Assembly: GCF_020099395.1 (NCBI RefSeq)
Contig: NZ_CP083590.1
Location: 3,596,001-3,660,000, forward strand
DNA length: 64,000 nt
DNA from: Streptomyces mobaraensis
Lineage (GTDB): Bacteria > Actinomycetota > Actinomycetes > Streptomycetales > Streptomycetaceae
Reading direction: 5' to 3'
The notes under the pieces are model-generated. The model was not told the origin of the DNA, ran no database searches, and saw only the letters and a program-made list of their open reading frames with translations. Shown here one piece after another: positions 1-64,000 of the stretch. A program made the translations under genes and the position numbers. Every line of letters begins with the position of its first letter. Within the stretch, counting starts at the first letter, position 1.

Positions 1-1
1 C

Positions 2-277
2 CACTGCCACCCGACGTTCGGCACCGTCCCCGACCCGCAGGGCGCGTGCGACCAGCTCGACGGGCAGACGCGCTGGGACCGCGACCTCTTCGCCCCGGTG
101 CCGGCCGACGCGCAGTGCACGATGATCTACGGCGGTCCGGAGCGGGCGCATGTGAGCGGGACGTGGGCCGGGCGCCCGGTCGACACGGACTTCACCAGGG
201 TGAACGGGTGCGAGATGGCGCGCTGGAACCGGTTCTCCCACCTCCTGGGCGAGCCCGCGCATCCGTCCGAGGGCTGA
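2..277 (+). CDS. Subtilisin inhibitor-like (SSI) protein, C-terminal part
   Basis: Reading frame 2 is open from the window edge to a TGA at 275-277, giving 91 residues; the start lies outside the window. The product matches the C-terminal part of the Streptomyces subtilisin inhibitor family (peptidase inhibitor I16). Visible landmarks are a first cysteine pair (CHPTFGTVPDP...AC), the reactive-site loop CTMIY and the closing NGCEM. SSI itself has C-P-M-V-Y with Met73 as the P1 residue, so this protein probably also presents Met (Met-Ile bond) to subtilisin-like or related proteases. The family is secreted and acts outside the cell on extracellular proteases. The tail after the last cysteine is a little longer than usual and His/Pro-rich. 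Family assignment is firm; target protease is unknown. Confidence 0.85.
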   Translation, partial: HCHPTFGTVPDPQGACDQLDGQTRWDRDLFAPVPADAQCTMIYGGPERAHVSGTWAGRPVDTDFTRVNGCEMARWNRFSHLLGEPAHPSEG

Positions 278-662
278 GCCTGTTCCCTTCCTCTCTTTCC
301 TCCCTTTCCTCTCCTTTCTCCCTTTCCTCATCTGACCGCCGACGACCGCCAACGACCGTCGACGACCGCTTCCGTCCTCACCGGCCGTGACGCCGCCCTC
401 CGCCCGCCTCCAACTCCGGCCCGACCCCGGCCCCCTGCGGAACCAATCGCTCCGCCCAACCCCCCGGGCCGACACACCGCCCGTCCCGGGCGCCGCACGG
501 CAGGGGCGCCGCACCCCTCGACCGCCGTCGCGCCGGACTCCACAGCCCGTAGACTTCCCCCCAGCAACACGCCGCAGGGGCGGCGGAACTCCCCCAGCCG
601 TCGCTGGGGGTGCCCCCCGTCCCTCGGGTCGCACCGTGCGGTAACAGGGAGGAAGCGTCGCA
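278..662. other. Intergenic region with pyrimidine tract and hairpin
   Basis: No convincing gene in these 385 bases. The top strand at about 278-330 is almost pure pyrimidine (CCCTTCCTCTCTTTCC-like). It is followed by short imperfect repeats of CGACGACCG at about 340-370. A perfect 8-bp hairpin, CCCCCAGC CGTC GCTGGGGG, lies at 591-610; short hairpins of this kind are common between Streptomyces genes. A ribosome binding site GGGAGGA for the next gene lies at about 647-653. Confidence 0.6.
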
Positions 663-3600
663 GTGAGCAGCAGGCCATCCCGAGGCGCTGCTCGCCTCGC
701 AGCCATACTCGACGCCCTGCCCGACGCGCTGTTGCTCGTCAACTGCAACGGCACGGTCGTCAACGCCAATCACATCGCGCTGGAGACGTTCGAGGTCCCC
801 GGCACCGGACTCGTCGGACGCGGTCTGCTCGACCTGCTGCCGGCGTTCGACTCGCGCCGCATCCCCGGCTCCATGCGCCTGCCCGAGGACCGGACGAACG
901 GCGGGCGCACCAAGCCGACGCGCATGATCGCGCGGCGGACGGACGGCACGCAGTTCCCCGTCGAGGTCACCAGCGCCAACCTGCCCGACAGCCGCACCCC
1001 GTACGCCGAACAGGGTCCGTACACCGGCGACGAGCTGCTGATGCTCGTCGTCCGCGACCTGACCGGCACGCTCGACACCGAGGCCGAACTCGCCCGCCAG
1101 CAGCGCCAGACGGAGATGATCCTGCGCGCGGCGGCCGAGGGCGTGGTCGGCGTGGACACGGCGGGCAAGGTCGTCCTCGTCAACCCCTCCGCCGCGCAGA
1201 TCCTCGGCTACCGCGCCAGCGACCTGGGCGGGCGCGAACTCCACCCGTTGATCCACCACTCGCGCGCGGACGGCACGCCGTTCCCGTTCGAGGACTCGCC
1301 GATCGCCGACACCCTGCGTTCCGGTCGCAAACACCGGGTCCGTGGGCAGGTGCTGTGGGCGAAGGACGGGCGCGCGGTGCCCGTCGACCTGACGACGGCG
1401 CCGGTGCGCGACGGCGACCAGCTGGTCGGCGCGGTGATGACGTTCACCGACCGGCGTCCGTACGACGCGCTGGCCGCGCGGCACGCCCAGTTGGTGGCTG
1501 TGCTCGATGGCTCGCTGCACGGGCCGCTGGAGCGGCTGCGGGGCGAGCTCGGCACGCTGGCCGCCGATCCGGCCGGGCAGTTGTGGCCCGAGGCCAACCA
1601 GATCCTGCACCACCTCGCCGCCGGCTACGGGCGGATGGCCCGGCTGGTCGAGAGTGTGCTCGCCTACCAGCGACTGGAGGAGGGCGAGGGGCGGCTGGAG
1701 CGGGTGGCGACCGCCCTGGACGAGGTCGTCGCCGCCGGCGTCGAGGGGGCCGTCGAGCTGATCGGCCCCGGGCGTGCGCAGTTCGCGGTGCACGCGCCGG
1801 CCATAGAGGCCGAGATCGACGCGGAGTGGTTCGCCCGGGCGCTCACCCATCTGATCGCGGACGTCGCGGGCGTGGACGCGACGGGCGAGACCGCCGCCGG
1901 CACGGCGCCGTCCGGCGACTCGACGATCGTCGTCGCGGCCGCGAAGAGGGACACGGCCGTCCGGATCGAGGTCCGCGGCCCGCACCCCGGCGGCGACCCG
2001 GTCCACGGGCCCATCGTGCGGGGCATCGTCCGGCGGCACGGCGGCGTCCTCCAGACCCACGACGTGCCGGGCAGCGGGGGCGGCAAGGCGTACGTCCTGG
2101 AGGTGCCGGTCTCGGCGGAGGCCGGGCCCGTCATCCCGTCCGACCGGCCCGACTCCCCGGCCAGCATCGGCAGCGGTACGACGATCATGCCGATGCCGGG
2201 GCAGCGGTCGGGAGAGACGGCGGCGGCTCGGGGGACGGTCGGGGCCGACGGGAGTTCTGTTTCTGCTGTTTCTGCAGCTTCTTCTGGTGCCACGGGAGTT
2301 GGCGGGGCCGGGGGCCCGGCGGGCTCTCCGGGTTCCGGAGGTCCCGCGGCTTCCGGTGGTGTTGTCGGGGCTGGGGGAGCTCGGGGTTCCGGGGACTCCG
2401 GCGGTGGGGTGGGGCCGTCGGGTTCCGCCGGAGCGGCGGTTCCCGCCGCGGCCGCCGGGAGCGCCGGGGACGGCGGGGGTTCCGCGGGCACCGAAGTCAC
2501 CGGGAATGGCGGCGGTGCGACGTCCGGCGCACCGGCCGCTGCGCATGCGCCGAACTCCGCGGCACGGCCGATTGCCCCACCCCATCAGAACCAGCAGGCG
2601 AAGCCCGGCCATCCGGCTCCCCCGCCGCATGCTTCTCCTTCGCCTCATCCGTCTCAGCCGGTCGCCGTGGCTCATCCGGCCTACCCCGTTCCGCAGGCGC
2701 GGCAAGGGAGTTCGCCCGCCAGGGACGTCCCCCCGGTCACCGGTGCCTCTGGTGCCTCTGGTGCCCCCGCGCAGCCCGGCGTTCCGAACGCCGCGGTACC
2801 TCTCGGTCCCACGCCATCCGCCGGTGACGGGCCGGGGGGTGCGGCGCCGCACCCCGGTTCCGTACCCGGCGTGCCCGTGCCCGCCCAGCCGACCGGGCGC
2901 CGGCGCGGTCCGGCCCGTCCCGACGAGGAGGAGGCGGCCGCGGCCGAGCGGGTACGGGCCAACCGGCACGGCCGCGGCGCCGACCAGGCCCCCGCACCGG
3001 GTGCCGGGCTCGTGCCGCCGCAGGTGGCCGCGCCCGCGCAGCCGACCGGACGCCGCGCCCGGCGGGAGGCCGCCGCGGCCGAACCGGCGGAGCCGGCGGG
3101 CGCGGACGCCCGGCGCGCGGCGTTCGCGCTGCCGCCCGCCGAGGCGGACCGCGGACCCGGCCCGGCCGCCGAGGCCGCCGCCGCGCCCACCGGGCGCCGC
3201 GCCCGGCGCGCTCTCACCGAGGCGCCCGAGCGGCCCATCCCGGGCCAGGCCGACGCCGAACCCGACATTCCGCGCGCCGCGTTCGCGCTGCCGCCGGCCG
3301 AAGCCGACCGCAAGCCGGCGCCCGGCCCGGGTGCCGAACCCGTCCCGGGCCGTCCGGTGCCGGCCCAGGGCGGGCCGCTCGACGGCGGGCCCGCGGAGGG
3401 CCGGCCGACGGACCCGGCGGTGGCCGGGCATGGTGGCCCCGGTCACGGGGGTCCTGGTAGTCACGGCAGTCCCGGTGGCCACGGCGGTCCCGGTGGTCAC
3501 AGCGGTCCCGGTCATGGCAACGCGGTAGACGGCGCAGGGGGCGGGGTCCGGCCCGACGCTTCGACCGGCTCCGACGGCTCCGTGCCGCTGCCGGCCGGGC

Positions 3601-5399
3601 AGTCCGGTGCGCCCGGCACCACACCCGTCACCGCGCCCAACGCCGCGCCCGTCACCGCGCGGCCTGCGGACGCCGCCGGGCCGATGGGCCCCGCCCGGCC
3701 CGTCGGGCCCGCCGCCTCGCCCGCCGCGCCGGGGCACTCCGGCCCGGCCGAGGCCGGTGCGGGGCCCGCGGGTGCGGGACATGCCGGGGCCGGGGTAGGG
3801 GCCGGCTCTGTCGGTCATGCCGGGCACCCTGGACAGCCCGGACATCCCGCCCACGCCGGCCCCACCGGCCCCACCGGGGGCGCCGACCGCACCGACGTCG
3901 CGCATCCCGAAGCAGGCCGGACGGCCATCCCCGTCGACCCCGTCGGCCCCGTCGGTCCCGTCGACCCTGTCGGCCCCGCTGGTCACCACGCCCCCGTCGG
4001 CTCCACAGGTCCCGAGAGTCCCGTCAGCCCGGCGGGTCAGCCCGGTTCTCCGGCGTCTCCGCCGCCGGCCGCGCCCGGGGTCGCCGGTCCCGCCGCGCCG
4101 GCCGGTCAGGACGTTCTCCACGCCCGTACGGATCTCGACGGTCCGGCTGAGGCGCCGCCCACCGGGCGCCGGCGTGCGCGCCGGGCGCTCGCCGAGGAAC
4201 CGGGCGCGACGGCGCTGCCGGGCGCCGGCGACGTCGCCCGCGCCATCAGCGTGCGCACGCTCGGGCAGGGCGCGCCCTACGCCCAGCAGGGCGGGGAGAC
4301 CCCGCCCGGCGGCACCCCGAACGCGTCGGGAGCCGGTTCCGGGCGGCGGCGCAAACTGGGCAATCCGGCCGACAACGCCGGTGAGCGGGAAGCCCAGGCC
4401 CGGGCGCAGGCGCCCGCCGCCGCGCCGCGCCCCGGCCCGACGGGCGGCCCGATCGGTCCCGGCGCCGGCACCAGCACCGGTCCCGGAACCGGCACCGGCC
4501 ACCCGGGTCCTCTCGGCCTCCGCCCGCCCGCCGCCGCGCCGGAGGGCCGCGCCTTCGCCATTGGGGCGCCGGACGAGGGCGCCGAGGGCCCGGAGCCGCT
4601 GGACGGCCCCAACGGCGCCGTGGAGATCAACCCCGCTGCGTCCGTACCGCCGCCCGTGGACGACGAGTTGCCGCCCGAGCCGCTCGACAACCCGCGCCGC
4701 CTCCTCGTCTGGCCGGCCCCGGACACGTCCACCCGGCAGGCCCTGACCGAACGCGGCTACCGCCCGGTGATCGTGCACTCGCGCGAGGAGGTCGACGCGC
4801 AGATGGCGGCGTATCCGGCCGCGCTGTTCGTCGATCCGCTCACCGGGCCGATCACCCGTACCGCCCTCCAGGCGCTGCGTCAGGCGGCGGTGGCCGCCGG
4901 CGTTCCCGTCCTGGTGACGGCCGGTCTCGGGCAGGCCACGCGGGAGGCGGCGTACGGCGCCGACCCGGCCGTCCTCCTCAAGGCGCTGGCGCCGCGCGAC
5001 AGCGAGATGCACCCGGCCCGCGTGCTGCTCGTCGAGGAGCACGAACCGATCGCCGACGCGCTCACGGCGACGCTGGAGCGGCGCGGCGTGCAGGTGGCCT
5101 GCGCGGCCACGGACGCGGAGGCCGTGGCGCTGGCCCAGCAGATCCGTCCCAACCTGGTGGTGATGGACCTGATGCAGGTACGGCGCCGCCGGGCCGGGAT
5201 CCTGGACTGGCTGCGGGCGCAGGGGCTCCTGAACCGGACGCCCCTGGTCGTCTACACCTCGGCCGGGATCGACCCGGCCCAGCTCCCCCGGCTGGCCTCC
5301 GGCGAGACCGTTCTCTTCCTCGCCGAGCGTTCGACCAGCGCCGAGGTGCAGAGCCGGATCGTCGACCTCCTCACGAAGATCGGCACCAGCCCGGGGTGA
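663..5399 (+). CDS. Giant PAS/hybrid sensor protein with degenerate kinase and receiver domains
   Basis: 1578 residues. GTG start follows GGGAGGA with 9-nt spacing. Residues ~10-130 and ~150-265 are PAS folds. Residues ~275-490 resemble the dimerisation and ATPase parts of a histidine kinase (RHAQLVAVLDGSLHGPLERL...), but the usual phospho-acceptor context and the N/G boxes are poorly kept. Residues ~500-1340 are a Gly/Pro/Ala-rich linker that repeats PTGRRARR and AFALPPAEADR blocks and has a GHGGPG stretch. Residues ~1345-1450 and ~1451-1575 are two receiver-like domains. The first keeps Asp (LFVDP) and the LLKALAP lysine but lacks the acidic pair; the second keeps the acidic pair (LLVEEHEP) and Asp (VVMDLM) but lacks the conserved lysine. 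No membrane segment is seen, so it is probably cytoplasmic. Input, output and partner are unknown; it may work as a scaffold rather than a kinase. Confidence 0.85.
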   Translation: MSSRPSRGAARLAAILDALPDALLLVNCNGTVVNANHIALETFEVPGTGLVGRGLLDLLPAFDSRRIPGSMRLPEDRTNGGRTKPTRMIARRTDGTQFPVEVTSANLPDSRTPYAEQGPYTGDELLMLVVRDLTGTLDTEAELARQQRQTEMILRAAAEGVVGVDTAGKVVLVNPSAAQILGYRASDLGGRELHPLIHHSRADGTPFPFEDSPIADTLRSGRKHRVRGQVLWAKDGRAVPVDLTTAPVRDGDQLVGAVMTFTDRRPYDALAARHAQLVAVLDGSLHGPLERLRGELGTLAADPAGQLWPEANQILHHLAAGYGRMARLVESVLAYQRLEEGEGRLERVATALDEVVAAGVEGAVELIGPGRAQFAVHAPAIEAEIDAEWFARALTHLIADVAGVDATGETAAGTAPSGDSTIVVAAAKRDTAVRIEVRGPHPGGDPVHGPIVRGIVRRHGGVLQTHDVPGSGGGKAYVLEVPVSAEAGPVIPSDRPDSPASIGSGTTIMPMPGQRSGETAAARGTVGADGSSVSAVSAASSGATGVGGAGGPAGSPGSGGPAASGGVVGAGGARGSGDSGGGVGPSGSAGAAVPAAAAGSAGDGGGSAGTEVTGNGGGATSGAPAAAHAPNSAARPIAPPHQNQQAKPGHPAPPPHASPSPHPSQPVAVAHPAYPVPQARQGSSPARDVPPVTGASGASGAPAQPGVPNAAVPLGPTPSAGDGPGGAAPHPGSVPGVPVPAQPTGRRRGPARPDEEEAAAAERVRANRHGRGADQAPAPGAGLVPPQVAAPAQPTGRRARREAAAAEPAEPAGADARRAAFALPPAEADRGPGPAAEAAAAPTGRRARRALTEAPERPIPGQADAEPDIPRAAFALPPAEADRKPAPGPGAEPVPGRPVPAQGGPLDGGPAEGRPTDPAVAGHGGPGHGGPGSHGSPGGHGGPGGHSGPGHGNAVDGAGGGVRPDASTGSDGSVPLPAGQSGAPGTTPVTAPNAAPVTARPADAAGPMGPARPVGPAASPAAPGHSGPAEAGAGPAGAGHAGAGVGAGSVGHAGHPGQPGHPAHAGPTGPTGGADRTDVAHPEAGRTAIPVDPVGPVGPVDPVGPAGHHAPVGSTGPESPVSPAGQPGSPASPPPAAPGVAGPAAPAGQDVLHARTDLDGPAEAPPTGRRRARRALAEEPGATALPGAGDVARAISVRTLGQGAPYAQQGGETPPGGTPNASGAGSGRRRKLGNPADNAGEREAQARAQAPAAAPRPGPTGGPIGPGAGTSTGPGTGTGHPGPLGLRPPAAAPEGRAFAIGAPDEGAEGPEPLDGPNGAVEINPAASVPPPVDDELPPEPLDNPRRLLVWPAPDTSTRQALTERGYRPVIVHSREEVDAQMAAYPAALFVDPLTGPITRTALQALRQAAVAAGVPVLVTAGLGQATREAAYGADPAVLLKALAPRDSEMHPARVLLVEEHEPIADALTATLERRGVQVACAATDAEAVALAQQIRPNLVVMDLMQVRRRRAGILDWLRAQGLLNRTPLVVYTSAGIDPAQLPRLASGETVLFLAERSTSAEVQSRIVDLLTKIGTSPG

Positions 5400-5412
5400 G
5401 CCGGCCCGGCCG

Positions 5413-5991
5413 TCAGCTCACGATGCGCCGCGCGGCGGCCCGTACCGACGCGCGGAGGCGGGCGCGGTCCTCGTCCGTGTCACCGGTCAGGACGCGGCGC
5501 ATCTGCGGCTGGACGGTGGACCAGGAGACCAGGGCGATCAGCATGAACAGCAGGTCGGCGGGCGGGATCTCGGAGCTGATGACACCCTTGCGCTGGGCCT
5601 CGGCGAAGACGGCGACCTTGCGGTCGTAGTGCTGTTTGCGCTCGTCCTCGTGCGGGAAGCTGTCGGTGCCGTACTCCAGGCCCTCCCAGTAGATGAGGCG
5701 GATGAGCTCGGGGTGGGCGGCGTGGTAGTCCATCAGGCGGTCGATCCAGGTGTCGACCTCCTCGGCGTCCACGGGGACTTCGGCGGCGAGCTGGGTCAGC
5801 CGGGCCTCCAGGACCTGTGAGAACAGCTCCGCCTTGTTGCCGAAATAGGCGTAGATGAGCTGTTTGTTGGCCTTGGCCTCGCGGGCGATGCGGTCCACCC
5901 GGGCGCCGGCGATGCCGTACGCGGCGAACTCGGCGGTGGCCGCCTCGAAGATGCGGGCCTTGGTGGCCTCGGGGTCCCTTACTCCTGCCAT
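5413..5991 (-). CDS. TetR-family repressor
   Basis: 192 residues from ATG at 5991. An upstream in-frame TTG at 6009 would lie inside the operator. TACTCT ends 7 nt before the ATG, so the transcript may be leaderless. Residues ~5-55 hold the TetR DNA-binding domain (ATKARIFEAATAEFAAYGIAGARVDRIAREAKANKQLIYAYFGNKAELF); the rest is the helical ligand-binding domain with a region like TetR_C (WIDRLMDYHAAHPELIRLIYWEGLEYG). It is divergent from an MFS transporter gene, and two related palindromes lie between them, the standard arrangement for a local repressor of efflux. It probably represses itself and the transporter until a small molecule binds. The ligand cannot be read from the sequence. Confidence 0.9.
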   Translation of the reverse strand: MAGVRDPEATKARIFEAATAEFAAYGIAGARVDRIAREAKANKQLIYAYFGNKAELFSQVLEARLTQLAAEVPVDAEEVDTWIDRLMDYHAAHPELIRLIYWEGLEYGTDSFPHEDERKQHYDRKVAVFAEAQRKGVISSEIPPADLLFMLIALVSWSTVQPQMRRVLTGDTDEDRARLRASVRAAARRIVS

Positions 5992-6003
5992 GCCACCCAG
6001 AGT

Positions 6004-6068
6004 AACCAACTAATCGGTTGACAAGGGCGGGACCGGCTCGGGAATATCTTCAACCAACCAGTTGGTTG
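6004..6068. promoter_or_regulatory. Divergent tetR/MFS promoter with two TetR operators
   Basis: A perfect palindrome CAACCAACCAGTTGGTTG lies at 6051-6068. A second, imperfect copy, ACCAACTAATCGGTT, at 6005-6019 matches it at 12 of 15 positions. A perfect -35 box TTGACA (6018-6023) overlaps the second copy, and GAATAT (6042-6047, 18-bp spacer) is the best -10 for the transporter gene. The palindrome would lie across the transcription start. Binding of the adjacent TetR protein to both would block both promoters. Sites are read directly; the repressor-site pairing is inferred from position. Confidence 0.75.
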
Positions 6069-6117
6069 CTAGCCGCGCGACGCGACGTCCTACCGAAAGT
6101 GGGGAGCACCTCCCGCG

Positions 6118-7371
6118 ATGACCGCCACACCTGCCGCATCCGCCGCAACCGCCGAGACGACTACCCCAGCCCCTGCCGCCCCCACCCTCCCCGTAAGCGG
6201 CGGGAAAGGCCCCCGGACCGGCCTCCTCCTGACCGTCATCTCCGTGTGCACGGCCATCATGGCCGCGAACATCTACCTGGCGACCCCGCTCCTCGGCCTG
6301 ATCGCCAAGGACTTCGGCGTCCCCTCCTCCTCGGTGGGCTGGGTGGCGTCGGTCGGCCAACTCGGTTACGCCGTCGGCCTGCTGCTGTTCGCCCCGCTCG
6401 GCGACACCGCCGACCGGCGACGGCTGGTGTGGATGCTCTCCACCGTGGCGGCCGTGGCGGTCGCGGCGGCCGGGCTGATGCGCGGTACGCCCGCGCTGGC
6501 GGCGGCCGTCCTCGTGGCGTGCGCGGCCACGGTCGTCCCGCAGCTGCTGGTCCCCCTGGTCGCCGAGCGGGCGCCCGCCGAGCGCCGGGGACGGCACGTC
6601 GGGGCCGTGGTGACCGGCCTGTTCGCCGGCAGCGTCGCGGCCCGGGTGCTCGGCGGACTCGCCGGACAGGCCTACGGCTGGCGGCCGGTCTTCTTCGGCG
6701 CGGCCGTGCTCACCCTGGGCATCGGCGCCCTGACGGCGGCCGTGCTCCCGCCCGAGACGCGCCCCATCCGCCGGTCCTGCCCGCTCAAGGTCATCGCCGG
6801 GCTGCCGGGCCTGATGGTCTCCTCGCCGGCCCTGCGGGCGGCGTGCGTCCGGCAGGCCGGCGTGTTCGGCACCTGGAGCGCGCTGTGGACGACCCTCGTC
6901 CTGCTGCTGACGGACGAGCACGGCGCGTACGCCATGTCCACCGCGACGGCCGGTCTGTTCGGCCTCTTCGGCCTCACCTCGGCCGCGGCCTCGCCCCTCG
7001 CGGGCACCCTGATCGACCGCTTCGGCACCCACCGGGTGATGGCCACCGGCTACGCGGCGGCGGTCGTCTCGCTGCCCCTGTTCTGGCTCGGCGGCGAGCA
7101 CCTGTGGGCGCTGTGCGCCGGCGCGATCCTGCTGCACGCCGGTTTCACGGCCGGCCAGGTGGCCAACCAGACCCGCGCCCTGGGCGCCACCTCGACGCCC
7201 TCCGCGGCCAACACCGCGTACGTCGTCTGCTCGTTCGCGAGCGGCGCGATCACGTCGGCGCTCGCCGGACCGGCGTTCGGGCACTGGGGCTGGGACGGCG
7301 TGTGCGTGATCGCCGCGGTCTGCGCGGTGGCGGGCTGGGTCGGCGGAGCGCTGGTGGCGCGGGAGCGCTGA
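6118..7371 (+). CDS. MFS transporter (probable efflux)
   Basis: 417 residues, about 12 membrane segments after a ~35-residue Ala/Thr/Pro-rich cytoplasmic tail. GGGGAG lies about 10 nt upstream of the ATG. The loop after the second segment carries the family signature GDTADRRRLV (motif A of the major facilitator superfamily), and the repeat halves are clear. The best match in kind is to arabinose-efflux-permease-type drug:proton antiporters. The divergent TetR gene and operators argue for inducible export of a small molecule. Substrate unknown. Confidence 0.88.
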   Translation: MTATPAASAATAETTTPAPAAPTLPVSGGKGPRTGLLLTVISVCTAIMAANIYLATPLLGLIAKDFGVPSSSVGWVASVGQLGYAVGLLLFAPLGDTADRRRLVWMLSTVAAVAVAAAGLMRGTPALAAAVLVACAATVVPQLLVPLVAERAPAERRGRHVGAVVTGLFAGSVAARVLGGLAGQAYGWRPVFFGAAVLTLGIGALTAAVLPPETRPIRRSCPLKVIAGLPGLMVSSPALRAACVRQAGVFGTWSALWTTLVLLLTDEHGAYAMSTATAGLFGLFGLTSAAASPLAGTLIDRFGTHRVMATGYAAAVVSLPLFWLGGEHLWALCAGAILLHAGFTAGQVANQTRALGATSTPSAANTAYVVCSFASGAITSALAGPAFGHWGWDGVCVIAAVCAVAGWVGGALVARER

Positions 7372-7673
7372 CCCGGGCGGGACGGGCGGGGCCGGCAGGC
7401 CGGACCGGCTTGGCGGGATGGACAAGGCCGGGCGGGACGGACAGGCCGGGCTGGACGGACGGGGTTCGTTCCGAGCGTCCCGCCCCCTGCTCGGGCCCGT
7501 GCGTCCAGGCGCCGGCGCCTCTCCACTCAAGCCGCAGCGCTCAACCGCAGCGCTCAGTCCACAGCGCTCAGTCCACAGCGCTCGGACCGCAGCGCTCAGT
7601 CCGTGGCACTCAGACCACAGCGCTCGGTCCATGACGATCGGTCCATGACGATCGGGCGCCGGCGCCCGCCCGC
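7372..7673. repeat. Intergenic 14-bp tandem array between two identical-core palindromes
   Basis: Between two convergent genes. At 7535-7659 there are nine tandem units of 13-14 bp. The first seven follow CAGCGCTCAGTCCA (starts 7535, 7548, 7562, 7576, 7590, 7604, 7618); the last two are TGACGATCGGTCCA-like (7632, 7646). Perfect 14-bp palindromes sharing the core GGCGCCGGCGCC flank the array: AGGCGCCGGCGCCT at 7507-7520 and GGGCGCCGGCGCCC at 7654-7667. The stretch 7372-7470 is a GGCGGGACGG/GGCCGG low-complexity run. No gene is supported. The right-hand palindrome may serve as terminator for both neighbours. Confidence 0.75.
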
Positions 7674-9359
7674 TCACTCCCCCGCCCGCACCGGCGGCAG
7701 CACCGTCACCTCCAGCTTCCCCTCCGCGTACTCCCGCCGCAGCGCCTTCTTGTCGAACTTCCCCACCGTCGTCTTCGGGACGGACGACACCCGCACCCAC
7801 CGTTCCGGCAGCTGCCAGCGCGCCACACGCTCCCCGAGGAACGCGCGGAGCACCTCGTGCCCCGCCGAACAGCCGTCGCGCAGCACCACCGCGGCGAGCG
7901 GCCGTTCGCCCCACTTCTCGTCGGGGACCGCCACGACGGCCGCCTCGGCGACCTCCGGGTGGGCCATGAGGTGGTTCTCCAGCTCGACGGAGGAGATCCA
8001 CTCGCCGCCCGACTTGATGACGTCCTTCACCCGGTCGGTGAGGGTCAGATAGCCGTCCGGGGTGATCGTGCCGACGTCGCCGGTGCGCAGCCAGCCGTCG
8101 GGGCTGAACTTGTCGTCCGGGCGGATCGGTTCGCCGTCCGCGCCCCCGTGGTACGCCCCGGCGATATACGCCCCGCGGATCTCCAGTTCACCGGCCGACG
8201 TGCCGTCCCACGGGAGGAAGCCGCCATCCGGACCGGCGAGCCGCGCCTCGACCGAAACCGGGAGGCGGCCCTGGGTGACGCGGTACGGCCACTCCTCCTC
8301 GGGCGTGAGCCCGGCCGGCGGGTGGGCGATCGAGCCGAGGGGCGACGTCTCCGTCATCCCCCACGCCTGCACCACCCGCAACCCGTGCCGCTCCTCGAAC
8401 GCCTTCATCAGGGACGGCGGACAGGGCGCGCCACCGCTGATCACGGCCCCCAGGGAGGACGTGTCCCGCGGGCGGGCGTCGAGTTCGGCCAGCAGGCCCT
8501 GCCATATGGTCGGCACCCCGGCGGTCAGGGTCGGCCGCTCGCGCTCGATCATCTCGGCGAGCGGGCCGGGCTGGAGGAAACGGTCGGGCAGCAGCAGCGA
8601 CGTACCCGCCATGAAGGCGGCGTGCGGCAACCCCCAAGCGTTCACATGGAACATGGGGACGACCGGAAGGCAGGTCTCCCCCTGCTTCAGCCCGAACGTC
8701 GCGGCCGAGTTGATCTCCATGGAGTGCAGGTAGAGCGACCGGTGGCTGTAGACCACGCCCTTGGGGTCGCCCGTCGTCCCGGAGGTGTAGCAGAGCGCGG
8801 CGGCCCGGCGTTCGTCCAGCTCGGGCCATGCGTAGGCGTCGGCGGTCTGCGCGGCGAGGAGTTCCTCGTAGTCGTGCACGCGGGGGCGGCAGCCCGCGAG
8901 GACGGAGCGGTCGCCGGGGCCGGAGACGATCACGTGCTCCACGCAGTCGAGCTGCGGCAGGAGCGGTGCCAGCAGGGGCAGCAGCGAACCGTCGACGATC
9001 ACCACGCGGTCCGCCGCGTGCCGGATGATCCAGGTCAGCTGCTCGGGCGGCAGCCGCAGGTTGAGCGTGTGCAGCACGGCGCCCATGGCGGGGATCGCGA
9101 AGTACGCCTCGACGTGCTCGGCGTTGTTCCACATCAGCGTCCCGACGACGTCGTCCTCGGCGACGCCCAGCCCCCGCAGCGCGTGCGCGAGCCGCGTCGC
9201 CCGCGCCCCGGCCTCCGCGAAGCTCCGCCGGCGCGGTGTGCCATCCCCCGTCCAGGTCGTGATCTGCGCACGCGCGTGGATCACGGTCCCGTGGACCAGC
9301 ATCCGGGTGACGGTCAGCGGTACGTCCTGCATCGTGCTCTGCACCAGGGGCCTCCCCAT
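7674..9359 (-). CDS. Acyl-CoA synthetase (AMP-forming fatty acid-CoA ligase)
   Basis: 561 residues, the normal length for medium/long-chain acyl-CoA synthetases (ANL superfamily). It activates a carboxylic acid with ATP to an acyl-adenylate and transfers it to CoA. All core motifs are present: the phosphate loop YTSGTTGDPKGV at 191-202, WGMTETS at 333-339, GWLRTGDVG at 422-430, DRVKDVIKSGGEWIS at 442-456, and the catalytic lysine (K534) in PKTTVGKFDKK. It is likely cytoplasmic, in fatty acid uptake or degradation. The start has only a modest AGG 7 nt upstream; a second Met at residue 10 is possible. It follows the SigE-family gene in the same direction after 192 bp, which is too far to call an operon. 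Chain-length preference is unknown. Confidence 0.92.
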   Translation of the reverse strand: MGRPLVQSTMQDVPLTVTRMLVHGTVIHARAQITTWTGDGTPRRRSFAEAGARATRLAHALRGLGVAEDDVVGTLMWNNAEHVEAYFAIPAMGAVLHTLNLRLPPEQLTWIIRHAADRVVIVDGSLLPLLAPLLPQLDCVEHVIVSGPGDRSVLAGCRPRVHDYEELLAAQTADAYAWPELDERRAAALCYTSGTTGDPKGVVYSHRSLYLHSMEINSAATFGLKQGETCLPVVPMFHVNAWGLPHAAFMAGTSLLLPDRFLQPGPLAEMIERERPTLTAGVPTIWQGLLAELDARPRDTSSLGAVISGGAPCPPSLMKAFEERHGLRVVQAWGMTETSPLGSIAHPPAGLTPEEEWPYRVTQGRLPVSVEARLAGPDGGFLPWDGTSAGELEIRGAYIAGAYHGGADGEPIRPDDKFSPDGWLRTGDVGTITPDGYLTLTDRVKDVIKSGGEWISSVELENHLMAHPEVAEAAVVAVPDEKWGERPLAAVVLRDGCSAGHEVLRAFLGERVARWQLPERWVRVSSVPKTTVGKFDKKALRREYAEGKLEVTVLPPVRAGE

Positions 9360-9551
9360 TTCGCCTGTTTCGCACCTCTGGCCGCCGGTTGGGCCGTCAG
9401 GCGAAGGTCGTCAGGTCGTTCCCGGGTGATTCTGGTGGCGTTTCCGGTGGTACGTCACTACCTCGGCGGGGCTTGATCTTCGGGGGCGGCGGTGCCCCAC
9501 GCGCCACGGAGGCGGCGCGCGGCGGGGGTACGAGGGCGCGGCCCCGGCCCG

Positions 9552-10082
9552 TCACGCCGCCCGGGCCAGCTCCGGGTCCTCCCGCAGCTTGCCCAGGGCG
9601 CGCGAGACGGCGCTCTTGACCGTGCCGATCGAGACGCCGAGCAACTCGGCGGTCTGCGCCTCGGTGAGGTCCTCGTAATACCTGAGGACGACCATGGCCC
9701 GCTGCCGGTCGGGGAGCCGGTGCACCGCGCGCCACATCGCGTCCCGCAGCGCCTGCGCCTCCGCCGGGTCCGCGGCGGGCGGCGCCTCGCGCTCGGGGAG
9801 CTCCTCACAGGGGTACTCGTCGACCTTCCGCTTGCGCCACTGCGAGGTGCGCGTGTTCACCAGCGCGCGCCGGACGTAACCGTCGAGCGCCCGGTGGTCC
9901 TCTATCCGCTCCCAGGCCAGGTAGGTCTTGGTGAGGGCGGTCTGCAGCAGATCCTCGGCGTCGCTGGGGTTCGCGGTCAGCGAGCGGGCGGTGCGCTGCA
10001 GCACCGGACCGCGTGCCCGTACGTACGACGAGAACGACGGGTACACGGCAGTGGATGCACTGGGGCACACGGTCGTGGTCAT
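9552..10082 (-). CDS. SigE-family RNA polymerase sigma factor (ECF type)
   Basis: 176 residues. Region 2 (about residues 22-90, with DAEDLLQTALTKTYLAWERI) and region 4 (about 120-170, with QRAMVVLRYYEDLTEAQTAELLGVSIGTVKSAVSRALGKL) are complete and match the Streptomyces SigE-fam group (TIGR02983 type). It directs RNA polymerase to a small regulon. A TAGCGT -10-like box ends about 6 nt before the ATG, suggesting a leaderless transcript. There is no anti-sigma gene beside it, so control may be transcriptional. The first ~20 residues (MTTTVCPSASTAVYPSFSSYV) precede the usual domain start and may be an N-terminal extension. Confidence 0.88.
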   Translation of the reverse strand: MTTTVCPSASTAVYPSFSSYVRARGPVLQRTARSLTANPSDAEDLLQTALTKTYLAWERIEDHRALDGYVRRALVNTRTSQWRKRKVDEYPCEELPEREAPPAADPAEAQALRDAMWRAVHRLPDRQRAMVVLRYYEDLTEAQTAELLGVSIGTVKSAVSRALGKLREDPELARAA

Positions 10083-10468
10083 GCCTCAACGCTAGGAGCG
10101 CCCCTGTACCCGGCGGATCGGCCGGAGGTGCCGAAGACCGCTCCCCCTCAGGTCGTACGGGTGGGGCCGCCCCCACCTCCTGGAGGGGTAGACGCCGCGA
10201 CGTCGGTATCGGTCCGCCCGCGGGTGCTGCGACGTCGGTGCCGGATCGGCCGCGACCCCGGCGTCGGTATCGGCCCGGCTCCCGAATCCCCGGCGTCAGC
10301 GTCGGCCCGGCCGCGGGCCCCGCGACGTCGGGGCCAGTCCGGCTCCCGAGACCCCGACTCGGTGTCGGTCCGGCCCCGAGGTCGGTAGGCGGCCCGGCCC
10401 CCGGGCCCCGGCGCCGGTGCCGGTATCGGCCCGGCCCCCGAGCTCCCCCCGAGCTCCCCGCCCCGGAG
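10083..10468. repeat. Intergenic degenerate GGTATCGGCCCGGC repeats
   Basis: No gene is supported. From about 10200 to 10460 the sequence is a degenerate run of short units such as GTCGGTATCGG, CCCGGCTCCCGA and GCGACGTCGG, repeated several times each with substitutions. Two tandem CCCCCGAGCT units lie at about 10433-10452. It lies between the ends or promoters of two leftward genes and may be a slipped-strand expansion. Confidence 0.5.
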
Positions 10469-11305
10469 TCACCCGATGACGGCCACCGGGGCGTCGACGA
10501 GGTCCCGGTCGATGGTCAGCTTCCGGCCCCCGTGGGTCTCCGAGACCTCCCCCGCGTACTGGTGGATGCGCCGGTGGGGCTGCCAGGCGCTCTTGGACAG
10601 GGTGCGTTCGTTGGCGGTCGAGGCGGTGACGCGCCAGCGGGCGAACCACATCACCGACGGCAGCGACCTGACCCCCGCGCGCCGGGCGCGCTCCATGTGC
10701 CGGATGCCGGACTCCGCGCTGCTGTAGAAGCCGGAGACGTAGCCGTGCCGGGCGACCGTGCCGCTCCACGACCGGATGAACGCCAGCGTGACCGCGGCGC
10801 AGTCCTCGTCCTTGTCGTTGTACGCCTCCATGTCGAGGTAGATCGGGCTGCCCGGCAGGATGCCGAGCCGCCGCGCCTTCTCCACCGCCTCGACGGCCTC
10901 CTCGGCCCCCTGGTCCTCCGGCTCGTCGCCGATCGGGATGGCCCGCTTGGTCTCCGAGCGGACGCAGGGCGACTGCGAGCCGACGTACAGCGGAAGCACG
11001 TGCCAGCCGAGGTCGCGGGCGCCGGTGAGCCACGCGTGGCTGAGCCACCGCTGGCGGGGGCAGGCCCGCCCGTCACCGGCGAAGTAGACGCCGACGCCCC
11101 GGTACGGAGAGGTCTTCCACGCCCGCAGCGTCACCAGTGACGGGGCCTGGCAGGTGTCGAACGCCCGGCCCCGGAAGACGGCGCGGGCCTTGGCCATCGG
11201 CGCGTTCGCGTCGGCCGCCGTGGCGGGCGCGTAGCCGGCCGGGAGCTGGGCCACGCCCGCCATCAGGGCGACGAGATATCCGATGATCCTTCTTCGTGCG
11301 TCCAT
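10469..11305 (-). CDS. Secreted DUF1906 (glycoside hydrolase-like) protein
   Basis: 278 residues. An N-terminal signal peptide (RRRIIGYLVALMAGVAQLPAGYAPATAADA) is followed by a DUF1906 domain, a TIM-barrel fold related to GH25-type lysozymes and to mycobacterial Rv2525c. Family landmarks are FDTCQAPSLVTLRAW near the start of the barrel, YRGVGVYFAGDGRAC, WHVLPLYVGSQ, IYLDMEAYN (acidic pair at the presumed active site) and VSGFYSSAESGI. The Tat/Sec route is not clear. It probably acts in the cell wall on glycan or binds it; catalytic activity has not been shown for most of this family. No clear ribosome binding site precedes the ATG. Confidence 0.85.
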   Translation of the reverse strand: MDARRRIIGYLVALMAGVAQLPAGYAPATAADANAPMAKARAVFRGRAFDTCQAPSLVTLRAWKTSPYRGVGVYFAGDGRACPRQRWLSHAWLTGARDLGWHVLPLYVGSQSPCVRSETKRAIPIGDEPEDQGAEEAVEAVEKARRLGILPGSPIYLDMEAYNDKDEDCAAVTLAFIRSWSGTVARHGYVSGFYSSAESGIRHMERARRAGVRSLPSVMWFARWRVTASTANERTLSKSAWQPHRRIHQYAGEVSETHGGRKLTIDRDLVDAPVAVIG

Positions 11306-11980
11306 ACGGCGAAGTCAAGGTCCAGGATCCCATGGGCCTTCGCTGACACGCCCTCGATTCATCCGTCTGGCCCGAAAGGCAGCCCGGACGTGGGAACTCC
11401 GGCTCCAGGGTGACGAAACCGTCTTTTCAGGACGCTCTGTCGCCGCTTCGCCACTGCTTCGTGATCGCTCCCCCGCCGCTTCGCCGTCTCTGTGGGTGAG
11501 CGGCCGCGCGACGGCATGGGGGCATCCCCGCGCGGCCGTTCGGGCCTTCGGCCCTGAAATCCGACCCTGATCCTGACCCTGTCCACGGCTTGCCTGTCGC
11601 TGTCCGATGCCGCCCCTTTCCTGCGGACTCCCGCCTCACTCCGGCCGCCGGCGCCGAATCGGCGCCCGACCGAGACCCGCCCCGGCGTCACCGGCGCTTC
11701 CTTGAGACCCCGGCCGCCCGAGGCCCGGGGCCCGGGCGGCCGGCCGGTCCGGGGAGCGGGGGGTCGGGCGGCCGGGTGGTCGGGGCCTCCGGAACCCCGA
11801 ACCCCCGCTCCCCGGACCGGCCCCCGAACCGTCAGACCACCTCAGCCCCTCCGGTCACCGCACTCGCACTCCCACACCACCCGCCCCGCCGCGCACGCCC
11901 CGGTGGCCCCGACCGGCCGGTCACCTCGGCCGCCTCCCCGGCCACCCGGGCGTCTCTCGGCGACAGCGCGGACCAACGCC
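11306..11980. other. 675-bp non-coding region with strong hairpins
   Basis: No gene is supported. A 10-bp stem (CGGCCGCGCG at 11501-11510 with 11529-11538) and a small hairpin GGGCCTTCGGCCC (11542-11554) lie upstream of the DUF1906 gene. Two stronger hairpins sit downstream of the small secreted-protein gene: an 11-bp stem 11710-11720/11733-11743, and a perfect 19-bp stem 11744-11762/11802-11820 (CCGGTCCGGGGAGCGGGGG and its complement) with a 39-nt loop. The last two directly abut and may terminate leftward transcripts. Confidence 0.6.
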
Positions 11981-12304
11981 TCAGTCGTCGTGGATATTGG
12001 CGAAGACGACCCGGACGTTCTCCTGCTGGATGGCGGTATGGCCGGGGCCGGTGACGCTCGCGGTGTTCTCCTGGTTCGTGGCTCCCGTGCCCGTCGCCAC
12101 CTGCTGGCTGGTAGTGGAGTTCCCATGGTTGCTGCCACCGACGCCGCTGCCGACGACGCCGGCGATCGCCGCGTTGGAACCCCGGTTGGCGAGCTGCCCA
12201 CGGGGACCGTCGTCGGCCTGCGCCGAGCCGGCGAAGAGGAGCGCCGCCATCGGGAGGGCGGCTACAGCGGCGAGGATACGGGCCGCCGTGCGGGTGCTTG
12301 CCAT
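11981..12304 (-). CDS. Small secreted Gly/Asn/Gln-rich protein
   Basis: 107 residues. ATG at 12304 follows TATGGAGGCATGAC, a strong ribosome binding site; a longer upstream reading frame has no such signal. Residues 1-34 are a Sec signal peptide ending in GSAQA. The ~70-residue mature chain is uncharged and polar, rich in Gly, Asn, Ser, Thr and Gln (GSNAAIAGVVGSGVGGSNHGNST; TGATNQENTASVTG), and ends VRVVFANIHDD. It has no cysteines and no chaplin or rodlin signature. The composition suggests an exported surface or hyphal-sheath component, but I do not recognise the family. Confidence 0.7.
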   Translation of the reverse strand: MASTRTAARILAAVAALPMAALLFAGSAQADDGPRGQLANRGSNAAIAGVVGSGVGGSNHGNSTTSQQVATGTGATNQENTASVTGPGHTAIQQENVRVVFANIHDD

Positions 12305-12892
12305 GTCATGCCTCCATAGGGGAACTGCGCTTCGAGGCAAGGCGGTTGGCCGGCCGCCTTGCGGATCAACGACGTCGCGACAGCAGATTTGCCCACCGAA
12401 TCCCCACCGAACCCCCTGCTGTTCCTCATTCCCTCGCAAGCATGACGTTCCCTGGATAAACCTTCACCACCTCCACAGACCCATGCATCGGGCCGCACAT
12501 CCCTCCCTCATCACCCCGAACCCCCGAAAGTCCCACGGACCGAACCGTTTCACCACCGATCCGCCCCGGTGTACCCCGCACCGCCGGCCCGCCACTCCCC
12601 CGGCGCGGAACGGGCAAGGGATGTGCACCGCCCGCTCCCGCCGCCCGGCGGGCCGACGTTCCGCCCACCCCACGGGCGAACTCCCGGGCGGAACAAGCGG
12701 GTCCGGGTGGTTCCGCACGGCACCGTGCGGGTGCGCGGCCGCAAGCGCACACGAGACACACCGGCACGTCGACGCACCGGCCCGGCGCGCAACAGCGCAC
12801 CGCGTCACGGCACTTCAGGCACACCGGCGCCCACCGCCGGACGGCAATCCGGAACGCCCTCACGCACCAGCGATCGCACAGGAAGGCACCCG
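12305..12892. other. 588-bp divergent intergenic region
   Basis: Lies between divergent genes for the small secreted protein and the GGDEF protein. Long reading frames here on either strand are Arg/Pro/Gly-rich composition artefacts. On the minus strand near 12385-12425 there are two copies of TTCGGTGGG (direct repeat) in the likely promoter region of the secreted-protein gene. No clear -35/-10 pair was found for the GGDEF gene. Confidence 0.45.
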
Positions 12893-13561
12893 ATGACGAA
12901 CCTCATATGCCAGGTCCTGCCCATCGCCGCCCCGACCCTCGGCTGGGCCGCCCACGCCCTCGTCCTCGCCCGCCGCCTCCGTACCGCCCGCACGGACCCG
13001 CTCACCGGGCTGATGCGCCGCGAGGAGTTCACGGCCCGCGCCCCGCGCGCGGTGCGCCACCCGCAGGCCGCGGTGCTGCTGCTCGACCTCAACGGGTTCA
13101 AACAGATCAACGACACGCACGGGCACGCGGTGGGCGACCAGGTCCTCGCCGCCGTGGGCCGCCGGCTCGCCGCCTGGTGCGCCTCACGCGGCGGTTTCGC
13201 CGCGCGGCTGGGCGGGGACGAGTTCGCCGCGGTCGTCCGCCTCGACCCCGACGCCGACCTGGACGACGAGCTGACGTACGGCCTGTCCGCCCGGCTCTCC
13301 GCGCCCCTCGACACGGGAACCGTCACGCTCGCCCCTCGCGCATCCATCGGCCTCTGTCACACCGCGCACCACCCGGGTGCCGCCCTGCCCGAACTGCTGC
13401 GCGGTGCCGACGAGGCCATGTACACGGCCAAGCGCCTCGGCGACCACTGGCGGCCGGCCGGTCCCGTCGGCACGTACCCCACGGTGGCCGGACGCCGCGC
13501 CGGCCGCCCGGGGACGCACCTGACGCTGCTCACCCCGGTCCGGCGCCGGGCCGCCTCCTGA
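12893..13561 (+). CDS. Short membrane-anchored GGDEF (diguanylate cyclase) protein
   Basis: 222 residues. ATG at 12893 is preceded by AGGAAGG (12880-12886) with 6-nt spacing. One N-terminal membrane helix (about residues 3-27) is followed directly by a GGDEF domain: TDPLTGLMRREEF, LLLDLNGFKQINDTHGHAVGD and the intact active-site loop LGGDEF. An active enzyme would make cyclic di-GMP from two GTP; in Streptomyces this messenger controls development through BldD. The RxxD inhibitory site five residues upstream of GGDEF is not present (the sequence there is RGGFAARL), so product inhibition may be missing. There is no EAL or sensory domain. The C-terminal ~40 residues are basic and unassigned. 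Confidence 0.88.
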   Translation: MTNLICQVLPIAAPTLGWAAHALVLARRLRTARTDPLTGLMRREEFTARAPRAVRHPQAAVLLLDLNGFKQINDTHGHAVGDQVLAAVGRRLAAWCASRGGFAARLGGDEFAAVVRLDPDADLDDELTYGLSARLSAPLDTGTVTLAPRASIGLCHTAHHPGAALPELLRGADEAMYTAKRLGDHWRPAGPVGTYPTVAGRRAGRPGTHLTLLTPVRRRAAS

Positions 13562-13572
13562 ACGCCGACGTC

Positions 13573-13598
13573 CGCCGGGCGGCACCCACCGCCCGGCG
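13573..13598. terminator. Bidirectional hairpin between convergent genes
   Basis: CGCCGGGCGG (13573-13582) pairs perfectly with CCGCCCGGCG (13589-13598) across a 6-nt loop, just after the GGDEF gene stop and before the convergent carboxymuconolactone-decarboxylase-like gene end. There is no U-run, as usual in Streptomyces. Confidence 0.65.
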
Positions 13599-13658
13599 AA
13601 CGGCCCCTTCACTTCGCCGCCTCAACTGCCCCTACTGCTCCTACTGCCCCTACTTCCC

Positions 13659-14162
13659 CTACTTCCACTGCTCGGAGAACGTCCGCCCCGGCACCGGCTT
13701 GGCGACGAGAGCCAGCGGTACGAAGAACCCGACCTGGCCGATCGCGATCGTCAGAGTGGCCAGCGCCTTGTCGTCGTAGTGCTCGGCCACCTGCGCGTAC
13801 AGCTCGTCGGACACCCGCTCACCCCACGCCGACGGCTGGAACACCGCCTCGACCAGGGCCAGCGCGGCCCGCTCCGCCGCGGTGAAGTAGGGCGCGTCCT
13901 GCCACGAGGAGACCGCCGTGATCCGCTCCTCGGTCTCGTCGGCCTTCCGCAGCAGGTCGGTGTGCAGCATGGTCAGGTACGTGTTGCCGACGATCTGGCC
14001 GGCCCGCAGGTGGACCAGCCCGATCGTGCGCCGCGGCACCGTCCGGTTCCCCACGGCCTTGAACAGCGCCGCCGACACCTCCGCCATCTCCGGCACGAGC
14101 TCCACCGGGTCGGACATCCGCGAGGCCGCCGCCACCTCTGCCGTGATCGCACGCTCCGCCAT
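13659..14162 (-). CDS. Carboxymuconolactone decarboxylase-family protein lacking the CxxC
   Basis: 167 residues from the second ATG (14162), which is spaced 8 nt from AGGAGG; the first ATG (14168) touches that site. The all-helical CMD/AhpD fold is recognisable (LVHLRAGQIVGNTYLTMLHTDLLRKADETEERITAVSSW...FTAAERAALALVEAV). In AhpD-like members the segment reads RASQINGCAYCLDMHT; here the two cysteines are replaced (GNTYLTMLHT), while the His and the downstream ETEER are kept. A thiol peroxidase or alkylhydroperoxidase role is therefore unlikely. It may be a decarboxylase-type or non-catalytic member. It is monocistronic between two hairpins. Confidence 0.8.
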   Translation of the reverse strand: MAERAITAEVAAASRMSDPVELVPEMAEVSAALFKAVGNRTVPRRTIGLVHLRAGQIVGNTYLTMLHTDLLRKADETEERITAVSSWQDAPYFTAAERAALALVEAVFQPSAWGERVSDELYAQVAEHYDDKALATLTIAIGQVGFFVPLALVAKPVPGRTFSEQWK

Positions 14163-14433
14163 CGTCATCTCCTCCTCGATCCGTCACCGCCGCGGCCGAA
14201 CCGCCGCCGTGTTCCTCGTTGTTCGCTGACACCGCACTGACGGATCCCGGAAAACGAACGTGACCAGCGGCGGAGTGTGATCCGGAGCACGCGGCGCCCA
14301 CCGCGGACGCCGTTCGATGCCCGCCCCGCCGCAATTCATTGGGCCACCGGTACGAAGATCCGGAGAATGATGCGGGCGCCTCCCCACCGGAGAGGCGCCC
14401 CGACTCCGTTCCGCACGACCCCTGGAGCACCAC

Positions 14434-15333
14434 GTGACCCACTCCTCCCGGCAGGCGCGCGTCCTGTCGCGTCTCGTCGCCTCGGCGATCGCCACCGTCC
14501 TGGTCGGCACCGCCGCCGGCACCGCCACGGCGGCCGGCCAGGGCGGCGCCACGGCAGGCAAGGCGGGCACGGCAGAGGCCAAGGCCGGGCGGCACGAGCC
14601 GACCCCCGTCGCGCCGTTCTTCTTCCTGTCCGCGATCCTGCCGTCGGGTCAGATGTACGTGTACCTGCCCGACGGGAAGGGCGGCTTCGACGCCCGCTCC
14701 GGCGCCTACGTCTGGCCCCACCTCAAGTACGGCGTGTCGGTCGACCCTGACCTGACGGGCAGTCAGGACGGCGCGTACCACGTCATGGACGACGGGACGC
14801 TCGACCTCTGGCGGAACGGGAAGCTGAAGCGGGTGGCCGGCGGCTGGAACCGGTACGACAACGTCTTCTCGCCCGGCACGCTCGCCCGCGCCGCCCACCC
14901 CGACCTGGTGGCGCGCGACAAGCAGGGCGTCCTCTGGCGCTTCCAGACCAAGGCGGACGGCACCCCGGCCCCCGGCGTGAAGATCGGTCCCGGCTGGGGC
15001 CAGTACACCCGGATCACCGGCCTCGGCGACCTGACCGGCGACGACAAGGCCGACATCGTCGCCCGGGACAAGCAGGGCGTCCTCTGGCTGTACAAGGGCA
15101 CGGGCGACGCGCGGAAGCCGTTCGCCGCCCGGACGCGCGTCGGCGGCGGCTGGAACCGGTTCGACAAGCTGGTGACCACGGGCGACGTCGACGCCGACGG
15201 CCACAGCGACCTCCTCGCCCGCGACCCCAAGGGCGACCTGTGGCTGTACAAGGGCACCGGCAAGGCCGCCGCGCCGTTCAAGGCCAGGACGAAGATCGGT
15301 ACGGGCTTCGGCCAGTACCGCGACCTCTTCTGA
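14434..15333 (+). CDS. Secreted FG-GAP/VCBS-repeat protein
   Basis: 299 residues. GTG at 14434 follows GGAG at 7-nt spacing. Residues 1-34 are a signal peptide (SRLVASAIATVLVGTAAGTATAA). The mature part contains repeated beta-propeller blades: PDLVARDKQGVLWRF, DKADIVARDKQGVLWLYKG and SDLLARDPKGDLWLYKGTG, each followed by a GWNR/GWGQY motif. The Asp-rich loops (GDLTGDDKADI; GDVDADGHSDL) are the calcium-binding FG-GAP type. Such proteins are extracellular and often bind glycans or other surface ligands. It sits in tandem with another secreted protein gene. Ligand unknown. Confidence 0.88.
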   Translation: MTHSSRQARVLSRLVASAIATVLVGTAAGTATAAGQGGATAGKAGTAEAKAGRHEPTPVAPFFFLSAILPSGQMYVYLPDGKGGFDARSGAYVWPHLKYGVSVDPDLTGSQDGAYHVMDDGTLDLWRNGKLKRVAGGWNRYDNVFSPGTLARAAHPDLVARDKQGVLWRFQTKADGTPAPGVKIGPGWGQYTRITGLGDLTGDDKADIVARDKQGVLWLYKGTGDARKPFAARTRVGGGWNRFDKLVTTGDVDADGHSDLLARDPKGDLWLYKGTGKAAAPFKARTKIGTGFGQYRDLF

Positions 15334-15341
15334 CGCACCGG

Positions 15342-15367
15342 GCCGCCGCTCCGCCCGGAGCGGCGGC
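15342..15367 (+). terminator. Hairpin after the FG-GAP gene
   Basis: GCCGCCGCTCCG (15342-15353) and CGGAGCGGCGGC (15356-15367) form an 11-12-bp perfect stem beginning 9 nt after the stop codon, a likely intrinsic terminator. Confidence 0.65.
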
Positions 15368-15464
15368 TCCGCGCGTGCGGGACCGGCCCGCCGCATGGCA
15401 CTATCACGGCGGCGTTCCCCCCACATCCTTGCGCCATCCGTTTCACAGCAAGGACCCATTGAGC

Positions 15465-17171
15465 ATGCACGGAAGAAACGCCGTACGTCGCGCATCGGCG
15501 ACCACGCTCGTCATCGCCTCCGCGGCGCTGGGACTGACGGTGCCGGCCGGTTCCGCCCTCGGGGCACCCGTTTCCGGCTGCGCGTCCGGCGTCTGGAAGG
15601 CCGAATTCTTCGCCGGCACCACGTTCTCGGGCAAGCCCAAGAAGACCGCCTGCGACGACGCGATAGCCGAGAATTACGGCAACGGCGCCCCGGCGGGCCT
15701 GCCGCGCGACAACTTCGGTATGCGCTGGACGACCACCCGTGACTTCGGCTCCGGGGGCCCTTTCACCCTCGCCACCGAAGTTCAGGGCGGTGTCCGCGTC
15801 TTCGTGGACAAAAACCGCGCGATCGATCTCTGGAAGAGCGCGAAGGGCACCCGGAAGAAATCCGTCCGGGTCACGGTCCCCCAGGGGAAGCACACCCTCC
15901 GCGTCGAGTACGCGAATGTCACGGGCCCGGCCGCCGTGAAATTCGCCTATACGCCGGTCACCGGCAAGGCCGACGACAAGGTCAAGCCCCTGGCCCCGGC
16001 CGGGGCGCGGGCCGCCTACGACGCCGCGTCCAGCAAGGCGACCGTGACCTGGACCAGGAACAGCGAACTCGACCTGGCCGGTTACCAGGTCCACCGCCGC
16101 ACCCTCCCGGCCGCCGGCAAGCCCGGGCCGTGGCAGGCCGTCAGCGGCGGCAAGCCGGTGACCGGCACGTCCTTCACCGACCGACCGGCGAAGGACGGCA
16201 GCGCCTACGCCTACGCCGTCACCGCCGTCGACAAGGCCGGCAACGCGTCCGCCCGGTCCGCCGAGGCACGCGTCAGCACGCCCAAGCCCGTCCCGCCCGC
16301 CCCCGTCGCACCGGCCGCCCCGCGCGGGCTCAAGGTGACCTCGTCCAACGGCCGGCAGGCCGAACTCTCCTGGACGAAGAACACCGAGCCGGAGGTCCGC
16401 GGGTACCAGGTCTGGCGCCGCGCCGCCGGCCACGACTGGGAGCTCACCGCCACCACCGCCGAGACCTCGGCCATCGACACCCCCAAGGACGACGGCACCG
16501 CGTACGAATACGCCGTCGTGGCAGTCGCGGAGAAGACGGCATCGGAGCGCTCCGCACCCGTCTCCTTCACCCCTGAGATCCGCCGTCCCGGCGAGCCCGG
16601 AATCCCGACCGGTCTCAAGGTGACGGGCATCGACGGCCGGCGCGCCAAACTGTCCTGGGACAAGAGCCCCTACGAGGACCACGTGATCGCCTACCGCATT
16701 TGGCGCCGTGACTCCCAGCACGACTGGAAGGCCATCGGAAAGAGCGGCAGCAGCGTGCTCTCGTACACCGACGACCCCGCGGTCGACGGCACCACGTACG
16801 AGTACGCCCTCAGCGCGGTGGCCGTCAACGAACGCGAAGGAAAGCGCTCCGCGCAGACCGTCCGCTTCACCCCCGAATTCCGCGGCGCACCCCAGCCCCC
16901 GTTCGGTCTGGAAGCCCAGGACACCCCGCAGGGCGTGAAGCTGTACTGGCGCTCCCTCGACAACGCCCCGTCCTTCCACATCTACGTCCAGAAGGAGCAC
17001 GAAGGCCCCGCCTTCACCTTCGTCGGCGCCTTCCGGAACCCCGGCGACGGCCGCCTGGAATTCCTGGACACGAACGCCCGCCGCGACCGCCTGACCTACT
17101 ACGTGGTCGCCGTGTCCAAGGACGGCGTGGAATCCGGCCGCAGCAACCTGGCACGCGTGGAGAAGCGCTAG
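15465..17171 (+). CDS. Secreted PA14-like plus fibronectin type III protein
   Basis: 568 residues from ATG at 15465 (AGGA 10 nt upstream; a TTG two codons earlier is possible). A Sec signal peptide ends near residue 34 (VPAGSALGAP). Residues ~38-160 look like a PA14-type beta-barrel (CASGVWKAEFFAGTTFSG...DNFGMRWTTTRDFGSGGPFTL...FVDKNRAIDLWK). Three fibronectin type III domains follow (about 175-280, 285-380 and 385-480), then a fourth degenerate one. Each has the W...GYQVWRR...Y.Y.V.AV pattern. PA14 and Fn3 together usually mean extracellular carbohydrate binding. No catalytic domain is present, so it is probably a binding or adhesion protein. It ends at a hairpin terminator before tRNA-Ser. 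Confidence 0.85.
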   Translation: MHGRNAVRRASATTLVIASAALGLTVPAGSALGAPVSGCASGVWKAEFFAGTTFSGKPKKTACDDAIAENYGNGAPAGLPRDNFGMRWTTTRDFGSGGPFTLATEVQGGVRVFVDKNRAIDLWKSAKGTRKKSVRVTVPQGKHTLRVEYANVTGPAAVKFAYTPVTGKADDKVKPLAPAGARAAYDAASSKATVTWTRNSELDLAGYQVHRRTLPAAGKPGPWQAVSGGKPVTGTSFTDRPAKDGSAYAYAVTAVDKAGNASARSAEARVSTPKPVPPAPVAPAAPRGLKVTSSNGRQAELSWTKNTEPEVRGYQVWRRAAGHDWELTATTAETSAIDTPKDDGTAYEYAVVAVAEKTASERSAPVSFTPEIRRPGEPGIPTGLKVTGIDGRRAKLSWDKSPYEDHVIAYRIWRRDSQHDWKAIGKSGSSVLSYTDDPAVDGTTYEYALSAVAVNEREGKRSAQTVRFTPEFRGAPQPPFGLEAQDTPQGVKLYWRSLDNAPSFHIYVQKEHEGPAFTFVGAFRNPGDGRLEFLDTNARRDRLTYYVVAVSKDGVESGRSNLARVEKR

Positions 17172-17181
17172 GAACGCACGA

Positions 17182-17210
17182 GGGGTGCCGCCCTGAGGTC
17201 GGCACCCCTT
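17182..17210 (+). terminator. Intrinsic terminator after the Fn3 gene
   Basis: AGGGGTGCCG (17182-17191) pairs with CGGCACCCCT (17201-17210), a perfect 10-bp stem with a 9-nt loop, ending in TTCCC. Confidence 0.75.
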
Positions 17211-17238
17211 CCCGCCAGCGCATGATGGCCGGCCTCGG

Positions 17239-17325
17239 CGGAGGCTGAGGGATTTGAACCCTCGGTGACATCGCTGCCACGACGGTTTTCAAGACCGTTC
17301 CCTTAGGCCGCTCGGGCAAGCCTCC
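17239..17325 (-). tRNA. tRNA-Ser(TGA)
   Basis: Class II tRNA of 87 nt read leftward. The acceptor stem GGAGGCT pairs with AGCCTCC and is followed by discriminator G. The anticodon loop CTTGAAA gives anticodon TGA. The T-loop segment GGGTTCAAATCCC is canonical, and a long variable arm is present as expected for serine. CCA is not encoded. Seryl-tRNA synthetase lies 23 kb to the right. No integrase or duplicated 3' end was seen around it. Confidence 0.95.
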
Positions 17326-17431
17326 CCGCGCCGGGCTGTCCGCCGCGGCGCGGGGGACAGCCTACCGGGTGCGGGTTGGGGCGGGGAGACCTGCCGGGGG
17401 CGGTGAGGACGAGGGGAGCGGTGGAGCGGGG

Positions 17432-18952
17432 CTACTTGTCGCCGGTGCGTTCGCCCAGGACGATGTCCGTCGTCGTCTGCTTGCCGTTGCGCACGTAGGT
17501 GATCGGGACCTTGGTGCCGGGCTTGTGGGTCCAGATCTCACTGATCAGGGTGGGGCCGCTGTCGATCTTGGTGTCGCCGAGCTTGACGATCACGTCGCCC
17601 GGCTTGAGGCCGGCCTTGTCCGCCGGGCCGCCGGGGGTCACCGCCGCGGACCCGTCGGTGCCGTTGTCGGCGACGCGGGCGCCGGTGCCGCCGTCCTTCA
17701 TGTTCACCGTGGCCCCGATGACGGGGTAGACCGGCTTACCGGTCTTGATCAGCTGCTCGGCGACGTTCTTGGCCTGGTTGATGGGGATGGCGAAGCCCAG
17801 CCCGATGCTGCCGGACTGGCCCTGGGCGCCGGGGAAGCCGCCGCCGTTGTTCGCGGACTGGATGGCCGAGTTGATGCCGATGACCGCGCCCTGCGCGTTG
17901 AGCAGCGGGCCGCCCGAGTTGCCCGGGTTGATCGAGGCGTCGGTCTGCAGGGCGCTCATGTAGGAGGCGTTGCCGCTGCCGCCGCCGTCGCTGGACGCCA
18001 CGGGACGGTTCTTGGCGCTGACGATGCCCGTGGTGACGGTGCCGGAGAGGCCGAACGGCGCGCCGATCGCGACCGTCGCGTCGCCCACGGCCGTCTTGTC
18101 CGAGTCGCCCAGCGGCAACGGGCTGAGCTTCGCCCCGGAGGGGTTCTTCAGCTTGATGACCGCGACGTCGTAGCCCTGGGCGCGGCCGATGACCTCCGCG
18201 TCGTACTGCTTGCCGTTGGAGAACGTCACGGAGAGCCGGCCGCCGTCGGCCGCCGAGGCCACGACGTGGTTGTTGGTGAGGATGTGGCCCTCGGTGTCGT
18301 AGACGAAGCCGGTGCCGGTGCCGCCCTCGCCGCCGCTGCTCTGCGCCTCGATCGTCACGACGTTCGGCAACGCCTTTGCGGCGATGTCCGCGACGGAACC
18401 GGGCGTCCGGCTGGCGGTCTTCGGGTCGCCGGGGGCCGAGACGGTCGTGGACGAGGTGTCGCTCCGGTTCGCCGCCCAGTAGCCGATGCCGCCGCCGGCC
18501 GCGCCGGCGACCAGGGCCGCCACCAGGACCGCCGCCGCGAGACCGCCCCCGCGCCGGCGCCGCGGCGGTTCGGGCGCGCCCCAGGGGGCGGCCGGCGGGA
18601 CGAGCGGGCCGCCGTGCCCGGTGCCGTCCTGCGGCGTCGCGCCGTACGCGGCCGGGGCGCCCGCCGCGTTGAACCAGGCGCCCTGGTCCGCGGGCGGCGG
18701 AGGCGTTCCGGGGGCGGGGGGAGCGTGCGGCGGGACGGCCGGGAACCGCTCGGTGCGTCCGTCCCCGCCCTCCGTCGCGGCGGGGCCGGCCGCCGGTGCC
18801 GCAGGCGGTGTCGCCCCCTTCGCCGCCTCCGGAGCCTTCGCCGGTTCCGGGGCCCTCGCCGCCTCCGGAGCGTTCGCCTCCTCCGGAGCCGGAGATCCCG
18901 ACTGCGAACCACCCGCGGAAGGAACGGCGGCGCCCTCGTTCTCGGTGCTCAC
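17432..18952 (-). CDS. HtrA/DegP-type membrane-anchored serine protease with PDZ
   Basis: 506 residues. GTG at 18952 follows GAGGAGACCACC. Residues 1-133 are a cytoplasmic Pro/Ala/Glu-rich tail ending in RRRR; residues ~137-159 are one membrane helix; the rest faces outside. The trypsin-like domain (about 185-390) has the full triad: H229 (TNNHVV), D262 (YDVAVIKL) and S346 (GNSGGP). A PDZ domain follows (about 405-495, GGPADKAGLKPGDVIVKLGD). This is the usual actinobacterial HtrA layout for degrading misfolded exported proteins. A long upstream in-frame extension exists but lacks a ribosome binding site. No sensor kinase gene is adjacent. All catalytic residues are present, so it should be active. 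Confidence 0.93.
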   Translation of the reverse strand: MSTENEGAAVPSAGGSQSGSPAPEEANAPEAARAPEPAKAPEAAKGATPPAAPAAGPAATEGGDGRTERFPAVPPHAPPAPGTPPPPADQGAWFNAAGAPAAYGATPQDGTGHGGPLVPPAAPWGAPEPPRRRRGGGLAAAVLVAALVAGAAGGGIGYWAANRSDTSSTTVSAPGDPKTASRTPGSVADIAAKALPNVVTIEAQSSGGEGGTGTGFVYDTEGHILTNNHVVASAADGGRLSVTFSNGKQYDAEVIGRAQGYDVAVIKLKNPSGAKLSPLPLGDSDKTAVGDATVAIGAPFGLSGTVTTGIVSAKNRPVASSDGGGSGNASYMSALQTDASINPGNSGGPLLNAQGAVIGINSAIQSANNGGGFPGAQGQSGSIGLGFAIPINQAKNVAEQLIKTGKPVYPVIGATVNMKDGGTGARVADNGTDGSAAVTPGGPADKAGLKPGDVIVKLGDTKIDSGPTLISEIWTHKPGTKVPITYVRNGKQTTTDIVLGERTGDK

Positions 18953-19274
18953 GGTGGTCTCCTCATCACGTACGTCGGTTCGTTCACGGCCGGAGCCGCT
19001 GCGGGACGGGCGGGGCCACGCCGGAACACCTACCCCCGCCAGCCTTTCCCATCGCCCGTCAGGCCGCCGTAAGCGGACCCTGTGCGCCTCCGCGCCGCGC
19101 GGACCGGGGGCCGGGTGGCACCGGTGGCGTACGGGACGGCGGTGACGGTCCGCCGGAGCGGCCGGGTGATCGGGTGGCCGGGTGGCCTGGCTGCGGACCG
19201 GACGGCACGGCGAGCGGGCCGACCGGGCACGAGCGCCCATGCGCGATTGTGCCAGGCAGTGGCACCATAACGCG
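18953..19274. other. Divergent intergenic region
   Basis: 322 bases between the HtrA gene and the phosphodiesterase gene. No gene is supported and no convincing -35/-10 pair was found for either. The ORFs on both strands are composition artefacts. Confidence 0.4.
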
Positions 19275-20123
19275 GTGACCACTGCGCACCCGGCCCCCGC
19301 GTCCCGCCCCGGGAGCCGCCCGCCGGCCGTCATCGCCCACCGCGGCGCGTCCGAGGACGCGCCGGAGCACACCCTCGCCGCGTACCGGAAGGCGATCGAG
19401 GACGGCGCGGACGCGCTGGAGTGCGATGTGCGGCTGACGGCGGACGGGCACCTCGTCTGCGTCCACGACCGGCGGGTCAACCGCACGTCCAACGGGCGCG
19501 GCGCCGTCTCGTCCCTGGAGCTGGCCGATCTGGCGGCGCTCGACTTCGGGTCGTGGAAGGGGCGCGCGACGGACGCGGAGGCCCCCGACACCGAGACGAC
19601 GGGCCCCGGCGACCCGGCCGACACCGCCGTCCTCACCCTGGAGCGGCTCCTCGAACTCGTCGTCGACGCCGACCGCCGCGTCGAGCTCGCCATCGAGACC
19701 AAGCACCCGACGCGCTGGGCCGGCCTGGTCGAGGCCCGGCTGCTCGCGCTGCTCGGCCGCTTCGGCCTCGACCGGCCGTCGCCCGACGAGCCCCCGGCCG
19801 TCCGCGTGATGAGCTTTTCCGCCCGCTCCCTGCACCGGATCCGGGCCGCGGCGCCCACGCTCCCCGCCGTCTACCTGATGCAGTTCCTCTCGCCGCGGCT
19901 GCGCGACGGCCGGCTGCCGCCCGGCGTGGGCATCGCCGGACCCAGCATCCGGATCGTGCGCTCCCACCCCGGCTACGTGGCACGGCTGCATCGCGCGGGG
20001 CACCAGGTGCACGTGTGGACGGTCAACGAGCCCGAGGACGTCGAACTGTGCCTGCGGCTGGGCGTCGACGCGGTGATCACCAACCGGCCGAAGGCGGTGC
20101 TCACCCAGGTGGGACGGCGCTGA
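19275..20123 (+). CDS. Glycerophosphodiester phosphodiesterase
   Basis: 282 residues from GTG at 19275; upstream in-frame codons exist but have no ribosome binding site, and this start has only a weak one. It hydrolyses glycerophosphodiesters to an alcohol and glycerol-3-phosphate. The GDPD signature is complete: VIAHRGASEDAPEHTLAAY (catalytic His-Arg), ALECDVRLTADGHLVCVHD (Glu-x-Asp metal ligands and second His), and the C-terminal VHVWTVNEPEDVELCLRLGVDAVITNRP. No signal peptide is seen, so it is probably cytoplasmic. It is monocistronic. An insertion of ~15 residues (DAEAPDTETTGPGDP) interrupts the barrel around residue 100. Assignment is firm; substrate head group unknown. Confidence 0.92.
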   Translation: MTTAHPAPASRPGSRPPAVIAHRGASEDAPEHTLAAYRKAIEDGADALECDVRLTADGHLVCVHDRRVNRTSNGRGAVSSLELADLAALDFGSWKGRATDAEAPDTETTGPGDPADTAVLTLERLLELVVDADRRVELAIETKHPTRWAGLVEARLLALLGRFGLDRPSPDEPPAVRVMSFSARSLHRIRAAAPTLPAVYLMQFLSPRLRDGRLPPGVGIAGPSIRIVRSHPGYVARLHRAGHQVHVWTVNEPEDVELCLRLGVDAVITNRPKAVLTQVGRR

Positions 20124-20316
20124 AACGCGCGCTTCCCGAACGCCGCACGCCGTCGGGCGCGTTCGCACGCCCCCGCGCTCATGACAGGGTGTGCCCCGGC
20201 GCGTTCGGTCCGTGTTCGGCCGGCCCGAGTGCCCCCATCGGACCCGGAGTGGCCGGTTTCCGGTCCAGGCCATTGGGGCATTCATCCCCTGACGTGGGGC
20301 AAAGGAGGTCTCGGGG

Positions 20317-20832
20317 GTGGCGTTGGTGGTGGCACAGGAGGTGCCCACGTCGTCGATCATGGCCGTACCCCATGGTCCCGCCGGTGTGGGCGAAGCGAGA
20401 CACCGCATGCGTGAGGACCTGCGAACGAGCGGGGTACCGGATCCGGTCATCGACGACGCCGTACTGATCCTTTCGGAGTTGCTCAGCAACGCGTACCGGC
20501 ACGGGCGCCCGCTGAGCCGGGAGCGCGGCCCGGCACGGGCCGACGGCAACGGCGGCGTCCTCGCCGCCTGGCGGGTGGACGAGCGCGGACGGCTCACCGT
20601 CGAGGTCACCGACGGTGGCGGCCCGACCCGGCCATTTCCGGCCACTCCCTCGGTCACGGCCCGCGGCGGCCGCGGGCTCAACATCATCAGCGCGCTGTCC
20701 CAGGAGTGGGGCGTCCGCGACACCTCGGGCGAGGTGACGGTATGGGCCGCGCTCTCCGCCCGCGCCGGTTTCGCTACGCGCGTCGACCTCGCGCCGGAGC
20801 TGGACTTCTCGGATCTGGACGGGCTGGTGTAG
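20317..20832 (+). CDS. RsbW-like ATP-binding protein (anti-sigma/regulatory kinase type)
   Basis: 171 residues. GTG at 20317 has a strong AAAGGAGG 8 nt upstream. It is a single HATPase_c domain of the kind used by anti-sigma factor kinases: N box ELLSNAYRHGRP, G1 box VTDGGGP, G2 box RGGRGLNIISALS. Streptomyces encode dozens of these; known examples bind or phosphorylate STAS anti-anti-sigma factors or hold sigma factors. No partner gene is adjacent, though an RsbU-like phosphatase gene lies 5 kb to the right. All ATP-binding boxes are intact. Confidence 0.85.
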   Translation: MALVVAQEVPTSSIMAVPHGPAGVGEARHRMREDLRTSGVPDPVIDDAVLILSELLSNAYRHGRPLSRERGPARADGNGGVLAAWRVDERGRLTVEVTDGGGPTRPFPATPSVTARGGRGLNIISALSQEWGVRDTSGEVTVWAALSARAGFATRVDLAPELDFSDLDGLV

Positions 20833-21055
20833 GCCGCCGCGCGATCGGACGCGATCCTTCCGGGGGTTGGGGGTGCGCCGACTGCTTCGCGGACGCGGGA
20901 CGCCTCGTGGAGGCGGGGGCGCCCGGCACCGCCCGGGCCCTGCCGCCGTCCGCCCGGCTCCGGACGGCAGGCGAGCGGAACCGGCCGACGACAGACGACC
21001 GGCCACGGACGGCGGACGACCGACCGCGAACGGCGGAAGGGCGGCCCGAGGACGG

Positions 21056-22024
21056 TCAGTTCAGCGTGACCTGACGGCTCGTCAGGCCGCTGCGTGCCCG
21101 GCGCTCCTCGCCGGACAGCGGCGACTCGTCGGCCAGCGCCTTGTTCAGCCGCTCCGCGAACGCGGCGGCCGGCTTCTCGACGTCCGCCGCGCCCACACCG
21201 GTCGGCAGGTCCCAGACGGGCACGGTCAGTCCGTGCGCGCGGAACGAGCCGACGAGGCGGGTGCCCTCGCCGAGCGACGACTCACCGGCCGCGTGCAGCC
21301 GCGCGAGCGCGTCCAGCAGCTTCTCCTCCGGGTGGGTCATCACCCAGCGCAGGTGGTTCTTCTCGGGGGTCTCGCACCAGTACGCGCCCTCGGCCCCGGT
21401 GAGCCGGACGGTCGGGATCGCGGCGGCGTTGGCCCGCTCCAGCGAGGCGGCCACCTCGCCGGTGGCGTTCTCGGCGTTCTCGACCCAGAACTCGAAACCG
21501 GTGTGCACCTCGGGCTCGAAGGGAGCCGAGAGGTCCAGCAGGTCCTGGAGCCGCGGCCCGTCGCCGCCGGTGCGGGAACCGCCGACGGGGGTGCCCGGCT
21601 CGGCGGCGAGGGCGCGCTGGAGGGTGTCCGCGAGGTCGCGGCTGAGGTCGCCGGTCGCGGTGTCGTTCTGCAGGCCGAGCAGGACGGCGCCGTTGTCACG
21701 GCGCAGGGCCGGCCAGGCCATGGGCAGCACGGTCGCCAGGGTCACCGAGGGCACGCCCTCCGGCAGCCCGTCCTTGAGGGTGAGCCGCACGGTGGCGGCG
21801 GGCACCAGCTCGCGCAGGGCGACCCAGTCGGCCTCGCCCGGCAGGCCCTCGAAGGGCCGCTGGACCAGCTCGGCCGAGGCGTGGGCGGCCTGCTGGCCGT
21901 GGCACGCCTTGTAGCGGCGGCCCGAGCCGCAGGGGCAGGGCTCGCGGGCACCGACGACGGGGATCGGCCCGTCGACGGCCCGCGGTGCGGCGGCCTTGGT
22001 CTGGGGGCGGCGCTTCTTGGCCAT
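21056..22024 (-). CDS. SEC-C motif protein (DUF5926 type)
   Basis: 322 residues. It begins with a basic stretch and a SEC-C zinc-binding motif (PCPCGSGRRYKACHG, residues ~30-44), the motif also found at the C-terminus of SecA. The rest (residues ~60-322) is a conserved domain of unknown function typical of actinobacteria (DUF5926). No membrane segments or signal peptide are seen. GGGAG lies 11 nt before the ATG. The zinc motif suggests nucleic-acid or protein contacts, but no activity can be deduced. Confidence 0.82.
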   Translation of the reverse strand: MAKKRRPQTKAAAPRAVDGPIPVVGAREPCPCGSGRRYKACHGQQAAHASAELVQRPFEGLPGEADWVALRELVPAATVRLTLKDGLPEGVPSVTLATVLPMAWPALRRDNGAVLLGLQNDTATGDLSRDLADTLQRALAAEPGTPVGGSRTGGDGPRLQDLLDLSAPFEPEVHTGFEFWVENAENATGEVAASLERANAAAIPTVRLTGAEGAYWCETPEKNHLRWVMTHPEEKLLDALARLHAAGESSLGEGTRLVGSFRAHGLTVPVWDLPTGVGAADVEKPAAAFAERLNKALADESPLSGEERRARSGLTSRQVTLN

Positions 22025-22258
22025 GGCGTGCGTGTCTCCCGATCGATGCTTCCGACTCCGGGCCTCGGGGTTCCGGCGCCGCGGCGCTCCGTCTCCGGAT
22101 GCCCGACGTCCGGATCTCCGGTACCGGATCTCCTGTCGCCGGACTCCCGGCGTCCGGCCGTCCGCTCCGGACGTCCGCCCGCCGGCCCGCCGGCTGCCGG
22201 CCGGATGCTCCGGCCCGTACGGGCGCGAGCCTAGCGCCCGCTCGCACGCGGGGTGGGA

Positions 22259-22385
22259 GGCCCCGGCCCCGCCCTTTCACCGTTTCTTGCGGGGGCGAGC
22301 CCCCGCACCCCCGAAACCGCGCTCCGCGCGGTTGTCCTCAAACGCCGGACGGGCTGGTTTTCCAGCCCGTCCGGCGTTTGAGGAC
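22259..22385. repeat. Interspersed repeat copy A with 24-bp perfect hairpin
   Basis: The first module (22259-22330) contains GCCCTTTCACCGTTTCTTGC and a GGGGGCGAGCCCCC hairpin. The second is a perfect inverted repeat with 24-bp arms, 22334-22357 and 22362-22385, loop TTTT, built on TCAAACGCCGGACGGGCTGG. Related copies lie at 30121-30225, 42729-42806 and 49809-49945. Copy A is the most complete one in the window. Confidence 0.8.
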
Positions 22386-22642
22386 CTCGCGGCGAAGCCG
22401 CGATGCCGGGGGTCCGGGGCCCCCTTCCGGCTCGCCGTCCGCATCCGGGGCGGGGGCCGGCGCCCCGAGGGGGCGGCCGTCGCGGAGGCCCGTGGTCCAG
22501 TCGGGGGCCGGGGCCCCTGGACCCTTGCTTCGCGGCTCGGCGGAGGCATCGGTTCCGGGGCGCGGAGGGCGTCACTCGCGTGACTCCTGTCACAACTCCC
22601 GCTGTCAGCCCGGAAATCGGCGTCCGGAAATCCACGATCGAA

Positions 22643-22730
22643 TTTGCGAACCGCCGATCTCTTGTTACCGTTCTAGGAGCCCGGTCGCTGGTGCATCCCC
22701 CGTCGCCAGCGATCGGGCGCTTCCATGCCC
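22643..22730 (+). ncRNA. Candidate small RNA: orphan promoter followed by a hairpin
   Basis: TTTGCG (22643-22648) and TACCGT (22666-22671) are separated by 17 bp, a good housekeeping promoter. The predicted start near 22678 is followed at once by a 13-bp hairpin: GCCCGGTCGCTGG (22680-22692) against CCAGCGATCGGGC, one mismatch, with a C-rich loop containing CATCCCCCGTC. No rightward gene follows for almost 3 kb, so this is not an obvious mRNA leader. The loop is reminiscent of the actinobacterial 6C RNA, but only five C and one hairpin are present. The 3' end is a guess. Confidence 0.4.
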
Positions 22731-22942
22731 GGATGCCGGCGGAACCCGCCGCGGATCACCGGGCGTCTCCGGGAGCGGGCCCTGCGGGAATCCCCCGGGC
22801 CGCCCCGCCGCCCCTCTTCGAAGCCCGCAGGCCGAGGCCACGACGTTTCTCCTGTCCGGCGGCGACGGCCGCCACGAGGCGGCCCGGCGGCGGCGCGGAA
22901 CGCCGGCCCCTCGCCGGAGCTGGGCGTTCCGCGCGGGCCGCG

Positions 22943-23647
22943 CTAATCCTCCGCGCTCTCCGGCGAGTTGCTGCCGGAGCGGAGGAGCAGCTTCCCTTCG
23001 GCCGAGGCGATCTCCGCGACCGCCGCATACGCGCCATGTCCGGGCACGGTCCGCCGCCGGGGGGTCTCACAGGTGTCCGGGGCGTCCGTCGCGGGCATCG
23101 GGCAGCGCACCTGGAGCGAGCCGCCGTCCGGCGCCATCAAGGTCAACACGCCGGTGACCGGAGCGTCGGTGCCGTTCCGGTAGTACGTCCGCGCCCAGGT
23201 CTCCGCGCCCTCGGTCAGCACACAGGTCTGGGCCTCCAGGCCCTCGGGCGAGTCGAGTTCGGGGCCGCAGCGGGTCACGGCGGGCGGCTCGGCCGGGCCC
23301 GCGGGCGGCGCGGCGGCGGGCCACGCGCCCCGTTCCGCGCCGGGGCCGCCACCGGCGCCCGTCCCCTTGCGCGCGCCGTCCGTCAGGGCACCGGCCGCCG
23401 CGACCGCGTCACCGGCCGTGTCCCCGAGGTCCCCCAGGGCCCCGGCTCCCTTCGCACCGGCCGGACGGACACCCACCGGTTTCCGGTCCGGTCCGGCCTT
23501 CGACCGGCCGGCCGGGGCCGCGGGGCCCGCCGTCGCCGCCGCGAGCGGCAGGACGACGGCGAGCGCCACCGCGGCCGCGAGCGCGACCATCCGGAGATTC
23601 GCTGCACGTTGCTGGGACACGCCGGGCACACCGGACGCACGCTCCAT
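22943..23647 (-). CDS. Conserved single-pass membrane protein, unknown function
   Basis: 234 residues from ATG at 23647 (AGGTGG about 6 nt upstream). A membrane helix (about residues 20-42, MVALAAAVALAVVLPLAAATAG) follows a short basic tail, so most of the chain is outside. Residues ~45-120 are low-complexity (Gly/Ala/Pro). Residues ~125-225 form a compact domain with four cysteines (TRCGPELDSPEGLEAQTCVLTEGAETWARTYYRNGT...VRCPMPATDAPDTCETP). The pattern looks like an immunoglobulin-like or carbohydrate-exposed beta domain with two disulfides, but I do not recognise a named family. Confidence 0.7.
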   Translation of the reverse strand: MERASGVPGVSQQRAANLRMVALAAAVALAVVLPLAAATAGPAAPAGRSKAGPDRKPVGVRPAGAKGAGALGDLGDTAGDAVAAAGALTDGARKGTGAGGGPGAERGAWPAAAPPAGPAEPPAVTRCGPELDSPEGLEAQTCVLTEGAETWARTYYRNGTDAPVTGVLTLMAPDGGSLQVRCPMPATDAPDTCETPRRRTVPGHGAYAAVAEIASAEGKLLLRSGSNSPESAED

Positions 23648-23993
23648 GGGACCACCTGCGACTCGCCGCGGACACTGGACGCGGGGCGGTCGGAACGCGC
23701 CCCGCCGGACCGGCGCGGCCGATTGGGGCGTCCGGTCGGAACCCGCCGGCGACGACCGGCGTTCGACCGGCACCGCTTCCGACGCAGGCCCGGTCCCCGA
23801 ACATAGCGGCCCCCACCCCCGGCACCCCGCCGTTCACCACCCGAATCCCGCAGTTCTCGGCGCGGCTTGCACCCGTACGAGTGAGAGCGCGTGCGTCTCC
23901 CGTCCGTACGCGCTCCACGGGCGAGCCGCGCCCGAGCGATGCGTTCCGGGGTTCCGGGGCCGTGGCACCCGGTCTTCCGGCGGCGGCCGTCCA

Positions 23994-24066
23994 ATGCGGC
24001 CGTCGAGTAAGGCCGTTCATTACGGCCGGTCCGCGCGGCCGGTCCGTGCGGCCGTTCGTGCGGCCG
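23994..24066. repeat. Short GCGGCCG repeats
   Basis: About six imperfect 11-15-bp units of GCGGCCGGTCCGT / GGCCGTTCATTAC lie just past the 3' end of the primase-like gene. They may arise by slippage. Confidence 0.5.
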
Positions 24067-24067
24067 G

Positions 24068-24823
24068 TCAGTACGCCAGCCGGCTGCCGCCGCCGGTCGA
24101 GCCGGTGGCCGCGCTCTGCTCGACCAGGACGTCGACCACCGAGGCCACGTCCGGCAGCCAGGGCCGCGCCCCCGCGGCCGCTCCGCCGGCCGTCCGCCCG
24201 GACGCCCGGCCGGCGCGGTTCCGCCCGGATCCGGAGGACGGCGCGCCGACGGGCTGCGGCGCCCGCTCCCAGCGGGCCCGGCCGGGGCCCGTGGTGGACG
24301 GGGGGAGGACGACGTAACCGCCGTCGCCGTGGAAGCGGAGCGAACCGGGCACCCACTCCTGGTTGTGCAGCAGCTCGCCGAGCACCTCCAGCGAATAGGG
24401 CGCCACCAGGAGCGTCCAGCGCGTCGGCGTGGCCACCACCGGGCCGAGGCGCACGCCCGCGCGGTCGAAGGCCGCCAGCGCGCGCGCCCCGGCGATCGCG
24501 GGAAGGCTCACGGCACTCGCCGCGCGCCCCCCGGTGGCGAGGACGACCGGCGCCTCCGGGCGGTTGGTCCACCACCAGCGGACCATCCGCGCGTCCGTGG
24601 TGGCCGCCAGCAGCCCGGGGTCGAACGGGTGGGCGCCCGGGACCGCGCAGTCCGGGTGGGCGCAGCCGCATTCGCGCACGCGGCCGATGCCGGGCCGGAG
24701 GCCCACACCGGGGAGTACGGGCCACTGCCACTCCGTGGCGTAGGTCAGGGCCGCGGTGACCACCGCGGACCGGCCGGGCCGCCGGAGCGAGAGCTTGCGT
24801 CGCCTTCCGAGGATCTCGCGCAT
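24068..24823 (-). CDS. Primase-polymerase-like domain protein (probably non-catalytic)
   Basis: 251 residues from ATG at 24823 (AAGGAA about 10 nt upstream). The N-terminal half matches the bifunctional DNA primase/polymerase N-terminal domain found in plasmid and phage replication proteins: WPVLPGVGLRPG, the cysteine segment CGCAHPDCAVPGAHPFDPG, LAATTDARMVRWWWTNRPEAPVVLATG. Catalytic members next show a V-L-D-V-D-type acidic motif; here the matching stretch is ATGGRAASAVSLPAIAG with no such aspartates. It is therefore probably a chromosomal, non-catalytic relative that may bind nucleotides or DNA. The C-terminal ~60 residues are low-complexity. Confidence 0.75.
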   Translation of the reverse strand: MREILGRRRKLSLRRPGRSAVVTAALTYATEWQWPVLPGVGLRPGIGRVRECGCAHPDCAVPGAHPFDPGLLAATTDARMVRWWWTNRPEAPVVLATGGRAASAVSLPAIAGARALAAFDRAGVRLGPVVATPTRWTLLVAPYSLEVLGELLHNQEWVPGSLRFHGDGGYVVLPPSTTGPGRARWERAPQPVGAPSSGSGRNRAGRASGRTAGGAAAGARPWLPDVASVVDVLVEQSAATGSTGGGSRLAY

Positions 24824-25572
24824 GAGCGCTCGTTCCTTTCCGTGAACGCCGAAGGTGGGCCCCGGTCGGAGACCAGGGCCGTCAGGGCACTGCATTCGTT
24901 GCTTCCGGGCACTGCATTCGTTGCAGGTGCAGCACTGCGTGTCGCATTACATGGCACTACGGGCGCCGCTTCGCGCGGCACTCGACGCGCCGCCGCGCTT
25001 CATGGTCGGCGCACCACATGGATCACAGGTCACTGCGCGTACAACGCAGCGCATCACGCCTGGGGCCGAGCGTGAAACATGGCGGAGGGTGGCGCACGCA
25101 TGGCGCTTGGTGCTGGGGCCGGTACGCCCCTCGCCCACGGCATGGGTTCCCCCACGCCACTCGGGGACGGGCACGGCCGTTGCCGGGTAAGACGCCCGGG
25201 CCTTCCGCCGGGTTCCGGGGCGCCCCCAACTCCCCCTGCCCTTCCTCAAGTACGTACCCACCGCGGTGGCGGTGACGCGCTGTCGAGCACGGCCAGTCGA
25301 CCGCAATTCGGCGAGCACAGCACTATTTTCCGGCCAACTTCAAAACCCCTCAGACACCATCATTCCCACTGGTCCAATGCTGGACATCGCCTCACCGGGG
25401 CGTGTACATGTGGAGTCACCGATAGCGCGCACCACGACAGGGGGTTTGCGGTGCTATTCCATGGAACAAGCAGGCCGACGGGCTGGTCGAAACCGGACGC
25501 CGGAGCTCTGCGGACGCCCTCCGGGGCGGACCCCGGGGCCGTCTCCGCACGGGTCCGGCGGAGCAGACGGCC
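24824..25572. other. 749-bp intergenic region with an 18-bp direct repeat
   Basis: No gene is supported. GGGCACTGCATTCGTTGC occurs twice, at 24885-24902 and 24907-24924, a 22-bp period (about two helical turns), upstream of the leftward primase-like gene. The part 25300-25470 is less GC-rich and probably holds the promoter of the phosphatase gene; it includes the palindrome TTCCATGGAA (25457-25466). Confidence 0.6.
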
Positions 25573-27417
25573 ATGAGCGCCCCCCACCTCCCGAAAGTGG
25601 CCGGAATCGATCCGTCCCTCCCCGCCCCGGCCGTGGCTTCTGCTTCCGCCGCGTGCCCCGCGAACGCCGCCGCCTCCCCCCTCGCCGGCGCCACGGACCC
25701 GTCCGGCGCCACGGACCCGTCCGGCACCACGGACCCGTCCGGCACCATGACTCCCCCGAACACCGGCCCTCCCCGCGGCCCCCAGCGCCCCGACGGCCTC
25801 GTCCAGGACCGGCTCGCCGGCTGGGTCTCGGACCTCACCACACTCCAGGAACTCACCGAGCGCCTCACCCGCACCACGGATCTGGACGACGCGCTGCGTG
25901 AACTCCTGCGCGCCGGCGCGTCCCTCCTGGGCGCCGGCCGCGGCCTGGTCACCCTCCACCCGGTCGACGACTCCGGCCGTACGGCGACCGCCACGCTCGG
26001 GCTCGGCCGCGCGGACCTCGGCCACTTGGAGACCATTCCGCACGTCCAGCAGGCCCCGCAGGCCTCGGACAGCTCGCGGACCGCAGACACCTTGCAAGCC
26101 CCGCACACCTCGCACGCATCCCCGCCCCCCTCCTCTCCTCCCGCACCCTCCTCGCGCCCGTCGCCCCCCGCGCCTGCCCCCTCCGCCACGTCCCATCCGT
26201 ACGTTCACCTCCTGGAGGGACTGCCGCCCGTCGGCGCCCGCTCCGGCACCGCCCGCCCCGACATCCCCGGCGAGGAGGGCCTGGACCCCCGGCACCGCGA
26301 GGTCGCGGCCCGGCTCGGGTACGCCGCGAGCTACGCGATGCCCCTGGACGCCGCCGCCCCGCCGGACACCCCCTCGTCCGGCCCGGCACAGGACACCCCC
26401 GTACAGAACGCCTCCGCGCACGACAGTCCCGCCCAACCCGGTCCCGCGCAGGACGCCCCCGCCGAGCCCCCGCCGGACCGCCGGATCGGCGCCGCCGTCT
26501 GGCTCTACGACGAACCGGCCGAACCCACCGAGCGCCAGCGCCGGCTCGCCGCCCGCTACTGCGCCCACGCGGCCGGGCACCTGGCCCGGCTGCTGGAGCT
26601 CGGCCGCGCCCGCGCCGCCCTGGCCGCGCTCCACGGCGAGCTGCTTCCCGGCCGGCTGCCGCGCGTCGCCGGGATCCGGCTCGCGGTGCGGCACCGCACC
26701 GGGCCGCGCGGCGGCGGTGACTGGTACGACGCGCTCCCCCTCCCCGAGGGCGCGCTCGGCCTCGCCGTCGGCGGGATCACCGGATCGGGTCCGTCCGCCG
26801 TCGCGGCGACCGGCCGGCTGCGGGCGTCCCTGCGGGCGTACGCGGTGATGGAGGGCGAGGATCCGGTCGCCGTCCTCTCCGACCTGGAACTCCTGCTGCG
26901 GCTGACCGAGCCCGCCCGCTCCGCCACCGCTCTCTTCGCCTACTGCGACCCGGCCAGCCGCAAGGTCGTCGTCGCCGCGGCGGGCCACTGCTCGCCGCTG
27001 ATCATCGGCGACCACCGCACCGAGTACGTGGAGACCTCGCTCTCCGCGCCGCTGGGCATGCTGGCCTGCTGGGAGGCGCCCAGCGTCGAGATCGAACCGG
27101 CGCCGGGGGAAACGCTCCTGCTCTACAGCGACGGGCTGCTGCACCGCACCGGCGACGCGATGGACCGGGCCTTCGCCCGGCTGCACGCGGCGGCGGCGAG
27201 CGTCCCCCGCGAGGCGCGGCGGGATCCGGAGGCGGTGGCCGACCACGTCCTCCGCACGGTCCTGCCGGACGACACCGACGCCACCGACGCCACGGCCGCC
27301 CGCGGCCGGGGGCCAGGCGGCGGAACGGCCGCATCCGGCGGATCCGACGTCTCCGGCGGATATGACGAACTCCGCTCCGGCGAGGACGTCGTCCTCCTGG
27401 TGGCACATTTCGACTGA
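25573..27417 (+). CDS. GAF/SpoIIE-type PP2C phosphatase (RsbU-like)
   Basis: 614 residues; GGAG 10 nt before ATG. The N-terminal ~65 residues carry a DPSG repeat (ATDPSGATDPSGTTDPSGT). Residues ~80-330 resemble a GAF sensor domain broken by two Pro/Ser/Ala-rich insertions. Residues ~360-610 are a SpoIIE/PP2C domain, which in RsbU-like proteins dephosphorylates STAS anti-anti-sigma factors. The first metal-binding Asp is kept (GGGDWYDALPL), as are LLLYSDGLLHR and the final EDVVLLVAHFD. The usual GDVxGHG motif, however, is GGITGSG, losing one metal ligand, so activity may be reduced. It may act on the same pathway as the RsbW-like ATPases in this window. Confidence 0.85.
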   Translation: MSAPHLPKVAGIDPSLPAPAVASASAACPANAAASPLAGATDPSGATDPSGTTDPSGTMTPPNTGPPRGPQRPDGLVQDRLAGWVSDLTTLQELTERLTRTTDLDDALRELLRAGASLLGAGRGLVTLHPVDDSGRTATATLGLGRADLGHLETIPHVQQAPQASDSSRTADTLQAPHTSHASPPPSSPPAPSSRPSPPAPAPSATSHPYVHLLEGLPPVGARSGTARPDIPGEEGLDPRHREVAARLGYAASYAMPLDAAAPPDTPSSGPAQDTPVQNASAHDSPAQPGPAQDAPAEPPPDRRIGAAVWLYDEPAEPTERQRRLAARYCAHAAGHLARLLELGRARAALAALHGELLPGRLPRVAGIRLAVRHRTGPRGGGDWYDALPLPEGALGLAVGGITGSGPSAVAATGRLRASLRAYAVMEGEDPVAVLSDLELLLRLTEPARSATALFAYCDPASRKVVVAAAGHCSPLIIGDHRTEYVETSLSAPLGMLACWEAPSVEIEPAPGETLLLYSDGLLHRTGDAMDRAFARLHAAAASVPREARRDPEAVADHVLRTVLPDDTDATDATAARGRGPGGGTAASGGSDVSGGYDELRSGEDVVLLVAHFD

Positions 27418-27527
27418 CACATCCAGGTTCGTCCGCATGTGAATCCGGACGTATGCCCCTCCTCCAGCCGCCCCCGGCGCTCCCCCGCCCACCTACGATG
27501 GGAGCGGCCCCGTTCGAGGAGGAAAGC

Positions 27528-28982
27528 ATGACCGAGCAGCCCGCGCCCGAGAACCCCGAAGGCGACGAGCCGATCAAGCAGCGGAAGAACGGCCTCTACC
27601 CGGCCGTCTCCGACGAGCTCGCCGAGAACATGAAGAGCGGCTGGGCCGACACCGAGCTGCACGACCTGCGGCCGATACCCCAGGCCGAGGAGACGGCGCG
27701 GCGCCGCGCCGAGCTCTCCGCGCGCTTCCCGGGCGAGCGCCTGGTGATCCCCGCGGGCAACCTCAAGACCCGCTCGAACGACACCGAGTACGCCTTCCGC
27801 GCCTCGACCGAGTACGTCTACCTCACCGGCGACCAGACGCAGGACGGCGTCCTGGTCCTGGAGCCGACGGCGGACGGCCACGACGCCACGCTCTACCTGC
27901 TGCCCCGCTCGAACCGCGAGAACGGCGAGTTCTGGCTCGACGGCATGGGCGAGCTCTGGGTCGGCCGCCGGTACAGCCTCGCCGAGGGCGAGCGGCTCTA
28001 CGGCCTGCCCTGCGCCGACGTGCGCGAGCTGACCGCCGCCCTCGCCCAGGCCACCGGCCCGGTCCGCGCCGTCCGCGGCCACGACGCCGGCATCGAGACC
28101 GCGCTCACCGACAAGGTCACCGCCGAGCGCGACGAGGAACTGCGGATCTTCATCAGCGAGCAGCGGCTCGTGAAGGACGCCTTCGAGGTCGCCGAGCTGC
28201 AGAAGGCCGTGGACTCCACCGTCCGGGGCTTCGAGGACGTCGTGAAGGTCCTCGACAAGGCGGAGGCCACCTCCGAGCGCTACATCGAGGGCACGTTCTT
28301 CCTCCGCGCCCGGGTCGAGGGCAACGACATCGGCTACGGCTCCATCTGCGCCGCCGGCCCGCACGCCACCACCCTGCACTGGGTGCGCAACGACGGCCCG
28401 GTCCGCGCCGGTGAGCTGCTGCTCCTGGACGCGGGCGTGGAGACCCACACCCTCTACACCGCCGACGTCACCCGGACGCTGCCCGTCAACGGCACGTACA
28501 CCGAGCTCCAGCGCAAGATCTACGACGCCGTGTACGAGGCGCAGGAGGCCGGCATCGCCGCGGTGAAGCCGGGCGCGAAGTTCCGCGACTTCCACGACGC
28601 CGCCCAGCGCGTCCTCGCCGAGAAGCTCGTCGCGTGGGGCCTGGTCGAGGGCCCGGTCGAGCGCGTCCTGGAGCTCGGCCTCCAGCGCCGCTGGACGCTC
28701 CACGGCACCGGCCACATGCTCGGCCTGGACGTCCACGACTGCGCGGTCGCCCGCACCGAGACGTACGTGGACGGCGTCCTGGAGCCCGGCATGGTCCTGA
28801 CGGTCGAGCCCGGCCTCTACTTCCAGGCCGACGACCTGACCGTGCCCGAGGAGTACCGCGGCATCGGCGTCCGCATCGAGGACGACATCCTCGTCACCGA
28901 GGACGGCAACCGGAACCTCTCCGACGGCCTGCCCCGGACGTCCTCCGACGTCGAGGCGTGGATGGCGCGGCTGAAGGGCTGA
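27528..28982 (+). CDS. pepP: Xaa-Pro aminopeptidase (aminopeptidase P)
   Basis: 484 residues. ATG at 27528 follows GAGGAGGAAAGC. It removes an N-terminal residue preceding proline, using two metal ions. An N-terminal aminopeptidase P domain (about 50-200) precedes the M24 pita-bread catalytic domain (about 215-475). All five metal ligands are visible: Asp in LLLLDAGVE, Asp in YTADVTRT, His in HGTGHMLGLDVHD, Glu in TVEPGLYF, and Glu in GVRIEDD. Length and motifs match the aminopeptidases P described from S. lividans. It is cytoplasmic, with no signal peptide. It is monocistronic and ends at a large hairpin. Confidence 0.95.
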   Translation: MTEQPAPENPEGDEPIKQRKNGLYPAVSDELAENMKSGWADTELHDLRPIPQAEETARRRAELSARFPGERLVIPAGNLKTRSNDTEYAFRASTEYVYLTGDQTQDGVLVLEPTADGHDATLYLLPRSNRENGEFWLDGMGELWVGRRYSLAEGERLYGLPCADVRELTAALAQATGPVRAVRGHDAGIETALTDKVTAERDEELRIFISEQRLVKDAFEVAELQKAVDSTVRGFEDVVKVLDKAEATSERYIEGTFFLRARVEGNDIGYGSICAAGPHATTLHWVRNDGPVRAGELLLLDAGVETHTLYTADVTRTLPVNGTYTELQRKIYDAVYEAQEAGIAAVKPGAKFRDFHDAAQRVLAEKLVAWGLVEGPVERVLELGLQRRWTLHGTGHMLGLDVHDCAVARTETYVDGVLEPGMVLTVEPGLYFQADDLTVPEEYRGIGVRIEDDILVTEDGNRNLSDGLPRTSSDVEAWMARLKG

Positions 28983-28995
28983 GGCCCGGATCCAT

Positions 28996-29047
28996 CGGCG
29001 GCGGCGCGGCCCGGCGGGGTTTTCCCCGACCGGCCGCGCCGCCGCCG
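28996..29047. terminator. Large bidirectional terminator hairpin
   Basis: A 16-bp perfect GC stem (28996-29011 with 29032-29047) continues, after single mismatches, into GCGGGG/CCCCG and a TTTT loop. It sits between the convergent pepP and RNHCP genes and would stop transcription from both sides. Confidence 0.8.
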
Positions 29048-29051
29048 TTTC

Positions 29052-29480
29052 TCACAGCGCCAGGAGCGCGCCGTGCGCCTCGGCCCGGACGTCCCGGAGC
29101 GGGCGGAGCGCGAGGCGCATCAGGACGAGGGCGTTGTCGTCCCCGGCGATGCGGTTGGCGCTCAGTTCGCCGCAGGAGCGGCACTCGTGGATGATCAGCC
29201 ACTCGCCGTCCGGGCGGACGGACAGGCTCAGCGCCTCCATCCGGCCCCGGCAGGCCGCGGCCCGGTCACCCGGAACGCGCCCGTCGACATGCAGGCTGAC
29301 CAGGCAGTGCGGGCAGTGGTTGCGGTGCGCCGTACCGGGTGCGGCCAGGGGCACGCCGAGCCGGCAGCCCACACACCGGAAGTCGGCCGTCCGGTGGCCG
29401 CCCTGCCCGTGCAGGACGTCCTTGCGGCGCTGCGGGCGGCGTGAACGCCCGTCGTCACGAGGGTACTTGCGTCGCGGCAT
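29052..29480 (-). CDS. RNHCP-domain zinc-ribbon protein (copy 1)
   Basis: 142 residues from ATG at 29480 (GGAGACGCAAT upstream). After ~30 basic residues (PRRKYPRDDGRSRRPQRRK) comes the RNHCP domain: RCVGCRLGVPLAAPGTAHRNHCPHCLVSLHVDGRVPGDRAAACRGRMEALSL, then HECRSCGELSANRIAGDDN. The paired CxxC motifs should bind zinc. The family (PF12647 type) has no known biochemical role; nucleic-acid binding is a reasonable guess given the basic tail. It lies 26 bp downstream of a paralogue in the same direction, so the two are probably one operon. Confidence 0.85.
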   Translation of the reverse strand: MPRRKYPRDDGRSRRPQRRKDVLHGQGGHRTADFRCVGCRLGVPLAAPGTAHRNHCPHCLVSLHVDGRVPGDRAAACRGRMEALSLSVRPDGEWLIIHECRSCGELSANRIAGDDNALVLMRLALRPLRDVRAEAHGALLAL

Positions 29481-29506
29481 ATTGCGTCTCCTCTCCCTCG
29501 CGCCGC

Positions 29507-29890
29507 TCAGATGTCCCCGAACGCTTCCAGCGGGAACGGGGGTTGGGCGAGCGGGCGGACGGCCATCCGCATCAGGATCAGCCGGTTGTCGTCCGCGCGG
29601 ACGGGGGTGGAGGTGAGCTCGTCGCAGCGTACGCAGCGGTGGACGACCATCCAGTCGCCGGTGCGCAGCACGGCGATGGAGATGGGCGTCATCCGGCCGA
29701 GGCACTGCGAGGGGCCGCCCCCGGCATGGTCGACGACGTGCCGGGAGTGCAGACAGGACGGGCAGTGGTCGCGTCGGCGGCCGTCGGCCGCGAGAGCGGA
29801 GACGGTCAGGCCGCAGTGGACGCAGGGGAAGGTGTCGGTCTTGCCGAAGCCGCCGATGGTGGGGGCGTGGTCGTGGTGGTGGGTGGACAC
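29507..29890 (-). CDS. RNHCP-domain zinc-ribbon protein (copy 2)
   Basis: 127 residues from GTG at 29890, chosen because AGGAG lies 7 nt upstream; the open frame continues further left of the protein but without such a site. The domain is a paralogue of the next gene: PCVHCGLTVSALAADGRRRDHCPSCLHSRHVV, CLGRMTPISIAV, HRCVRCDELTSTPVRADDN. The signature Arg-Asn-His-Cys is Arg-Asp-His-Cys here. The N-terminus is His-rich (STHHHDHAPT), not basic as in copy 1. A small upstream reading frame (MKTTRTAPSAPRRTA, 30008 to 29961) with its own AGAGG could be a leader peptide. Confidence 0.8.
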   Translation of the reverse strand: MSTHHHDHAPTIGGFGKTDTFPCVHCGLTVSALAADGRRRDHCPSCLHSRHVVDHAGGGPSQCLGRMTPISIAVLRTGDWMVVHRCVRCDELTSTPVRADDNRLILMRMAVRPLAQPPFPLEAFGDI

Positions 29891-30120
29891 CCGGGGTCTC
29901 CTCGCTGGGAAGTTCTCGCTGTCAGCAGGAGGGGCCGAGCGGTCCTCGGGGGTTCCGCGGGTTACGCGGTGCGTCGAGGGGCGCTCGGCGCGGTCCGGGT
30001 CGTCTTCATGCACACCTCTTCTTTCGGGGTTCGGGGTCGGGTCCCGGTGGGGACGGGCGGAACGTAGCAGCGGGCGTTCCGGCGTCGCCAGCGGTTTTTC
30101 GCGGGCTTCGCGCGCGGTGG

Positions 30121-30225
30121 GGGTGCCCCGGTCCCGCCCCTTCGCCGATTCCTGGGGCTGCGCCCCCAGACCCCCGCTTGTCGCGGCTTCGCCGCTCGTC
30201 CTCAAACGTCGGACGGGCTGAAGTT
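30121..30225. repeat. Interspersed repeat copy C (truncated)
   Basis: Carries GCCCCGGTCCCGCCCC, a GGGGCTGCGCCCC hairpin, GTCGCGGCTTCGCCGCTCGTC and the left arm TCCTCAAACGTCGGACGGGC, but not the right arm of the palindrome. It stops about 10 bp before the ECF42-type promoter, so that promoter may lie at the element's edge. Confidence 0.7.
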
Positions 30226-30234
30226 TCGCCGGGG

Positions 30235-30261
30235 TGTCGAAATCCCGCGTCCCGCTCCGTC
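30235..30261 (+). promoter_or_regulatory. ECF42-type promoter of the DGPF/sigma operon
   Basis: TGTCGA (30235-30240) and CGTC (30258-30261) are separated by 17 bp, 55 bp before the DGPF gene. For the ECF42 sigma group of Streptomyces, the recognised -35 is TGTCGA and the -10 is CG(A/T)C, located upstream of DGPF genes (from memory of work in S. venezuelae). The match implies the sigma factor encoded just downstream controls its own operon. Confidence 0.75.
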
Positions 30262-30315
30262 CCCGGTGCGAACGCGGCCAGAATGGGCCGCACCAGCACC
30301 TAGGGAGACCCCACG

Positions 30316-30729
30316 ATGGCCAAGTACCTGCTGCTGAAGCACTACCGCGGCGCCCCGGCTCCGGTGAACAACGTGCCCATGGATCAGTGGACGCCGGAGG
30401 AGATCTCGGCGCATGTGCGGTTCATGCACGACTTCGCGGCCCGGCTGGAGGAGACCGGGGAGTTCGTCGACGGGAACGCGCTCGCTCCCGAGGGGGAGTG
30501 GGTCCGTTACGACGGGGAGGGGCGGCCGCCGGTGACCGACGGGCCGTTCGCCGAGACCAAGGATCTGATCGCCGGCTGGATGCTCATCGACGTCGACAGC
30601 CACGAGCGGGCCGTCGAGCTGGCCGGGGAGCTGTCGGCCGCGCCGGGGGCCGGGGGGAAGCCGATTCACGAGTGGCTGGAGGTGCGGCCGGTGATGACGG
30701 CGGAGCCCGGCGTCACCGAGTGCCATTGA
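30316..30729 (+). CDS. YCII-related DGPF-motif protein
   Basis: 137 residues, GGGAG 9 nt before ATG. YCII-like dimeric alpha/beta fold with the hallmark TDGPFAETKDLIAGWMLIDVDS (DGPF motif). Proteins of this type are nearly always encoded next to ECF42 sigma factors; their biochemical function is unknown. Its stop overlaps the next start (TGATG), so the two are translationally coupled. Expression is likely from the TGTCGA/CGTC promoter upstream. Confidence 0.9.
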   Translation: MAKYLLLKHYRGAPAPVNNVPMDQWTPEEISAHVRFMHDFAARLEETGEFVDGNALAPEGEWVRYDGEGRPPVTDGPFAETKDLIAGWMLIDVDSHERAVELAGELSAAPGAGGKPIHEWLEVRPVMTAEPGVTECH

Positions 30730-31877
30730 TGGACGAGCTCCTGCTCAGGAGCCTCACGCCACGCGTCCTCGCCGTTCTCGTCCGCCGCGGAGCCGACTTC
30801 GCGGCGGCCGAGGACGCCGTGCAGGACGCGCTGGTCGAGGCGCTCCGGGTCTGGCCGGACGATCCTCCGCGGGATCCGAAGGGCTGGCTGATCACCGTCG
30901 CGTGGCGGAAGTTCCTCGACGCGACGCGGGCGGACGCCGCCCGCCGCCGGCGCGAGGACCGCGTCGAGGAGGAGCCGCCGCCCGGGCCCGCGCCCGCGGT
31001 GGACGACACGCTCCGGCTCTACTTCCTGTGCGCGCACCCGTCGCTGACGCCGTCGTCCGCGGTCGCGCTCACGCTGCGCGCCGTCGGCGGGCTGACCACG
31101 CGGCAGATCGCCCGCGCTTATCTGGTTCCCGAGGCGACGATGGCGCAGCGCATCAGCCGGGCCAAGCGCACGGTCTCCGGCGTGCGCTTCGACCGGCCCG
31201 GTGACGTCGCGACCGTGCTGCGCGTCCTCTACCTGGTCTTCAACGAGGGCTACTCCGGCGACGTCGACCTCGCCGCCGAGGCGATCCGGCTCACCCGGCA
31301 GCTCGCGGCCGTCGTCGACCATCCCGAAGTGGCCGGGCTGCTGGCCCTCATGCTGCTCCACCACGCCCGGCGCGCCGCCCGGACCGCGCCCGACGGGAGC
31401 CTGGTGCCGCTCGCCGAGCAGGACCGCGGCCGCTGGGACACCGCGCTGATCGCCGAGGGCGTCGGGATCCTGCAGGCGGCGCTGGCCCGCGACCGGCTGG
31501 GCGAGTTCCAGGCCCAGGCCGCCGTCGCCGCGCTGCACGCGGACGCGCCGACCGCCGGGGAGACCGACTGGCCGCAGATCGTGGAGTGGTACGACGAGCT
31601 CGTGCGTCTGACCGACAGCCCGGTCGTCCGGCTCAACCGCGCGGTGGCCGTCGGGGAGGCCGACGGACCGCGCGCCGGCCTGGCGGCGCTCGCGGCGCTG
31701 GACGCCTCCCTGCCCCGGCACACCGCGGTGGCGGCGTACCTCCACGAGCGCGACGGCGACCTGACGACGGCGGCCCGGCTGTACGCCGAGGCGGCCCTCA
31801 AGGCACCCACCCTCGCCGAGCGCGACCACCTGACGCGCCGGGCCGCGCGGCTCAACGCCCGTCGCCGGGGTCGCTGA
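30729..31877 (+). CDS. ECF42-group sigma factor with C-terminal TPR-like domain
   Basis: 382 residues from ATG at 30729, overlapping the DGPF stop. Sigma region 2 (about 1-65, DFAAAEDAVQDALVEALRVWPDDPPRDPKGWLITVAWRKFLD) and region 4 (about 110-160, LTTRQIARAYLVPEATMAQRISRAKRTV) are followed by a ~200-residue helical extension (VLRVLYLVFNEGYSG...), the mark of the ECF42 group. There is no anti-sigma gene; in this group the C-terminal domain is needed for activity, and the DGPF neighbours are its targets. This gene pair and its promoter form a self-contained regulatory unit. Confidence 0.92.
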   Translation: MDELLLRSLTPRVLAVLVRRGADFAAAEDAVQDALVEALRVWPDDPPRDPKGWLITVAWRKFLDATRADAARRRREDRVEEEPPPGPAPAVDDTLRLYFLCAHPSLTPSSAVALTLRAVGGLTTRQIARAYLVPEATMAQRISRAKRTVSGVRFDRPGDVATVLRVLYLVFNEGYSGDVDLAAEAIRLTRQLAAVVDHPEVAGLLALMLLHHARRAARTAPDGSLVPLAEQDRGRWDTALIAEGVGILQAALARDRLGEFQAQAAVAALHADAPTAGETDWPQIVEWYDELVRLTDSPVVRLNRAVAVGEADGPRAGLAALAALDASLPRHTAVAAYLHERDGDLTTAARLYAEAALKAPTLAERDHLTRRAARLNARRRGR

Positions 31878-31999
31878 CGCCCGGGTCCCTCTCCCCCGGG
31901 CACCCGGCGCGGCGCCGCCCGCATCCGGCGTGCGCCCACCAGTTCGGTGGGGTGGGGTCGGGCCCCCGCCCGTACGGCTCCCAGCGGCCAGGGCAGCGG

Positions 32000-32503
32000 T
32001 CAGGACGCCTTCAGCAGCGCGTCCTCGCGCCATTTGAGGATCTTGTCGAAGGTGACGACCGCCCCCTGCCGCCCCGGGCGGTTGCGGACGTGGACGTGGT
32101 CGGTGAGGGACTCGATGAGGAACAGGCCCCGGCCGTGCTCATCGTGAGCGGGGGCGGGAGCGGGGGTTCGCGCTTCGGCGCGGTGCGGGAGGTGGCGGGG
32201 CGCCCTGAGGCCCGTGGGGCTCGGAGGACTCGCGGAGCCCTCGGAGGAGGCGAAGCCCGGGCCCGAGTCGGTGACCTCGATGCGGCAGGTGTCCCCGTCG
32301 ATGCGGGCCGTCACCCGGTAGCCGGTGGACGCGTCACCGCCGTGCTCGACGGCGTTGGCACATGCCTCGCTGAGGGCCACCGCCAGGTCGTAGGCCGTCT
32401 CGGGGTCGACCCCGGCCGTCTCCATCGCACCGACCAGCAGCCGCCGGGCGAGCGGAACGCTCGCAGCCTCGCGCCGCAAATGGAGTGACCACCAGATGCT
32501 CAT
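32000..32503 (-). CDS. RsbW-like ATP-binding protein
   Basis: 167 residues; GGAGG 8 nt before ATG at 32503. HATPase_c domain with N box SEACANAVEHG, G1 box VTDSGPGF and G2 box HGRGLFLIESLTD. Between G1 and G2 lies an unusual Pro/Ser/Ala/Arg insertion of about 35 residues (ASSEGSASPPSPTG...APAPAHDE) where the ATP lid normally is. It is a probable anti-sigma kinase or switch protein; no partner gene is adjacent. Confidence 0.82.
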   Translation of the reverse strand: MSIWWSLHLRREAASVPLARRLLVGAMETAGVDPETAYDLAVALSEACANAVEHGGDASTGYRVTARIDGDTCRIEVTDSGPGFASSEGSASPPSPTGLRAPRHLPHRAEARTPAPAPAHDEHGRGLFLIESLTDHVHVRNRPGRQGAVVTFDKILKWREDALLKAS

Positions 32504-32680
32504 GCTCAGCCTCCTGGCCGCGGCTCGACATACCGATACCTATAGCCGTGCGCGACACGTGGTAAGCCTGCCGGGCGTGTGAGTCCGCTCATTCGGCGGA
32601 TGCGACGGGACGGCGCATTGGGGTATGCGGTGGACCCTGCCGTGGGGAGGGCGTGCGTCCGGTGGGATGATGGCGCGGCC

Positions 32681-33478
32681 ATGCCTCACCCCGTCGCGCG
32701 CGCCGGCGCCGATCTGCGACTGCTCCGGGCCGCGGTGTTCACCGCGGTCTGCGTTCTGCTGTCCGCGGCCGGGCACGCGCTGGCGTCCTGCGCACCCGTT
32801 CCGGTATGGACGCTGGCGGCGGGCTTCGCGGTGGTGTTCGGGCTCGTCGCGCCGCTGGCCGGGCGGGAGCGCTCGCTGCCGGGGATCGCGGCCTGCCTGG
32901 CGGTGGGCCAGGTGGCGCTGCACGCGCTGTTCGCCGTGGGCCAGCGCGGCCCGGAGGCGTCCTCGCGCACCGGTCACGACGGTCCGCTGGTCTCCTTCGC
33001 CGGCCGGCTGCTGTGCAACCAGCGGCCCCCGGCCTCCGCGGCCGAGGCGCGCCGGATCCTCACCGACGCCGGGGTCGGCGCCCCGGCACCGGCCCCGGCA
33101 CCGGTCACTGGAAACGTCCACGGCGGCGACGGCCCGTGGGACGCCGTCGCGCACGTCCTGATGCCCTCGCCGACGATGCTGCTCGGCCATCTGCTCGCGG
33201 CCCTGGCCGTCGGCTGGCTGCTGTGGCGTGGCGAGGCGGCGCTGTGGCGCCTGGTGCGGCTGTCGGAGCGGCCCGCGCGCGGCGTCGTGGAGGCCGCGCT
33301 GGTCCGCGCGCTGCGCGCGGCGGCGGGGCTCGTCCGCGCCTTCCTGGCCGGTGTCCCGCGGCAGCCGGTGGTCCGCGCGCGGCGGACGGGCGGGGACGAC
33401 GAGCGTCCGGCGCGCGAGCCGGAGCTCCAGCACGTCGTGGTCAGGCGGGGCCCGCCGCGGTACGCCCTCGCGGCCTGA
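32681..33478 (+). CDS. Multi-pass membrane protein upstream of the copper operon
   Basis: 265 residues from ATG at 32681. About five membrane segments (residues ~14-32, 38-56, 62-80, 160-185 and a weak one). The loop between the third and fourth carries a C-rich stretch (LLCNQRPP) and low-complexity Ala/Pro. The C-terminal ~60 residues are Arg-rich and cytoplasmic. I do not recognise the family. It lies 98 bp upstream of the YcnI-like gene in the same direction, with a CCGCCGTACGGCGG palindrome (33493-33506) between, so it may be independent of the copper operon. Confidence 0.7.
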   Translation: MPHPVARAGADLRLLRAAVFTAVCVLLSAAGHALASCAPVPVWTLAAGFAVVFGLVAPLAGRERSLPGIAACLAVGQVALHALFAVGQRGPEASSRTGHDGPLVSFAGRLLCNQRPPASAAEARRILTDAGVGAPAPAPAPVTGNVHGGDGPWDAVAHVLMPSPTMLLGHLLAALAVGWLLWRGEAALWRLVRLSERPARGVVEAALVRALRAAAGLVRAFLAGVPRQPVVRARRTGGDDERPAREPELQHVVVRRGPPRYALAA

Positions 33479-33576
33479 GCACGCGTCGCACTCCGCCGTA
33501 CGGCGGGAGGGCGGACGCGTGGTGGCCGCACGCGTGCCACCTCATCCGCCCCCTCCTGCACAGGGAGTGTTTCCGC

Positions 33577-34335
33577 ATGCACACCAAGACCACGATGACC
33601 GCTGCCCGCACCCGTCTCGCCGTCCGTGCCGGCCGTCTCGCCGCCGTCGGCACCGCCGCCGCGGCCGGGGTGCTGTTCCTCGCCGGGCCCGCCTCGGCGC
33701 ACGTCAGCGTCCAGCCCGGGACCGCCGAGAAGGGCGGCTACAGCACGATCTCGATCAAGGTGCCGAACGAGAAGGACAACGCCTCGACGGTCAAGGTCGA
33801 GCTGGCCCTCGATCCTCAGCACCCACTCGTCTCCGTGATGCCACAGGCGGTGCCGGGCTGGGACGTGAAGGTCGAGAAGACCAAGCTGGACAAGCCGGTG
33901 CGGATGCACGGCAAGTCCATCGACGAGGCCGTCAGCAAGGTCGTGTGGACCGGCGGCAAGATCGAGCCCGGGAACTTCCAGCAGTTCCCGCTGTCGGTCG
34001 GGCAGCTGCCCACCGACGCCGACCAGCTGGTCTTCAAGGCGCTCCAGACGTACTCCGACGACGACGTGGTGCGCTGGATCGACCCGTCGAAGCCGGGCGG
34101 CGAGGAGCCCGAGCACCCCGCCCCCGTCCTGAAGCTCGTCGACAAGCCGGCCGCCGGGAAGCCCGCGGACGACGGCAAGAACAACCAGGGCACCGCGACC
34201 GCGGCCGTCACCTCGGGCGGCGACGGTGACTCCACCGACACCACCGCGCGCGTCCTCGGCGTCGTCGGCATCGTCGTCGGTGTGGCGGGCGCCGCCTTCG
34301 GCGTGCTCGCCGGACGCCGCCGCCCGGCGGCCTGA
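33577..34335 (+). CDS. YcnI-like (DUF1775) copper-binding protein
   Basis: 252 residues from ATG at 33577 (GGGAG about 10 nt upstream). A signal peptide is cut before HVSVQPG (ASA-HVSV), leaving an N-terminal histidine as in CopC- and YcnI-type copper sites. The DUF1775 beta-sandwich (to about residue 190) has the family strings GGYSTISIKVPNEKDNASTVKVELAL and VPGWDVKVEKTKLD. A linker and a C-terminal membrane helix ending in RRRPAA anchor it outside. B. subtilis YcnI binds one Cu(II) through its mature N-terminal His. It is the first gene of the copper run and probably captures or passes copper outside the membrane. Confidence 0.9.
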   Translation: MHTKTTMTAARTRLAVRAGRLAAVGTAAAAGVLFLAGPASAHVSVQPGTAEKGGYSTISIKVPNEKDNASTVKVELALDPQHPLVSVMPQAVPGWDVKVEKTKLDKPVRMHGKSIDEAVSKVVWTGGKIEPGNFQQFPLSVGQLPTDADQLVFKALQTYSDDDVVRWIDPSKPGGEEPEHPAPVLKLVDKPAAGKPADDGKNNQGTATAAVTSGGDGDSTDTTARVLGVVGIVVGVAGAAFGVLAGRRRPAA

Positions 34336-34415
34336 CGCACGGAACGGCCAGGGCCGGCGCCGCACCGGGCGGCCGCCGGCCCCCATCCCCGAACCCACAC
34401 CTGGAGAAGCACTCC

Positions 34416-35078
34416 ATGCGCATGCGTACCAAGACCGCGAGCACGGTGCTGGCCCTCGCCGCCGCGCTCACCCTGTCGGCCTGCGGCGGTTCCGACGACA
34501 AGGCGGAGGACAAGCCGATCGCCGACGTGTCCGGCGTCGAGGCGAAGAAGTCCCCGATCACGCTGGACGACGCCAAGGCCAAGCCGGACCTGGTCCTGAA
34601 GGACACCTCCGACAAGCAGTACCAGCTCGTCAAGGAGACCGCGGGCCGGCCCGTGCTGCTCTACTTCGGCTACACCTACTGCCCCGACGTCTGCTCGACG
34701 GTGGTCTCCGACATGGCCGCCGCCGCGAAGAAGCTGCCGCAGGCCGACCGCGAGAAGCTGCGGATCGTCTTCGTCACCACCGACCCCGAGCGGGACACCC
34801 CGGCCCGGATGCGGAAGTGGCTGGACGCCCAGGGCGGGCAGGACATCGTCGGCCTGACCGGCTCGTTCGACACCATCCAGGCGGCGGCCAAGCCGCTGGG
34901 CATCCTGGTCGACAAGCCGAAGAAGGAGAAGGACGGCTCGGTCACCGTCAGCCATGGCGCCCAGGTCGTCGGCTTCTCGCCCAAGGACGACAAGGGCCAC
35001 TGGCTCTACACGGCCGAGACCACCGCGGACCAGTACGCCAAGGGCCTCCCGAAGATCGTCAAGGGAGAGAACCCCTGA
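34416..35078 (+). CDS. sco: Sco copper metallochaperone (lipoprotein)
   Basis: 220 residues. Lipobox LSACGG (about residues 21-26) shows it is a lipoprotein on the outer face of the membrane. Thioredoxin-like Sco/SenC fold with the copper site TYCPDVCST (CxxxC) and the distal His in VSHGAQVVGF. In S. lividans the orthologous Sco delivers copper for cytochrome c oxidase and is needed, with the neighbouring genes, for development at low copper. GGAG lies 9 nt before the ATG, and its stop overlaps the next start. Confidence 0.95.
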   Translation: MRMRTKTASTVLALAAALTLSACGGSDDKAEDKPIADVSGVEAKKSPITLDDAKAKPDLVLKDTSDKQYQLVKETAGRPVLLYFGYTYCPDVCSTVVSDMAAAAKKLPQADREKLRIVFVTTDPERDTPARMRKWLDAQGGQDIVGLTGSFDTIQAAAKPLGILVDKPKKEKDGSVTVSHGAQVVGFSPKDDKGHWLYTAETTADQYAKGLPKIVKGENP

Positions 35079-35542
35079 TGCGCAAGTCCGCCCTCGCCGC
35101 GGTGGCGGCCGTCCCGCTGCTGCTGGCCGGCGCGCTGGTGGCCATCGCCGGGTACGGGACCGGCTCCTCGGACAAGCCCGAACTGTCCGTCAGCGGCGCC
35201 TACATGCCCCGGCCGGCCATGGACGACATGGCCGCGGCGTACTTCACCGTCAAGAACGACGGCGACTCGACCGACCAGCTCACCAAGGTCACCACCCCGC
35301 TCTCCCGCGACGTCACCCTGCACACCACCGACGGCTCGCGGATGAAGCACGCCGAGAAGCTGGACGTCCCGGCGAAGGGCAGCCTGTCCCTCGCGCACGG
35401 CGGCAGCCACCTGATGCTGGGCAAGCTCGACCACCTGCCCAAGGTGGGCGAGAAGATCGAGTTCACGCTGCACTTCGCCACGTCCGCGCCGGTGAAGATC
35501 CAGGTGCCGGTCGAGGACGCGTCGTACCGGCCCAAGGACTGA
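35078..35542 (+). CDS. ecuC: ECuC extracytoplasmic copper chaperone (PCuAC family)
   Basis: 154 residues; ATG overlaps the sco stop (TGATG). An N-terminal membrane helix or uncleaved signal (ALAAVAAVPLLLAGALVAIAGYG) precedes a PCu(A)C cupredoxin-like domain. The copper-binding His and Met residues appear in TLHTTDGSRMKHAEKL and LAHGGSHLMLGKL (the H-x-M signature). In S. lividans the homologue passes Cu(I) to Sco. Co-translation with sco supports that. Confidence 0.94.
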   Translation: MRKSALAAVAAVPLLLAGALVAIAGYGTGSSDKPELSVSGAYMPRPAMDDMAAAYFTVKNDGDSTDQLTKVTTPLSRDVTLHTTDGSRMKHAEKLDVPAKGSLSLAHGGSHLMLGKLDHLPKVGEKIEFTLHFATSAPVKIQVPVEDASYRPKD

Positions 35543-35548
35543 CGCGGC

Positions 35549-37558
35549 ATGAGCACCACCGTTCGCCGGCTCGGCGGCCTGCTGGGCGCGCTGGCCGCCG
35601 CCCTGCTCTGCGTGCTGACCGCCGCCGGCACCGCGTCGGCGCACGCCGCGCTCACCGCCACCGACCCCCGCCAGGGCTCGGTGGTGCCGGAGGCGCCGCG
35701 CCAGGTCCGGCTGACCTTCTCCGAGGGCGTGCTGCTCGGCGCCGACTCGGTGCGGGTCCTCGACCCCAAGGGCGCACGCGTCGACGACGGGCGGCCCGCG
35801 CACGTCGACGGCCGGTCGGAGACGGCGGCCGTCACCCTGCGGGCCGGGATCGCGAACGGGACGTACACCGTGGCCTGGCAGGCGGTCTCCGCCGACAGCC
35901 ACCCGGTGGCCGGGGCCTTCACCTTCTCTGTCGGCGCGCCCTCGGCGACCACGGTGAAGGCGGTGGTCAAGGGGACGGACCCGGTGGTCGGGACGCTCTA
36001 CGACACCGCCCGGTACGCCGCGTACGCGGGCTTCGCGCTGCTCGTCGGCGGCTGTGTGTTCGCCGCCGTGTGCCACACCGGGCGCGGGGTGCGGCGGGTC
36101 GCGGTCGGCGGCTGGGTGGCGCTGTTCCTGGCGACGGCGGCGCTGCTGGTGCTGCGCGGCGCGTACACGAGCGGCCGGGGCCTCGGTGCCGTCCTCGACC
36201 TGTCGCTGCTCGGGGACGCGCTGTCGAGCCGGCCGGGCGCGGCCCTGCTGACCCGGCTGCTGCTGCTCAGCGCGGCGGCGGTGGTGCTGGCCGTGGTGTT
36301 CGGCGAGCACGTCCGGACGGGGACTTCCGGTGAGCGTGCGCGGACGGGGACTTCCGGTGAGCGTGCGCGGACGGGGACTTCCTGCGAGCGCGCCCGGCCG
36401 GGGGATTCCGGTGAGCGCGCCCGGCCCGGCGGCGGGCGGCGGGCGTACGCCTGGGGGCTGGGCGCCGGCGGCGGGCTGGTGGCCGCGGGGCTCGCGGCGA
36501 CCTGGGCGGCGGCCGAGCACGCCTCGGCCGGCCTCCAGCCCTGGGTGGCCATGCCCGTCGACGTCCTCCACCTGCTCGGCGTCGGCGTATGGCTCGGCGG
36601 ACTCGCCGCCCTGCTCGCCGCGCTGGGGGCGGAGGAGCCGCTGCCCGGCGGCGCGGCCCGCCGGTTCTCCCGGCTGGCCTTCACCGCCGTCTGCGTCCTG
36701 GTCGCCACCGGGGTCTACCAGGCGTGGCGGCAGGTCGGTGGTTGGGCCGCGGTGACCGGTACGGAGTACGGGCGGTGGCTGCTGGTCAAGGTGGGGCTGG
36801 TGGGGGTGCTGGTCGTCCTGGCGGCGTTCTCGCGGCGCTGGACGGCGCGGCTCACCGACCGGGCGCCAGGCCGCGGGCCGCGCCCCAAGGCCGTACCGGA
36901 GAAGGCCGGAGGGAAGCCCGCCGAGAAGGGGGCCGCCGAGAAGGGGGCCGCCGAGAAGGGGGCCGCCGGCGCGTCGCCCGAGCGGGCGGCCCAACTCGCC
37001 CGGCAGCGGGCCGCGATGGCCAAGGCCGCCGGGCGGCGGGAGCGCGCCGCGGACGAGGGCCGGTCCGGCCTGCGCCGTACCGTGCTCGCCGAGGCGGCGG
37101 TCGCCGTCGTGGTGCTCGCCGTCACCACCGTCCTCACCACCACCCAGCCCGGCCGGGCCGAGACCGAGCAGGAGAGGGCCGGCCGCGCGGCCGGCGGCTC
37201 GTCGGCGTCCGCCGCCGGGCCGGTCGAGGCGGAGATCGCGTACGACACCGGGGGGAAGGGCGGGCGCGGCACGGCCCGGATCACCGTCGCCCCGGGGCGC
37301 TCCGGCGCCAACACCGTCGACGTCACGCTCACGGACCCCGCCGGGCGGCCGGTGGACGTCCCCGAGGTGGCGGTTTCGTTCACCGAGAAGGAGAAGGGCA
37401 TCGGCCCGCTGCGGGCGCCGCTGAAGCGCCTGTCGGCCGGCCGGTCGCGTGCCTCCGGATTCCAGCTGCCCATGGCGGGTCGGTGGCAGCTCACCCTGAC
37501 CGTACGGACCTCCGAGATCGACCAGGTCACCGAGATCCACGACGTGAAGATCGACTGA
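35549..37558 (+). CDS. CopC-CopD fusion copper protein
   Basis: 669 residues, 6 bp after ecuC. The signal peptide ends at ASA, leaving mature HAALTATDP (CopC-type N-terminal His); a second His is in SADSHPVAGAF. Residues ~30-125 are CopC. CopD membrane segments follow from about 150 to 440, with AAAEHASAGLQPWVAMPVDVLHLLGVGVWLGGL the most conserved part. After a cytoplasmic loop, a further membrane helix (~515-535) and an extracellular C-terminal domain (~560-669) resemble YtkA-type domains. Two tandem repeats lie in linkers: four 27-bp units (RTGTSGERA) at 36314-36421 and three 15-bp units (EKGAA) at 36923-36967. It probably imports or handles copper. Confidence 0.92.
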   Translation: MSTTVRRLGGLLGALAAALLCVLTAAGTASAHAALTATDPRQGSVVPEAPRQVRLTFSEGVLLGADSVRVLDPKGARVDDGRPAHVDGRSETAAVTLRAGIANGTYTVAWQAVSADSHPVAGAFTFSVGAPSATTVKAVVKGTDPVVGTLYDTARYAAYAGFALLVGGCVFAAVCHTGRGVRRVAVGGWVALFLATAALLVLRGAYTSGRGLGAVLDLSLLGDALSSRPGAALLTRLLLLSAAAVVLAVVFGEHVRTGTSGERARTGTSGERARTGTSCERARPGDSGERARPGGGRRAYAWGLGAGGGLVAAGLAATWAAAEHASAGLQPWVAMPVDVLHLLGVGVWLGGLAALLAALGAEEPLPGGAARRFSRLAFTAVCVLVATGVYQAWRQVGGWAAVTGTEYGRWLLVKVGLVGVLVVLAAFSRRWTARLTDRAPGRGPRPKAVPEKAGGKPAEKGAAEKGAAEKGAAGASPERAAQLARQRAAMAKAAGRRERAADEGRSGLRRTVLAEAAVAVVVLAVTTVLTTTQPGRAETEQERAGRAAGGSSASAAGPVEAEIAYDTGGKGGRGTARITVAPGRSGANTVDVTLTDPAGRPVDVPEVAVSFTEKEKGIGPLRAPLKRLSAGRSRASGFQLPMAGRWQLTLTVRTSEIDQVTEIHDVKID

Positions 37559-37594
37559 TGGCTGAGACTGTGATGGCTGAGATGGCTGAGGCTG

Positions 37595-38935
37595 ATGGCT
37601 GAGACTTCCGGCAAGACCAAGACGCAGCGGACCGGCAAGCCGGACGCGGCCGCCAAGATCGACAGGGCCGGCAAGACCGGCAAGAAGGCGGACCCCCAGG
37701 GCAAGCCGGACGGGCTGTCCCGGCGGCGGCTGCTCGGCACCGCCGGCGCGGTGGGGGCCGGCGGGCTCGTCGTCGGCGGGCTGGGCGGCGCCTCCGTCGC
37801 GGAGGCGGTCCGCAAGGAATCGGACCCGCTGTCCGGCGTCGGCTCCGCGTCCGTCCCCTTCCACGGCGACCACCAGGCGGGCATCGCCGACCCCGCGCAG
37901 GCCCACGGCCACCTGCTGGCCTTCGACCTCGCGCCGGGCGCGGACCGCAAGGCCGCCGCCGCCCTGCTCAGACGCTGGTCGGCGACGGCGGCCGAACTGG
38001 CGGAGGGGCGGGCGCCGAAGGGCGACGACACCGGCATCGCGCTGGACGCCGGACCGTCCTCGCTGACCGTCACCTTCGGCTTCGGCCGCACCTTCTTCGA
38101 CCGCACGGGCCTGGCCGACCGGCGGCCCGCCGCCCTCGAACCGCTGCCCGCCTTCACCCAGGACGCCCTCGACCCCAAGCGCGGCGACGGCGACCTCTGG
38201 GTGCAGATCGGCGCCGACGACGCGCTCGTGGCGTTCCACGCGCTGCGGCTGCTCCGCAAGCAGGCCGGCGACGCCGTCCGGCCGCGCTGGGAGATGAGCG
38301 GCTTCAACCGCACCCCCGGCGCCACCCCGCGCCCGATGACCCAGCGCAACCTGATGGGCCAGGTCGACGGCACCAACAACCCCAAGCCCACGGACCCGGA
38401 CTTCGAGGAGAAGATCTTCGTCCCGCGCGACCGCAAGGGCCCCGACGCGTGGATGGCGGGCGGGTCGTACGCGGTGGTGCGGCGCATCCGGATGCTGCTG
38501 GACACCTGGGACAACCTGCCGCTGGAGCGGCAGGAGCGGGTGATAGGCCGTCGCAAGTCGGACGGCGCCCCGCTGTCCGGCGGCGGTGAGACGACCCCCG
38601 TCGACCTGGAGAAGATCGGCCCCGACGGCGCGCTGGCCATCGCCGGCGACGCCCACGTCCGCGTCGCCGCACCCTCCGCCAACCGCGGCGCGACGATGCT
38701 GCGCCGCGCCTTCTCGTACCACGACGGCTTCCGCGACGACGGTGCCCCGGACGCCGGACTGCTGTTCGTCGCCTGGCAGGCGGACCCGATGAAGGGGTTC
38801 GTGCCGGTGCAGCGGAAGCTGGACCGGGGGGACGGGCTGTCGCGCTTCCTGCGGCACGAGGCGAGCGGGCTGTTCGCGGTGCCGGGCGGCTGCGCCGAGG
38901 GCGAGTACGTGGGACAGCGGCTGCTGGAGGGGTAG
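37595..38935 (+). CDS. dtpA: DtpA, Tat-exported dye-decolourising heme peroxidase
   Basis: 446 residues. A twin-arginine signal (LSRRRLLGTAGAVGAGG, about residues 41-57) follows a long Lys/Gly-rich n-region. DyP peroxidase domain with the GxxDG motif in GQVDGTNN (about residue 257) and the proximal heme His in GDAHVRVAAP (about 353). In S. lividans DtpA is a Tat substrate needed to mature the copper oxidase GlxA for glycan formation at hyphal tips. The ATG is the last of four in a row of ATGGCTGAG repeats (37558, 37573, 37582, 37595); the first opens a 14-codon frame that overlaps the dtpA start. Confidence 0.95.
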   Translation: MAETSGKTKTQRTGKPDAAAKIDRAGKTGKKADPQGKPDGLSRRRLLGTAGAVGAGGLVVGGLGGASVAEAVRKESDPLSGVGSASVPFHGDHQAGIADPAQAHGHLLAFDLAPGADRKAAAALLRRWSATAAELAEGRAPKGDDTGIALDAGPSSLTVTFGFGRTFFDRTGLADRRPAALEPLPAFTQDALDPKRGDGDLWVQIGADDALVAFHALRLLRKQAGDAVRPRWEMSGFNRTPGATPRPMTQRNLMGQVDGTNNPKPTDPDFEEKIFVPRDRKGPDAWMAGGSYAVVRRIRMLLDTWDNLPLERQERVIGRRKSDGAPLSGGGETTPVDLEKIGPDGALAIAGDAHVRVAAPSANRGATMLRRAFSYHDGFRDDGAPDAGLLFVAWQADPMKGFVPVQRKLDRGDGLSRFLRHEASGLFAVPGGCAEGEYVGQRLLEG

Positions 38936-38961
38936 CCGGGGCCGGTGATGGGCGGGGGACC

Positions 38962-38993
38962 GCTGCCGCCCCGCTCGGTATCGTGGCGGCAGC
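38962..38993 (+). terminator. Hairpin between dtpA and pheA
   Basis: GCTGCCGCC (38962-38970) pairs with GGCGGCAGC (38985-38993), a perfect 9-bp stem with a 14-nt loop, 26 bp after dtpA. It probably ends the copper operon. Confidence 0.65.
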
Positions 38994-39029
38994 CCGCTCT
39001 CCGCAGCGGACCGTTCGGAGGAGTATCGC

Positions 39030-39983
39030 GTGATGTCGGCCAGCCGCTACACCTACCTCGGTCCCGAAGGCACCTTCACCGAGGCCGCGCTGCGCACCCT
39101 CCCGGAGGCGGCGACGCGTGAGCTCGTGCCCAAGGTCTCCGTCCCGGCCGCGCTGGACGCCGTGCGCGGCGGCGAGGCGGCGGCGGCGCTGGTGCCCATC
39201 GAGAACTCGGTGGAGGGCGGCGTCACCGCGACCCTGGACGAACTGGCCACCGGCGCCCCGCTGATGATCTACCGCGAGGTGCTGCTGCGGATCGCGTTCG
39301 CCCTGCTCGTCCGGCCGGGAACGAAGCTCTCCGACATCAAGACGGTGACCGGGCACCCGGTCGCGCAGCCGCAGGTGCGCAAGTGGCTCGCGGCCCAACT
39401 GCCGGACGCGCGCTGGGAGTCGGCGGCGTCCAACGCGGACGGGGCGCGGCTGGTGCGGGAGGGCCGCTACGACGCGGCGTTCGCCGGGGAGTTCGCCGCC
39501 GCGACGTACGGTCTGGAGCCGCTGGTCACCGACATCCACGACGCGCGGAACGCGGAGACGCGGTTCGTGCTCGCGGGACGGCCGGCGCGGCCGGCGGCCC
39601 GGACGGGCGCCGACCGGACGTCCATGGTCGTATGGCTGCGGGACGACCACCCGGGCGCGCTGATGGAACTGCTCCAGGAGTTCTCGGCGCGGGGCGTCAA
39701 CCTGACGTGGATCGAGTCGCGGCCGACGGGCGAGGGCATGGGGCGGTACTGCTTCTCCATCGACTGCGAGGGGCACATCACCGACCGGCGGGTGGCCGAG
39801 ACGCTGATGGGCCTGAAGCGGATCTGCCCGAACGTCCGGTTCCTCGGGTCGTATCCGCGCGCGAGCGCGGACGGCGGCGAGCCGGGGGCGCCGGCCGGGG
39901 GTGCGCCGCGGCCGGGGACGTCCGACGCCGATTTCGTGGCGGCGGCGGAGTGGCTGGCGCGCTGCCAGGACGGGCGGGCCTGA
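39030..39983 (+). CDS. pheA: Prephenate dehydratase
   Basis: 317 residues. GTG 39030 and ATG 39033 are both possible after GGAGGAG (39017-39023). It converts prephenate to phenylpyruvate in phenylalanine biosynthesis. The dehydratase domain (about 5-185) shows YLGPEGTFTEAAL, ALVPIENSVEGGVTATLDEL and the NADGARLV...AAFAGEFAA region. The regulatory ACT domain (about 200-275) shows TSMVVWLRDDHPGALMELLQEFSARGVNLTWIESRP, the phenylalanine-binding GALxxxL...ESRP signature, so feedback inhibition is expected. A stand-alone dehydratase without chorismate mutase is normal in actinobacteria. Tail residues 285-317 are partly low-complexity. Confidence 0.95.
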   Translation: MMSASRYTYLGPEGTFTEAALRTLPEAATRELVPKVSVPAALDAVRGGEAAAALVPIENSVEGGVTATLDELATGAPLMIYREVLLRIAFALLVRPGTKLSDIKTVTGHPVAQPQVRKWLAAQLPDARWESAASNADGARLVREGRYDAAFAGEFAAATYGLEPLVTDIHDARNAETRFVLAGRPARPAARTGADRTSMVVWLRDDHPGALMELLQEFSARGVNLTWIESRPTGEGMGRYCFSIDCEGHITDRRVAETLMGLKRICPNVRFLGSYPRASADGGEPGAPAGGAPRPGTSDADFVAAAEWLARCQDGRA

Positions 39984-40623
39984 GCCCGCCTGAGCACCGT
40001 CCTCAGCCCTGTCCCGAGGTCCACCGTCGGATCGTCCACAGAGTTATCCACAGGGCGGTCCACTCCTGGGGATAAGTCGACAGAGCGAGGCCCGGCCGGG
40101 CGGTACGAATCGGTCAACGTCGACAAATCTCTCTAGCAATCCACCGGATCGTCCACAGGACCGGCCGTCGAGTGGTGGGATCGTCCACCACCCCGGGGTC
40201 AGCCGAAAGGTCTCGAACAACCCTTAAGAGCAGGAAATCTCCACTCGAAAGAGTGTTGGAACAAGGTTTATCCGCCAGAAAGCCACCAAACCGTGGCCGA
40301 TAACGAAAACAGCCGGAAGATCCGCTTCCGGCGTCCACAGATTTCGCACACACCCTGTGGACAACAAACCGGAATCACCCGTTCCTGTGGACAACCAAAG
40401 GCCCACAGGCGCCTCCCCACCGCCATGGGACGATTCGTCGACCTCTCTCCTTTTCGCGGCGGATCACCGAATTCACCCCGTGCGCCCCCAAGGTTTTCCA
40501 CCCTTTCCCCACCGGCCCGCACCCGGTCCCGGAAAACCGGGAAAACCACCCGGAATGGGGCAAAACCTCCCGAAGAGGAATATCGCGTCGAGTGATCGTG
40601 ACGGTCAACGGTAGCCTGGGGGG
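39984..40623. other. DnaA-box cluster between pheA and serS
   Basis: The 640-bp gap has no gene, is less GC-rich than its surroundings, and is full of DnaA boxes. Two are perfect Streptomyces boxes TTGTCCACA on the minus strand (40356-40364, 40386-40394). One is TTATCCACA (40044-40052), perfect E. coli type. TCGTCCACA at 40032-40040 and 40149-40157 has one mismatch. Weaker ones are TCGTCCACC 40181-40189, GCGTCCACA 40331-40339 and TTATCCCCA (minus) 40067-40075. There is no dnaA, dnaN or parAB gene near, so it is not oriC. In S. coelicolor a high-affinity cluster, D78, near oriC limits initiation; I believe serS lies on that cosmid. Confidence 0.85.
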
Positions 40624-40624
40624 G
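40612..40624 (+). promoter_or_regulatory. Likely leaderless serS promoter (-10)
   Basis: TAGCCT (40612-40617) ends 6 nt before the GTG start, the spacing of a leaderless transcript; no ribosome binding site other than a G-run is present. No good -35 was found 17-18 bp upstream. Confidence 0.5.
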
Positions 40625-41901
40625 TGATTGACCTTCGCCTGCTTCGTGAGGACCCCGACCGTGTGCGCGCCTCCCAGCGCGCCCGTGGAGAGGACGTCGA
40701 CATCGTCGACGCACTGCTCTCCGCCGACGAGCGGCGCAGGTCGTCCGGCGTCCGCTTCGACGAACTCCGCGCCGAGCAGAAGGCGCTCGGCAAGCTGATC
40801 CCCAAGGCCACCGGCGACGAGAAGGCCGAGCTGCTGAAGAAGGCCGGCGAGCTGTCCGCCGCCGTCAAGGCCGCCGACGCCGAGCAGGACGAGGCCGCGG
40901 CGGAGGCCCAGCGCCTCCTGCTGGGCATCGGCAACCTCGTCCACCCGGACGTACCGCGCGGCGGCGAGGACGACTTCGTCGTCCTGGAGACCGTCGGCAC
41001 CCCCCGCGACTTCGCCGCCGAGGGCTTCGAGCCCAAGGACCACCTGGAGCTGGGCCAGTCGCTCGGCGCGATCGACGTCGAGCGCGGCGCCAAGGTGTCC
41101 GGCTCGCGCTTCTACTACCTCACCGGCGTCGGCGCGCTCCTGGAGCTCGCCCTCGTCAACGCCGCCATCGCGCAGGCCACCGCGGCCGGCTTCACCCCGA
41201 TGCTCACCCCCGCGCTGGTCAAGCCGCGCGCCATGGAGGGCACCGGCTTCCTGGGCCAGGCCGCGCAGGACGTCTACCACCTGGAGAAGGACGACTTCTA
41301 CCTGGTCGGCACGTCCGAGGTGCCGCTCGCCGCGTACCACATGGACGAGATCATCGAGGCGGACAAGCTCCCGCTGCGGTACGCCGGTTTCTCGCCCTGC
41401 TTCCGCCGCGAGGCCGGCACGTACGGCAAGGACACCCGGGGCATCTTCCGCGTCCACCAGTTCGACAAGGTGGAGATGTTCTCGTACATCGCCCCCGAGG
41501 AGGCCGAGGCCGAGCACGCCCGGCTGCTGGAGTGGGAGAAGCAGTGGCTGACCAGCCTGGAGCTGCCCTTCCAGGTGATCGACACGGCCACCGGTGACCT
41601 CGGTGCCTCCGCCTCCCGCAAGTTCGACTGCGAGGCGTGGATCCCCACCCAGGGCAAGTACCGCGAGCTGACCTCGACGTCCAACTGCGACGAGTTCCAG
41701 GCCCGCCGGCTGTCCGTGCGGATGCGCGACGGCAAGAACGTCCGCCCGCTCGCCACCCTGAACGGCACGCTGTGCGCGGTGCCGCGCACGATCGTCGCGC
41801 TGCTGGAGAACCACCAGCAGGCCGACGGCACGGTCCGGGTGCCCGAGGTGCTCCGGCCGTACCTGGGCGGACGCGAGGTCCTGGAGCCGGTCGCCAAGTG
41901 A
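40624..41901 (+). CDS. serS: Seryl-tRNA synthetase
   Basis: 425 residues, full length. Charges tRNA-Ser with serine using ATP. The N-terminal coiled-coil tRNA-binding arm (about residues 27-105, [45 protein letters not shown]) is followed by the class II catalytic core: motif 2 in [25 protein letters not shown], the serine-binding TSEVPL, and motif 3 with [20 protein letters not shown]. Essential cytoplasmic enzyme. It is followed, with GTGA overlap, by a HAD phosphatase gene. Transcription probably starts at or next to the GTG, within or beside the DnaA-box region, so DnaA could influence expression. Confidence 0.97.
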
Positions 41902-42710
41902 CGTCCGCGCCCCCGCCCCCGTACCGTCTCGTCGCCACCGACCTCGACGGCACGCTGCTGCGGTCCGACGAGACCGTCTCCGAGCGCACCCGCGCCGCCC
42001 TCGCCCGCGCGGCGGCGGCCGGAGCCGCGCACATCGTCGTCACCGGCCGCCCGGTCGCATGGACGAAGCACATACTCGACGTGCTGGACTACCGGGGCCT
42101 CGCGGTGTGCGGGCAGGGCGCGCAGGTCTACCACGCGGGCGAGCACCGGCTGCTCACCTCGGTGACCCTGGACCGGCGGGTGGCCGCACTCGCCGTGGAG
42201 AAGATCGAGGCCGAGACCGGACCGCTGCACCTCGCCGCCTCCCGCGACGGCCTCGACGGCGACCTGCTCGTCACCGCCGGCTACCGGCTCCAGGAAGGGC
42301 CGCGCCCGCCCGTCCCCGTCACCGACCAGGCGGACCTGTGGGCCGAGCCGCTCAACAAGCTCTACCTCCAGCACCCGCGGCTCGACGACGACGCCCTCGC
42401 GGAGGCCGCCCGGGCCGCCGCGGGCGGCCTCGTCGACGTCACGATGGCCGGCGAGGGCATCGTCGAACTGCTCCCGCTCGGGCTGAGCAAGGCGACCGGG
42501 CTGTCGCTGGCCGCGCGGCGGCTCGGGATCAAGGCCGCGGAGACGATCGCCTTCGGCGACATGCCCAATGACATCCCGATGTTCGGGTGGGCGGGGTACG
42601 GCGTGGCCATGGCCGGCGCGCACGCGGAGCTCAAGGCCGTCGCCGACGAGGTGACGGCGGGGAACGACGAGGACGGCATCGCCGTCGTTGTGGAGCGGCT
42701 CTTCGGCTGA
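41898..42710 (+). CDS. Cof-type HAD phosphatase
   Basis: 270 residues; GTG overlaps the serS stop (GTGA). HAD superfamily, Cof subfamily (type IIB cap): motif [11 protein letters not shown] near residue 14, motif II in IVVTGRP, the conserved Lys in [11 protein letters not shown], and motif III/IV in [16 protein letters not shown]. Such enzymes remove phosphate from sugar phosphates, FMN or similar small molecules. Coupling to serS is conserved in Streptomyces from memory, but the functional reason is unknown. All catalytic residues are present. Confidence 0.92.
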
Positions 42711-42728
42711 GGCGGGGGTACGCCTTCG

Positions 42729-42806
42729 GCGGGGGGTGCCCCGGTCCCGCCCTTTCACCGTTTCTTGCGGGGGCTGCGCCCCCACACCCCGAAACCGCGC
42801 GAAGCA
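42729..42806. repeat. Interspersed repeat copy B
   Basis: CCCCGGTCCCGCCCTTTCAC, CGTTTCTTGCGGGGG and CCCCGAAACCGCGCG match copy A nearly base for base over about 70 bp; the palindromic TCAAACGCC module is absent. Its GGGGGC-TGC-GCCCCC hairpin (42769-42783) may act as terminator between the convergent HAD and rhomboid-like genes. Confidence 0.75.
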
Positions 42807-42818
42807 CGGCGAAAAACC

Positions 42819-43529
42819 TCACCGCCACCCGCCCCGCCGGCCCCGGACGAGCGGCCAGCAGGCGAAGCCCACGCTCACAGCGATGGCGTGCCCGACATCG
42901 GTGAAGGTGCCGCCGGTCGCCAGCGGTGTGGCGAAGAACAGGACGACCGCCACCAGCCACCCCCACCGCCAGGGCCGCGGAATCCGGTACGTGAGCAGCC
43001 CGGCCGCCGCGGCCAGCCCGTACGACACCCCGATGTCCACCACGTGCCGCATCGCACGCGGCGCCGCGTGGTGCTCGATGGCGACGAGCAGCACCTCCTG
43101 GCTGATCAGGGTGGCCGCGATGTGTGCGACGCCGACGGTGAACAGCCACCGCCAGGTCCCGGCCCAGCGCTCCACGTTGGCGTGGACCAGTTCGAAGAGG
43201 ACGGCGTAGAGCAGGAACGACGAGGGCGTCTCGATCCAGAAGCCGCTGATGAGCAGGGACTGGAGCGGGTGCTTGTTCAGCTCGTGGATGTTGCTGCTGG
43301 TGCGGTGGAGGAGGAAGGTCTCCAGTCCCTCGCTGGCCGCCGCGATGACGAGGCTGGTGACGCCGATGACGAGCAGCCAGATGTGGGTGCCGGGAGAGCC
43401 GCGGACCCAGGAGCGGACGGCGGCGAGGACGGCGTCCCGGGCCCGGGCGGTCTCCCGCCCGTACCGGCGCACCCGGGTGGGAACGGACGGACGGCCGCCC
43501 TCCGGTGCCCCGGGTTCGTCCTGTTCCAT
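42819..43529 (-). CDS. Rhomboid-like membrane protein
   Basis: 236 residues from ATG at 43529; TACCGT lies about 6 nt upstream of it, suggesting a leaderless transcript. After ~55 polar residues there are six membrane segments. Residues GVAHIAATLI, VVDIGVSYGLAAAAGLL and DVGHAIAVSVGF are placed like the Asn/His, Ser and His of rhomboid intramembrane proteases, with Ser in GVSYG where active enzymes have GxSG. Residues ELKHP-like NIHELNKHPLQSLLISGFW match the L1 region of actinobacterial rhomboid-like proteins. Protease activity is possible but not assured. Confidence 0.75.
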   Translation of the reverse strand: MEQDEPGAPEGGRPSVPTRVRRYGRETARARDAVLAAVRSWVRGSPGTHIWLLVIGVTSLVIAAASEGLETFLLHRTSSNIHELNKHPLQSLLISGFWIETPSSFLLYAVLFELVHANVERWAGTWRWLFTVGVAHIAATLISQEVLLVAIEHHAAPRAMRHVVDIGVSYGLAAAAGLLTYRIPRPWRWGWLVAVVLFFATPLATGGTFTDVGHAIAVSVGFACWPLVRGRRGGWR

Positions 43530-43702
43530 CATTCGACGGTAGTCGAGGGGCCGCGGCCCGGACAGCGGACGGGGCACCGCGGGGCCGAGCCGGGTGACCG
43601 GGGGCGCCGAATCGCTTCTGCCTCACTCGTTCTGGCGGCGGGAAACGCACTCGTGCCCGATACGCTGAGGCCGGGATCAGAATCGCGCCCATGGGAGCAA
43701 CC

Positions 43703-44062
43703 GTGACCACCTCCTCCTCCGCCGCCGGGCAGCCGCTCATCCCACAGCCCCCCGCCACGGTCACCGCACTGCGGCAGGCCATCAGCCAGATCGCGCCCGC
43801 CGCGCTGCCGGCCTTCACCAGGGAACTGGACCAAGCCGCGGACCAGTCCCGGCAAGGCTCCGACCTGGCGCCGCTCCAGCGCTTCATCGCCCAGTGGGCG
43901 GTCTATGTCCACATCCAGCGCCACCCTGACCTCGCGGCGGACCTCCGGCGCTGGGAAGACGCCGCGCGCTCGGGCGATGCCGACCAGGCACGGGCAGCCG
44001 CCTCCGCGATCGGGCGGATTCTGGACGGAGCCCACGCAGCCATCGGTCTGCCGCCCCGGTGA
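43703..44062 (+). CDS. DUF6247-type small protein (antitoxin-like)
   Basis: 119 residues from GTG at 43703, which has GGGAG 5 nt upstream; an ATG four codons earlier (43691) lacks a site. The chain is all-helical: PPATVTALRQAISQIAPAALPAFTRELDQAADQSRQGSDLAPLQRFIAQWAVYVHIQRHPDLAADLRRWE. This pattern (a Streptomyces DUF6247-type protein) often precedes a small protein like the next gene. Its stop overlaps the next start (GTGA). A role as antitoxin is an inference from gene order and size only. Confidence 0.65.
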   Translation: MTTSSSAAGQPLIPQPPATVTALRQAISQIAPAALPAFTRELDQAADQSRQGSDLAPLQRFIAQWAVYVHIQRHPDLAADLRRWEDAARSGDADQARAAASAIGRILDGAHAAIGLPPR

Positions 44063-44331
44063 GCGGGGACTGGCGCTGGGAGTACGACCCCGGCCACGGC
44101 CATGTCGCGGGTGGGATCCCCGCACACGTGGTGACGGAGGTGGAGCGACTGGCCGGGCAACTTGTCGACCTCGCCAGCACGGGTATCGACGTCAGCGATC
44201 TCGGCAACGGGCCCCGCCCCGGTGGCCTCCGCCGCATGGACGCCGCTGGTGGCTGGTTTTACTTTCTGGTGGCACCACGTGATCCGCTGATCATCATCGT
44301 GCGCATCGTGCCCCCGTTCGACGCGCTGTAG
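44059..44331 (+). CDS. Small protein, possible RelE/ParE-like toxin
   Basis: 90 residues; GTG overlaps the previous stop. The sequence begins WRWEYDPGHGHVAGGIPAHVVTEVERLAGQLVDLASTGID, then GGLRRMDAAGGWFYFLVAPRDPLIIIVRIVPP. Two helices followed by three strands, ending with a basic-then-hydrophobic strand, is the RelE-fold order. I cannot point to catalytic residues. Co-translation with an upstream helical partner supports a toxin-antitoxin module. Confidence 0.6.
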   Translation: MSGDWRWEYDPGHGHVAGGIPAHVVTEVERLAGQLVDLASTGIDVSDLGNGPRPGGLRRMDAAGGWFYFLVAPRDPLIIIVRIVPPFDAL

Positions 44332-44379
44332 CGGGGCGCCCGGCGAGAGCCCGCCCCCCCTGTCGGCCGCACAGGCTCG

Positions 44380-44411
44380 CGGGCCCGGGAGGTGCGTGCC
44401 TTCCGGGCCCG
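44380..44411. terminator. Bidirectional terminator hairpin
   Basis: CGGGCCCGG (44380-44388) pairs with CCGGGCCCG (44403-44411), extended inward by GA/TT pairs, between the convergent toxin-like and MFS genes. Confidence 0.7.
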
Positions 44412-44442
44412 TTCGCGGTGCCGGTTGCGAGGGGGGAGGGGC

Positions 44443-45963
44443 TCACCGTGTGGCGGCCGGCCGCGGGGCGCGGAGCAGGGTGGTCACCGTGACGCAGAGG
44501 AGGGCGGTGAGGCCGGCGATGCCCCAGAGGACCGTGTGCCAGACGCCGGTGAGCTGCTGGGCGAGATGGGCGTGGTCCGGGCCGGTGAGGTGGCCGGAGG
44601 CGACGCGGGCGGCGAGGCCGGCGGAGCCGAGGCGGCTCTGGAGGAGGCTGAGCATCACCGCGCCGAGGGCGGCGATCATCATGGCCTGGCCGCCGCCGCG
44701 GACGGTGTTGAGGAAGCCCGCGGCCGTGCCGGAGCGCTCCGGGTCGACGAGGCTCATGGCCTGGCCGTCGATGATGCCGTTGGCCAGTCCGGTGCCGATG
44801 CCGATGGTCAGCAGCGGGCCGGCCAGGGGGGCGATGCCGCCGCCCGGGGCGAGGACGGTCAGCCAGGCGTTGCCGGCGGCGACCAGCGCGATGGCGACGG
44901 TGATGACCAGGCGGGCGGGCACGCCCCGGTTCACCAACTGCCCGCTGACCAGCGGCGCGACGAGGACGGGAGCGGTCAGCAGCAGCATCGTCGTACCGGC
45001 CTCGCCCGCCGGGACGCCGTTCACGCCCTGGAAGTAGGTGGGCAGGTAGGTCAGCGAGCCGGCGAAGCCGACGGCTCCGGTCAGTCCGGCGAGCGTCCAG
45101 GCGAGGTAGCGGCGGTCGCGGACCAGGGTCAGGTCGAGGACGGGGTGGGCCGAGCGGCGCTGGAGGACCGCGAAGAGGACGAGCAGGAGCGCGCCGGCGC
45201 CGAAGGCGGCCAGGACCAGCGGGTGCGTCCAGCCGTTCTGCGGGCCCTGGGTGACGCCGGTCATCACCAGGGCGAGGGCGGCGATGAACGTCACGGCGCC
45301 GGGCACGTCCAGGCGCGGCCGGACGGCCGCCCGCGACTCGGCGACGAGGAAGGTGCCGGCCAGCAGCACCGCGCCCACCGCGGCGAAGACCAGGAAGCCG
45401 GTGCGCCAGCCGAGGCCGCCGACCAGGGCCCCGGAGATCGTCGGGCCGGCGGCCAGGCCGATGCCGCCGGTGGTGCCGAGGGCGGCGTACGCCTTGGTGC
45501 GGGCGGTGCCGGAGAAGGTGGTGGCCAGCAGCGCGCCGCCGCTCGCCATCACCCCGGCGGCGCCGAGGCCGGCGACCGCGCGGGCCGCGTCCAGGACGAG
45601 GACGTCGGTGGCGGTGGCGCTCAGCAGCAGGCCGGCGGTGAACAGGGCGGCTCCGGCGCGGTAGACGCGGCGGCGGCCGAGGAGGTCGGAGAGCGCGCCG
45701 GTGACCAGCATGAAGCTGGACGCCGTCAGGAAGTAGCCGGTGACCGCCCACTGCAGGCTCGCGCCGGACGCCCCGAGGTCCGCGCCGATGTCCGGGAGCG
45801 CCACGGTGGTGCCGGACATCGACATGGCCAGGGTCAGCATCCCGAGCAGGACCAGCGCCAGGGTCACGGCCGGGCGGCGGGGGGCCTCGGGGGCGGTGAT
45901 CGGGGCGGGGGCGGTCGGAGAGGGAGCGGTCGCGGTGGCGGTGTTCACGGTGGCGGCTTTCAT
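44443..45963 (-). CDS. DHA2-family MFS drug exporter
   Basis: 506 residues with 14 membrane segments expected (EmrB/QacA type). Visible family motifs: LDLTL..., motif A DLLGRRRVYRAG after segment 2, and motif C-like GTTGGIGLAAGPTISGALVGGLGWR in segment 5. A proton-driven exporter of small hydrophobic compounds. TAGCGT ends 7 nt before the ATG, so translation is probably leaderless. It is divergent from an FMN reductase gene across mirror-image promoters. Substrate unknown; the paired oxidoreductase suggests a redox-active or quinone-like compound. Confidence 0.9.
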   Translation of the reverse strand: MKAATVNTATATAPSPTAPAPITAPEAPRRPAVTLALVLLGMLTLAMSMSGTTVALPDIGADLGASGASLQWAVTGYFLTASSFMLVTGALSDLLGRRRVYRAGAALFTAGLLLSATATDVLVLDAARAVAGLGAAGVMASGGALLATTFSGTARTKAYAALGTTGGIGLAAGPTISGALVGGLGWRTGFLVFAAVGAVLLAGTFLVAESRAAVRPRLDVPGAVTFIAALALVMTGVTQGPQNGWTHPLVLAAFGAGALLLVLFAVLQRRSAHPVLDLTLVRDRRYLAWTLAGLTGAVGFAGSLTYLPTYFQGVNGVPAGEAGTTMLLLTAPVLVAPLVSGQLVNRGVPARLVITVAIALVAAGNAWLTVLAPGGGIAPLAGPLLTIGIGTGLANGIIDGQAMSLVDPERSGTAAGFLNTVRGGGQAMMIAALGAVMLSLLQSRLGSAGLAARVASGHLTGPDHAHLAQQLTGVWHTVLWGIAGLTALLCVTVTTLLRAPRPAATR

Positions 45964-45970
45964 GGCGGTG

Positions 45971-46091
45971 ACGCTAGGTCCGCGGGCCGGGCCGCCACAT
46001 CTGCCGGACGACCGGGTTCGGCGACCCGGTCACCGGTCACCGAGACCTGGTCATCCGACAGATGTGGGGACAGGGGCCGGGCTCGTAGCGT
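45971..46091. promoter_or_regulatory. Mirror-image divergent promoters with 19-bp inverted repeat
   Basis: CCACATCTGCCGGACGACC (45995-46013) and GGTCATCCGACAGATGTGG (46049-46067) form an inverted repeat with 17 of 19 matches. On each side, reading outward, CAGATGTGG is followed after exactly 18 bp by TAGCGT (minus strand 45976-45971; plus strand 46086-46091). The -35 regions of both genes therefore lie in the repeat arms. A shared activator or repressor binding both arms is implied; the nearby LuxR-family regulator is one candidate. Confidence 0.8.
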
Positions 46092-46208
46092 TCTCGACGT
46101 CAGCCGGACGGGCCGGCCGCTCCCGCCGGGGGCGGTCCCCCGCCGTCCCCCGACGGGGGCCGCCGGCCCGTTCGTTCCCGTCCTTCGCCTCCACAAGGGA
46201 GTACCGCC

Positions 46209-46781
46209 ATGAACACCGCCCCCCTCCGCCTCGCCGTCATCGTCGGTTCCACCCGCGAGGGCCGGTTCGGTCCGACCGTGGCCGACTGGTTCGTCCGTGA
46301 GGCCGGTGCTCACACCGGGTTCGACGTGGACGTGATCGACCTGGCGGACGCCGGCATTCCGAGCACCCTCTCCGGCGAGCCCACCCCCGAGGTCGCCGCG
46401 GTCACCCCGCGGCTCGCCGCCGCCGACGCCTTCGTGGTGATCACGCCCGAGTACAACCACTCGTACCCCGCCTCCCTCAAGGCCGCCATCGACTGGCACT
46501 TCCCGCAGTGGCAGGCCAAGCCCGTCGCCTTCGTCTCCTACGGCGGGGTGAGCGGCGGCCTGCGCGCCGTGGAGCACCTGCGGCAGGTCTTCGCCGAGCT
46601 GCACGCCGTCACCGTCCGGGACACGGTCAGCTTCCACATGGCCTGGGAGCGCTTCGACCAGGAGGGCGAGCCGCTGGACGCGGCCGTGGTCAACGGCGCG
46701 GCCAAGCGGATGCTCGACCAGCTCGTCTGGTGGGGGCGCGCCCTGCGGCAGGCCCGCGACGAGGTGCCCTACGCGGCCTGA
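46209..46781 (+). CDS. NADPH-dependent FMN reductase-like flavoprotein
   Basis: 190 residues; AAGGGAG 7 nt before ATG. Flavodoxin-like fold: phosphate loop VIVGSTREGRFG (about residues 10-21) binds FMN phosphate, and TPEYNHSYPASLKAAIDW (about 77-94) is the isoalloxazine-side signature of the NADPH-dependent FMN reductase/chromate-quinone reductase family. It likely reduces quinones, azo compounds or FMN with NADPH. It shares a divergent control region with an exporter gene, fitting a detoxification pair: reduce, then export. Confidence 0.92.
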   Translation: MNTAPLRLAVIVGSTREGRFGPTVADWFVREAGAHTGFDVDVIDLADAGIPSTLSGEPTPEVAAVTPRLAAADAFVVITPEYNHSYPASLKAAIDWHFPQWQAKPVAFVSYGGVSGGLRAVEHLRQVFAELHAVTVRDTVSFHMAWERFDQEGEPLDAAVVNGAAKRMLDQLVWWGRALRQARDEVPYAA

Positions 46782-46814
46782 GGATTCCCTTTCCGATCTC
46801 CCTTCCGCTACCCC

Positions 46815-46843
46815 TTCGCACGGCTCTGACCAGCGATTACTGT
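46815..46843 (+). promoter_or_regulatory. Promoter of the LuxR-family regulator gene
   Basis: TTCGCA (46815-46820), 17-bp spacer, TACTGT (46838-46843). The -10 ends 7 nt before ATG 46851, the leaderless spacing. It overlaps an alternative GTG (46842), which argues for the ATG. Confidence 0.6.
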
Positions 46844-46850
46844 GACCGTC

Positions 46851-49808
46851 ATGCTTCATGGACGCTCCGGTGAACTGCACGCGCTCGACCGGCTCCTCGC
46901 CGAGGCCCGCCAGGGGCGCAGCGGCGCCCTGCTGCTCCGCGGCGAGGCGGGCATCGGCAAGTCCGTGCTCCTCGACCACGCCGCCCACGCGGCGCGGGAG
47001 GCCGGGATGCGGGTGCTGAGCGGCACCGGCGTCGAGGCGGAGGGTGAACTCCCGTACGCCGGGCTGCACTTGATGCTGTCCGGGGTGCTCGACCGCGTCG
47101 CCGGGCTGCCCGCGGCCCAGGCGGATGCGCTGCGTTCCGCCTTCGGCATGACCTCCGACGGCACCGGGGGCGACCGGTTCCTCGTCGGCCTCGCGGTCCT
47201 CACCCTCCTCGACGGCCTCGCGGAGGAACGGCCGTTGCTGTGCGTCGTCGACGACGCGCACTGGCTGGACCGGGAGTCGGCGGACGCCCTGCTGTTCGCC
47301 GTCCGGCGGCTCGGCGCCGAGCCCATCGCCGTGCTGCTGGCCGTCCGCGAGGACGACGCGCCCGCCTTCCCCGCCCCCGGCGTCCCGGAGCTGCGGCTGG
47401 GCGGGCTGGACGCGGAGTCCGCCGGGGCGCTGCTGGACGAGTCCGCCGCCGGGCTGCCCCGGCACGCCCGCGAACTCGTCCTCAAGGAAGCCGCGGGCAA
47501 CCCCCTCGCCCTGCGCGAACTCCCCACCGTCCAGGGCGAGGCGGAACGGTACGCCTCGCCGTACGGCATGGCCGCGCTGCCCCCGCACAGCAGGCTGCTG
47601 CGCGCGTTCACCACGGCCGTCACGGCGCTGCCGGAACCCACCCGGGCCCTGCTCCTCGTCGCCGCCGCGGCCGGCGGCGCCGACCTCGCGACGGTACTCG
47701 GCGCGGCGGAACGTTTCGACGCCTCCCTGGACGACCTCGAACCGGCCGAACGCGCCCGGCTGCTGGGCCTCGCGGACGGCCGGCTCGCCTTCCGGCACCC
47801 CCTCATACGGACCGCCGTCTACCAGGACGCGCCCACGAGCCGCCGGATCGCCGCGCACCGCGCACTGGCCGACGCGCTCGCCGGCCGCCCGGACCACGCG
47901 GACCAGCGCGCCTGGCACCTCGCCGCCGCGGGCACCGGACCGGATCCGGAGACCGCCCGGCTGCTGGAGGAGACCGCCGAACGCGCCCGCGCGCGCGGCA
48001 GTTCACGCGCCGTCGCGGCGGCGTACGAGCGGGCGGCCGAGCTCACCCCGGACGCCGCCGGGCAGTGCCGCCGGCTGACGGCCGCGGCACGGGCCGCCGC
48101 CGACGCCGGACGGCCGGCCCACGCGGAGGAGCTCGCGGGCCGGGCCGCGGCACTGGCGGACGGTCCCGAGGCACTGGCCGGCGCCGTACGGATCAAGGCC
48201 GAGGCCCTCGACGAACAGGGCCGCTCCCGGGACGCGTACGCCCTGCTCGCCGGGGTCGTCCCGGATCTGGTCGGCATCGTCCCGGAGCTGGTCGGCATCG
48301 TCCCGGACCTGGTCGGCATCGTCCCGGACCTGGTCGGGGGCGTTCCGGGCCTGGTCGGGAGCGTCCCGGACCGCGTCGGGCCCGGACCCGAGCTCGGCGG
48401 GCCGGCATCCGGACACGTCGGATCCACCCGCGATCTCGACGGGCCCGCCCGTGAACTCGACGGGCCCGCCCGCGAGGCCGTCGGATCCGCCCCGGAGGCC
48501 GTGCGACCCGCCCCCGAACTCGTCGGGCCGCTGCTCTTCCAGGCCGCGCAGGCCGCCTGGCACGCCGGCGACCAGGACGCCCTCGACCGTACCGCCGCAC
48601 AGGCGGCCGGGCTGGGCCTGTCCGAGGCCGGGCGGATCGCCGCGCTCGCCCGGCTCGCCGCCGGGCAGCACCGCTGCGGCCCCGGCGACCCGGGCGCCGG
48701 CGCCGACGCCGTCCGGCAGCTCATCGGCGCCGACGGGGAGTCGGCGGCGGACCTGCGGGAGGTGGTGCGCCTCGGCTGGTGGCACCTGTTCGCGGGCGAC
48801 CTGCCGGCCGCGCGGGACCTGGCCGTCGCGCTGGAGCGGCGGTGCCGGGAGAGCGGCGCGATCGGCACCCTGGCCCTGGTGCAGATGCTCCTCGCCCGGG
48901 TCCAGCTGCTGCTCGGCCTGCACCGGGAGGCGCTGGCCACGGCCACCGAGGGAATGCGCGTCGCCGAGGACACCGGGCACGCCCGCGTCCGCGTCCACCT
49001 GGCGACCGTCCTCGCCCAGCTCGCCGCCGTCCGGGGCGACGAGGAGGGCTGCCGCGAGCTGACCGCCGAGGCCCTGGCGCGCGGCGTCGCCCCCGGCACG
49101 GTGCACGCCGCCTGCGCCCTCGCCCTGCTCGACCTGGGCCTCGGCCGCACCGAGGCGGCCTTCGACCGGCTCTCCGCCGTCGCCTCCGGCCCCGACCGGC
49201 AGGGCGTCATCGGCAGCCTGCCCGACCTCGTCGAGGCCGCGGCCCGCCTGGACCGCCCGGACGGCGGGCGGTCCGCCCTGGCCTGGTACGAACGGCACGC
49301 GGCGGCCTACCCGCGGCCGTGGACGGAAGCGGTCGCCGAGCGCTGCCGGGCGCTGCTCTCCCCCGAGCCGGCCGAGGCCGGAAAGCACTTCGCCCACGCC
49401 GTGCGGCTGCACCGCGAAGGGGGTTCCGGCTTCGAGCGGGCCCGTACCGAGCTGCTCTACGGCGAGCACCTGCGCCGGCGGCGCCAGACGTCCGAGGCGC
49501 GCCCCCTGCTGCGCTCCGCGCTCGACGCCTTCGACCGGCTCGGCGCCGCTCCCTGGGCGGAACGGGCCCGGACGGAGCTGCGTGCCACCGGGGAGAGCCT
49601 GGGCGTACCGGCCGCCACGCCCGGTCTGCTCGATCGGCTCACGCCGCAGGAGGCGCAGGTGGCGCGGCTGGCGGCGGACGGTCTGAGCAATCGCGACATC
49701 GGGGCGCGGCTGTTCATCAGTCCGCGGACGGCCGGGTATCACTTGTCGAACGTCTACCCGAAGCTCGGGATCAGCTCGCGGAGGGAGCTGGCGCGGCTGG
49801 GGTTGTGA
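46851..49808 (+). CDS. LAL-type LuxR transcriptional regulator with 13 heptapeptide repeats
   Basis: 985 residues from ATG at 46851. AAA-type ATPase module with Walker A GEAGIGKS (31-38) and Walker B LLCVVDDAHWLD (about 128-139), a TPR-like helical middle, and a C-terminal LuxR helix-turn-helix (about 920-980, LTPQEAQVARLAADGLSNRDIGARLFISPRTAGYHLSNVYPKLGISSRRELA). LAL proteins are large ATP-dependent activators of secondary metabolism or transport genes. Residues 470-560 are thirteen 7-residue units: VPDLVGI, VPELVGI, VPDLVGI, VPDLVGG, then decaying ones to APELVGP. The first units are nearly identical in DNA, so expansion is recent. Divergent exporter and reductase genes are plausible targets. 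Confidence 0.92.
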   Translation: MLHGRSGELHALDRLLAEARQGRSGALLLRGEAGIGKSVLLDHAAHAAREAGMRVLSGTGVEAEGELPYAGLHLMLSGVLDRVAGLPAAQADALRSAFGMTSDGTGGDRFLVGLAVLTLLDGLAEERPLLCVVDDAHWLDRESADALLFAVRRLGAEPIAVLLAVREDDAPAFPAPGVPELRLGGLDAESAGALLDESAAGLPRHARELVLKEAAGNPLALRELPTVQGEAERYASPYGMAALPPHSRLLRAFTTAVTALPEPTRALLLVAAAAGGADLATVLGAAERFDASLDDLEPAERARLLGLADGRLAFRHPLIRTAVYQDAPTSRRIAAHRALADALAGRPDHADQRAWHLAAAGTGPDPETARLLEETAERARARGSSRAVAAAYERAAELTPDAAGQCRRLTAAARAAADAGRPAHAEELAGRAAALADGPEALAGAVRIKAEALDEQGRSRDAYALLAGVVPDLVGIVPELVGIVPDLVGIVPDLVGGVPGLVGSVPDRVGPGPELGGPASGHVGSTRDLDGPARELDGPAREAVGSAPEAVRPAPELVGPLLFQAAQAAWHAGDQDALDRTAAQAAGLGLSEAGRIAALARLAAGQHRCGPGDPGAGADAVRQLIGADGESAADLREVVRLGWWHLFAGDLPAARDLAVALERRCRESGAIGTLALVQMLLARVQLLLGLHREALATATEGMRVAEDTGHARVRVHLATVLAQLAAVRGDEEGCRELTAEALARGVAPGTVHAACALALLDLGLGRTEAAFDRLSAVASGPDRQGVIGSLPDLVEAAARLDRPDGGRSALAWYERHAAAYPRPWTEAVAERCRALLSPEPAEAGKHFAHAVRLHREGGSGFERARTELLYGEHLRRRRQTSEARPLLRSALDAFDRLGAAPWAERARTELRATGESLGVPAATPGLLDRLTPQEAQVARLAADGLSNRDIGARLFISPRTAGYHLSNVYPKLGISSRRELARLGL

Positions 49809-49945
49809 GGTGCCCCGGTCCCTCCCCCAGAGGGGGCACCCCCATTCGCCGTTTCCCGGGGCTGCGCCCCAGACCCCCTTGTCGCGGCTTCGCCGCTCGT
49901 CCTCAAGCGCCGGACGGGCTGGATATCAGCCCGTCGGGCAAGTTG
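49809..49945. repeat. Interspersed repeat copy D
   Basis: Contains GGTGCCCCGGTCC, CGGGGCTGCGCCCC, TTGTCGCGGCTTCGCCGCTCG (shared with copy C) and a partial palindrome GACGGGCTG (49913-49921) / CAGCCCGTC (49927-49935). It begins right after the regulator stop and ends at the -10 box TAGGAT (49946-49951) of the next gene. Confidence 0.75.
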
Positions 49946-49974
49946 TAGGATGACTGGGCAACCGGGATACCGGT
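49946..49974 (+). promoter_or_regulatory. GntR promoter -10 and operator
   Basis: TAGGAT (49946-49951) is a -10 candidate, and ACCGGGATACCGGT (49961-49974), a palindrome with 5-bp arms, lies just after the expected start. Autoregulation by the encoded GntR protein is likely. Confidence 0.55.
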
Positions 49975-50006
49975 GAACCGTAGACGAACCCCAGCCGGAG
50001 GCGGCC

Positions 50007-50723
50007 GTGGCACTACAAGCAGCAGGACGCCAGTCCCTCGTCGACACCGTCGTGGAGCAGCTCCGCGCCCAGGTGGCGGCCGGCGAGTGGCCGGTGGGCG
50101 AGCGCATTCCCACCGAGCACGCCCTGGCCGAGCAGCTCCAGGTCGGACGGAACACCGTCCGCGAGGCCGTCCGCGTCCTGGTGCACGCGGGGATGCTGCG
50201 CTCCCGGCAGGGCGAGGGGACGTTCGTCGTGTCCACCGCCGACCCGGCGGAGATCATGCGCGGTGTGCAGCGCGCCGGCGTACGCGACGTCCTGGAGCTG
50301 CGGATCGCGCTGGAGGCGGAGGCCGCCCGGCTGGCCGCCACCCGGCACGAGCCCGCCGATCTGGAGCGGATGCGCGCCGCCCTGGACGCCCAGACGGAGC
50401 TGGAGGACGACCACGGCCAGCCGGACGCGGACAACGTGGAGCTGTACGCGCACCACGACATCGAGTTCCACAAGGCCGTCGTGGAGGCGGCGCACAACAC
50501 CGCGCTGACCGCGACGTACACCTGGTTCAGCAGTTCCGTGCGCGAGGCGCTGCTCACGGCGCTCGGCGACCGGGACATGCCGCGCGTCCTCCACGGCGAC
50601 CACCGCGCCGTCATGGAGGCCATCGCCTCCGGCGACCCGGACGCGGCCGACCGTGCCGCGCGGGCCCTCCTCGAACGCCCCAAGCGGGCGGTCGAGGCGC
50701 TGCTGGCCGACGGGCGGCCGTGA
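50007..50723 (+). CDS. FadR-type GntR regulator
   Basis: 238 residues; GTG with GGAGG 8 nt upstream. Winged helix at about 8-75 (LVDTVVEQLRAQVAAGEWPVGERIPTEHALAEQLQVGRNTVREAVRVLVHAGMLRSRQGEGTFV). The FCD ligand-binding domain has the metal-binding-type residues in LELRIALEAEAARLAA, HDIEFHKAVVEAAHN and HRAVMEAI. It probably responds to an organic acid. It precedes, by 66 bp, a CynX/NimT transporter gene that it is expected to control. Confidence 0.9.
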   Translation: MALQAAGRQSLVDTVVEQLRAQVAAGEWPVGERIPTEHALAEQLQVGRNTVREAVRVLVHAGMLRSRQGEGTFVVSTADPAEIMRGVQRAGVRDVLELRIALEAEAARLAATRHEPADLERMRAALDAQTELEDDHGQPDADNVELYAHHDIEFHKAVVEAAHNTALTATYTWFSSSVREALLTALGDRDMPRVLHGDHRAVMEAIASGDPDAADRAARALLERPKRAVEALLADGRP

Positions 50724-50789
50724 CGGCTCCCGTCACGCCTGCGGTTTCCCCCGCCCCCGCCACCCCGAGCTCCACCGAAAGGCACGCAC

Positions 50790-52067
50790 ATGTCCGAATC
50801 GAGGCCCCAGACACCCCTCATAGCCGCCGAGGAACCCTCCTCGGCGGCCCCCGCCCCCACCGCCGTCCGCACCCTGCGGGCGCACCCCGCGCTGGTCCTC
50901 GCGGGCATCGTCCTGGCGTCGCTGAACATGCGGGCCGCCCTCGCCGGCGTCTCCCCGCTCGTCGGTGAGATCAACGACCACTTCGGTCTGAACGCGACCG
51001 CGAGCAGCCTGGTCACGACCATTCCGCTGGTCTTCATGGGGCTCGGTTCGATCGCCGCGCCGCGGCTGGCCCGGCGCTTCGGCACCGAGCCGGTGCTGTG
51101 CGCCGCGCTCGTCCTGCTCTGCGGCGGCATCCTGGTGCGCGTCGCGCCGCCGGTGGTGGCGCTGTTCGTGGGCGGCGCGCTGGTCGGCACGGCGATCGCC
51201 TTCCTCAACGTCCTGATGCCCGGCCTGATCAAGCGGGACTTCCCGGACCGGGCCGCGAGCATGACCGCCCTCTACTCGACGGCGATGATCCTCGGCGCCA
51301 CCGTCTCGGCCGCCTGCGCGGTGCCGCTGGAGAACGCCCTCGGCGGCTGGCGCGGTTCGCTCGCCTCCTGGGCGCTGCTCGCCGCCGTCGCCGTCGTGGT
51401 GTGGATCCCGCAGGCGCTGATCGCCCGGCGCGGCGGCCACCACGTCGCCGCCCCCGCGCCCGGCGGGACCGCGTCCGGCGGGACCGCCGCCGAGGGCCCG
51501 AACCTGCTGCGCTCCGGCCTCGCCTGGCAGGTCACCCTGCTCATGGGCACCCAGTCGCTGGTCGCGTACGTGTGCATCGCCTGGATGCCGACCGTCTTCA
51601 CCGACCACGGCATGGACAAGGGCGAGGCAGGCCTCGTCTACGCCTTCTACACCCTGGTGCAGATGGCCGGTTCGTTCGTCGTGCCCGTCCTCGCCGGGCG
51701 GCTGCGCGACCAGCGGCTGCTGGCCGTCGGCGTCGTCCTGCTGATGGCCGGCGGCACGACCGGCCTGCTGCTCGCACCCGTCGCGGGCGCCTGGCTGTGG
51801 GCGACCATGATGGGCGTCGCCCAGGGCGGCACGCTGGGCCTGGCGCTGACGCTGATGGTGCTGCGCAGCCGCGACGCGCACACGGCGGCCCGGCTCTCCG
51901 GCATGGCCCAGACGTGGGGCTATCTGCTCGCGTCCGTCGGCCCGTTCGCCGTCGGTGCGGTCCACCAGGCCACGGGCGGCTGGGACTTGCCGATCGGCGT
52001 GCTGCTCGCCGCGTGCCTGGCGCTGGTGTTCCTGGGCCTCGGAGCCGGGCGCGATCGGAAGATCTGA
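50790..52067 (+). CDS. CynX/NimT-family MFS transporter
   Basis: 425 residues, 12 membrane segments. Matches the CynX/NimT family (cyanate/2-nitroimidazole transporter type): VLAGIVLASLNMRAALAGVSPLVGEINDHFGL at the N-terminus, NVLMPGLIKRDFPDRAASMTALYSTAMILGATVSA in the middle. The cytoplasmic loop at about 220-235 is low-complexity (PGGTASGGTAAEG). Transport substrate is unknown; the upstream GntR regulator suggests induction by a small organic molecule. It is likely cotranscribed with the regulator. Confidence 0.9.
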   Translation: MSESRPQTPLIAAEEPSSAAPAPTAVRTLRAHPALVLAGIVLASLNMRAALAGVSPLVGEINDHFGLNATASSLVTTIPLVFMGLGSIAAPRLARRFGTEPVLCAALVLLCGGILVRVAPPVVALFVGGALVGTAIAFLNVLMPGLIKRDFPDRAASMTALYSTAMILGATVSAACAVPLENALGGWRGSLASWALLAAVAVVVWIPQALIARRGGHHVAAPAPGGTASGGTAAEGPNLLRSGLAWQVTLLMGTQSLVAYVCIAWMPTVFTDHGMDKGEAGLVYAFYTLVQMAGSFVVPVLAGRLRDQRLLAVGVVLLMAGGTTGLLLAPVAGAWLWATMMGVAQGGTLGLALTLMVLRSRDAHTAARLSGMAQTWGYLLASVGPFAVGAVHQATGGWDLPIGVLLAACLALVFLGLGAGRDRKI

Positions 52068-52118
52068 GACGTTGGGGGTGGGTGAGACCCGTTGTCACCC
52101 GTGAGGAGCGTGCGCCCC

Positions 52119-53066
52119 GTGTCCACCCCGCCCCCGATCACCGTCCCCCCGCAGCTCGCCGAGCACCACGAGGAGCACAATCCGGAGCACGCCGCCGAGT
52201 GGATCGCGGGCCTGCCCGGCCTGGCGGCCGACTTCCTGGACCGCTGGAACCTGCGGCCCGACGGGGAGCCGGCCCACGGCTACGTGGCCCTCGTCCTGCC
52301 CGTCCGCCGGGAGGACGGCACCCCGGCGGCGCTCAAGCTCCAGCCGGTGGACGAGGAGCGGGCCGGCGAACCGCTGGCGCTGCGCGCCTGGTCGGGGCGG
52401 GGCGCGGTCCGGCTCCTGGAGGACGATCCCGCGACGGGCACCCTGCTGCTCGAACGCCTGGACCCCGCGCGCTCGTTGGATGACGAACCGGACGCCGAGG
52501 CCGCCCTGCTGACCCTGACCGGGCTGCTCGCCCGGCTGCACACGGCCCCCGCCCCGGCCGGCCTGCGCCACCTGGGCGACGTGACGCGCGAGATGCTCGC
52601 CGCCGTACCAGCGGCCCTGCCCGCCCTGGAGAACGAGGAAGAGCGCGCCTGGCTCGCCGGCTGCGCCGAAGCCGTCCGGGAGGTGGCCACCGAACCCGGC
52701 GACCGCCTGCTCCACTGGGACCTGCACTACGAGAACGTCCTGGCCCCGCTGCCCGGCAGCCCCGCCGCCGACCGCGGACCGTGGCTGGCCATCGACCCCG
52801 TACCGCTCGTCGGCGACCCGTGCTTCGACCTGATGCCGGCGTTCGACAACCGCTGGGAGGACCTCGTCGCGACGGGCGACGTGGAGCGGGCCGTACGCCG
52901 GCGGTTCGACCTGATGACCGACGTCCTGAGCCTGGACCGGGGACGGGCGGCGCGGTGGACGATGGCGCGGGCGCTGCAGAACTCCCTGTGGGACGTGGAG
53001 GACGGGTCGGTGCGGCTCCAGGAGGAGCAGATGGCGGTGGTGCGGGCGGTGGGGCGGTATGTGTGA
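52119..53066 (+). CDS. APH(6)/hydroxyurea-type phosphotransferase
   Basis: 315 residues from GTG at 52119 (GAGGAG 10 nt upstream); TTG 52092 and GTG 52110 are less well placed. The fold matches streptomycin 6-kinase/hydroxyurea resistance kinases (APH_6_hur). Catalytic loop LLHWDLHYENVLA (HxDxxxxN) and metal-binding WLAIDPVPLVGDPCFDLMPAFDNRW are intact; the ATP-side Lys is in AALKLQP. It may phosphorylate an aminoglycoside or a related hydroxyl compound, though many Streptomyces members give no obvious resistance. Possibly coupled to the transporter upstream (51-bp gap). Confidence 0.9.
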   Translation: MSTPPPITVPPQLAEHHEEHNPEHAAEWIAGLPGLAADFLDRWNLRPDGEPAHGYVALVLPVRREDGTPAALKLQPVDEERAGEPLALRAWSGRGAVRLLEDDPATGTLLLERLDPARSLDDEPDAEAALLTLTGLLARLHTAPAPAGLRHLGDVTREMLAAVPAALPALENEEERAWLAGCAEAVREVATEPGDRLLHWDLHYENVLAPLPGSPAADRGPWLAIDPVPLVGDPCFDLMPAFDNRWEDLVATGDVERAVRRRFDLMTDVLSLDRGRAARWTMARALQNSLWDVEDGSVRLQEEQMAVVRAVGRYV

Positions 53067-53068
53067 CC

Positions 53069-53677
53069 TCAGCAGCGCCAGGCGCCGGCAACGCGCTCCG
53101 CGGCGCGAAAGCTCCCGTCGGCGACCCTCCGGGATACCTCTTCCCACTCGCGGATCACTCGGCGTTTACCGTCGGGGATGTGAGGCCACTCCGTGCGTGT
53201 GACGAGTTTTCCTGCATACCAGGGCTCCCACGAGATGCCGTAGAAGGGTCCGATATCGGGGAGCAGGGTCGTAAGGCAGTGAAGGGTACGGCGGTGATAC
53301 CACTTGCCGATCGCGGTGATTCTCAGCCCGGAGGCCAGGGCCTCACGCAGGAACGGCAGTGAGAATTCCACGTTCTGCCAGGTGTTGCAGGACGTGTCTT
53401 CGTACCTGATTGCGGCTTCAGGAACGCCGCGCTCGACAAGGAGGCGGTGGAATTCACGCCCTTCGATGATCCCGTTGTGGCGATTGACGCCACCCGTGGC
53501 GATGATCAGGGGCGCCAGGCCCTTGTGGTACCGCTCAGCCACAATATCAACCGGTTGGGTCTGATTCGTTCCGAAGAGCAGATGAGCGGTCGGCTCGCCA
53601 TCAGGCGGGGGCGCTTCAATGTCCACATATGCCGTGCAGGTTTCGACCTGTTCAGTGCTGAGGTTATCGCTGCTCAT
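53069..53677 (-). CDS. DUF218/YdcF-like protein
   Basis: 202 residues. DUF218 (YdcF, SanA, ElyC) Rossmann-like fold: HLLFGTNQTQPVDIVAERYHKGLAPLIIATGGVNRHNG (early strand-loop), EDTSCNTWQNVEF (family Asp/Ser/Asn motif) and the conserved ITAIGKWYHRRTL. No membrane segment is seen. It starts immediately after the XRE gene stop (TAAATG), so the two form an operon. Its early codons include GAT, ACT, GAA, GCA, TAT and ATT, unlike most genes here, consistent with horizontal gain. Function unknown; YdcF binds S-adenosylmethionine in E. coli. Confidence 0.85.
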   Translation of the reverse strand: MSSDNLSTEQVETCTAYVDIEAPPPDGEPTAHLLFGTNQTQPVDIVAERYHKGLAPLIIATGGVNRHNGIIEGREFHRLLVERGVPEAAIRYEDTSCNTWQNVEFSLPFLREALASGLRITAIGKWYHRRTLHCLTTLLPDIGPFYGISWEPWYAGKLVTRTEWPHIPDGKRRVIREWEEVSRRVADGSFRAAERVAGAWRC

Positions 53678-54994
53678 TTATTCCTCATACGGCGCGAGAA
53701 GACGGTGAGACGCTTCCAGGTACCGGGCGCGGTAGTGCTGGACCTGTTGCGCGGTGGAGAAGTTTCTTTCTAGTGCCTGATCGAGCTTTCCGGCAAGGGT
53801 CAGCGTGGGCCACGCCGTGCGCTTTCCGGCGAGCGCGGCGTGGCCTGCGGCGACTGCCTCATCGAGGTCACCGTTGCCGGCATGCGCAAGGGCCAGGATC
53901 AACAAGGCGCGCGCGTAGCCGGGTGCATGCCCGCCGCGCGGCTGCGCCTCGGGCTGGTAGCAGGTCTGGAGCACCCGTTTTGTCGCGGCTACGGCTTCCT
54001 TGAACCGCCCCAGAAGCATGAGGGACGTGGCCGTATAGGGCGGCTCTTCCCCTGGGGCGATGGAAAACGCCCCGGCCTGCTGGATATCGCGAGAAAGACA
54101 CGCAATCGCCTGCGCTGCATTACGCCTTGCTTTTTCCACCCGGGAAGTATCACCTGCCATTGCCGCCGCTCGCATTTCCTGCGCCGCGAGCTTCGCGTGC
54201 ACCACTGTTCCCACCGATGTTGCATGTCGGCCTTTCGAGGCCAAAAGAAAAGCCTGCTGCGACTGCCCTTGGTAGAACGCAATCATCGACCGTGTCAAAA
54301 CAGCCCACCCAGCCAGCTCCGGGTGCCCTGCTTCCGCACTTCTGTGCTCCGCGTCAGCGCACCAGACCTGTGCCGCCGCGTGCGCTCCCGAGTCGCAAGC
54401 TGCAATGCCGAGCAGGCACGACAGCCAGCCGATGGAGAGCGAAATATCCTTGCGCTCCGAAACGGGTGAAGCTTTCAGGATGGCGTTTGCATAGGACCTG
54501 ACCGCGAAAACTTCGTCATACGCAACATCAGAAGGTGCGGAGCAAATCGTCGAAGAGTAGTGGTTGATCAGCTCGTTCAAGCTGTCCGCCAAGACCCTGG
54601 GACTGTCCCCCTGGCTCACGACGTTCAGGGCCTCGACAACGCGTTGCCCTCTACTCGACGGCAGGACGGCCAGCGCGGCGGCTGCCAAGAACAAAGCGCG
54701 CCGTTTCACAGGATCGTCCTCCGCAATCACAGGGGCGCTGACCGGGGCGGTCCCCGTCGGCGTCATTGTCCCCTGATGCGGGCTCAGGTCCAGCTCCAAG
54801 ACGGCGGCCAAGTACGGCAGCCACTCGTTGGGCGTCCGCCGACCGGTCTCCCACCGGTAGACGTCGTTGGGTGTGCAGGTGCCCCATCCGGAGGCTTGGT
54901 TGAGCTGGTCAGCGAGATTCTTTTGGGTCCAGCCACGAACCCGTCGCGCCGCCTTGATCACAGGTCCCAGATCCGATGGCGGCTTCGTGAGCAC
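53678..54994 (-). CDS. XRE-family regulator with TPR-like C-terminus
   Basis: 438 residues; GTG at 54994 with GGGGG 8 nt upstream. Residues ~9-70 are a Cro/C1 helix-turn-helix (VIKAARRVRGWTQKNLADQLNQ...NDVYRWETGRRTPNEWLPYLA). The remaining ~340 residues are alpha-helical repeats, the usual Streptomyces layout for signal-responsive XRE proteins. Rare codons occur (CTA and AGA in the ALERNF segment). It faces an RsbW-like ATPase gene across repeated GGCAGA sites, and heads an operon with a DUF218 gene. A peptide or small-molecule signal is likely but unknown. Confidence 0.87.
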   Translation of the reverse strand: MLTKPPSDLGPVIKAARRVRGWTQKNLADQLNQASGWGTCTPNDVYRWETGRRTPNEWLPYLAAVLELDLSPHQGTMTPTGTAPVSAPVIAEDDPVKRRALFLAAAALAVLPSSRGQRVVEALNVVSQGDSPRVLADSLNELINHYSSTICSAPSDVAYDEVFAVRSYANAILKASPVSERKDISLSIGWLSCLLGIAACDSGAHAAAQVWCADAEHRSAEAGHPELAGWAVLTRSMIAFYQGQSQQAFLLASKGRHATSVGTVVHAKLAAQEMRAAAMAGDTSRVEKARRNAAQAIACLSRDIQQAGAFSIAPGEEPPYTATSLMLLGRFKEAVAATKRVLQTCYQPEAQPRGGHAPGYARALLILALAHAGNGDLDEAVAAGHAALAGKRTAWPTLTLAGKLDQALERNFSTAQQVQHYRARYLEASHRLLAPYEE

Positions 54995-55010
54995 CGCTCA
55001 ACCCCCTTCG

Positions 55011-55053
55011 GCCATCTGCCCGGTGGCAGAACGATGGCAGATCTCGCGGCAGA
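55011..55053. promoter_or_regulatory. Helically phased GGCAGA operator sites
   Basis: GGCAGA occurs at 55025-55030, 55036-55041 and 55048-55053 (11- and 12-bp steps), and inverted as TCTGCC at 55015-55020. The spacing puts all on one DNA face, just upstream of the XRE start. It is probably the XRE protein's binding region, controlling itself and the divergent gene. Confidence 0.55.
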
Positions 55054-55147
55054 TACGCAAAGGGTCGTCAATGTCGTTGAGTTGATGTCGATCGCCCGGA
55101 CGGTCCCCGGGCGACCGTGTCCTTCTCCTCAGACGAAAGAGACACAG

Positions 55148-55588
55148 GTGAGTGCAACAGCCTCGCGGCCTGACCACACCGCCGCCAGACGCGCCGTCGG
55201 CGCCCCGGCCTACACCGAGATCATGCCGCGCGAGCCGACATCCGCCCGCCGAGCCCGCCGACTCGTCACCATGGCGCTGGACACCTGGGGCCTTGGGGCA
55301 CTGGTCAGTGATGCGGAACAGATCGTCTCCGAGCTCGTCGGTAACGTAATCGACCACACGCGCTGTCGTGCAGTTCGTGTTTCGGTCTTCCAGGCCGGCG
55401 ACCGCCTCGTCCGGATCAGCGTCTACGACCGGTCCCTCCGCGTCCCGAAGCTCAAGCACGCATGCGGTTCCGTGGAGGGGGGCCGCGGCTTGGTGATGGT
55501 CAAGGCGCTGAGCCGACGGTGGGGGTACCGCCGACGCGCCTGGGGCAAGATCGTCTGGGCGGAGCTTCTCGTCGAGGCCCGCTCGTGA
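55148..55588 (+). CDS. RsbW-like ATP-binding protein
   Basis: 146 residues from GTG at 55148 (AAAGAGA upstream). HATPase_c with N box SELVGNVIDHTR, G1 region VYDRSLRVPK (Asp kept, glycines lost, as in many Streptomyces members) and G2 box EGGRGLVMVKALS. It faces an XRE regulator gene, a pairing often seen in Streptomyces regulatory loci. Its stop overlaps the next small gene (GTGA). Confidence 0.82.
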   Translation: MSATASRPDHTAARRAVGAPAYTEIMPREPTSARRARRLVTMALDTWGLGALVSDAEQIVSELVGNVIDHTRCRAVRVSVFQAGDRLVRISVYDRSLRVPKLKHACGSVEGGRGLVMVKALSRRWGYRRRAWGKIVWAELLVEARS

Positions 55589-55908
55589 CTCGTCGACCGG
55601 TTTCCCGCATCCACCGCCCGAGCGCGGAGCCGAAGTTCAGGCTGCGCCGCCCGATGGCATCGCTTGCACAGGAGCAACGAAACGTCGTCCTCATCTTCTG
55701 CGAGCCGATTCCCACGTTGCGTGAACGGATCGTCCGGGGCGCCGCTCAGGTCGCCGATTCATGGCGACGGCACGTTAGCCAACGGAAGGTGCACCAGCTT
55801 CTCCGCCGGCATCGGCGCCTGCTCGCGGAGACCCGCTCCACACGGTGGGGGACGTCAGCGGACCACTCCGGGGTTTCGTCCACCTCGGGCGAGCCCGCTC
55901 GCCGCTGA
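55585..55908 (+). CDS. Small basic hypothetical protein
   Basis: 107 residues if GTG at 55585 is used, overlapping the ATPase stop. The chain is Arg-rich (VLIFCEPIPTLRERIVRGAAQVADSWRRHVSQRKVHQLLRRHRRLL). Third codon positions are mostly G/C, which supports coding; no family is recognised. It could be spurious. Confidence 0.4.
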   Translation: MTRRPVSRIHRPSAEPKFRLRRPMASLAQEQRNVVLIFCEPIPTLRERIVRGAAQVADSWRRHVSQRKVHQLLRRHRRLLAETRSTRWGTSADHSGVSSTSGEPARR

Positions 55909-55968
55909 GCGTATCGCGTACCGCTCCGACCGCAAGAAGCGCACCAACTCGCAGAAAGGGCCACCACG

Positions 55969-56886
55969 ATGTCCGAGACCGGAACCGCTGACCGGAACGG
56001 CTTCATCGCCCCGCCGCAAGAACTGGAGGAGGCTCTGATCCACATTGCCTGCGCCCTTCCCCCCTGGGGCAGGAAGGGTACGTTCCTGGCAGACACCACG
56101 GTCGAGCGCTACCGGGCGACGCTGAACTCGGCTCCGCTCTCCCGAGACCTCATTGACTTCCTCCGCTCCTCCCTGGGGGCAGAGGCCGGCGGATACGCCG
56201 TGCTACGTCTGAGGAGCGTCGCGCAGGCTTTGGGGCTTGAGGAGCGGTTTCTTCGCGTGACAACGGCCCTCCTCGCCGAAGTTGCCACGCCGTTCCAGCC
56301 GTTCCGGCGATGGCCGCTGTGGAAGACGATCGGGACCGACCTCGCCGCCAAGCCCGGTATGTCCACCGGGATCGGCTACAACGCCTTCCACATGGACCTG
56401 GTCAACGTGCACCGGCCCCCGGATTTCACCGTCCTCCTGTGTGTCCGCCCCGATCCGCTCGGCGCCGGCGCGAGCATCGTCTCCGACGCACGCGCGGCCG
56501 TGTCACGCCTGGCACCTGCGACTCGCTCCCTCCTCGAAGAACCGGTGTACCGCTACGGGTCGTTCTTCGAACTGTCCGATGTGGGCGAGGAGTACGCACC
56601 GTTTCCGGTCCTGGACAACGAGCCCGCGGAGGTCGGATTCGTACGGTTCAGCGCCAAGATGCTTACCGAGTCCGACCTCAGCGAGGCCCACACCCACGCG
56701 GCGAAGGAACTGGCAGCCGAGCTGATCGCCGGGCAGGTCACCTTCACGCTCCAGCGCGGTGACGTTCTGATCGTGAACCAACATCGGTCGCTCCACGGTC
56801 GCGAACCGCTCGCCGACGGCCAGGAAAACGTCCCCGGCGAGGAGCGCCGCGTGCTCCTCCAGCTCTTCCTGCGCAGTCGCCGGTAG
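55969..56886 (+). CDS. Fe(II)/2-oxoglutarate-dependent oxygenase (TauD/CAS-like)
   Basis: 305 residues. Jelly-roll oxygenase of the clavaminate synthase/TauD type: metal ligands His and Asp in NAFHMDLVNV (about residues 138-143), distal His in NQHRSLHGREPL (about 262-273), and the 2-oxoglutarate-binding Arg in GEERRVLLQLFLR. The insertion between HxD and distal His is typical. It would hydroxylate or desaturate an amino-acid-like or small substrate using O2. AGAAAGGGCCACC-like ribosome binding site before ATG. It lies in a block of regulators and glycan genes; substrate unknown. Confidence 0.9.
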   Translation: MSETGTADRNGFIAPPQELEEALIHIACALPPWGRKGTFLADTTVERYRATLNSAPLSRDLIDFLRSSLGAEAGGYAVLRLRSVAQALGLEERFLRVTTALLAEVATPFQPFRRWPLWKTIGTDLAAKPGMSTGIGYNAFHMDLVNVHRPPDFTVLLCVRPDPLGAGASIVSDARAAVSRLAPATRSLLEEPVYRYGSFFELSDVGEEYAPFPVLDNEPAEVGFVRFSAKMLTESDLSEAHTHAAKELAAELIAGQVTFTLQRGDVLIVNQHRSLHGREPLADGQENVPGEERRVLLQLFLRSRR

Positions 56887-56888
56887 CG

Positions 56889-57662
56889 CTAGATCCGCGC
56901 TTTCCGTACCGAATGCCACGCTGCCCCGGCCAGCGCCCGCGCCGACCGGGGCAGCGACAAGCGCTCATGTTCGCGGTACAGCTCCCAGTTGTACTTGATG
57001 AGCGACATCTTGTTCGAGGACAGCGATCCCGCGCGGTGGGCCCTGTACAACGCCAGTGGTTCGGGAAGCCCCCGAGCGTCCACGCCATCCCGCGTGATCG
57101 ACAGCCACAATGCATAGTCCTGTCTCTTCCGCATCTCCGGCATCAACCGCGTCCCCAGGACGGTGCGGTCATACATGGCGGTCAGCGCGCCGATGTGATC
57201 TTGGGTCAGCATCGCGCGGTAATCCACGTGCGTACGCGCCCGGACCACCCTCCCGTTCGGGATGAAATCGGTGCTCTCCCCGGCATAGTCGGCATCCACC
57301 TTGTAGTAGGAGGTGAACGTCAAAGGCGAACCCGCCGTCGCCGCGAAGGCAAGCTGCCGCTCCAGCTTCTCCGGCAGCCACATGTCGTCACTGTCGAGGA
57401 AGGCGACATAACCCCCACGGGCCCTCGCGATCGCGAGGTTACGCGCCCGTCCCGCACCGCCCTGCTCGGGCGCCGACGCGGGCAGAACGCGCTCGTCCTG
57501 CCGGGCGAAGTCCCTGAGCATGTCCATCGACTCATCCGTGGACTTGTCGTCGGTGACCAAAAGCTCCAGATCACTGTGCGTCTGCGTAAGCACCGACCTG
57601 ATCGAGGCACCGAGGGTGGCTGCCGAGTTGTACACGGGCATCACGACAGACACCAGAGGCAC
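56889..57662 (-). CDS. Family-2 glycosyltransferase
   Basis: 257 residues from GTG at 57662 (AAGGAG 7 nt upstream; longer in-frame extension lacks a site). GT-A fold: VSVVMPVYNSAATLGASIRSVLTQTHSDLELLVTDDKSTD (nucleotide-sugar binding), metal motif FLDSDDMW (DxD), and QDYALWLSI (catalytic-region Asp). It transfers a sugar from a nucleotide donor, cytoplasmic. It is convergent with the oxygenase gene (2-bp gap) and divergent, 68 bp away, from a UDP-sugar dehydrogenase gene, consistent with a surface polysaccharide. Confidence 0.92.
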   Translation of the reverse strand: MPLVSVVMPVYNSAATLGASIRSVLTQTHSDLELLVTDDKSTDESMDMLRDFARQDERVLPASAPEQGGAGRARNLAIARARGGYVAFLDSDDMWLPEKLERQLAFAATAGSPLTFTSYYKVDADYAGESTDFIPNGRVVRARTHVDYRAMLTQDHIGALTAMYDRTVLGTRLMPEMRKRQDYALWLSITRDGVDARGLPEPLALYRAHRAGSLSSNKMSLIKYNWELYREHERLSLPRSARALAGAAWHSVRKARI

Positions 57663-57730
57663 AGCCGCTCTCCTTGCCAGATCAGAACGAGACGGTCCAT
57701 TCAAGCACCGGAACGGTAGGAAGAGATGCC

Positions 57731-58993
57731 ATGCGCATTGTTGTCGCCGGTCAGGGTTACGTGGGTCTGCCGCTGGCCGCGCGAGCGGCCGAAGTCGGTC
57801 ATCAGGTGGTCGGGTACGAGATCGACCGCGACAGGCTCGCGCACCTGGTCGGCGGCACGTCCTACGTCGAAGACATCCCGGACGAGAGGCTGCGCCCACT
57901 GCTGGCGACCGGCTCCTACCGCCCCTCGGCCGACCCCGCGACGCTGACCGGCTTTGATCTCGCCGTGATCACCGTGCCGACACCGCTGCGTTACGGGGTG
58001 CCGGACCTCACCCACATCAAGGCGGCCGGTGAGACGTTGGCCGGGCATCTTCGACCGGGTGCCACCGTGGTACTGGAGTCCACCACCTACCCAGGCACCA
58101 CCGAGGAGTTGCTCGGCCCGGTGCTGGAGAAGGGCTCCGGGCTCATCGCCGGACCGGACTTCCACCTGGGGTACAGCCCCGAGCGGATCGACCCGGGCAA
58201 CCGAACGTGGCGGCTGGAGACCACCCCCAAGATCGTCGCCGGGATCGACGAGGCGTCGCTTCGCGCAGTGGAGTCCTTTTACCAGGAACTGGTCGAGCAC
58301 ACCGTGCCGGTTTCCTCCTGCAAGGTGGCCGAGCTGACCAAGCTGCTGGAGAACACGTTCCGGCACGTCAACATCGCATTGATCAACGAGACGGCGATAC
58401 TCGCCCGCGATCTGGGCGTCGACATCTGGGAGGCGATCCGCGCCGGGTCGACCAAGCCGTTCGGCTTCATGCCCTTCACCCCGGGGCCCGGAGTGGGCGG
58501 GCACTGCTTGCCGATCGACCCGCACTTCCTCTCGTGGCGGGTGGAGCGGGCACTCGCCAGGACCTTCCGGTTCGTCGAGCTGGCCACTGATATCAACGGC
58601 CACATGCCCGACTACGTGGTGCGCCGGCTCGGCGAAGCACTGAACGACCGGCAGCGCTCCGTGAAGGGTTCCCGGATCCTGCTGATGGGGCTCGCGTACA
58701 AAAAGAACACCGGTGACGCCCGCGAGTCACCGTCGTCGCGCGTCGCTGATCTCCTGCTCGCCCTCGGCGCCGAGGTGCGCGGCGCGGACCCGCACGTCGT
58801 GGAAGACAGCCCAACCGGCGCACACCTGATCCGGGTCGATGCGACCGCGCAGGAGATCGCGGCCTCCGACGCCGTGGTCCTGCTCACGGATCACGACGCG
58901 TTCGACTACAAGGCACTCCTTGAGCACGCGCCCTACATACTCGACTGTCGAAACCGGTTGTCCGGCACCGGCACCCACGTCGAAGCCCTGTGA
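57731..58993 (+). CDS. UDP-glucose/UDP-ManNAc-type 6-dehydrogenase
   Basis: 420 residues from ATG at 57731 (GGAAGAG upstream). Oxidises the C6 alcohol of a UDP-sugar to a uronic acid with two NAD+. NAD site GQGYVGLPLA (about 7-16), catalytic Cys in GPGVGGHCLPIDPHFLSW, Lys in LENTFRHVNIALINE region, and the C-terminal UDP-binding domain (GLAYKKNTGDARESPS). The GGHCLPIDP wording resembles WecC/WbpA-type UDP-N-acetyl sugar dehydrogenases more than plain UDP-glucose ones. It supplies a uronate donor for a glycan, perhaps to the neighbouring glycosyltransferase. Confidence 0.92.
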   Translation: MRIVVAGQGYVGLPLAARAAEVGHQVVGYEIDRDRLAHLVGGTSYVEDIPDERLRPLLATGSYRPSADPATLTGFDLAVITVPTPLRYGVPDLTHIKAAGETLAGHLRPGATVVLESTTYPGTTEELLGPVLEKGSGLIAGPDFHLGYSPERIDPGNRTWRLETTPKIVAGIDEASLRAVESFYQELVEHTVPVSSCKVAELTKLLENTFRHVNIALINETAILARDLGVDIWEAIRAGSTKPFGFMPFTPGPGVGGHCLPIDPHFLSWRVERALARTFRFVELATDINGHMPDYVVRRLGEALNDRQRSVKGSRILLMGLAYKKNTGDARESPSSRVADLLLALGAEVRGADPHVVEDSPTGAHLIRVDATAQEIAASDAVVLLTDHDAFDYKALLEHAPYILDCRNRLSGTGTHVEAL

Positions 58994-59027
58994 CTCCGCC
59001 CCTCGCCATGGCGATCGACGCCTCCTC

Positions 59028-59047
59028 CGAGCCCCTCGAGGGGCTCG
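59028..59047. terminator. 20-bp palindrome between convergent genes
   Basis: CGAGCCCCTCGAGGGGCTCG is a perfect palindrome 34 bp after the dehydrogenase stop and before the convergent ABC permease gene. Confidence 0.65.
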
Positions 59048-59152
59048 TCGGCCGGCGCGGCCCAGTCCGCGACCCACGTGTGCAAGCGGTGGGCCGCGGT
59101 ACCGGGGTCCGGGGTGATGTCCCGGGAGACGGTGAAGGGGCGGGACAGGGGC

Positions 59153-59881
59153 CTACTCCTCCCCCGCCAGCGTCAGCTTGCGCAGCTTCTCGCCCGCGTA
59201 CCAGGTCGCCGCCACCGTGACGCCCGCGAGCAGCACCACCGCCACGGGCAGGCCCACGTCCGAGGAGATCGCGCCCGGCGCGGCGATGCGTTCCGCCAGG
59301 GACAGGGCCCACTGCTGGACGCTGAGCGTCCGTGCCCCGGGGACCAGGCTGCCGAAGAGAGATTCCCAGATCAGGGCGTAGACGAGGCCGGCGACGACCG
59401 CGTGTCGGGTCACCGTGCCCAGCAGCAGGAACAACGCGCTGTAGGCGACCGAGGCGACGGCGGCGGCGACGGTGTAAGCGAGCGCGATCCGCTGGCTGTC
59501 GCCGTTCAGGAGCAGGCCGGCGATCAGGGTCGGGACGGCCGAGAAGACGACGGTGACGGCGGTCGCCACGAGGAGTTTGGTGAAGATGATCGTCGGCCGC
59601 TTCACCGGCTTGGCGAGGAGGTAGACGACCGAGCCGTCGTCGATCTCCGGGCCGATGGCGCCCGTTCCGGCGATGACGCCGATCAGCGGGACCATGGTGG
59701 CCAGCGCGAAGCCGCCGAGGACCTTGGTGGCCGTGTCGTCGTCGGCGCCGGTCAGCAGGCGGACCGCCGCCGAGATGATCAGCAGCAGGGCGGGGAGGGT
59801 GAAGAGGACGGCGGCCCTGCGGCGGCCGAGAAGTCCCCGGTAGGTGAGCCGGGCGACGGTCGGGTGGTAGAGGGAGTGCAT
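59153..59881 (-). CDS. ABC-2 type transporter permease
   Basis: 242 residues with six membrane segments. The motif GAIGPEIDDGSVVYLLAKPVKRPTIIFTKLL is the ABC-2 signature (E...G....L...P.....). It is the last gene of a four-gene leftward run of two ATPases and two permeases, 34 bp after its ATPase partner. Probably an exporter; substrate unknown. Confidence 0.9.
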   Translation of the reverse strand: MHSLYHPTVARLTYRGLLGRRRAAVLFTLPALLLIISAAVRLLTGADDDTATKVLGGFALATMVPLIGVIAGTGAIGPEIDDGSVVYLLAKPVKRPTIIFTKLLVATAVTVVFSAVPTLIAGLLLNGDSQRIALAYTVAAAVASVAYSALFLLLGTVTRHAVVAGLVYALIWESLFGSLVPGARTLSVQQWALSLAERIAAPGAISSDVGLPVAVVLLAGVTVAATWYAGEKLRKLTLAGEE

Positions 59882-59915
59882 GGGGCCGGCGCCTCCTTTC
59901 AGGCTTTCGGGACGG

Positions 59916-60827
59916 TCAGGCCGCGACGAGGTACGAGAAGACCGATTCCAGGGACTCGTCGGAGGGCGAGACCGTGAGGAGGCGGATGCCGTGTGCGCGG
60001 GCCACGGCCGGGAGCAAGGTGGTGAACCGGCCGAAGTCCACGGCCTGGACGCGCAGCGCGCCTTCCTGGACGTCCACCTCGATGCCGGAGGTCGACGGGT
60101 CGGCGATGAGGGCGGCGGCCAGGGCGCGGTCGTCGCTGGAGCGGACGAGGTAGCGGTGCGGCCGGTTGGTCATCAGCCGGCGGATCTTGCGGAAGTCACC
60201 GGACGCGGCGTGCCGTCCGGCCACCACGACCTCGATGTGCGCCGCGAGCTGCTCGACCTCCTCCAGGATGTGCGAGGAGAACAGCACCGAGCGCCCCTCG
60301 GCCCCCATCCGCCGCAGCAGGTCCATGAGTTGCATGCGCTGACGGGGGTCCATGCCGTTGAACGGCTCGTCGAGGAGCAGCACGGACGGGTCGTGGACCA
60401 GGGCGGACGCCATCTTGACGCGCTGCCGCATGCCCTTGCTGTACGTGGAGATCTTCCGGTCCTGGGCGTACTCCATCTCGACCGTGGCCAGCGCCCGGTG
60501 GGCCGCCGCGTCAGGCAGTCCGTGGAGCTCGGCGTTGGCGCGGACGAACTCCAGCCCGGTGAGGAAGTCGTACATCGCCTCGCGCTCGGGGACGACGCCG
60601 ATGTGCCGGTAGATCTGCTCGTTGCCCCAGATGACCGTCCCGTCGAGGGTGACCGTGCCGGTGGAGGGGGCGAGGAAGCCGCCCATCATGTTGATGAGCG
60701 TGGACTTTCCGGCGCCGTTGGGGCCGAGCAGGCCGGTGACGCCGGGGCCGATGGTCATGGAGACGTCGTTGACGGCGACCACGTTGCCGAACCAGCGGGA
60801 GACGTTGTCGATACGGATGGTCGTCAC
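59916..60827 (-). CDS. ABC transporter ATPase
   Basis: 303 residues from GTG at 60827, overlapping the upstream permease stop (GTGA). Walker A GPNGAGKST, signature TYSKGMRQRVKMA (where LSGGQ lies in others), Walker B VLLLDEPFNGMD, and switch His in SSHILEEVE are present. The C-terminal ~100 residues are an extra domain usual for exporter ATPases of the DrrA/CcmA-type. It pairs with the next permease. Confidence 0.93.
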   Translation of the reverse strand: MTTIRIDNVSRWFGNVVAVNDVSMTIGPGVTGLLGPNGAGKSTLINMMGGFLAPSTGTVTLDGTVIWGNEQIYRHIGVVPEREAMYDFLTGLEFVRANAELHGLPDAAAHRALATVEMEYAQDRKISTYSKGMRQRVKMASALVHDPSVLLLDEPFNGMDPRQRMQLMDLLRRMGAEGRSVLFSSHILEEVEQLAAHIEVVVAGRHAASGDFRKIRRLMTNRPHRYLVRSSDDRALAAALIADPSTSGIEVDVQEGALRVQAVDFGRFTTLLPAVARAHGIRLLTVSPSDESLESVFSYLVAA

Positions 60828-61723
60828 AGGCCCGCCTTCCGGTAGCGGCGCATCAGGACGGCGTACGAGCCGGCGATCAGCGCAAGGACGGCGAGCAGGT
60901 AGACGGCTCCCGCGCCGGTGCCGGGGCCGTGGGAGCCGGGGAAGCTGGAGGTGGCGTCGAGAAACGCCGTCTGCACGCCGTCGATCAGGGTGATCGGCGA
61001 GAACAGGCCCAGCCAGCCGATGACGTCGGTGTTGTCCCGGGCGTAGGCGATGCCCTGGACGGTGCTCACGGCGCCGTACGAGATGGTCAGGACGGCGATC
61101 ACGGCGGCGACGCCGAAGCCGCGGCGCGGGGTGAGCGCGGCGACGACCAGGCCGAGGCCGGCGAAGAGGAGGGACAACAGGGCCACGGAGACCAGTCCTT
61201 GGGCGAAGGCTTGCGTCTGGGCGGCGAAGTCGAGCTTCGCGAGCAGGGCGCCCACGTAGAGGATGAGCAGGGGCGCCGCGGTGAGCAGGAACACCGCCGA
61301 GGCGAGCGCGGCGTACTTGGCCAGCACGTAGTCGACGCGTTCCACCGGGCGGGAGAAGTAGAGCGGGACCGTCCGGAAGCGCAGGTCCCGGGAGACCGCC
61401 TGCGGCGCCTGGGAGGCGAGGTAGAGGCCGACGACGGCCTGGAGGAGGATCGCGTACCGCGTGTACTCCACCGGCAGCTTGTCCATCTTCGTGGTGATCG
61501 CGACCGCGACGATGATCGCGGCCGGCGCGCACATCACGGCGAACAGCGTCATCGGCAGCACCTTGGACTTGGCCGAGCGGCCCAGCCCGTACGCGCCGCG
61601 CAGGCTCTGCGACCAGAGCGCGCGGCGGGCGTAGCCGCGGCCCAGCCGGGGGCCGGTGTACGGCCGGTAGCCGATGTTGTGGATCACGTCCTGGGCGGGC
61701 GTGGCCGTGGTCTCAGGCGGCAT
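60824..61723 (-). CDS. ABC-2 type transporter permease
   Basis: 299 residues, six membrane segments, and the ABC-2 pattern SRDLRFRTVPLYFSRPVERVDYVLAKYAALASAVFLL. The N-terminal 50 residues are cytoplasmic (GYRPYTGPRLGRGYARRALWSQSLRGAYG, a motif seen in actinobacterial permeases of this group). Its start overlaps the ATPase gene before it by 11 bp and its stop overlaps the one after, so all are co-translated. Confidence 0.9.
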   Translation of the reverse strand: MPPETTATPAQDVIHNIGYRPYTGPRLGRGYARRALWSQSLRGAYGLGRSAKSKVLPMTLFAVMCAPAAIIVAVAITTKMDKLPVEYTRYAILLQAVVGLYLASQAPQAVSRDLRFRTVPLYFSRPVERVDYVLAKYAALASAVFLLTAAPLLILYVGALLAKLDFAAQTQAFAQGLVSVALLSLLFAGLGLVVAALTPRRGFGVAAVIAVLTISYGAVSTVQGIAYARDNTDVIGWLGLFSPITLIDGVQTAFLDATSSFPGSHGPGTGAGAVYLLAVLALIAGSYAVLMRRYRKAGL

Positions 61724-62717
61724 GGGTGGTGCCCCGTTTCTGCGCGCTGTGGTCGTTCGTCCTGTCGTCGGCGTCCGCCTGGAACACCTCCGCGATGCGG
61801 TGCCTGCGCTGCTCCATCCGCACCAGGCCCAGCCCGAGCCCGGCCACGGCGTCGCGCACGACGTCGTACGTCTCGTCGCCGGCGAGGTCGACGAGCAGGA
61901 CGTGTCCGCCGCCCGCCACCCCGTACCCGCCCGCGCCGCCGGCCGCCCGGACCGCGAGCCCGGCGGCCGTGAGGGCCGCGCCGAGGGCGGACGTGCCGTC
62001 CGGGTGGGCGTCGGTGTCCGTGACCTCGACCGCGAGGGAGCCGGTGGCCTGGGTGAAGTCGCTGGTTGCGGAGGAGCGCAGCAGGCGGCCGCCGTCGATG
62101 ACGACGACGTGGTCGCAGGTGCGCTCCAGCTCGCCGAGCAGGTGGGAGGTGACCAGCACCGAGATGCCGAAGTCGGTGTGCACCCGGCGGATGAGGGCCA
62201 GCATCTCGTCGCGGCCGACGGGGTCGAGGCCGTTCGTCGGCTCGTCCAGCAGCACCAGGCGCGGGTCGTGGACGAGCGCCTGGGCCAGCTTCACCCGCTG
62301 TTTCATGCCCGTGGAGTATCCGCCCATCGGGCGGTAGCGCTCCTCGTAGAGGCCCACGTGGCGCAGGGTGTCCGCGGTGCGCTCGCGCGCGGCGGAGAGC
62401 GGCAGCCCGGACATCCGCGCCATGTGCACGACGAACTCGGTGGCCGAGACGTCGGGCGGCAGGCAGTCGTGCTCCGGCATGTAGCCGACCCGCTCCCGGA
62501 TGGCCGCCCCTTCGGTGGCCACGTCCAGGCCCAGGACGTGCGCGCGGCCCTCGGTGGCCGGGGAGAGCCCCAGCAGGATCTTGATCAGCGTCGACTTGCC
62601 GGCCCCGTTGGCACCCACCAGACCGGTCACGCCCGGAGTGATGTCGACGGAGAGCCGGTCGAGCGCGGTCACCTTGGGGTACCGCTTGCTGAGGCTTTCG
62701 GTGGCGATCACTGTCAC
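61713..62717 (-). CDS. ABC transporter ATPase
   Basis: 334 residues from GTG at 62717; TACCGT ends 7 nt upstream, so it is probably leaderless. Walker A GANGAGKST, signature GYSTGMKQRVKLA, Walker B LVLLDEPTNGLD and His switch TSHLLGELE. First gene of the four-gene run. The C-terminal domain (about 235-330) includes a Gly-rich strand GGAGGYGVAGGGHVLL. The two ATPase-permease pairs likely form one exporter complex or two related ones. Confidence 0.92.
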   Translation of the reverse strand: MTVIATESLSKRYPKVTALDRLSVDITPGVTGLVGANGAGKSTLIKILLGLSPATEGRAHVLGLDVATEGAAIRERVGYMPEHDCLPPDVSATEFVVHMARMSGLPLSAARERTADTLRHVGLYEERYRPMGGYSTGMKQRVKLAQALVHDPRLVLLDEPTNGLDPVGRDEMLALIRRVHTDFGISVLVTSHLLGELERTCDHVVVIDGGRLLRSSATSDFTQATGSLAVEVTDTDAHPDGTSALGAALTAAGLAVRAAGGAGGYGVAGGGHVLLVDLAGDETYDVVRDAVAGLGLGLVRMEQRRHRIAEVFQADADDRTNDHSAQKRGTTHAA

Positions 62718-62933
62718 GTCATCGACGGTAGTGGCGCGGACCACATCGGGCGTCAGTCTGGATGACGGCTTCGGTGTAGTCCTCGGGTCTGACCGTCCCG
62801 TAGGGGATGGGCCGGAAGTACGGAACCGGACATCAGGGGCACGCGTCGGGGCGCGGTCCGGAATGTCGGGGCCACGGACCGGGACGCCCGGTGGCACGCA
62901 TCGGGACGTCGGAGGCACCTTGTGCCCCACCCC

Positions 62934-62962
62934 TTGACGCCGCCTCCGAATATTGTCACATT
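62934..62962 (+). promoter_or_regulatory. Promoter of the M24 gene
   Basis: TTGACG (62934-62939), 17-bp spacer, CACATT (62957-62962). An imperfect dyad TTGTCACAT...ATGTCAA (62953-62974) spans the -10 and start region and looks like an operator for a TetR- or MarR-type protein. Confidence 0.5.
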
Positions 62963-63002
62963 CATCGATGTCAACTTCCGCACCGGCAGGGACGGTTGCG
63001 CC

Positions 63003-63884
63003 ATGAAGACCGGAGCGTCACCGCACGTCACACAGGACCTGGCCGGCTTCCGGGAGGTGCAGCGCCTCGCCTACGCCTGCGCCGAGGCCGTCGCCGCGCA
63101 GCTCGTCCCCGGGATGACCGAGCGCGACGCCGCCCGGCTGCAACGGGAGTGGCTGCGGCGGCGCGGGGTGCGCGACTGGTTCCATCTGCCCTTCGCCTGG
63201 TTCGGCGACCGCACGGCCTTCACCGGCTTCCGGGTGCCCACCCAGTTCTTCCCGTCGGGGCGGCGGCTGGCGCCCGGGATGCCGTTCGTCCTGGACCTGG
63301 CGCCGGTGTACCGGGGCTTCACCGCCGACGTCGGCTACTCCGGCTGCCTCGGCCCGGACCCGCTGCACGCCCGGATGCTCGACGACCTCCTCGACCACCG
63401 CGACCTCGTCCTGCGCGGCGTCCGCGAGCGCCGCCCGCTGCGCACGGTCTACGAGGACGTCGACCGGCTCATGATGCGCCAGGGCTACGCCAACCGGCAC
63501 CGCGCCTATCCCTTCGGGGTGATCGCCCACAAGGTCGGCCGGGTCCGCGACCGGCGCTGGTCGCCACGGGTCCTCGGCTTCGGCACCCAGGCGCTGAAAG
63601 GGCTGGCCTCCGACGCCCTCCACGGCCACCGGGAGGGCTGGTCGCCGCTGTGGAGCCCGTACCGCTTCTCCGACCACCCGCCCACCCCCGGGCTGTGGGC
63701 GGTCGAGCCGCACCTCGGGTTCCGCGGGACGGGCGTGAAGTTCGAGGAGTTGCTGGTGGTGACCGACTCGCGGGATCCGGAGGAGAGCGCGTTCTGGCTG
63801 GACGACGATCTTCCGCATGTCCGGCGGCGGCGGGCAGGGGGACGGGAAGCGCAACGGGACGGACAGAAGGGAACCGGACGATGA
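63003..63884 (+). CDS. M24-family metallopeptidase homologue
   Basis: 293 residues. Pita-bread fold with the full metal-ligand set: Asp in FVLDLAPVY and Asp in FTADVGYSG, His in GVIAHKVG, Glu in AVEPHLGF and Glu in VKFEELLVV. The usual N-terminal creatinase domain is absent, so it is a short, methionine aminopeptidase-sized form but with aminopeptidase P-like wording. Substrate unknown. Its stop overlaps the next start (ATGA), so it is co-translated with the next gene. Confidence 0.8.
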   Translation: MKTGASPHVTQDLAGFREVQRLAYACAEAVAAQLVPGMTERDAARLQREWLRRRGVRDWFHLPFAWFGDRTAFTGFRVPTQFFPSGRRLAPGMPFVLDLAPVYRGFTADVGYSGCLGPDPLHARMLDDLLDHRDLVLRGVRERRPLRTVYEDVDRLMMRQGYANRHRAYPFGVIAHKVGRVRDRRWSPRVLGFGTQALKGLASDALHGHREGWSPLWSPYRFSDHPPTPGLWAVEPHLGFRGTGVKFEELLVVTDSRDPEESAFWLDDDLPHVRRRRAGGREAQRDGQKGTGR

Positions 63885-64000
63885 ACGCCTTCGGCGCGGA
63901 GCACGGCGGCACGGAGTTCGACGGCACGAAGCGCGGCGGCACGGAACTCGACGGCGCGCGGGAGCGGAGGGTGCGGTCGGCCGGCGTCGAGCTGTGCGTC
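63881..64000 (+). CDS. Start of a downstream gene (partial)
   Basis: ATG overlaps the M24 stop; 40 codons are visible before the window ends. The first 25 residues contain a direct repeat (GGTEFDGTKRGGTELDG), then RERRVRSAGVELCV. The RSAGVELCV wording resembles the start of alpha/beta-hydrolase or hydrolase-dehydrogenase fusions, but this is a guess from a short segment. Confidence 0.55.
   Translation, partial: MNAFGAEHGGTEFDGTKRGGTELDGARERRVRSAGVELCV

Follow-up and report, generated by a model that had tools for sequence, protein, structure and literature searches.

Between pheA and serS, the DnaA boxes are clustered in two pairs that together make up an interrupted palindrome; the boxes of each pair converge and are about 25 bp apart. 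Among related genomes, the distance between the two halves (box 2 to box D) shifts in steps of about 10.5 bp, i.e., mostly by whole helix turns. We regard it as fairly probable that the cluster acts as a DnaA-bridged loop that restrains replication initiation and, in Streptomyces, is also phased with the serS promoter. The observed part of this reading comprises the sequence, its conservation, the palindrome and the phasing; DnaA binding, the loop and the effects on initiation and serS are predicted on that basis.

In the following, the window denotes the whole 64-kb stretch of DNA that was analysed (G000:C1:3596001-3660000). The locus is composed as follows, with conserved blocks taken from the conservation profiles described below.

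39030-39983, plus strand: pheA (prephenate dehydratase; Pfam PDT and ACT, PF00800/PF01842), the upstream neighbour
39984-40623: pheA-serS gap of 640 bp, which holds the DnaA-box cluster
40032-40040, plus strand: box 1, TCGTCCACA, 12 bp ahead of box 2
40044-40052, plus strand: box 2, TTATCCACA, strong box of the left module
40067-40075, minus strand: box 3, TTATCCCCA, one mismatch, convergent partner of box 2
40074-40082, plus strand: conserved block AAGTCGACA of the left module
40119-40129, plus strand: conserved block GTCGACAAATC
40149-40157, plus strand: spacer box TCGTCCACA, less conserved
from 40181: weak site TCGTCCACC, two mismatches
40246-40255, plus strand: conserved spacer block CGAAAGAGTG
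40331-40339, plus strand: weak box 5, GCGTCCACA, two mismatches, the mirror of box 3 and 25 bp from box D
40356-40364, minus strand: box D, TTGTCCACA, strong box of the right module
40386-40394, minus strand: box E, TTGTCCACA, 30 bp past box D
40610-40619, plus strand: conserved GGTAGCCTGG, immediately upstream of the serS start
40624-41901, plus strand: serS (seryl-tRNA synthetase; Pfam Seryl_tRNA_N and tRNA-synt_2b, PF02403/PF00587)

The first-pass annotation of this DNA had reported eight DnaA-box-like sites in a comparatively AT-rich gap without dnaA/dnaN context, and we recover all of this. Within 363 bp there are six boxes that deviate by one mismatch or less, along with two weaker sites, and the GC content (200-bp windows) falls to 0.525-0.64 in the gap (40000-40599) vs. 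0.67-0.785 over the adjoining genes. The dnaA/dnaN context that marks an oriC was not found at the cluster, which is flanked by pheA and serS, while dnaA is located at C1:3762841, about 127 kb away. A second replication origin would go along with boxes in comparatively AT-rich DNA, but given these neighbours and a distant dnaA that has an eight-box region of its own, we consider it extremely improbable.

Next to serS, the TAGCCT within GGTAGCCTGG may be the -10 element of a leaderless serS message. A sigma-70 scan gave no plus-strand promoter at 40610-40619. When 39000-42000 was searched with Rfam for a T-box or another leader RNA, the single match was located towards the 3' end of serS and scored below the gathering threshold of its family.

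The box density exceeds chance, as had been claimed. Allowing one mismatch, TTRTCCACA matches 13 times in the window compared to a mean of 4.9 in 100 shuffles (2/100 reached 13), and 6 of the 13 matches fall inside the 363 bp of the cluster. Within its own genome, TTGTCCACA occurs 30 times vs. 9 times for the reversed pattern. We ranked 30 loci, drawn from around dnaA and the TTGTCCACA sites, by their number of boxes with at most one mismatch per 400 bp: the region beside dnaA holds 8, the cluster 6, and the next best loci (two) 4. As is characteristic of a D78-type locus, the cluster lies outside oriC, on the chromosome and in the origin region. Its distance to dnaA was measured in 19 Streptomyces genomes, where it is always 76-127 kb, and in two genomes of a second genus, where it is 142 and 160 kb; for these distances, a second, partial DnaA_C match elsewhere in G124 was left out and the place in G246 is that of its ScbR2 site (see below).

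Two further observations concern the rest of the genome. The two four-box groups (C1:3728299-3728387 and C1:3778891-3779101) lie about 34 and 16 kb either side of dnaA and are possible counterparts of the H24 and H69 DnaA-box clusters of S. coelicolor. Furthermore, tandem pairs of DnaA boxes in the same orientation, 18 bp apart, are dispersed over the genome. Such pairs were seen in 6/29 TTGTCCACA loci (L002, L003, L004, L009, L010, L023), with one more at 19 bp (L024) and a pair at C1:2781180/2781198. Several share similar flanks and a similar, TTGTCCACAACCGGCGGGTTGTCCACAG-like spacer, and one is near an open reading frame that by eye resembles rpsB. The pairs are possibly a DnaA regulon or the site of another regulator.

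To describe the architecture across relatives, we used two sets of loci, in which identical DNA was counted once. A strict pattern (box 2 and box D with starts 241-271 bp apart) matches 330/392 Streptomyces genomes, with no match of its reversed control among the rows listed, and the window's own genome (312 bp) is among the 62/392 without a match. The other 61 of these were targeted for the first set and 60 of them obtained. Together with 80 serS loci (kept from 572 found; all titled Streptomyces except L066, 'Actinobacteria bacterium'), the window and three more, they make up 144 loci, 135 of them distinct. Since the first set was drawn in part from genomes without the strict pattern, unusual spacings are over-represented in it. 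For the fresh set, we took 99 genomes outside the first draw with no selection on spacing; dropping 8 identical ones leaves 91 distinct loci and a total of 226. Box positions were located by consensus scoring. The automatic rule left 7/226 loci unmeasured (L056, L063, L144, L154, L158, L182, L270), which we count as misses. By hand, the distance from box 2 to box D reads 270 bp in L056, 280 in L144 and 280 in L158, while L063 is without a left module and L154 and L182 gave no clear reading; the L056 value was entered by hand into the raw-distance and tree analyses and into an earlier run of 81 loci.

The left module, i.e., box 2 and box 3 on opposite strands at 23-25 bp with at most one mismatch in box 3, is present in 216/226 loci; the spacing is usually 25 bp and 23 bp in the window. 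The right module pairs box D with the weak box 5, at a distance of 25 bp in 218/226 loci. The modules are mirror images of each other, with the strong boxes outside and pointing inwards and the weak boxes inside. Around this core, box 1 (at most one mismatch) precedes box 2 by 12-13 bp in 133/226 loci, and box E follows box D at 29-31 bp in 203/213. The modules are usually about 260 bp apart, compared to 312 bp in the window, and the distance between AAGTCGACA and GTCGACAAATC is 24 bp in most loci vs. 45 bp in the window.

In 201/226 distinct loci, none of the boxes 2, 3, D and E deviates by more than one mismatch. Perfect matches are found for box 2 in 210/226, for box D in 195/226 (mostly as TTATCCACA instead of the window's TTGTCCACA) and for box E in 182/226 loci. 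In conservation profiles anchored at box 2, box D, box E and serS, the modules and the stretch directly before serS are conserved and the DNA between them is low; boxes 2, D and E mostly reach at least 90% per position, and most flanking positions stay well below. The first-pass annotation had named a lower conservation of the boxes relative to their surroundings in the gap as evidence against its proposal, and we find the opposite.

We also looked at base composition along the gap. In the spacer (window 40114-40255 and relatives, 211 loci), A/T dinucleotides show a power of 2.75 at 10.0 bp, where 1 is random, compared to 2.48 at 9.2 bp between box E and serS and 1.76 at 11.2 bp between pheA and box 2; kinship is ignored in all three values. 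The spacer periodicity may reflect intrinsic bending.

The helical phasing inside the cluster was seen in the first set and then predicted for the second. Among the 129/135 first-set loci with a measured box 2-box D distance, the values are periodic (R=0.72 at 10.6 bp) and group at 194-195, 248-250, 255-262, 268-273, 276-282, 288-291, 294-295, 300-303 and 312 bp; the 34 distinct values alone yield R=0.44 (p=0.0003 vs. random values in the range). The prediction of whole-turn spacing was written down before the fresh set was sampled. There, 90/91 loci were measured and have a mean cosine of 0.83 on the predicted lattice. For the 30 values outside the main peak, the mean cosine is 0.76; counting each of the 13 distinct values among them once, it is 0.56 (p=0.00025). 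One value (263) falls into the predicted anti-phase zones; it is absent from the test of the other 30 values because the 'main peak' set aside 256-263. Over both sets, 204/213 distances are within about 3 bp of the lattice 259.5 + 10.6k (histogram count), and 9/213 are further off (255, 256, 263, 276, 277, 288 twice, 295, 308).

Related genomes share distances, such that raw values (R=0.82 for box 2-box D at its best period) overstate the evidence. We thus counted changes of 5-120 bp by parsimony on a one-gene tree (172 serS genes, FastTree). For box 2-box D, 25 of the 32 changes are of 8-12 bp, the best period is 9.9 bp and 0/4000 jittered sets are as periodic. Just 7 changes are of at least 15 bp and these are weakly on the lattice (mean cosine 0.20 at 10.6 bp), i.e., the multi-turn evidence from these events alone is weak. 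In 70 non-overlapping pairs of near relatives, 12 pairs differ in this distance (p=0.02).

Both the pairing and the phasing speak to what kind of site this is. A merely passive titration by independent boxes that soak up DnaA and form no loop would be in line with a box-rich, conserved region at 76-127 kb from dnaA in 19/19 Streptomyces, but boxes acting independently would require no fixed 25-bp pairing (218/226) and no whole-turn spacing between the halves. We therefore consider it unlikely.

For the interval from box E to serS, phasing was not predicted; it was first named as a control, though early data hinted at a periodicity. The tree yields 82 changes with peaks at 9-13 bp (38 changes), 21-26 bp (17) and 31-36 bp (16), the best period is 11.2 bp and none of 4000 jittered sets is as periodic (R=0.66 at the best period for raw distances). 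Among the near pairs, 32/70 differ by at least 5 bp. Their net differences show a mean cosine of 0.61 at 11.1 bp, with 0/20000 jittered sets as periodic, vs. -0.06 for the single aligned indels (noisy alignments), which are not periodic. It is therefore the net spacing that is kept and not the size of the indel. Between the end of pheA and box 2, the 104 tree changes are not periodic (p=0.35; p=0.055 in an earlier run of 81 loci); the raw values give R=0.31 at 11.7 bp. Net spacing is thus preserved within the cluster and towards serS, but not towards pheA. In other operons, loops with a periodicity of about 11 bp are known in vivo. The phasing could also serve a protein other than DnaA.

A mutational habit of 11-bp duplications would produce phasing without selection, and many single changes are indeed of 10-12 bp. 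No such habit is visible in the 104 changes of the neighbouring DNA between pheA and box 2 (p=0.35), and self-similarity between box E and serS is raised at lag 9 only, not at lag 11. Moreover, some net differences of about 11 bp sum unequal indels, e.g., 5+6, although these alignments are noisy. This explanation is accordingly rated as very unlikely.

The one-sided phasing could also mean that the cluster mainly serves DnaA to regulate the serS promoter, in the manner of two operators placed upstream, with any replication effect secondary: the 11-bp steps are on the serS side, both as tree changes and as net differences of near pairs, and not on the pheA side. Evidence from outside Streptomyces weighs against this. 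In a second genus of the family (its sister genus, 14 genomes), DnaA boxes are found upstream of serS in 14/14, and in 10/14 (L113, L194-L202) a gene for a polysaccharide deacetylase, encoded on the other strand, intervenes between cluster and serS (PF01522 in the one tested, TFDDGP motif on the minus strand in 10/10), with pheA directly upstream of the cluster in all ten. Since the deacetylase gene reads toward the cluster, the cluster there lies between two gene ends. Control of serS can thus not be its sole role, because the cluster persists where serS is separated from it, and we judge a primarily serS-directed function improbable. The first-pass annotation had suggested a tie between DnaA level and serS via the promoter region; the helical phasing in Streptomyces speaks for a link, while serS control as the sole role does not hold. 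Further away, in 15 genomes from two other families of the order, the 1.5 kb ahead of serS are free of boxes at a tolerance of one mismatch. A shorter-spaced two-box pattern matches 12/14 genomes of the second genus and 1/15 of the other families, and this lone match is on a contig different from that of serS.

The S. coelicolor D78 DnaA-box cluster is reported (Smulczyk-Krawczyszyn 2006) to be a strong binding site for DnaA and to hold back both replication and aerial growth. Going by cosmid names, it is presumably located in the serS/pheA region. Our literature search found no paper on D78, the primary paper not being covered; a match for SCD78 was rejected since it is the name of an ethanol-producing strain. 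Sequence comparison gives good support for the orthology of this gap with the one between pheA and serS in S. coelicolor: in one 8.6-Mb genome (G246), the 28-mer published for S. coelicolor sco3961 is found without a mismatch and is flanked by DnaA boxes to its left and right. The cluster is very probably the counterpart of D78. Of the earlier D78 proposal, a conserved cluster away from oriC in an orthologous gap is borne out, and the identity with the published D78 is presumed. Passages of PMC5742627 and PMC10950094 (one of them a review) describe for S. coelicolor a datA-like DnaA-box cluster that represses untimely initiation.

The 28-mer originates from PMC4595836, which in the part on ScbR2 names serS (sco3961) among the EMSA-confirmed targets, with a possible site predicted by MEME. 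The serS fold change given there, 0.947, counts against a serS regulator, albeit it bears on ScbR2 and not on DnaA. The exact site was found in 1/392 genomes (G246) and with 1-3 mismatches in eight more. In 9/9 of these (L305-L313) it is located inside the spacer, 101 bp past the first base of box 2 and 159-178 bp ahead of box D, and 8/9 carry a box-like TCGTCCACC within the site. Beyond the S. coelicolor group the site fades; the window gave no close match, being absent among the 70 closest of 135 loci. We treat the ScbR2 site as a lead, since the EMSA tested a promoter probe and not the site alone and since ScbR2 sites are degenerate. A further-reaching and so far rather speculative extension would be a switchboard in which the loop sequesters DnaA, the serS register lets the DnaA level set the output of seryl-tRNA synthetase, and ScbR2 opens or closes the loop from mid-spacer in the S. 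coelicolor group. If true, quorum and antibiotic signals (ScbR2 being a receptor of the gamma-butyrolactone type) would be tied to replication and development.

Returning to the DnaA-bridged loop, we envisage the following course. DnaA would bind the two mirror modules, each a strong box and a facing weak box at about 25 bp, flanked by the outer boxes. DnaA on both modules would then join them such that the spacer forms a loop. Such a loop needs both modules on matching helix faces, which would be why their distance changes by whole turns. According to PMC4285127 and PMC5043019, the DnaA of S. coelicolor has a weak affinity for single boxes and links subcomplexes at oriC to form loops, which makes DnaA the obvious bridge. 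The complex would draw DnaA from oriC, either by titration or by promoting ATP hydrolysis as at E. coli datA, and thereby restrain initiation; this last step is inferred from the statements of two papers and from D78. Given the helical register with the serS promoter region in Streptomyces, the same complex probably touches serS transcription as well. We place replication control first because some genomes of the sister genus retain the cluster without the suggested contact to the serS promoter region.

A close relative of this reading is a site that changes the nucleotide state of DnaA, i.e., datA-like or DARS-like with a nucleoid protein in the spacer. The fixed geometry and the conserved non-box blocks in modules and spacer would suit it, and the S. 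coelicolor cluster is called datA-analogous in PMC5742627 and PMC10950094. Sequence cannot tell hydrolysis or nucleotide exchange from titration, and we hold this variant to be possible but doubtful.

As far as checked, the interrupted palindrome, the module steps of about 10.5 bp and the serS steps of about 11 bp are new, as are the predicted ScbR2 site inside the spacer and the persistence away from serS in the sister genus. How actinobacteria restrain replication is less well understood than for E. coli. A fixed, helically phased geometry turns the old description of a box cluster into a testable machine, and serS phasing and the ScbR2 site would link replication control with translation and antibiotic signalling.

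Among known systems, S. coelicolor D78 likewise consists of DnaA boxes outside oriC on a Streptomyces chromosome. The mirror modules, the whole-turn spacing and the serS phasing are described here for the present cluster. E. coli datA resembles the cluster as a non-coding group of DnaA boxes away from oriC that restrains initiation, according to PMC5742627 and PMC10950094. At datA, an IHF site and neighbouring tRNA genes are known. The DnaA-box clusters of B. subtilis (Okumura 2012, as cited in PMC5742627) are also chromosomal and repress untimely initiation. E. coli DARS1 and DARS2 share with the cluster that they are non-coding DnaA-box sites of fixed geometry. Their described action is the reactivation of DnaA-ADP to DnaA-ATP (PMC4585315).
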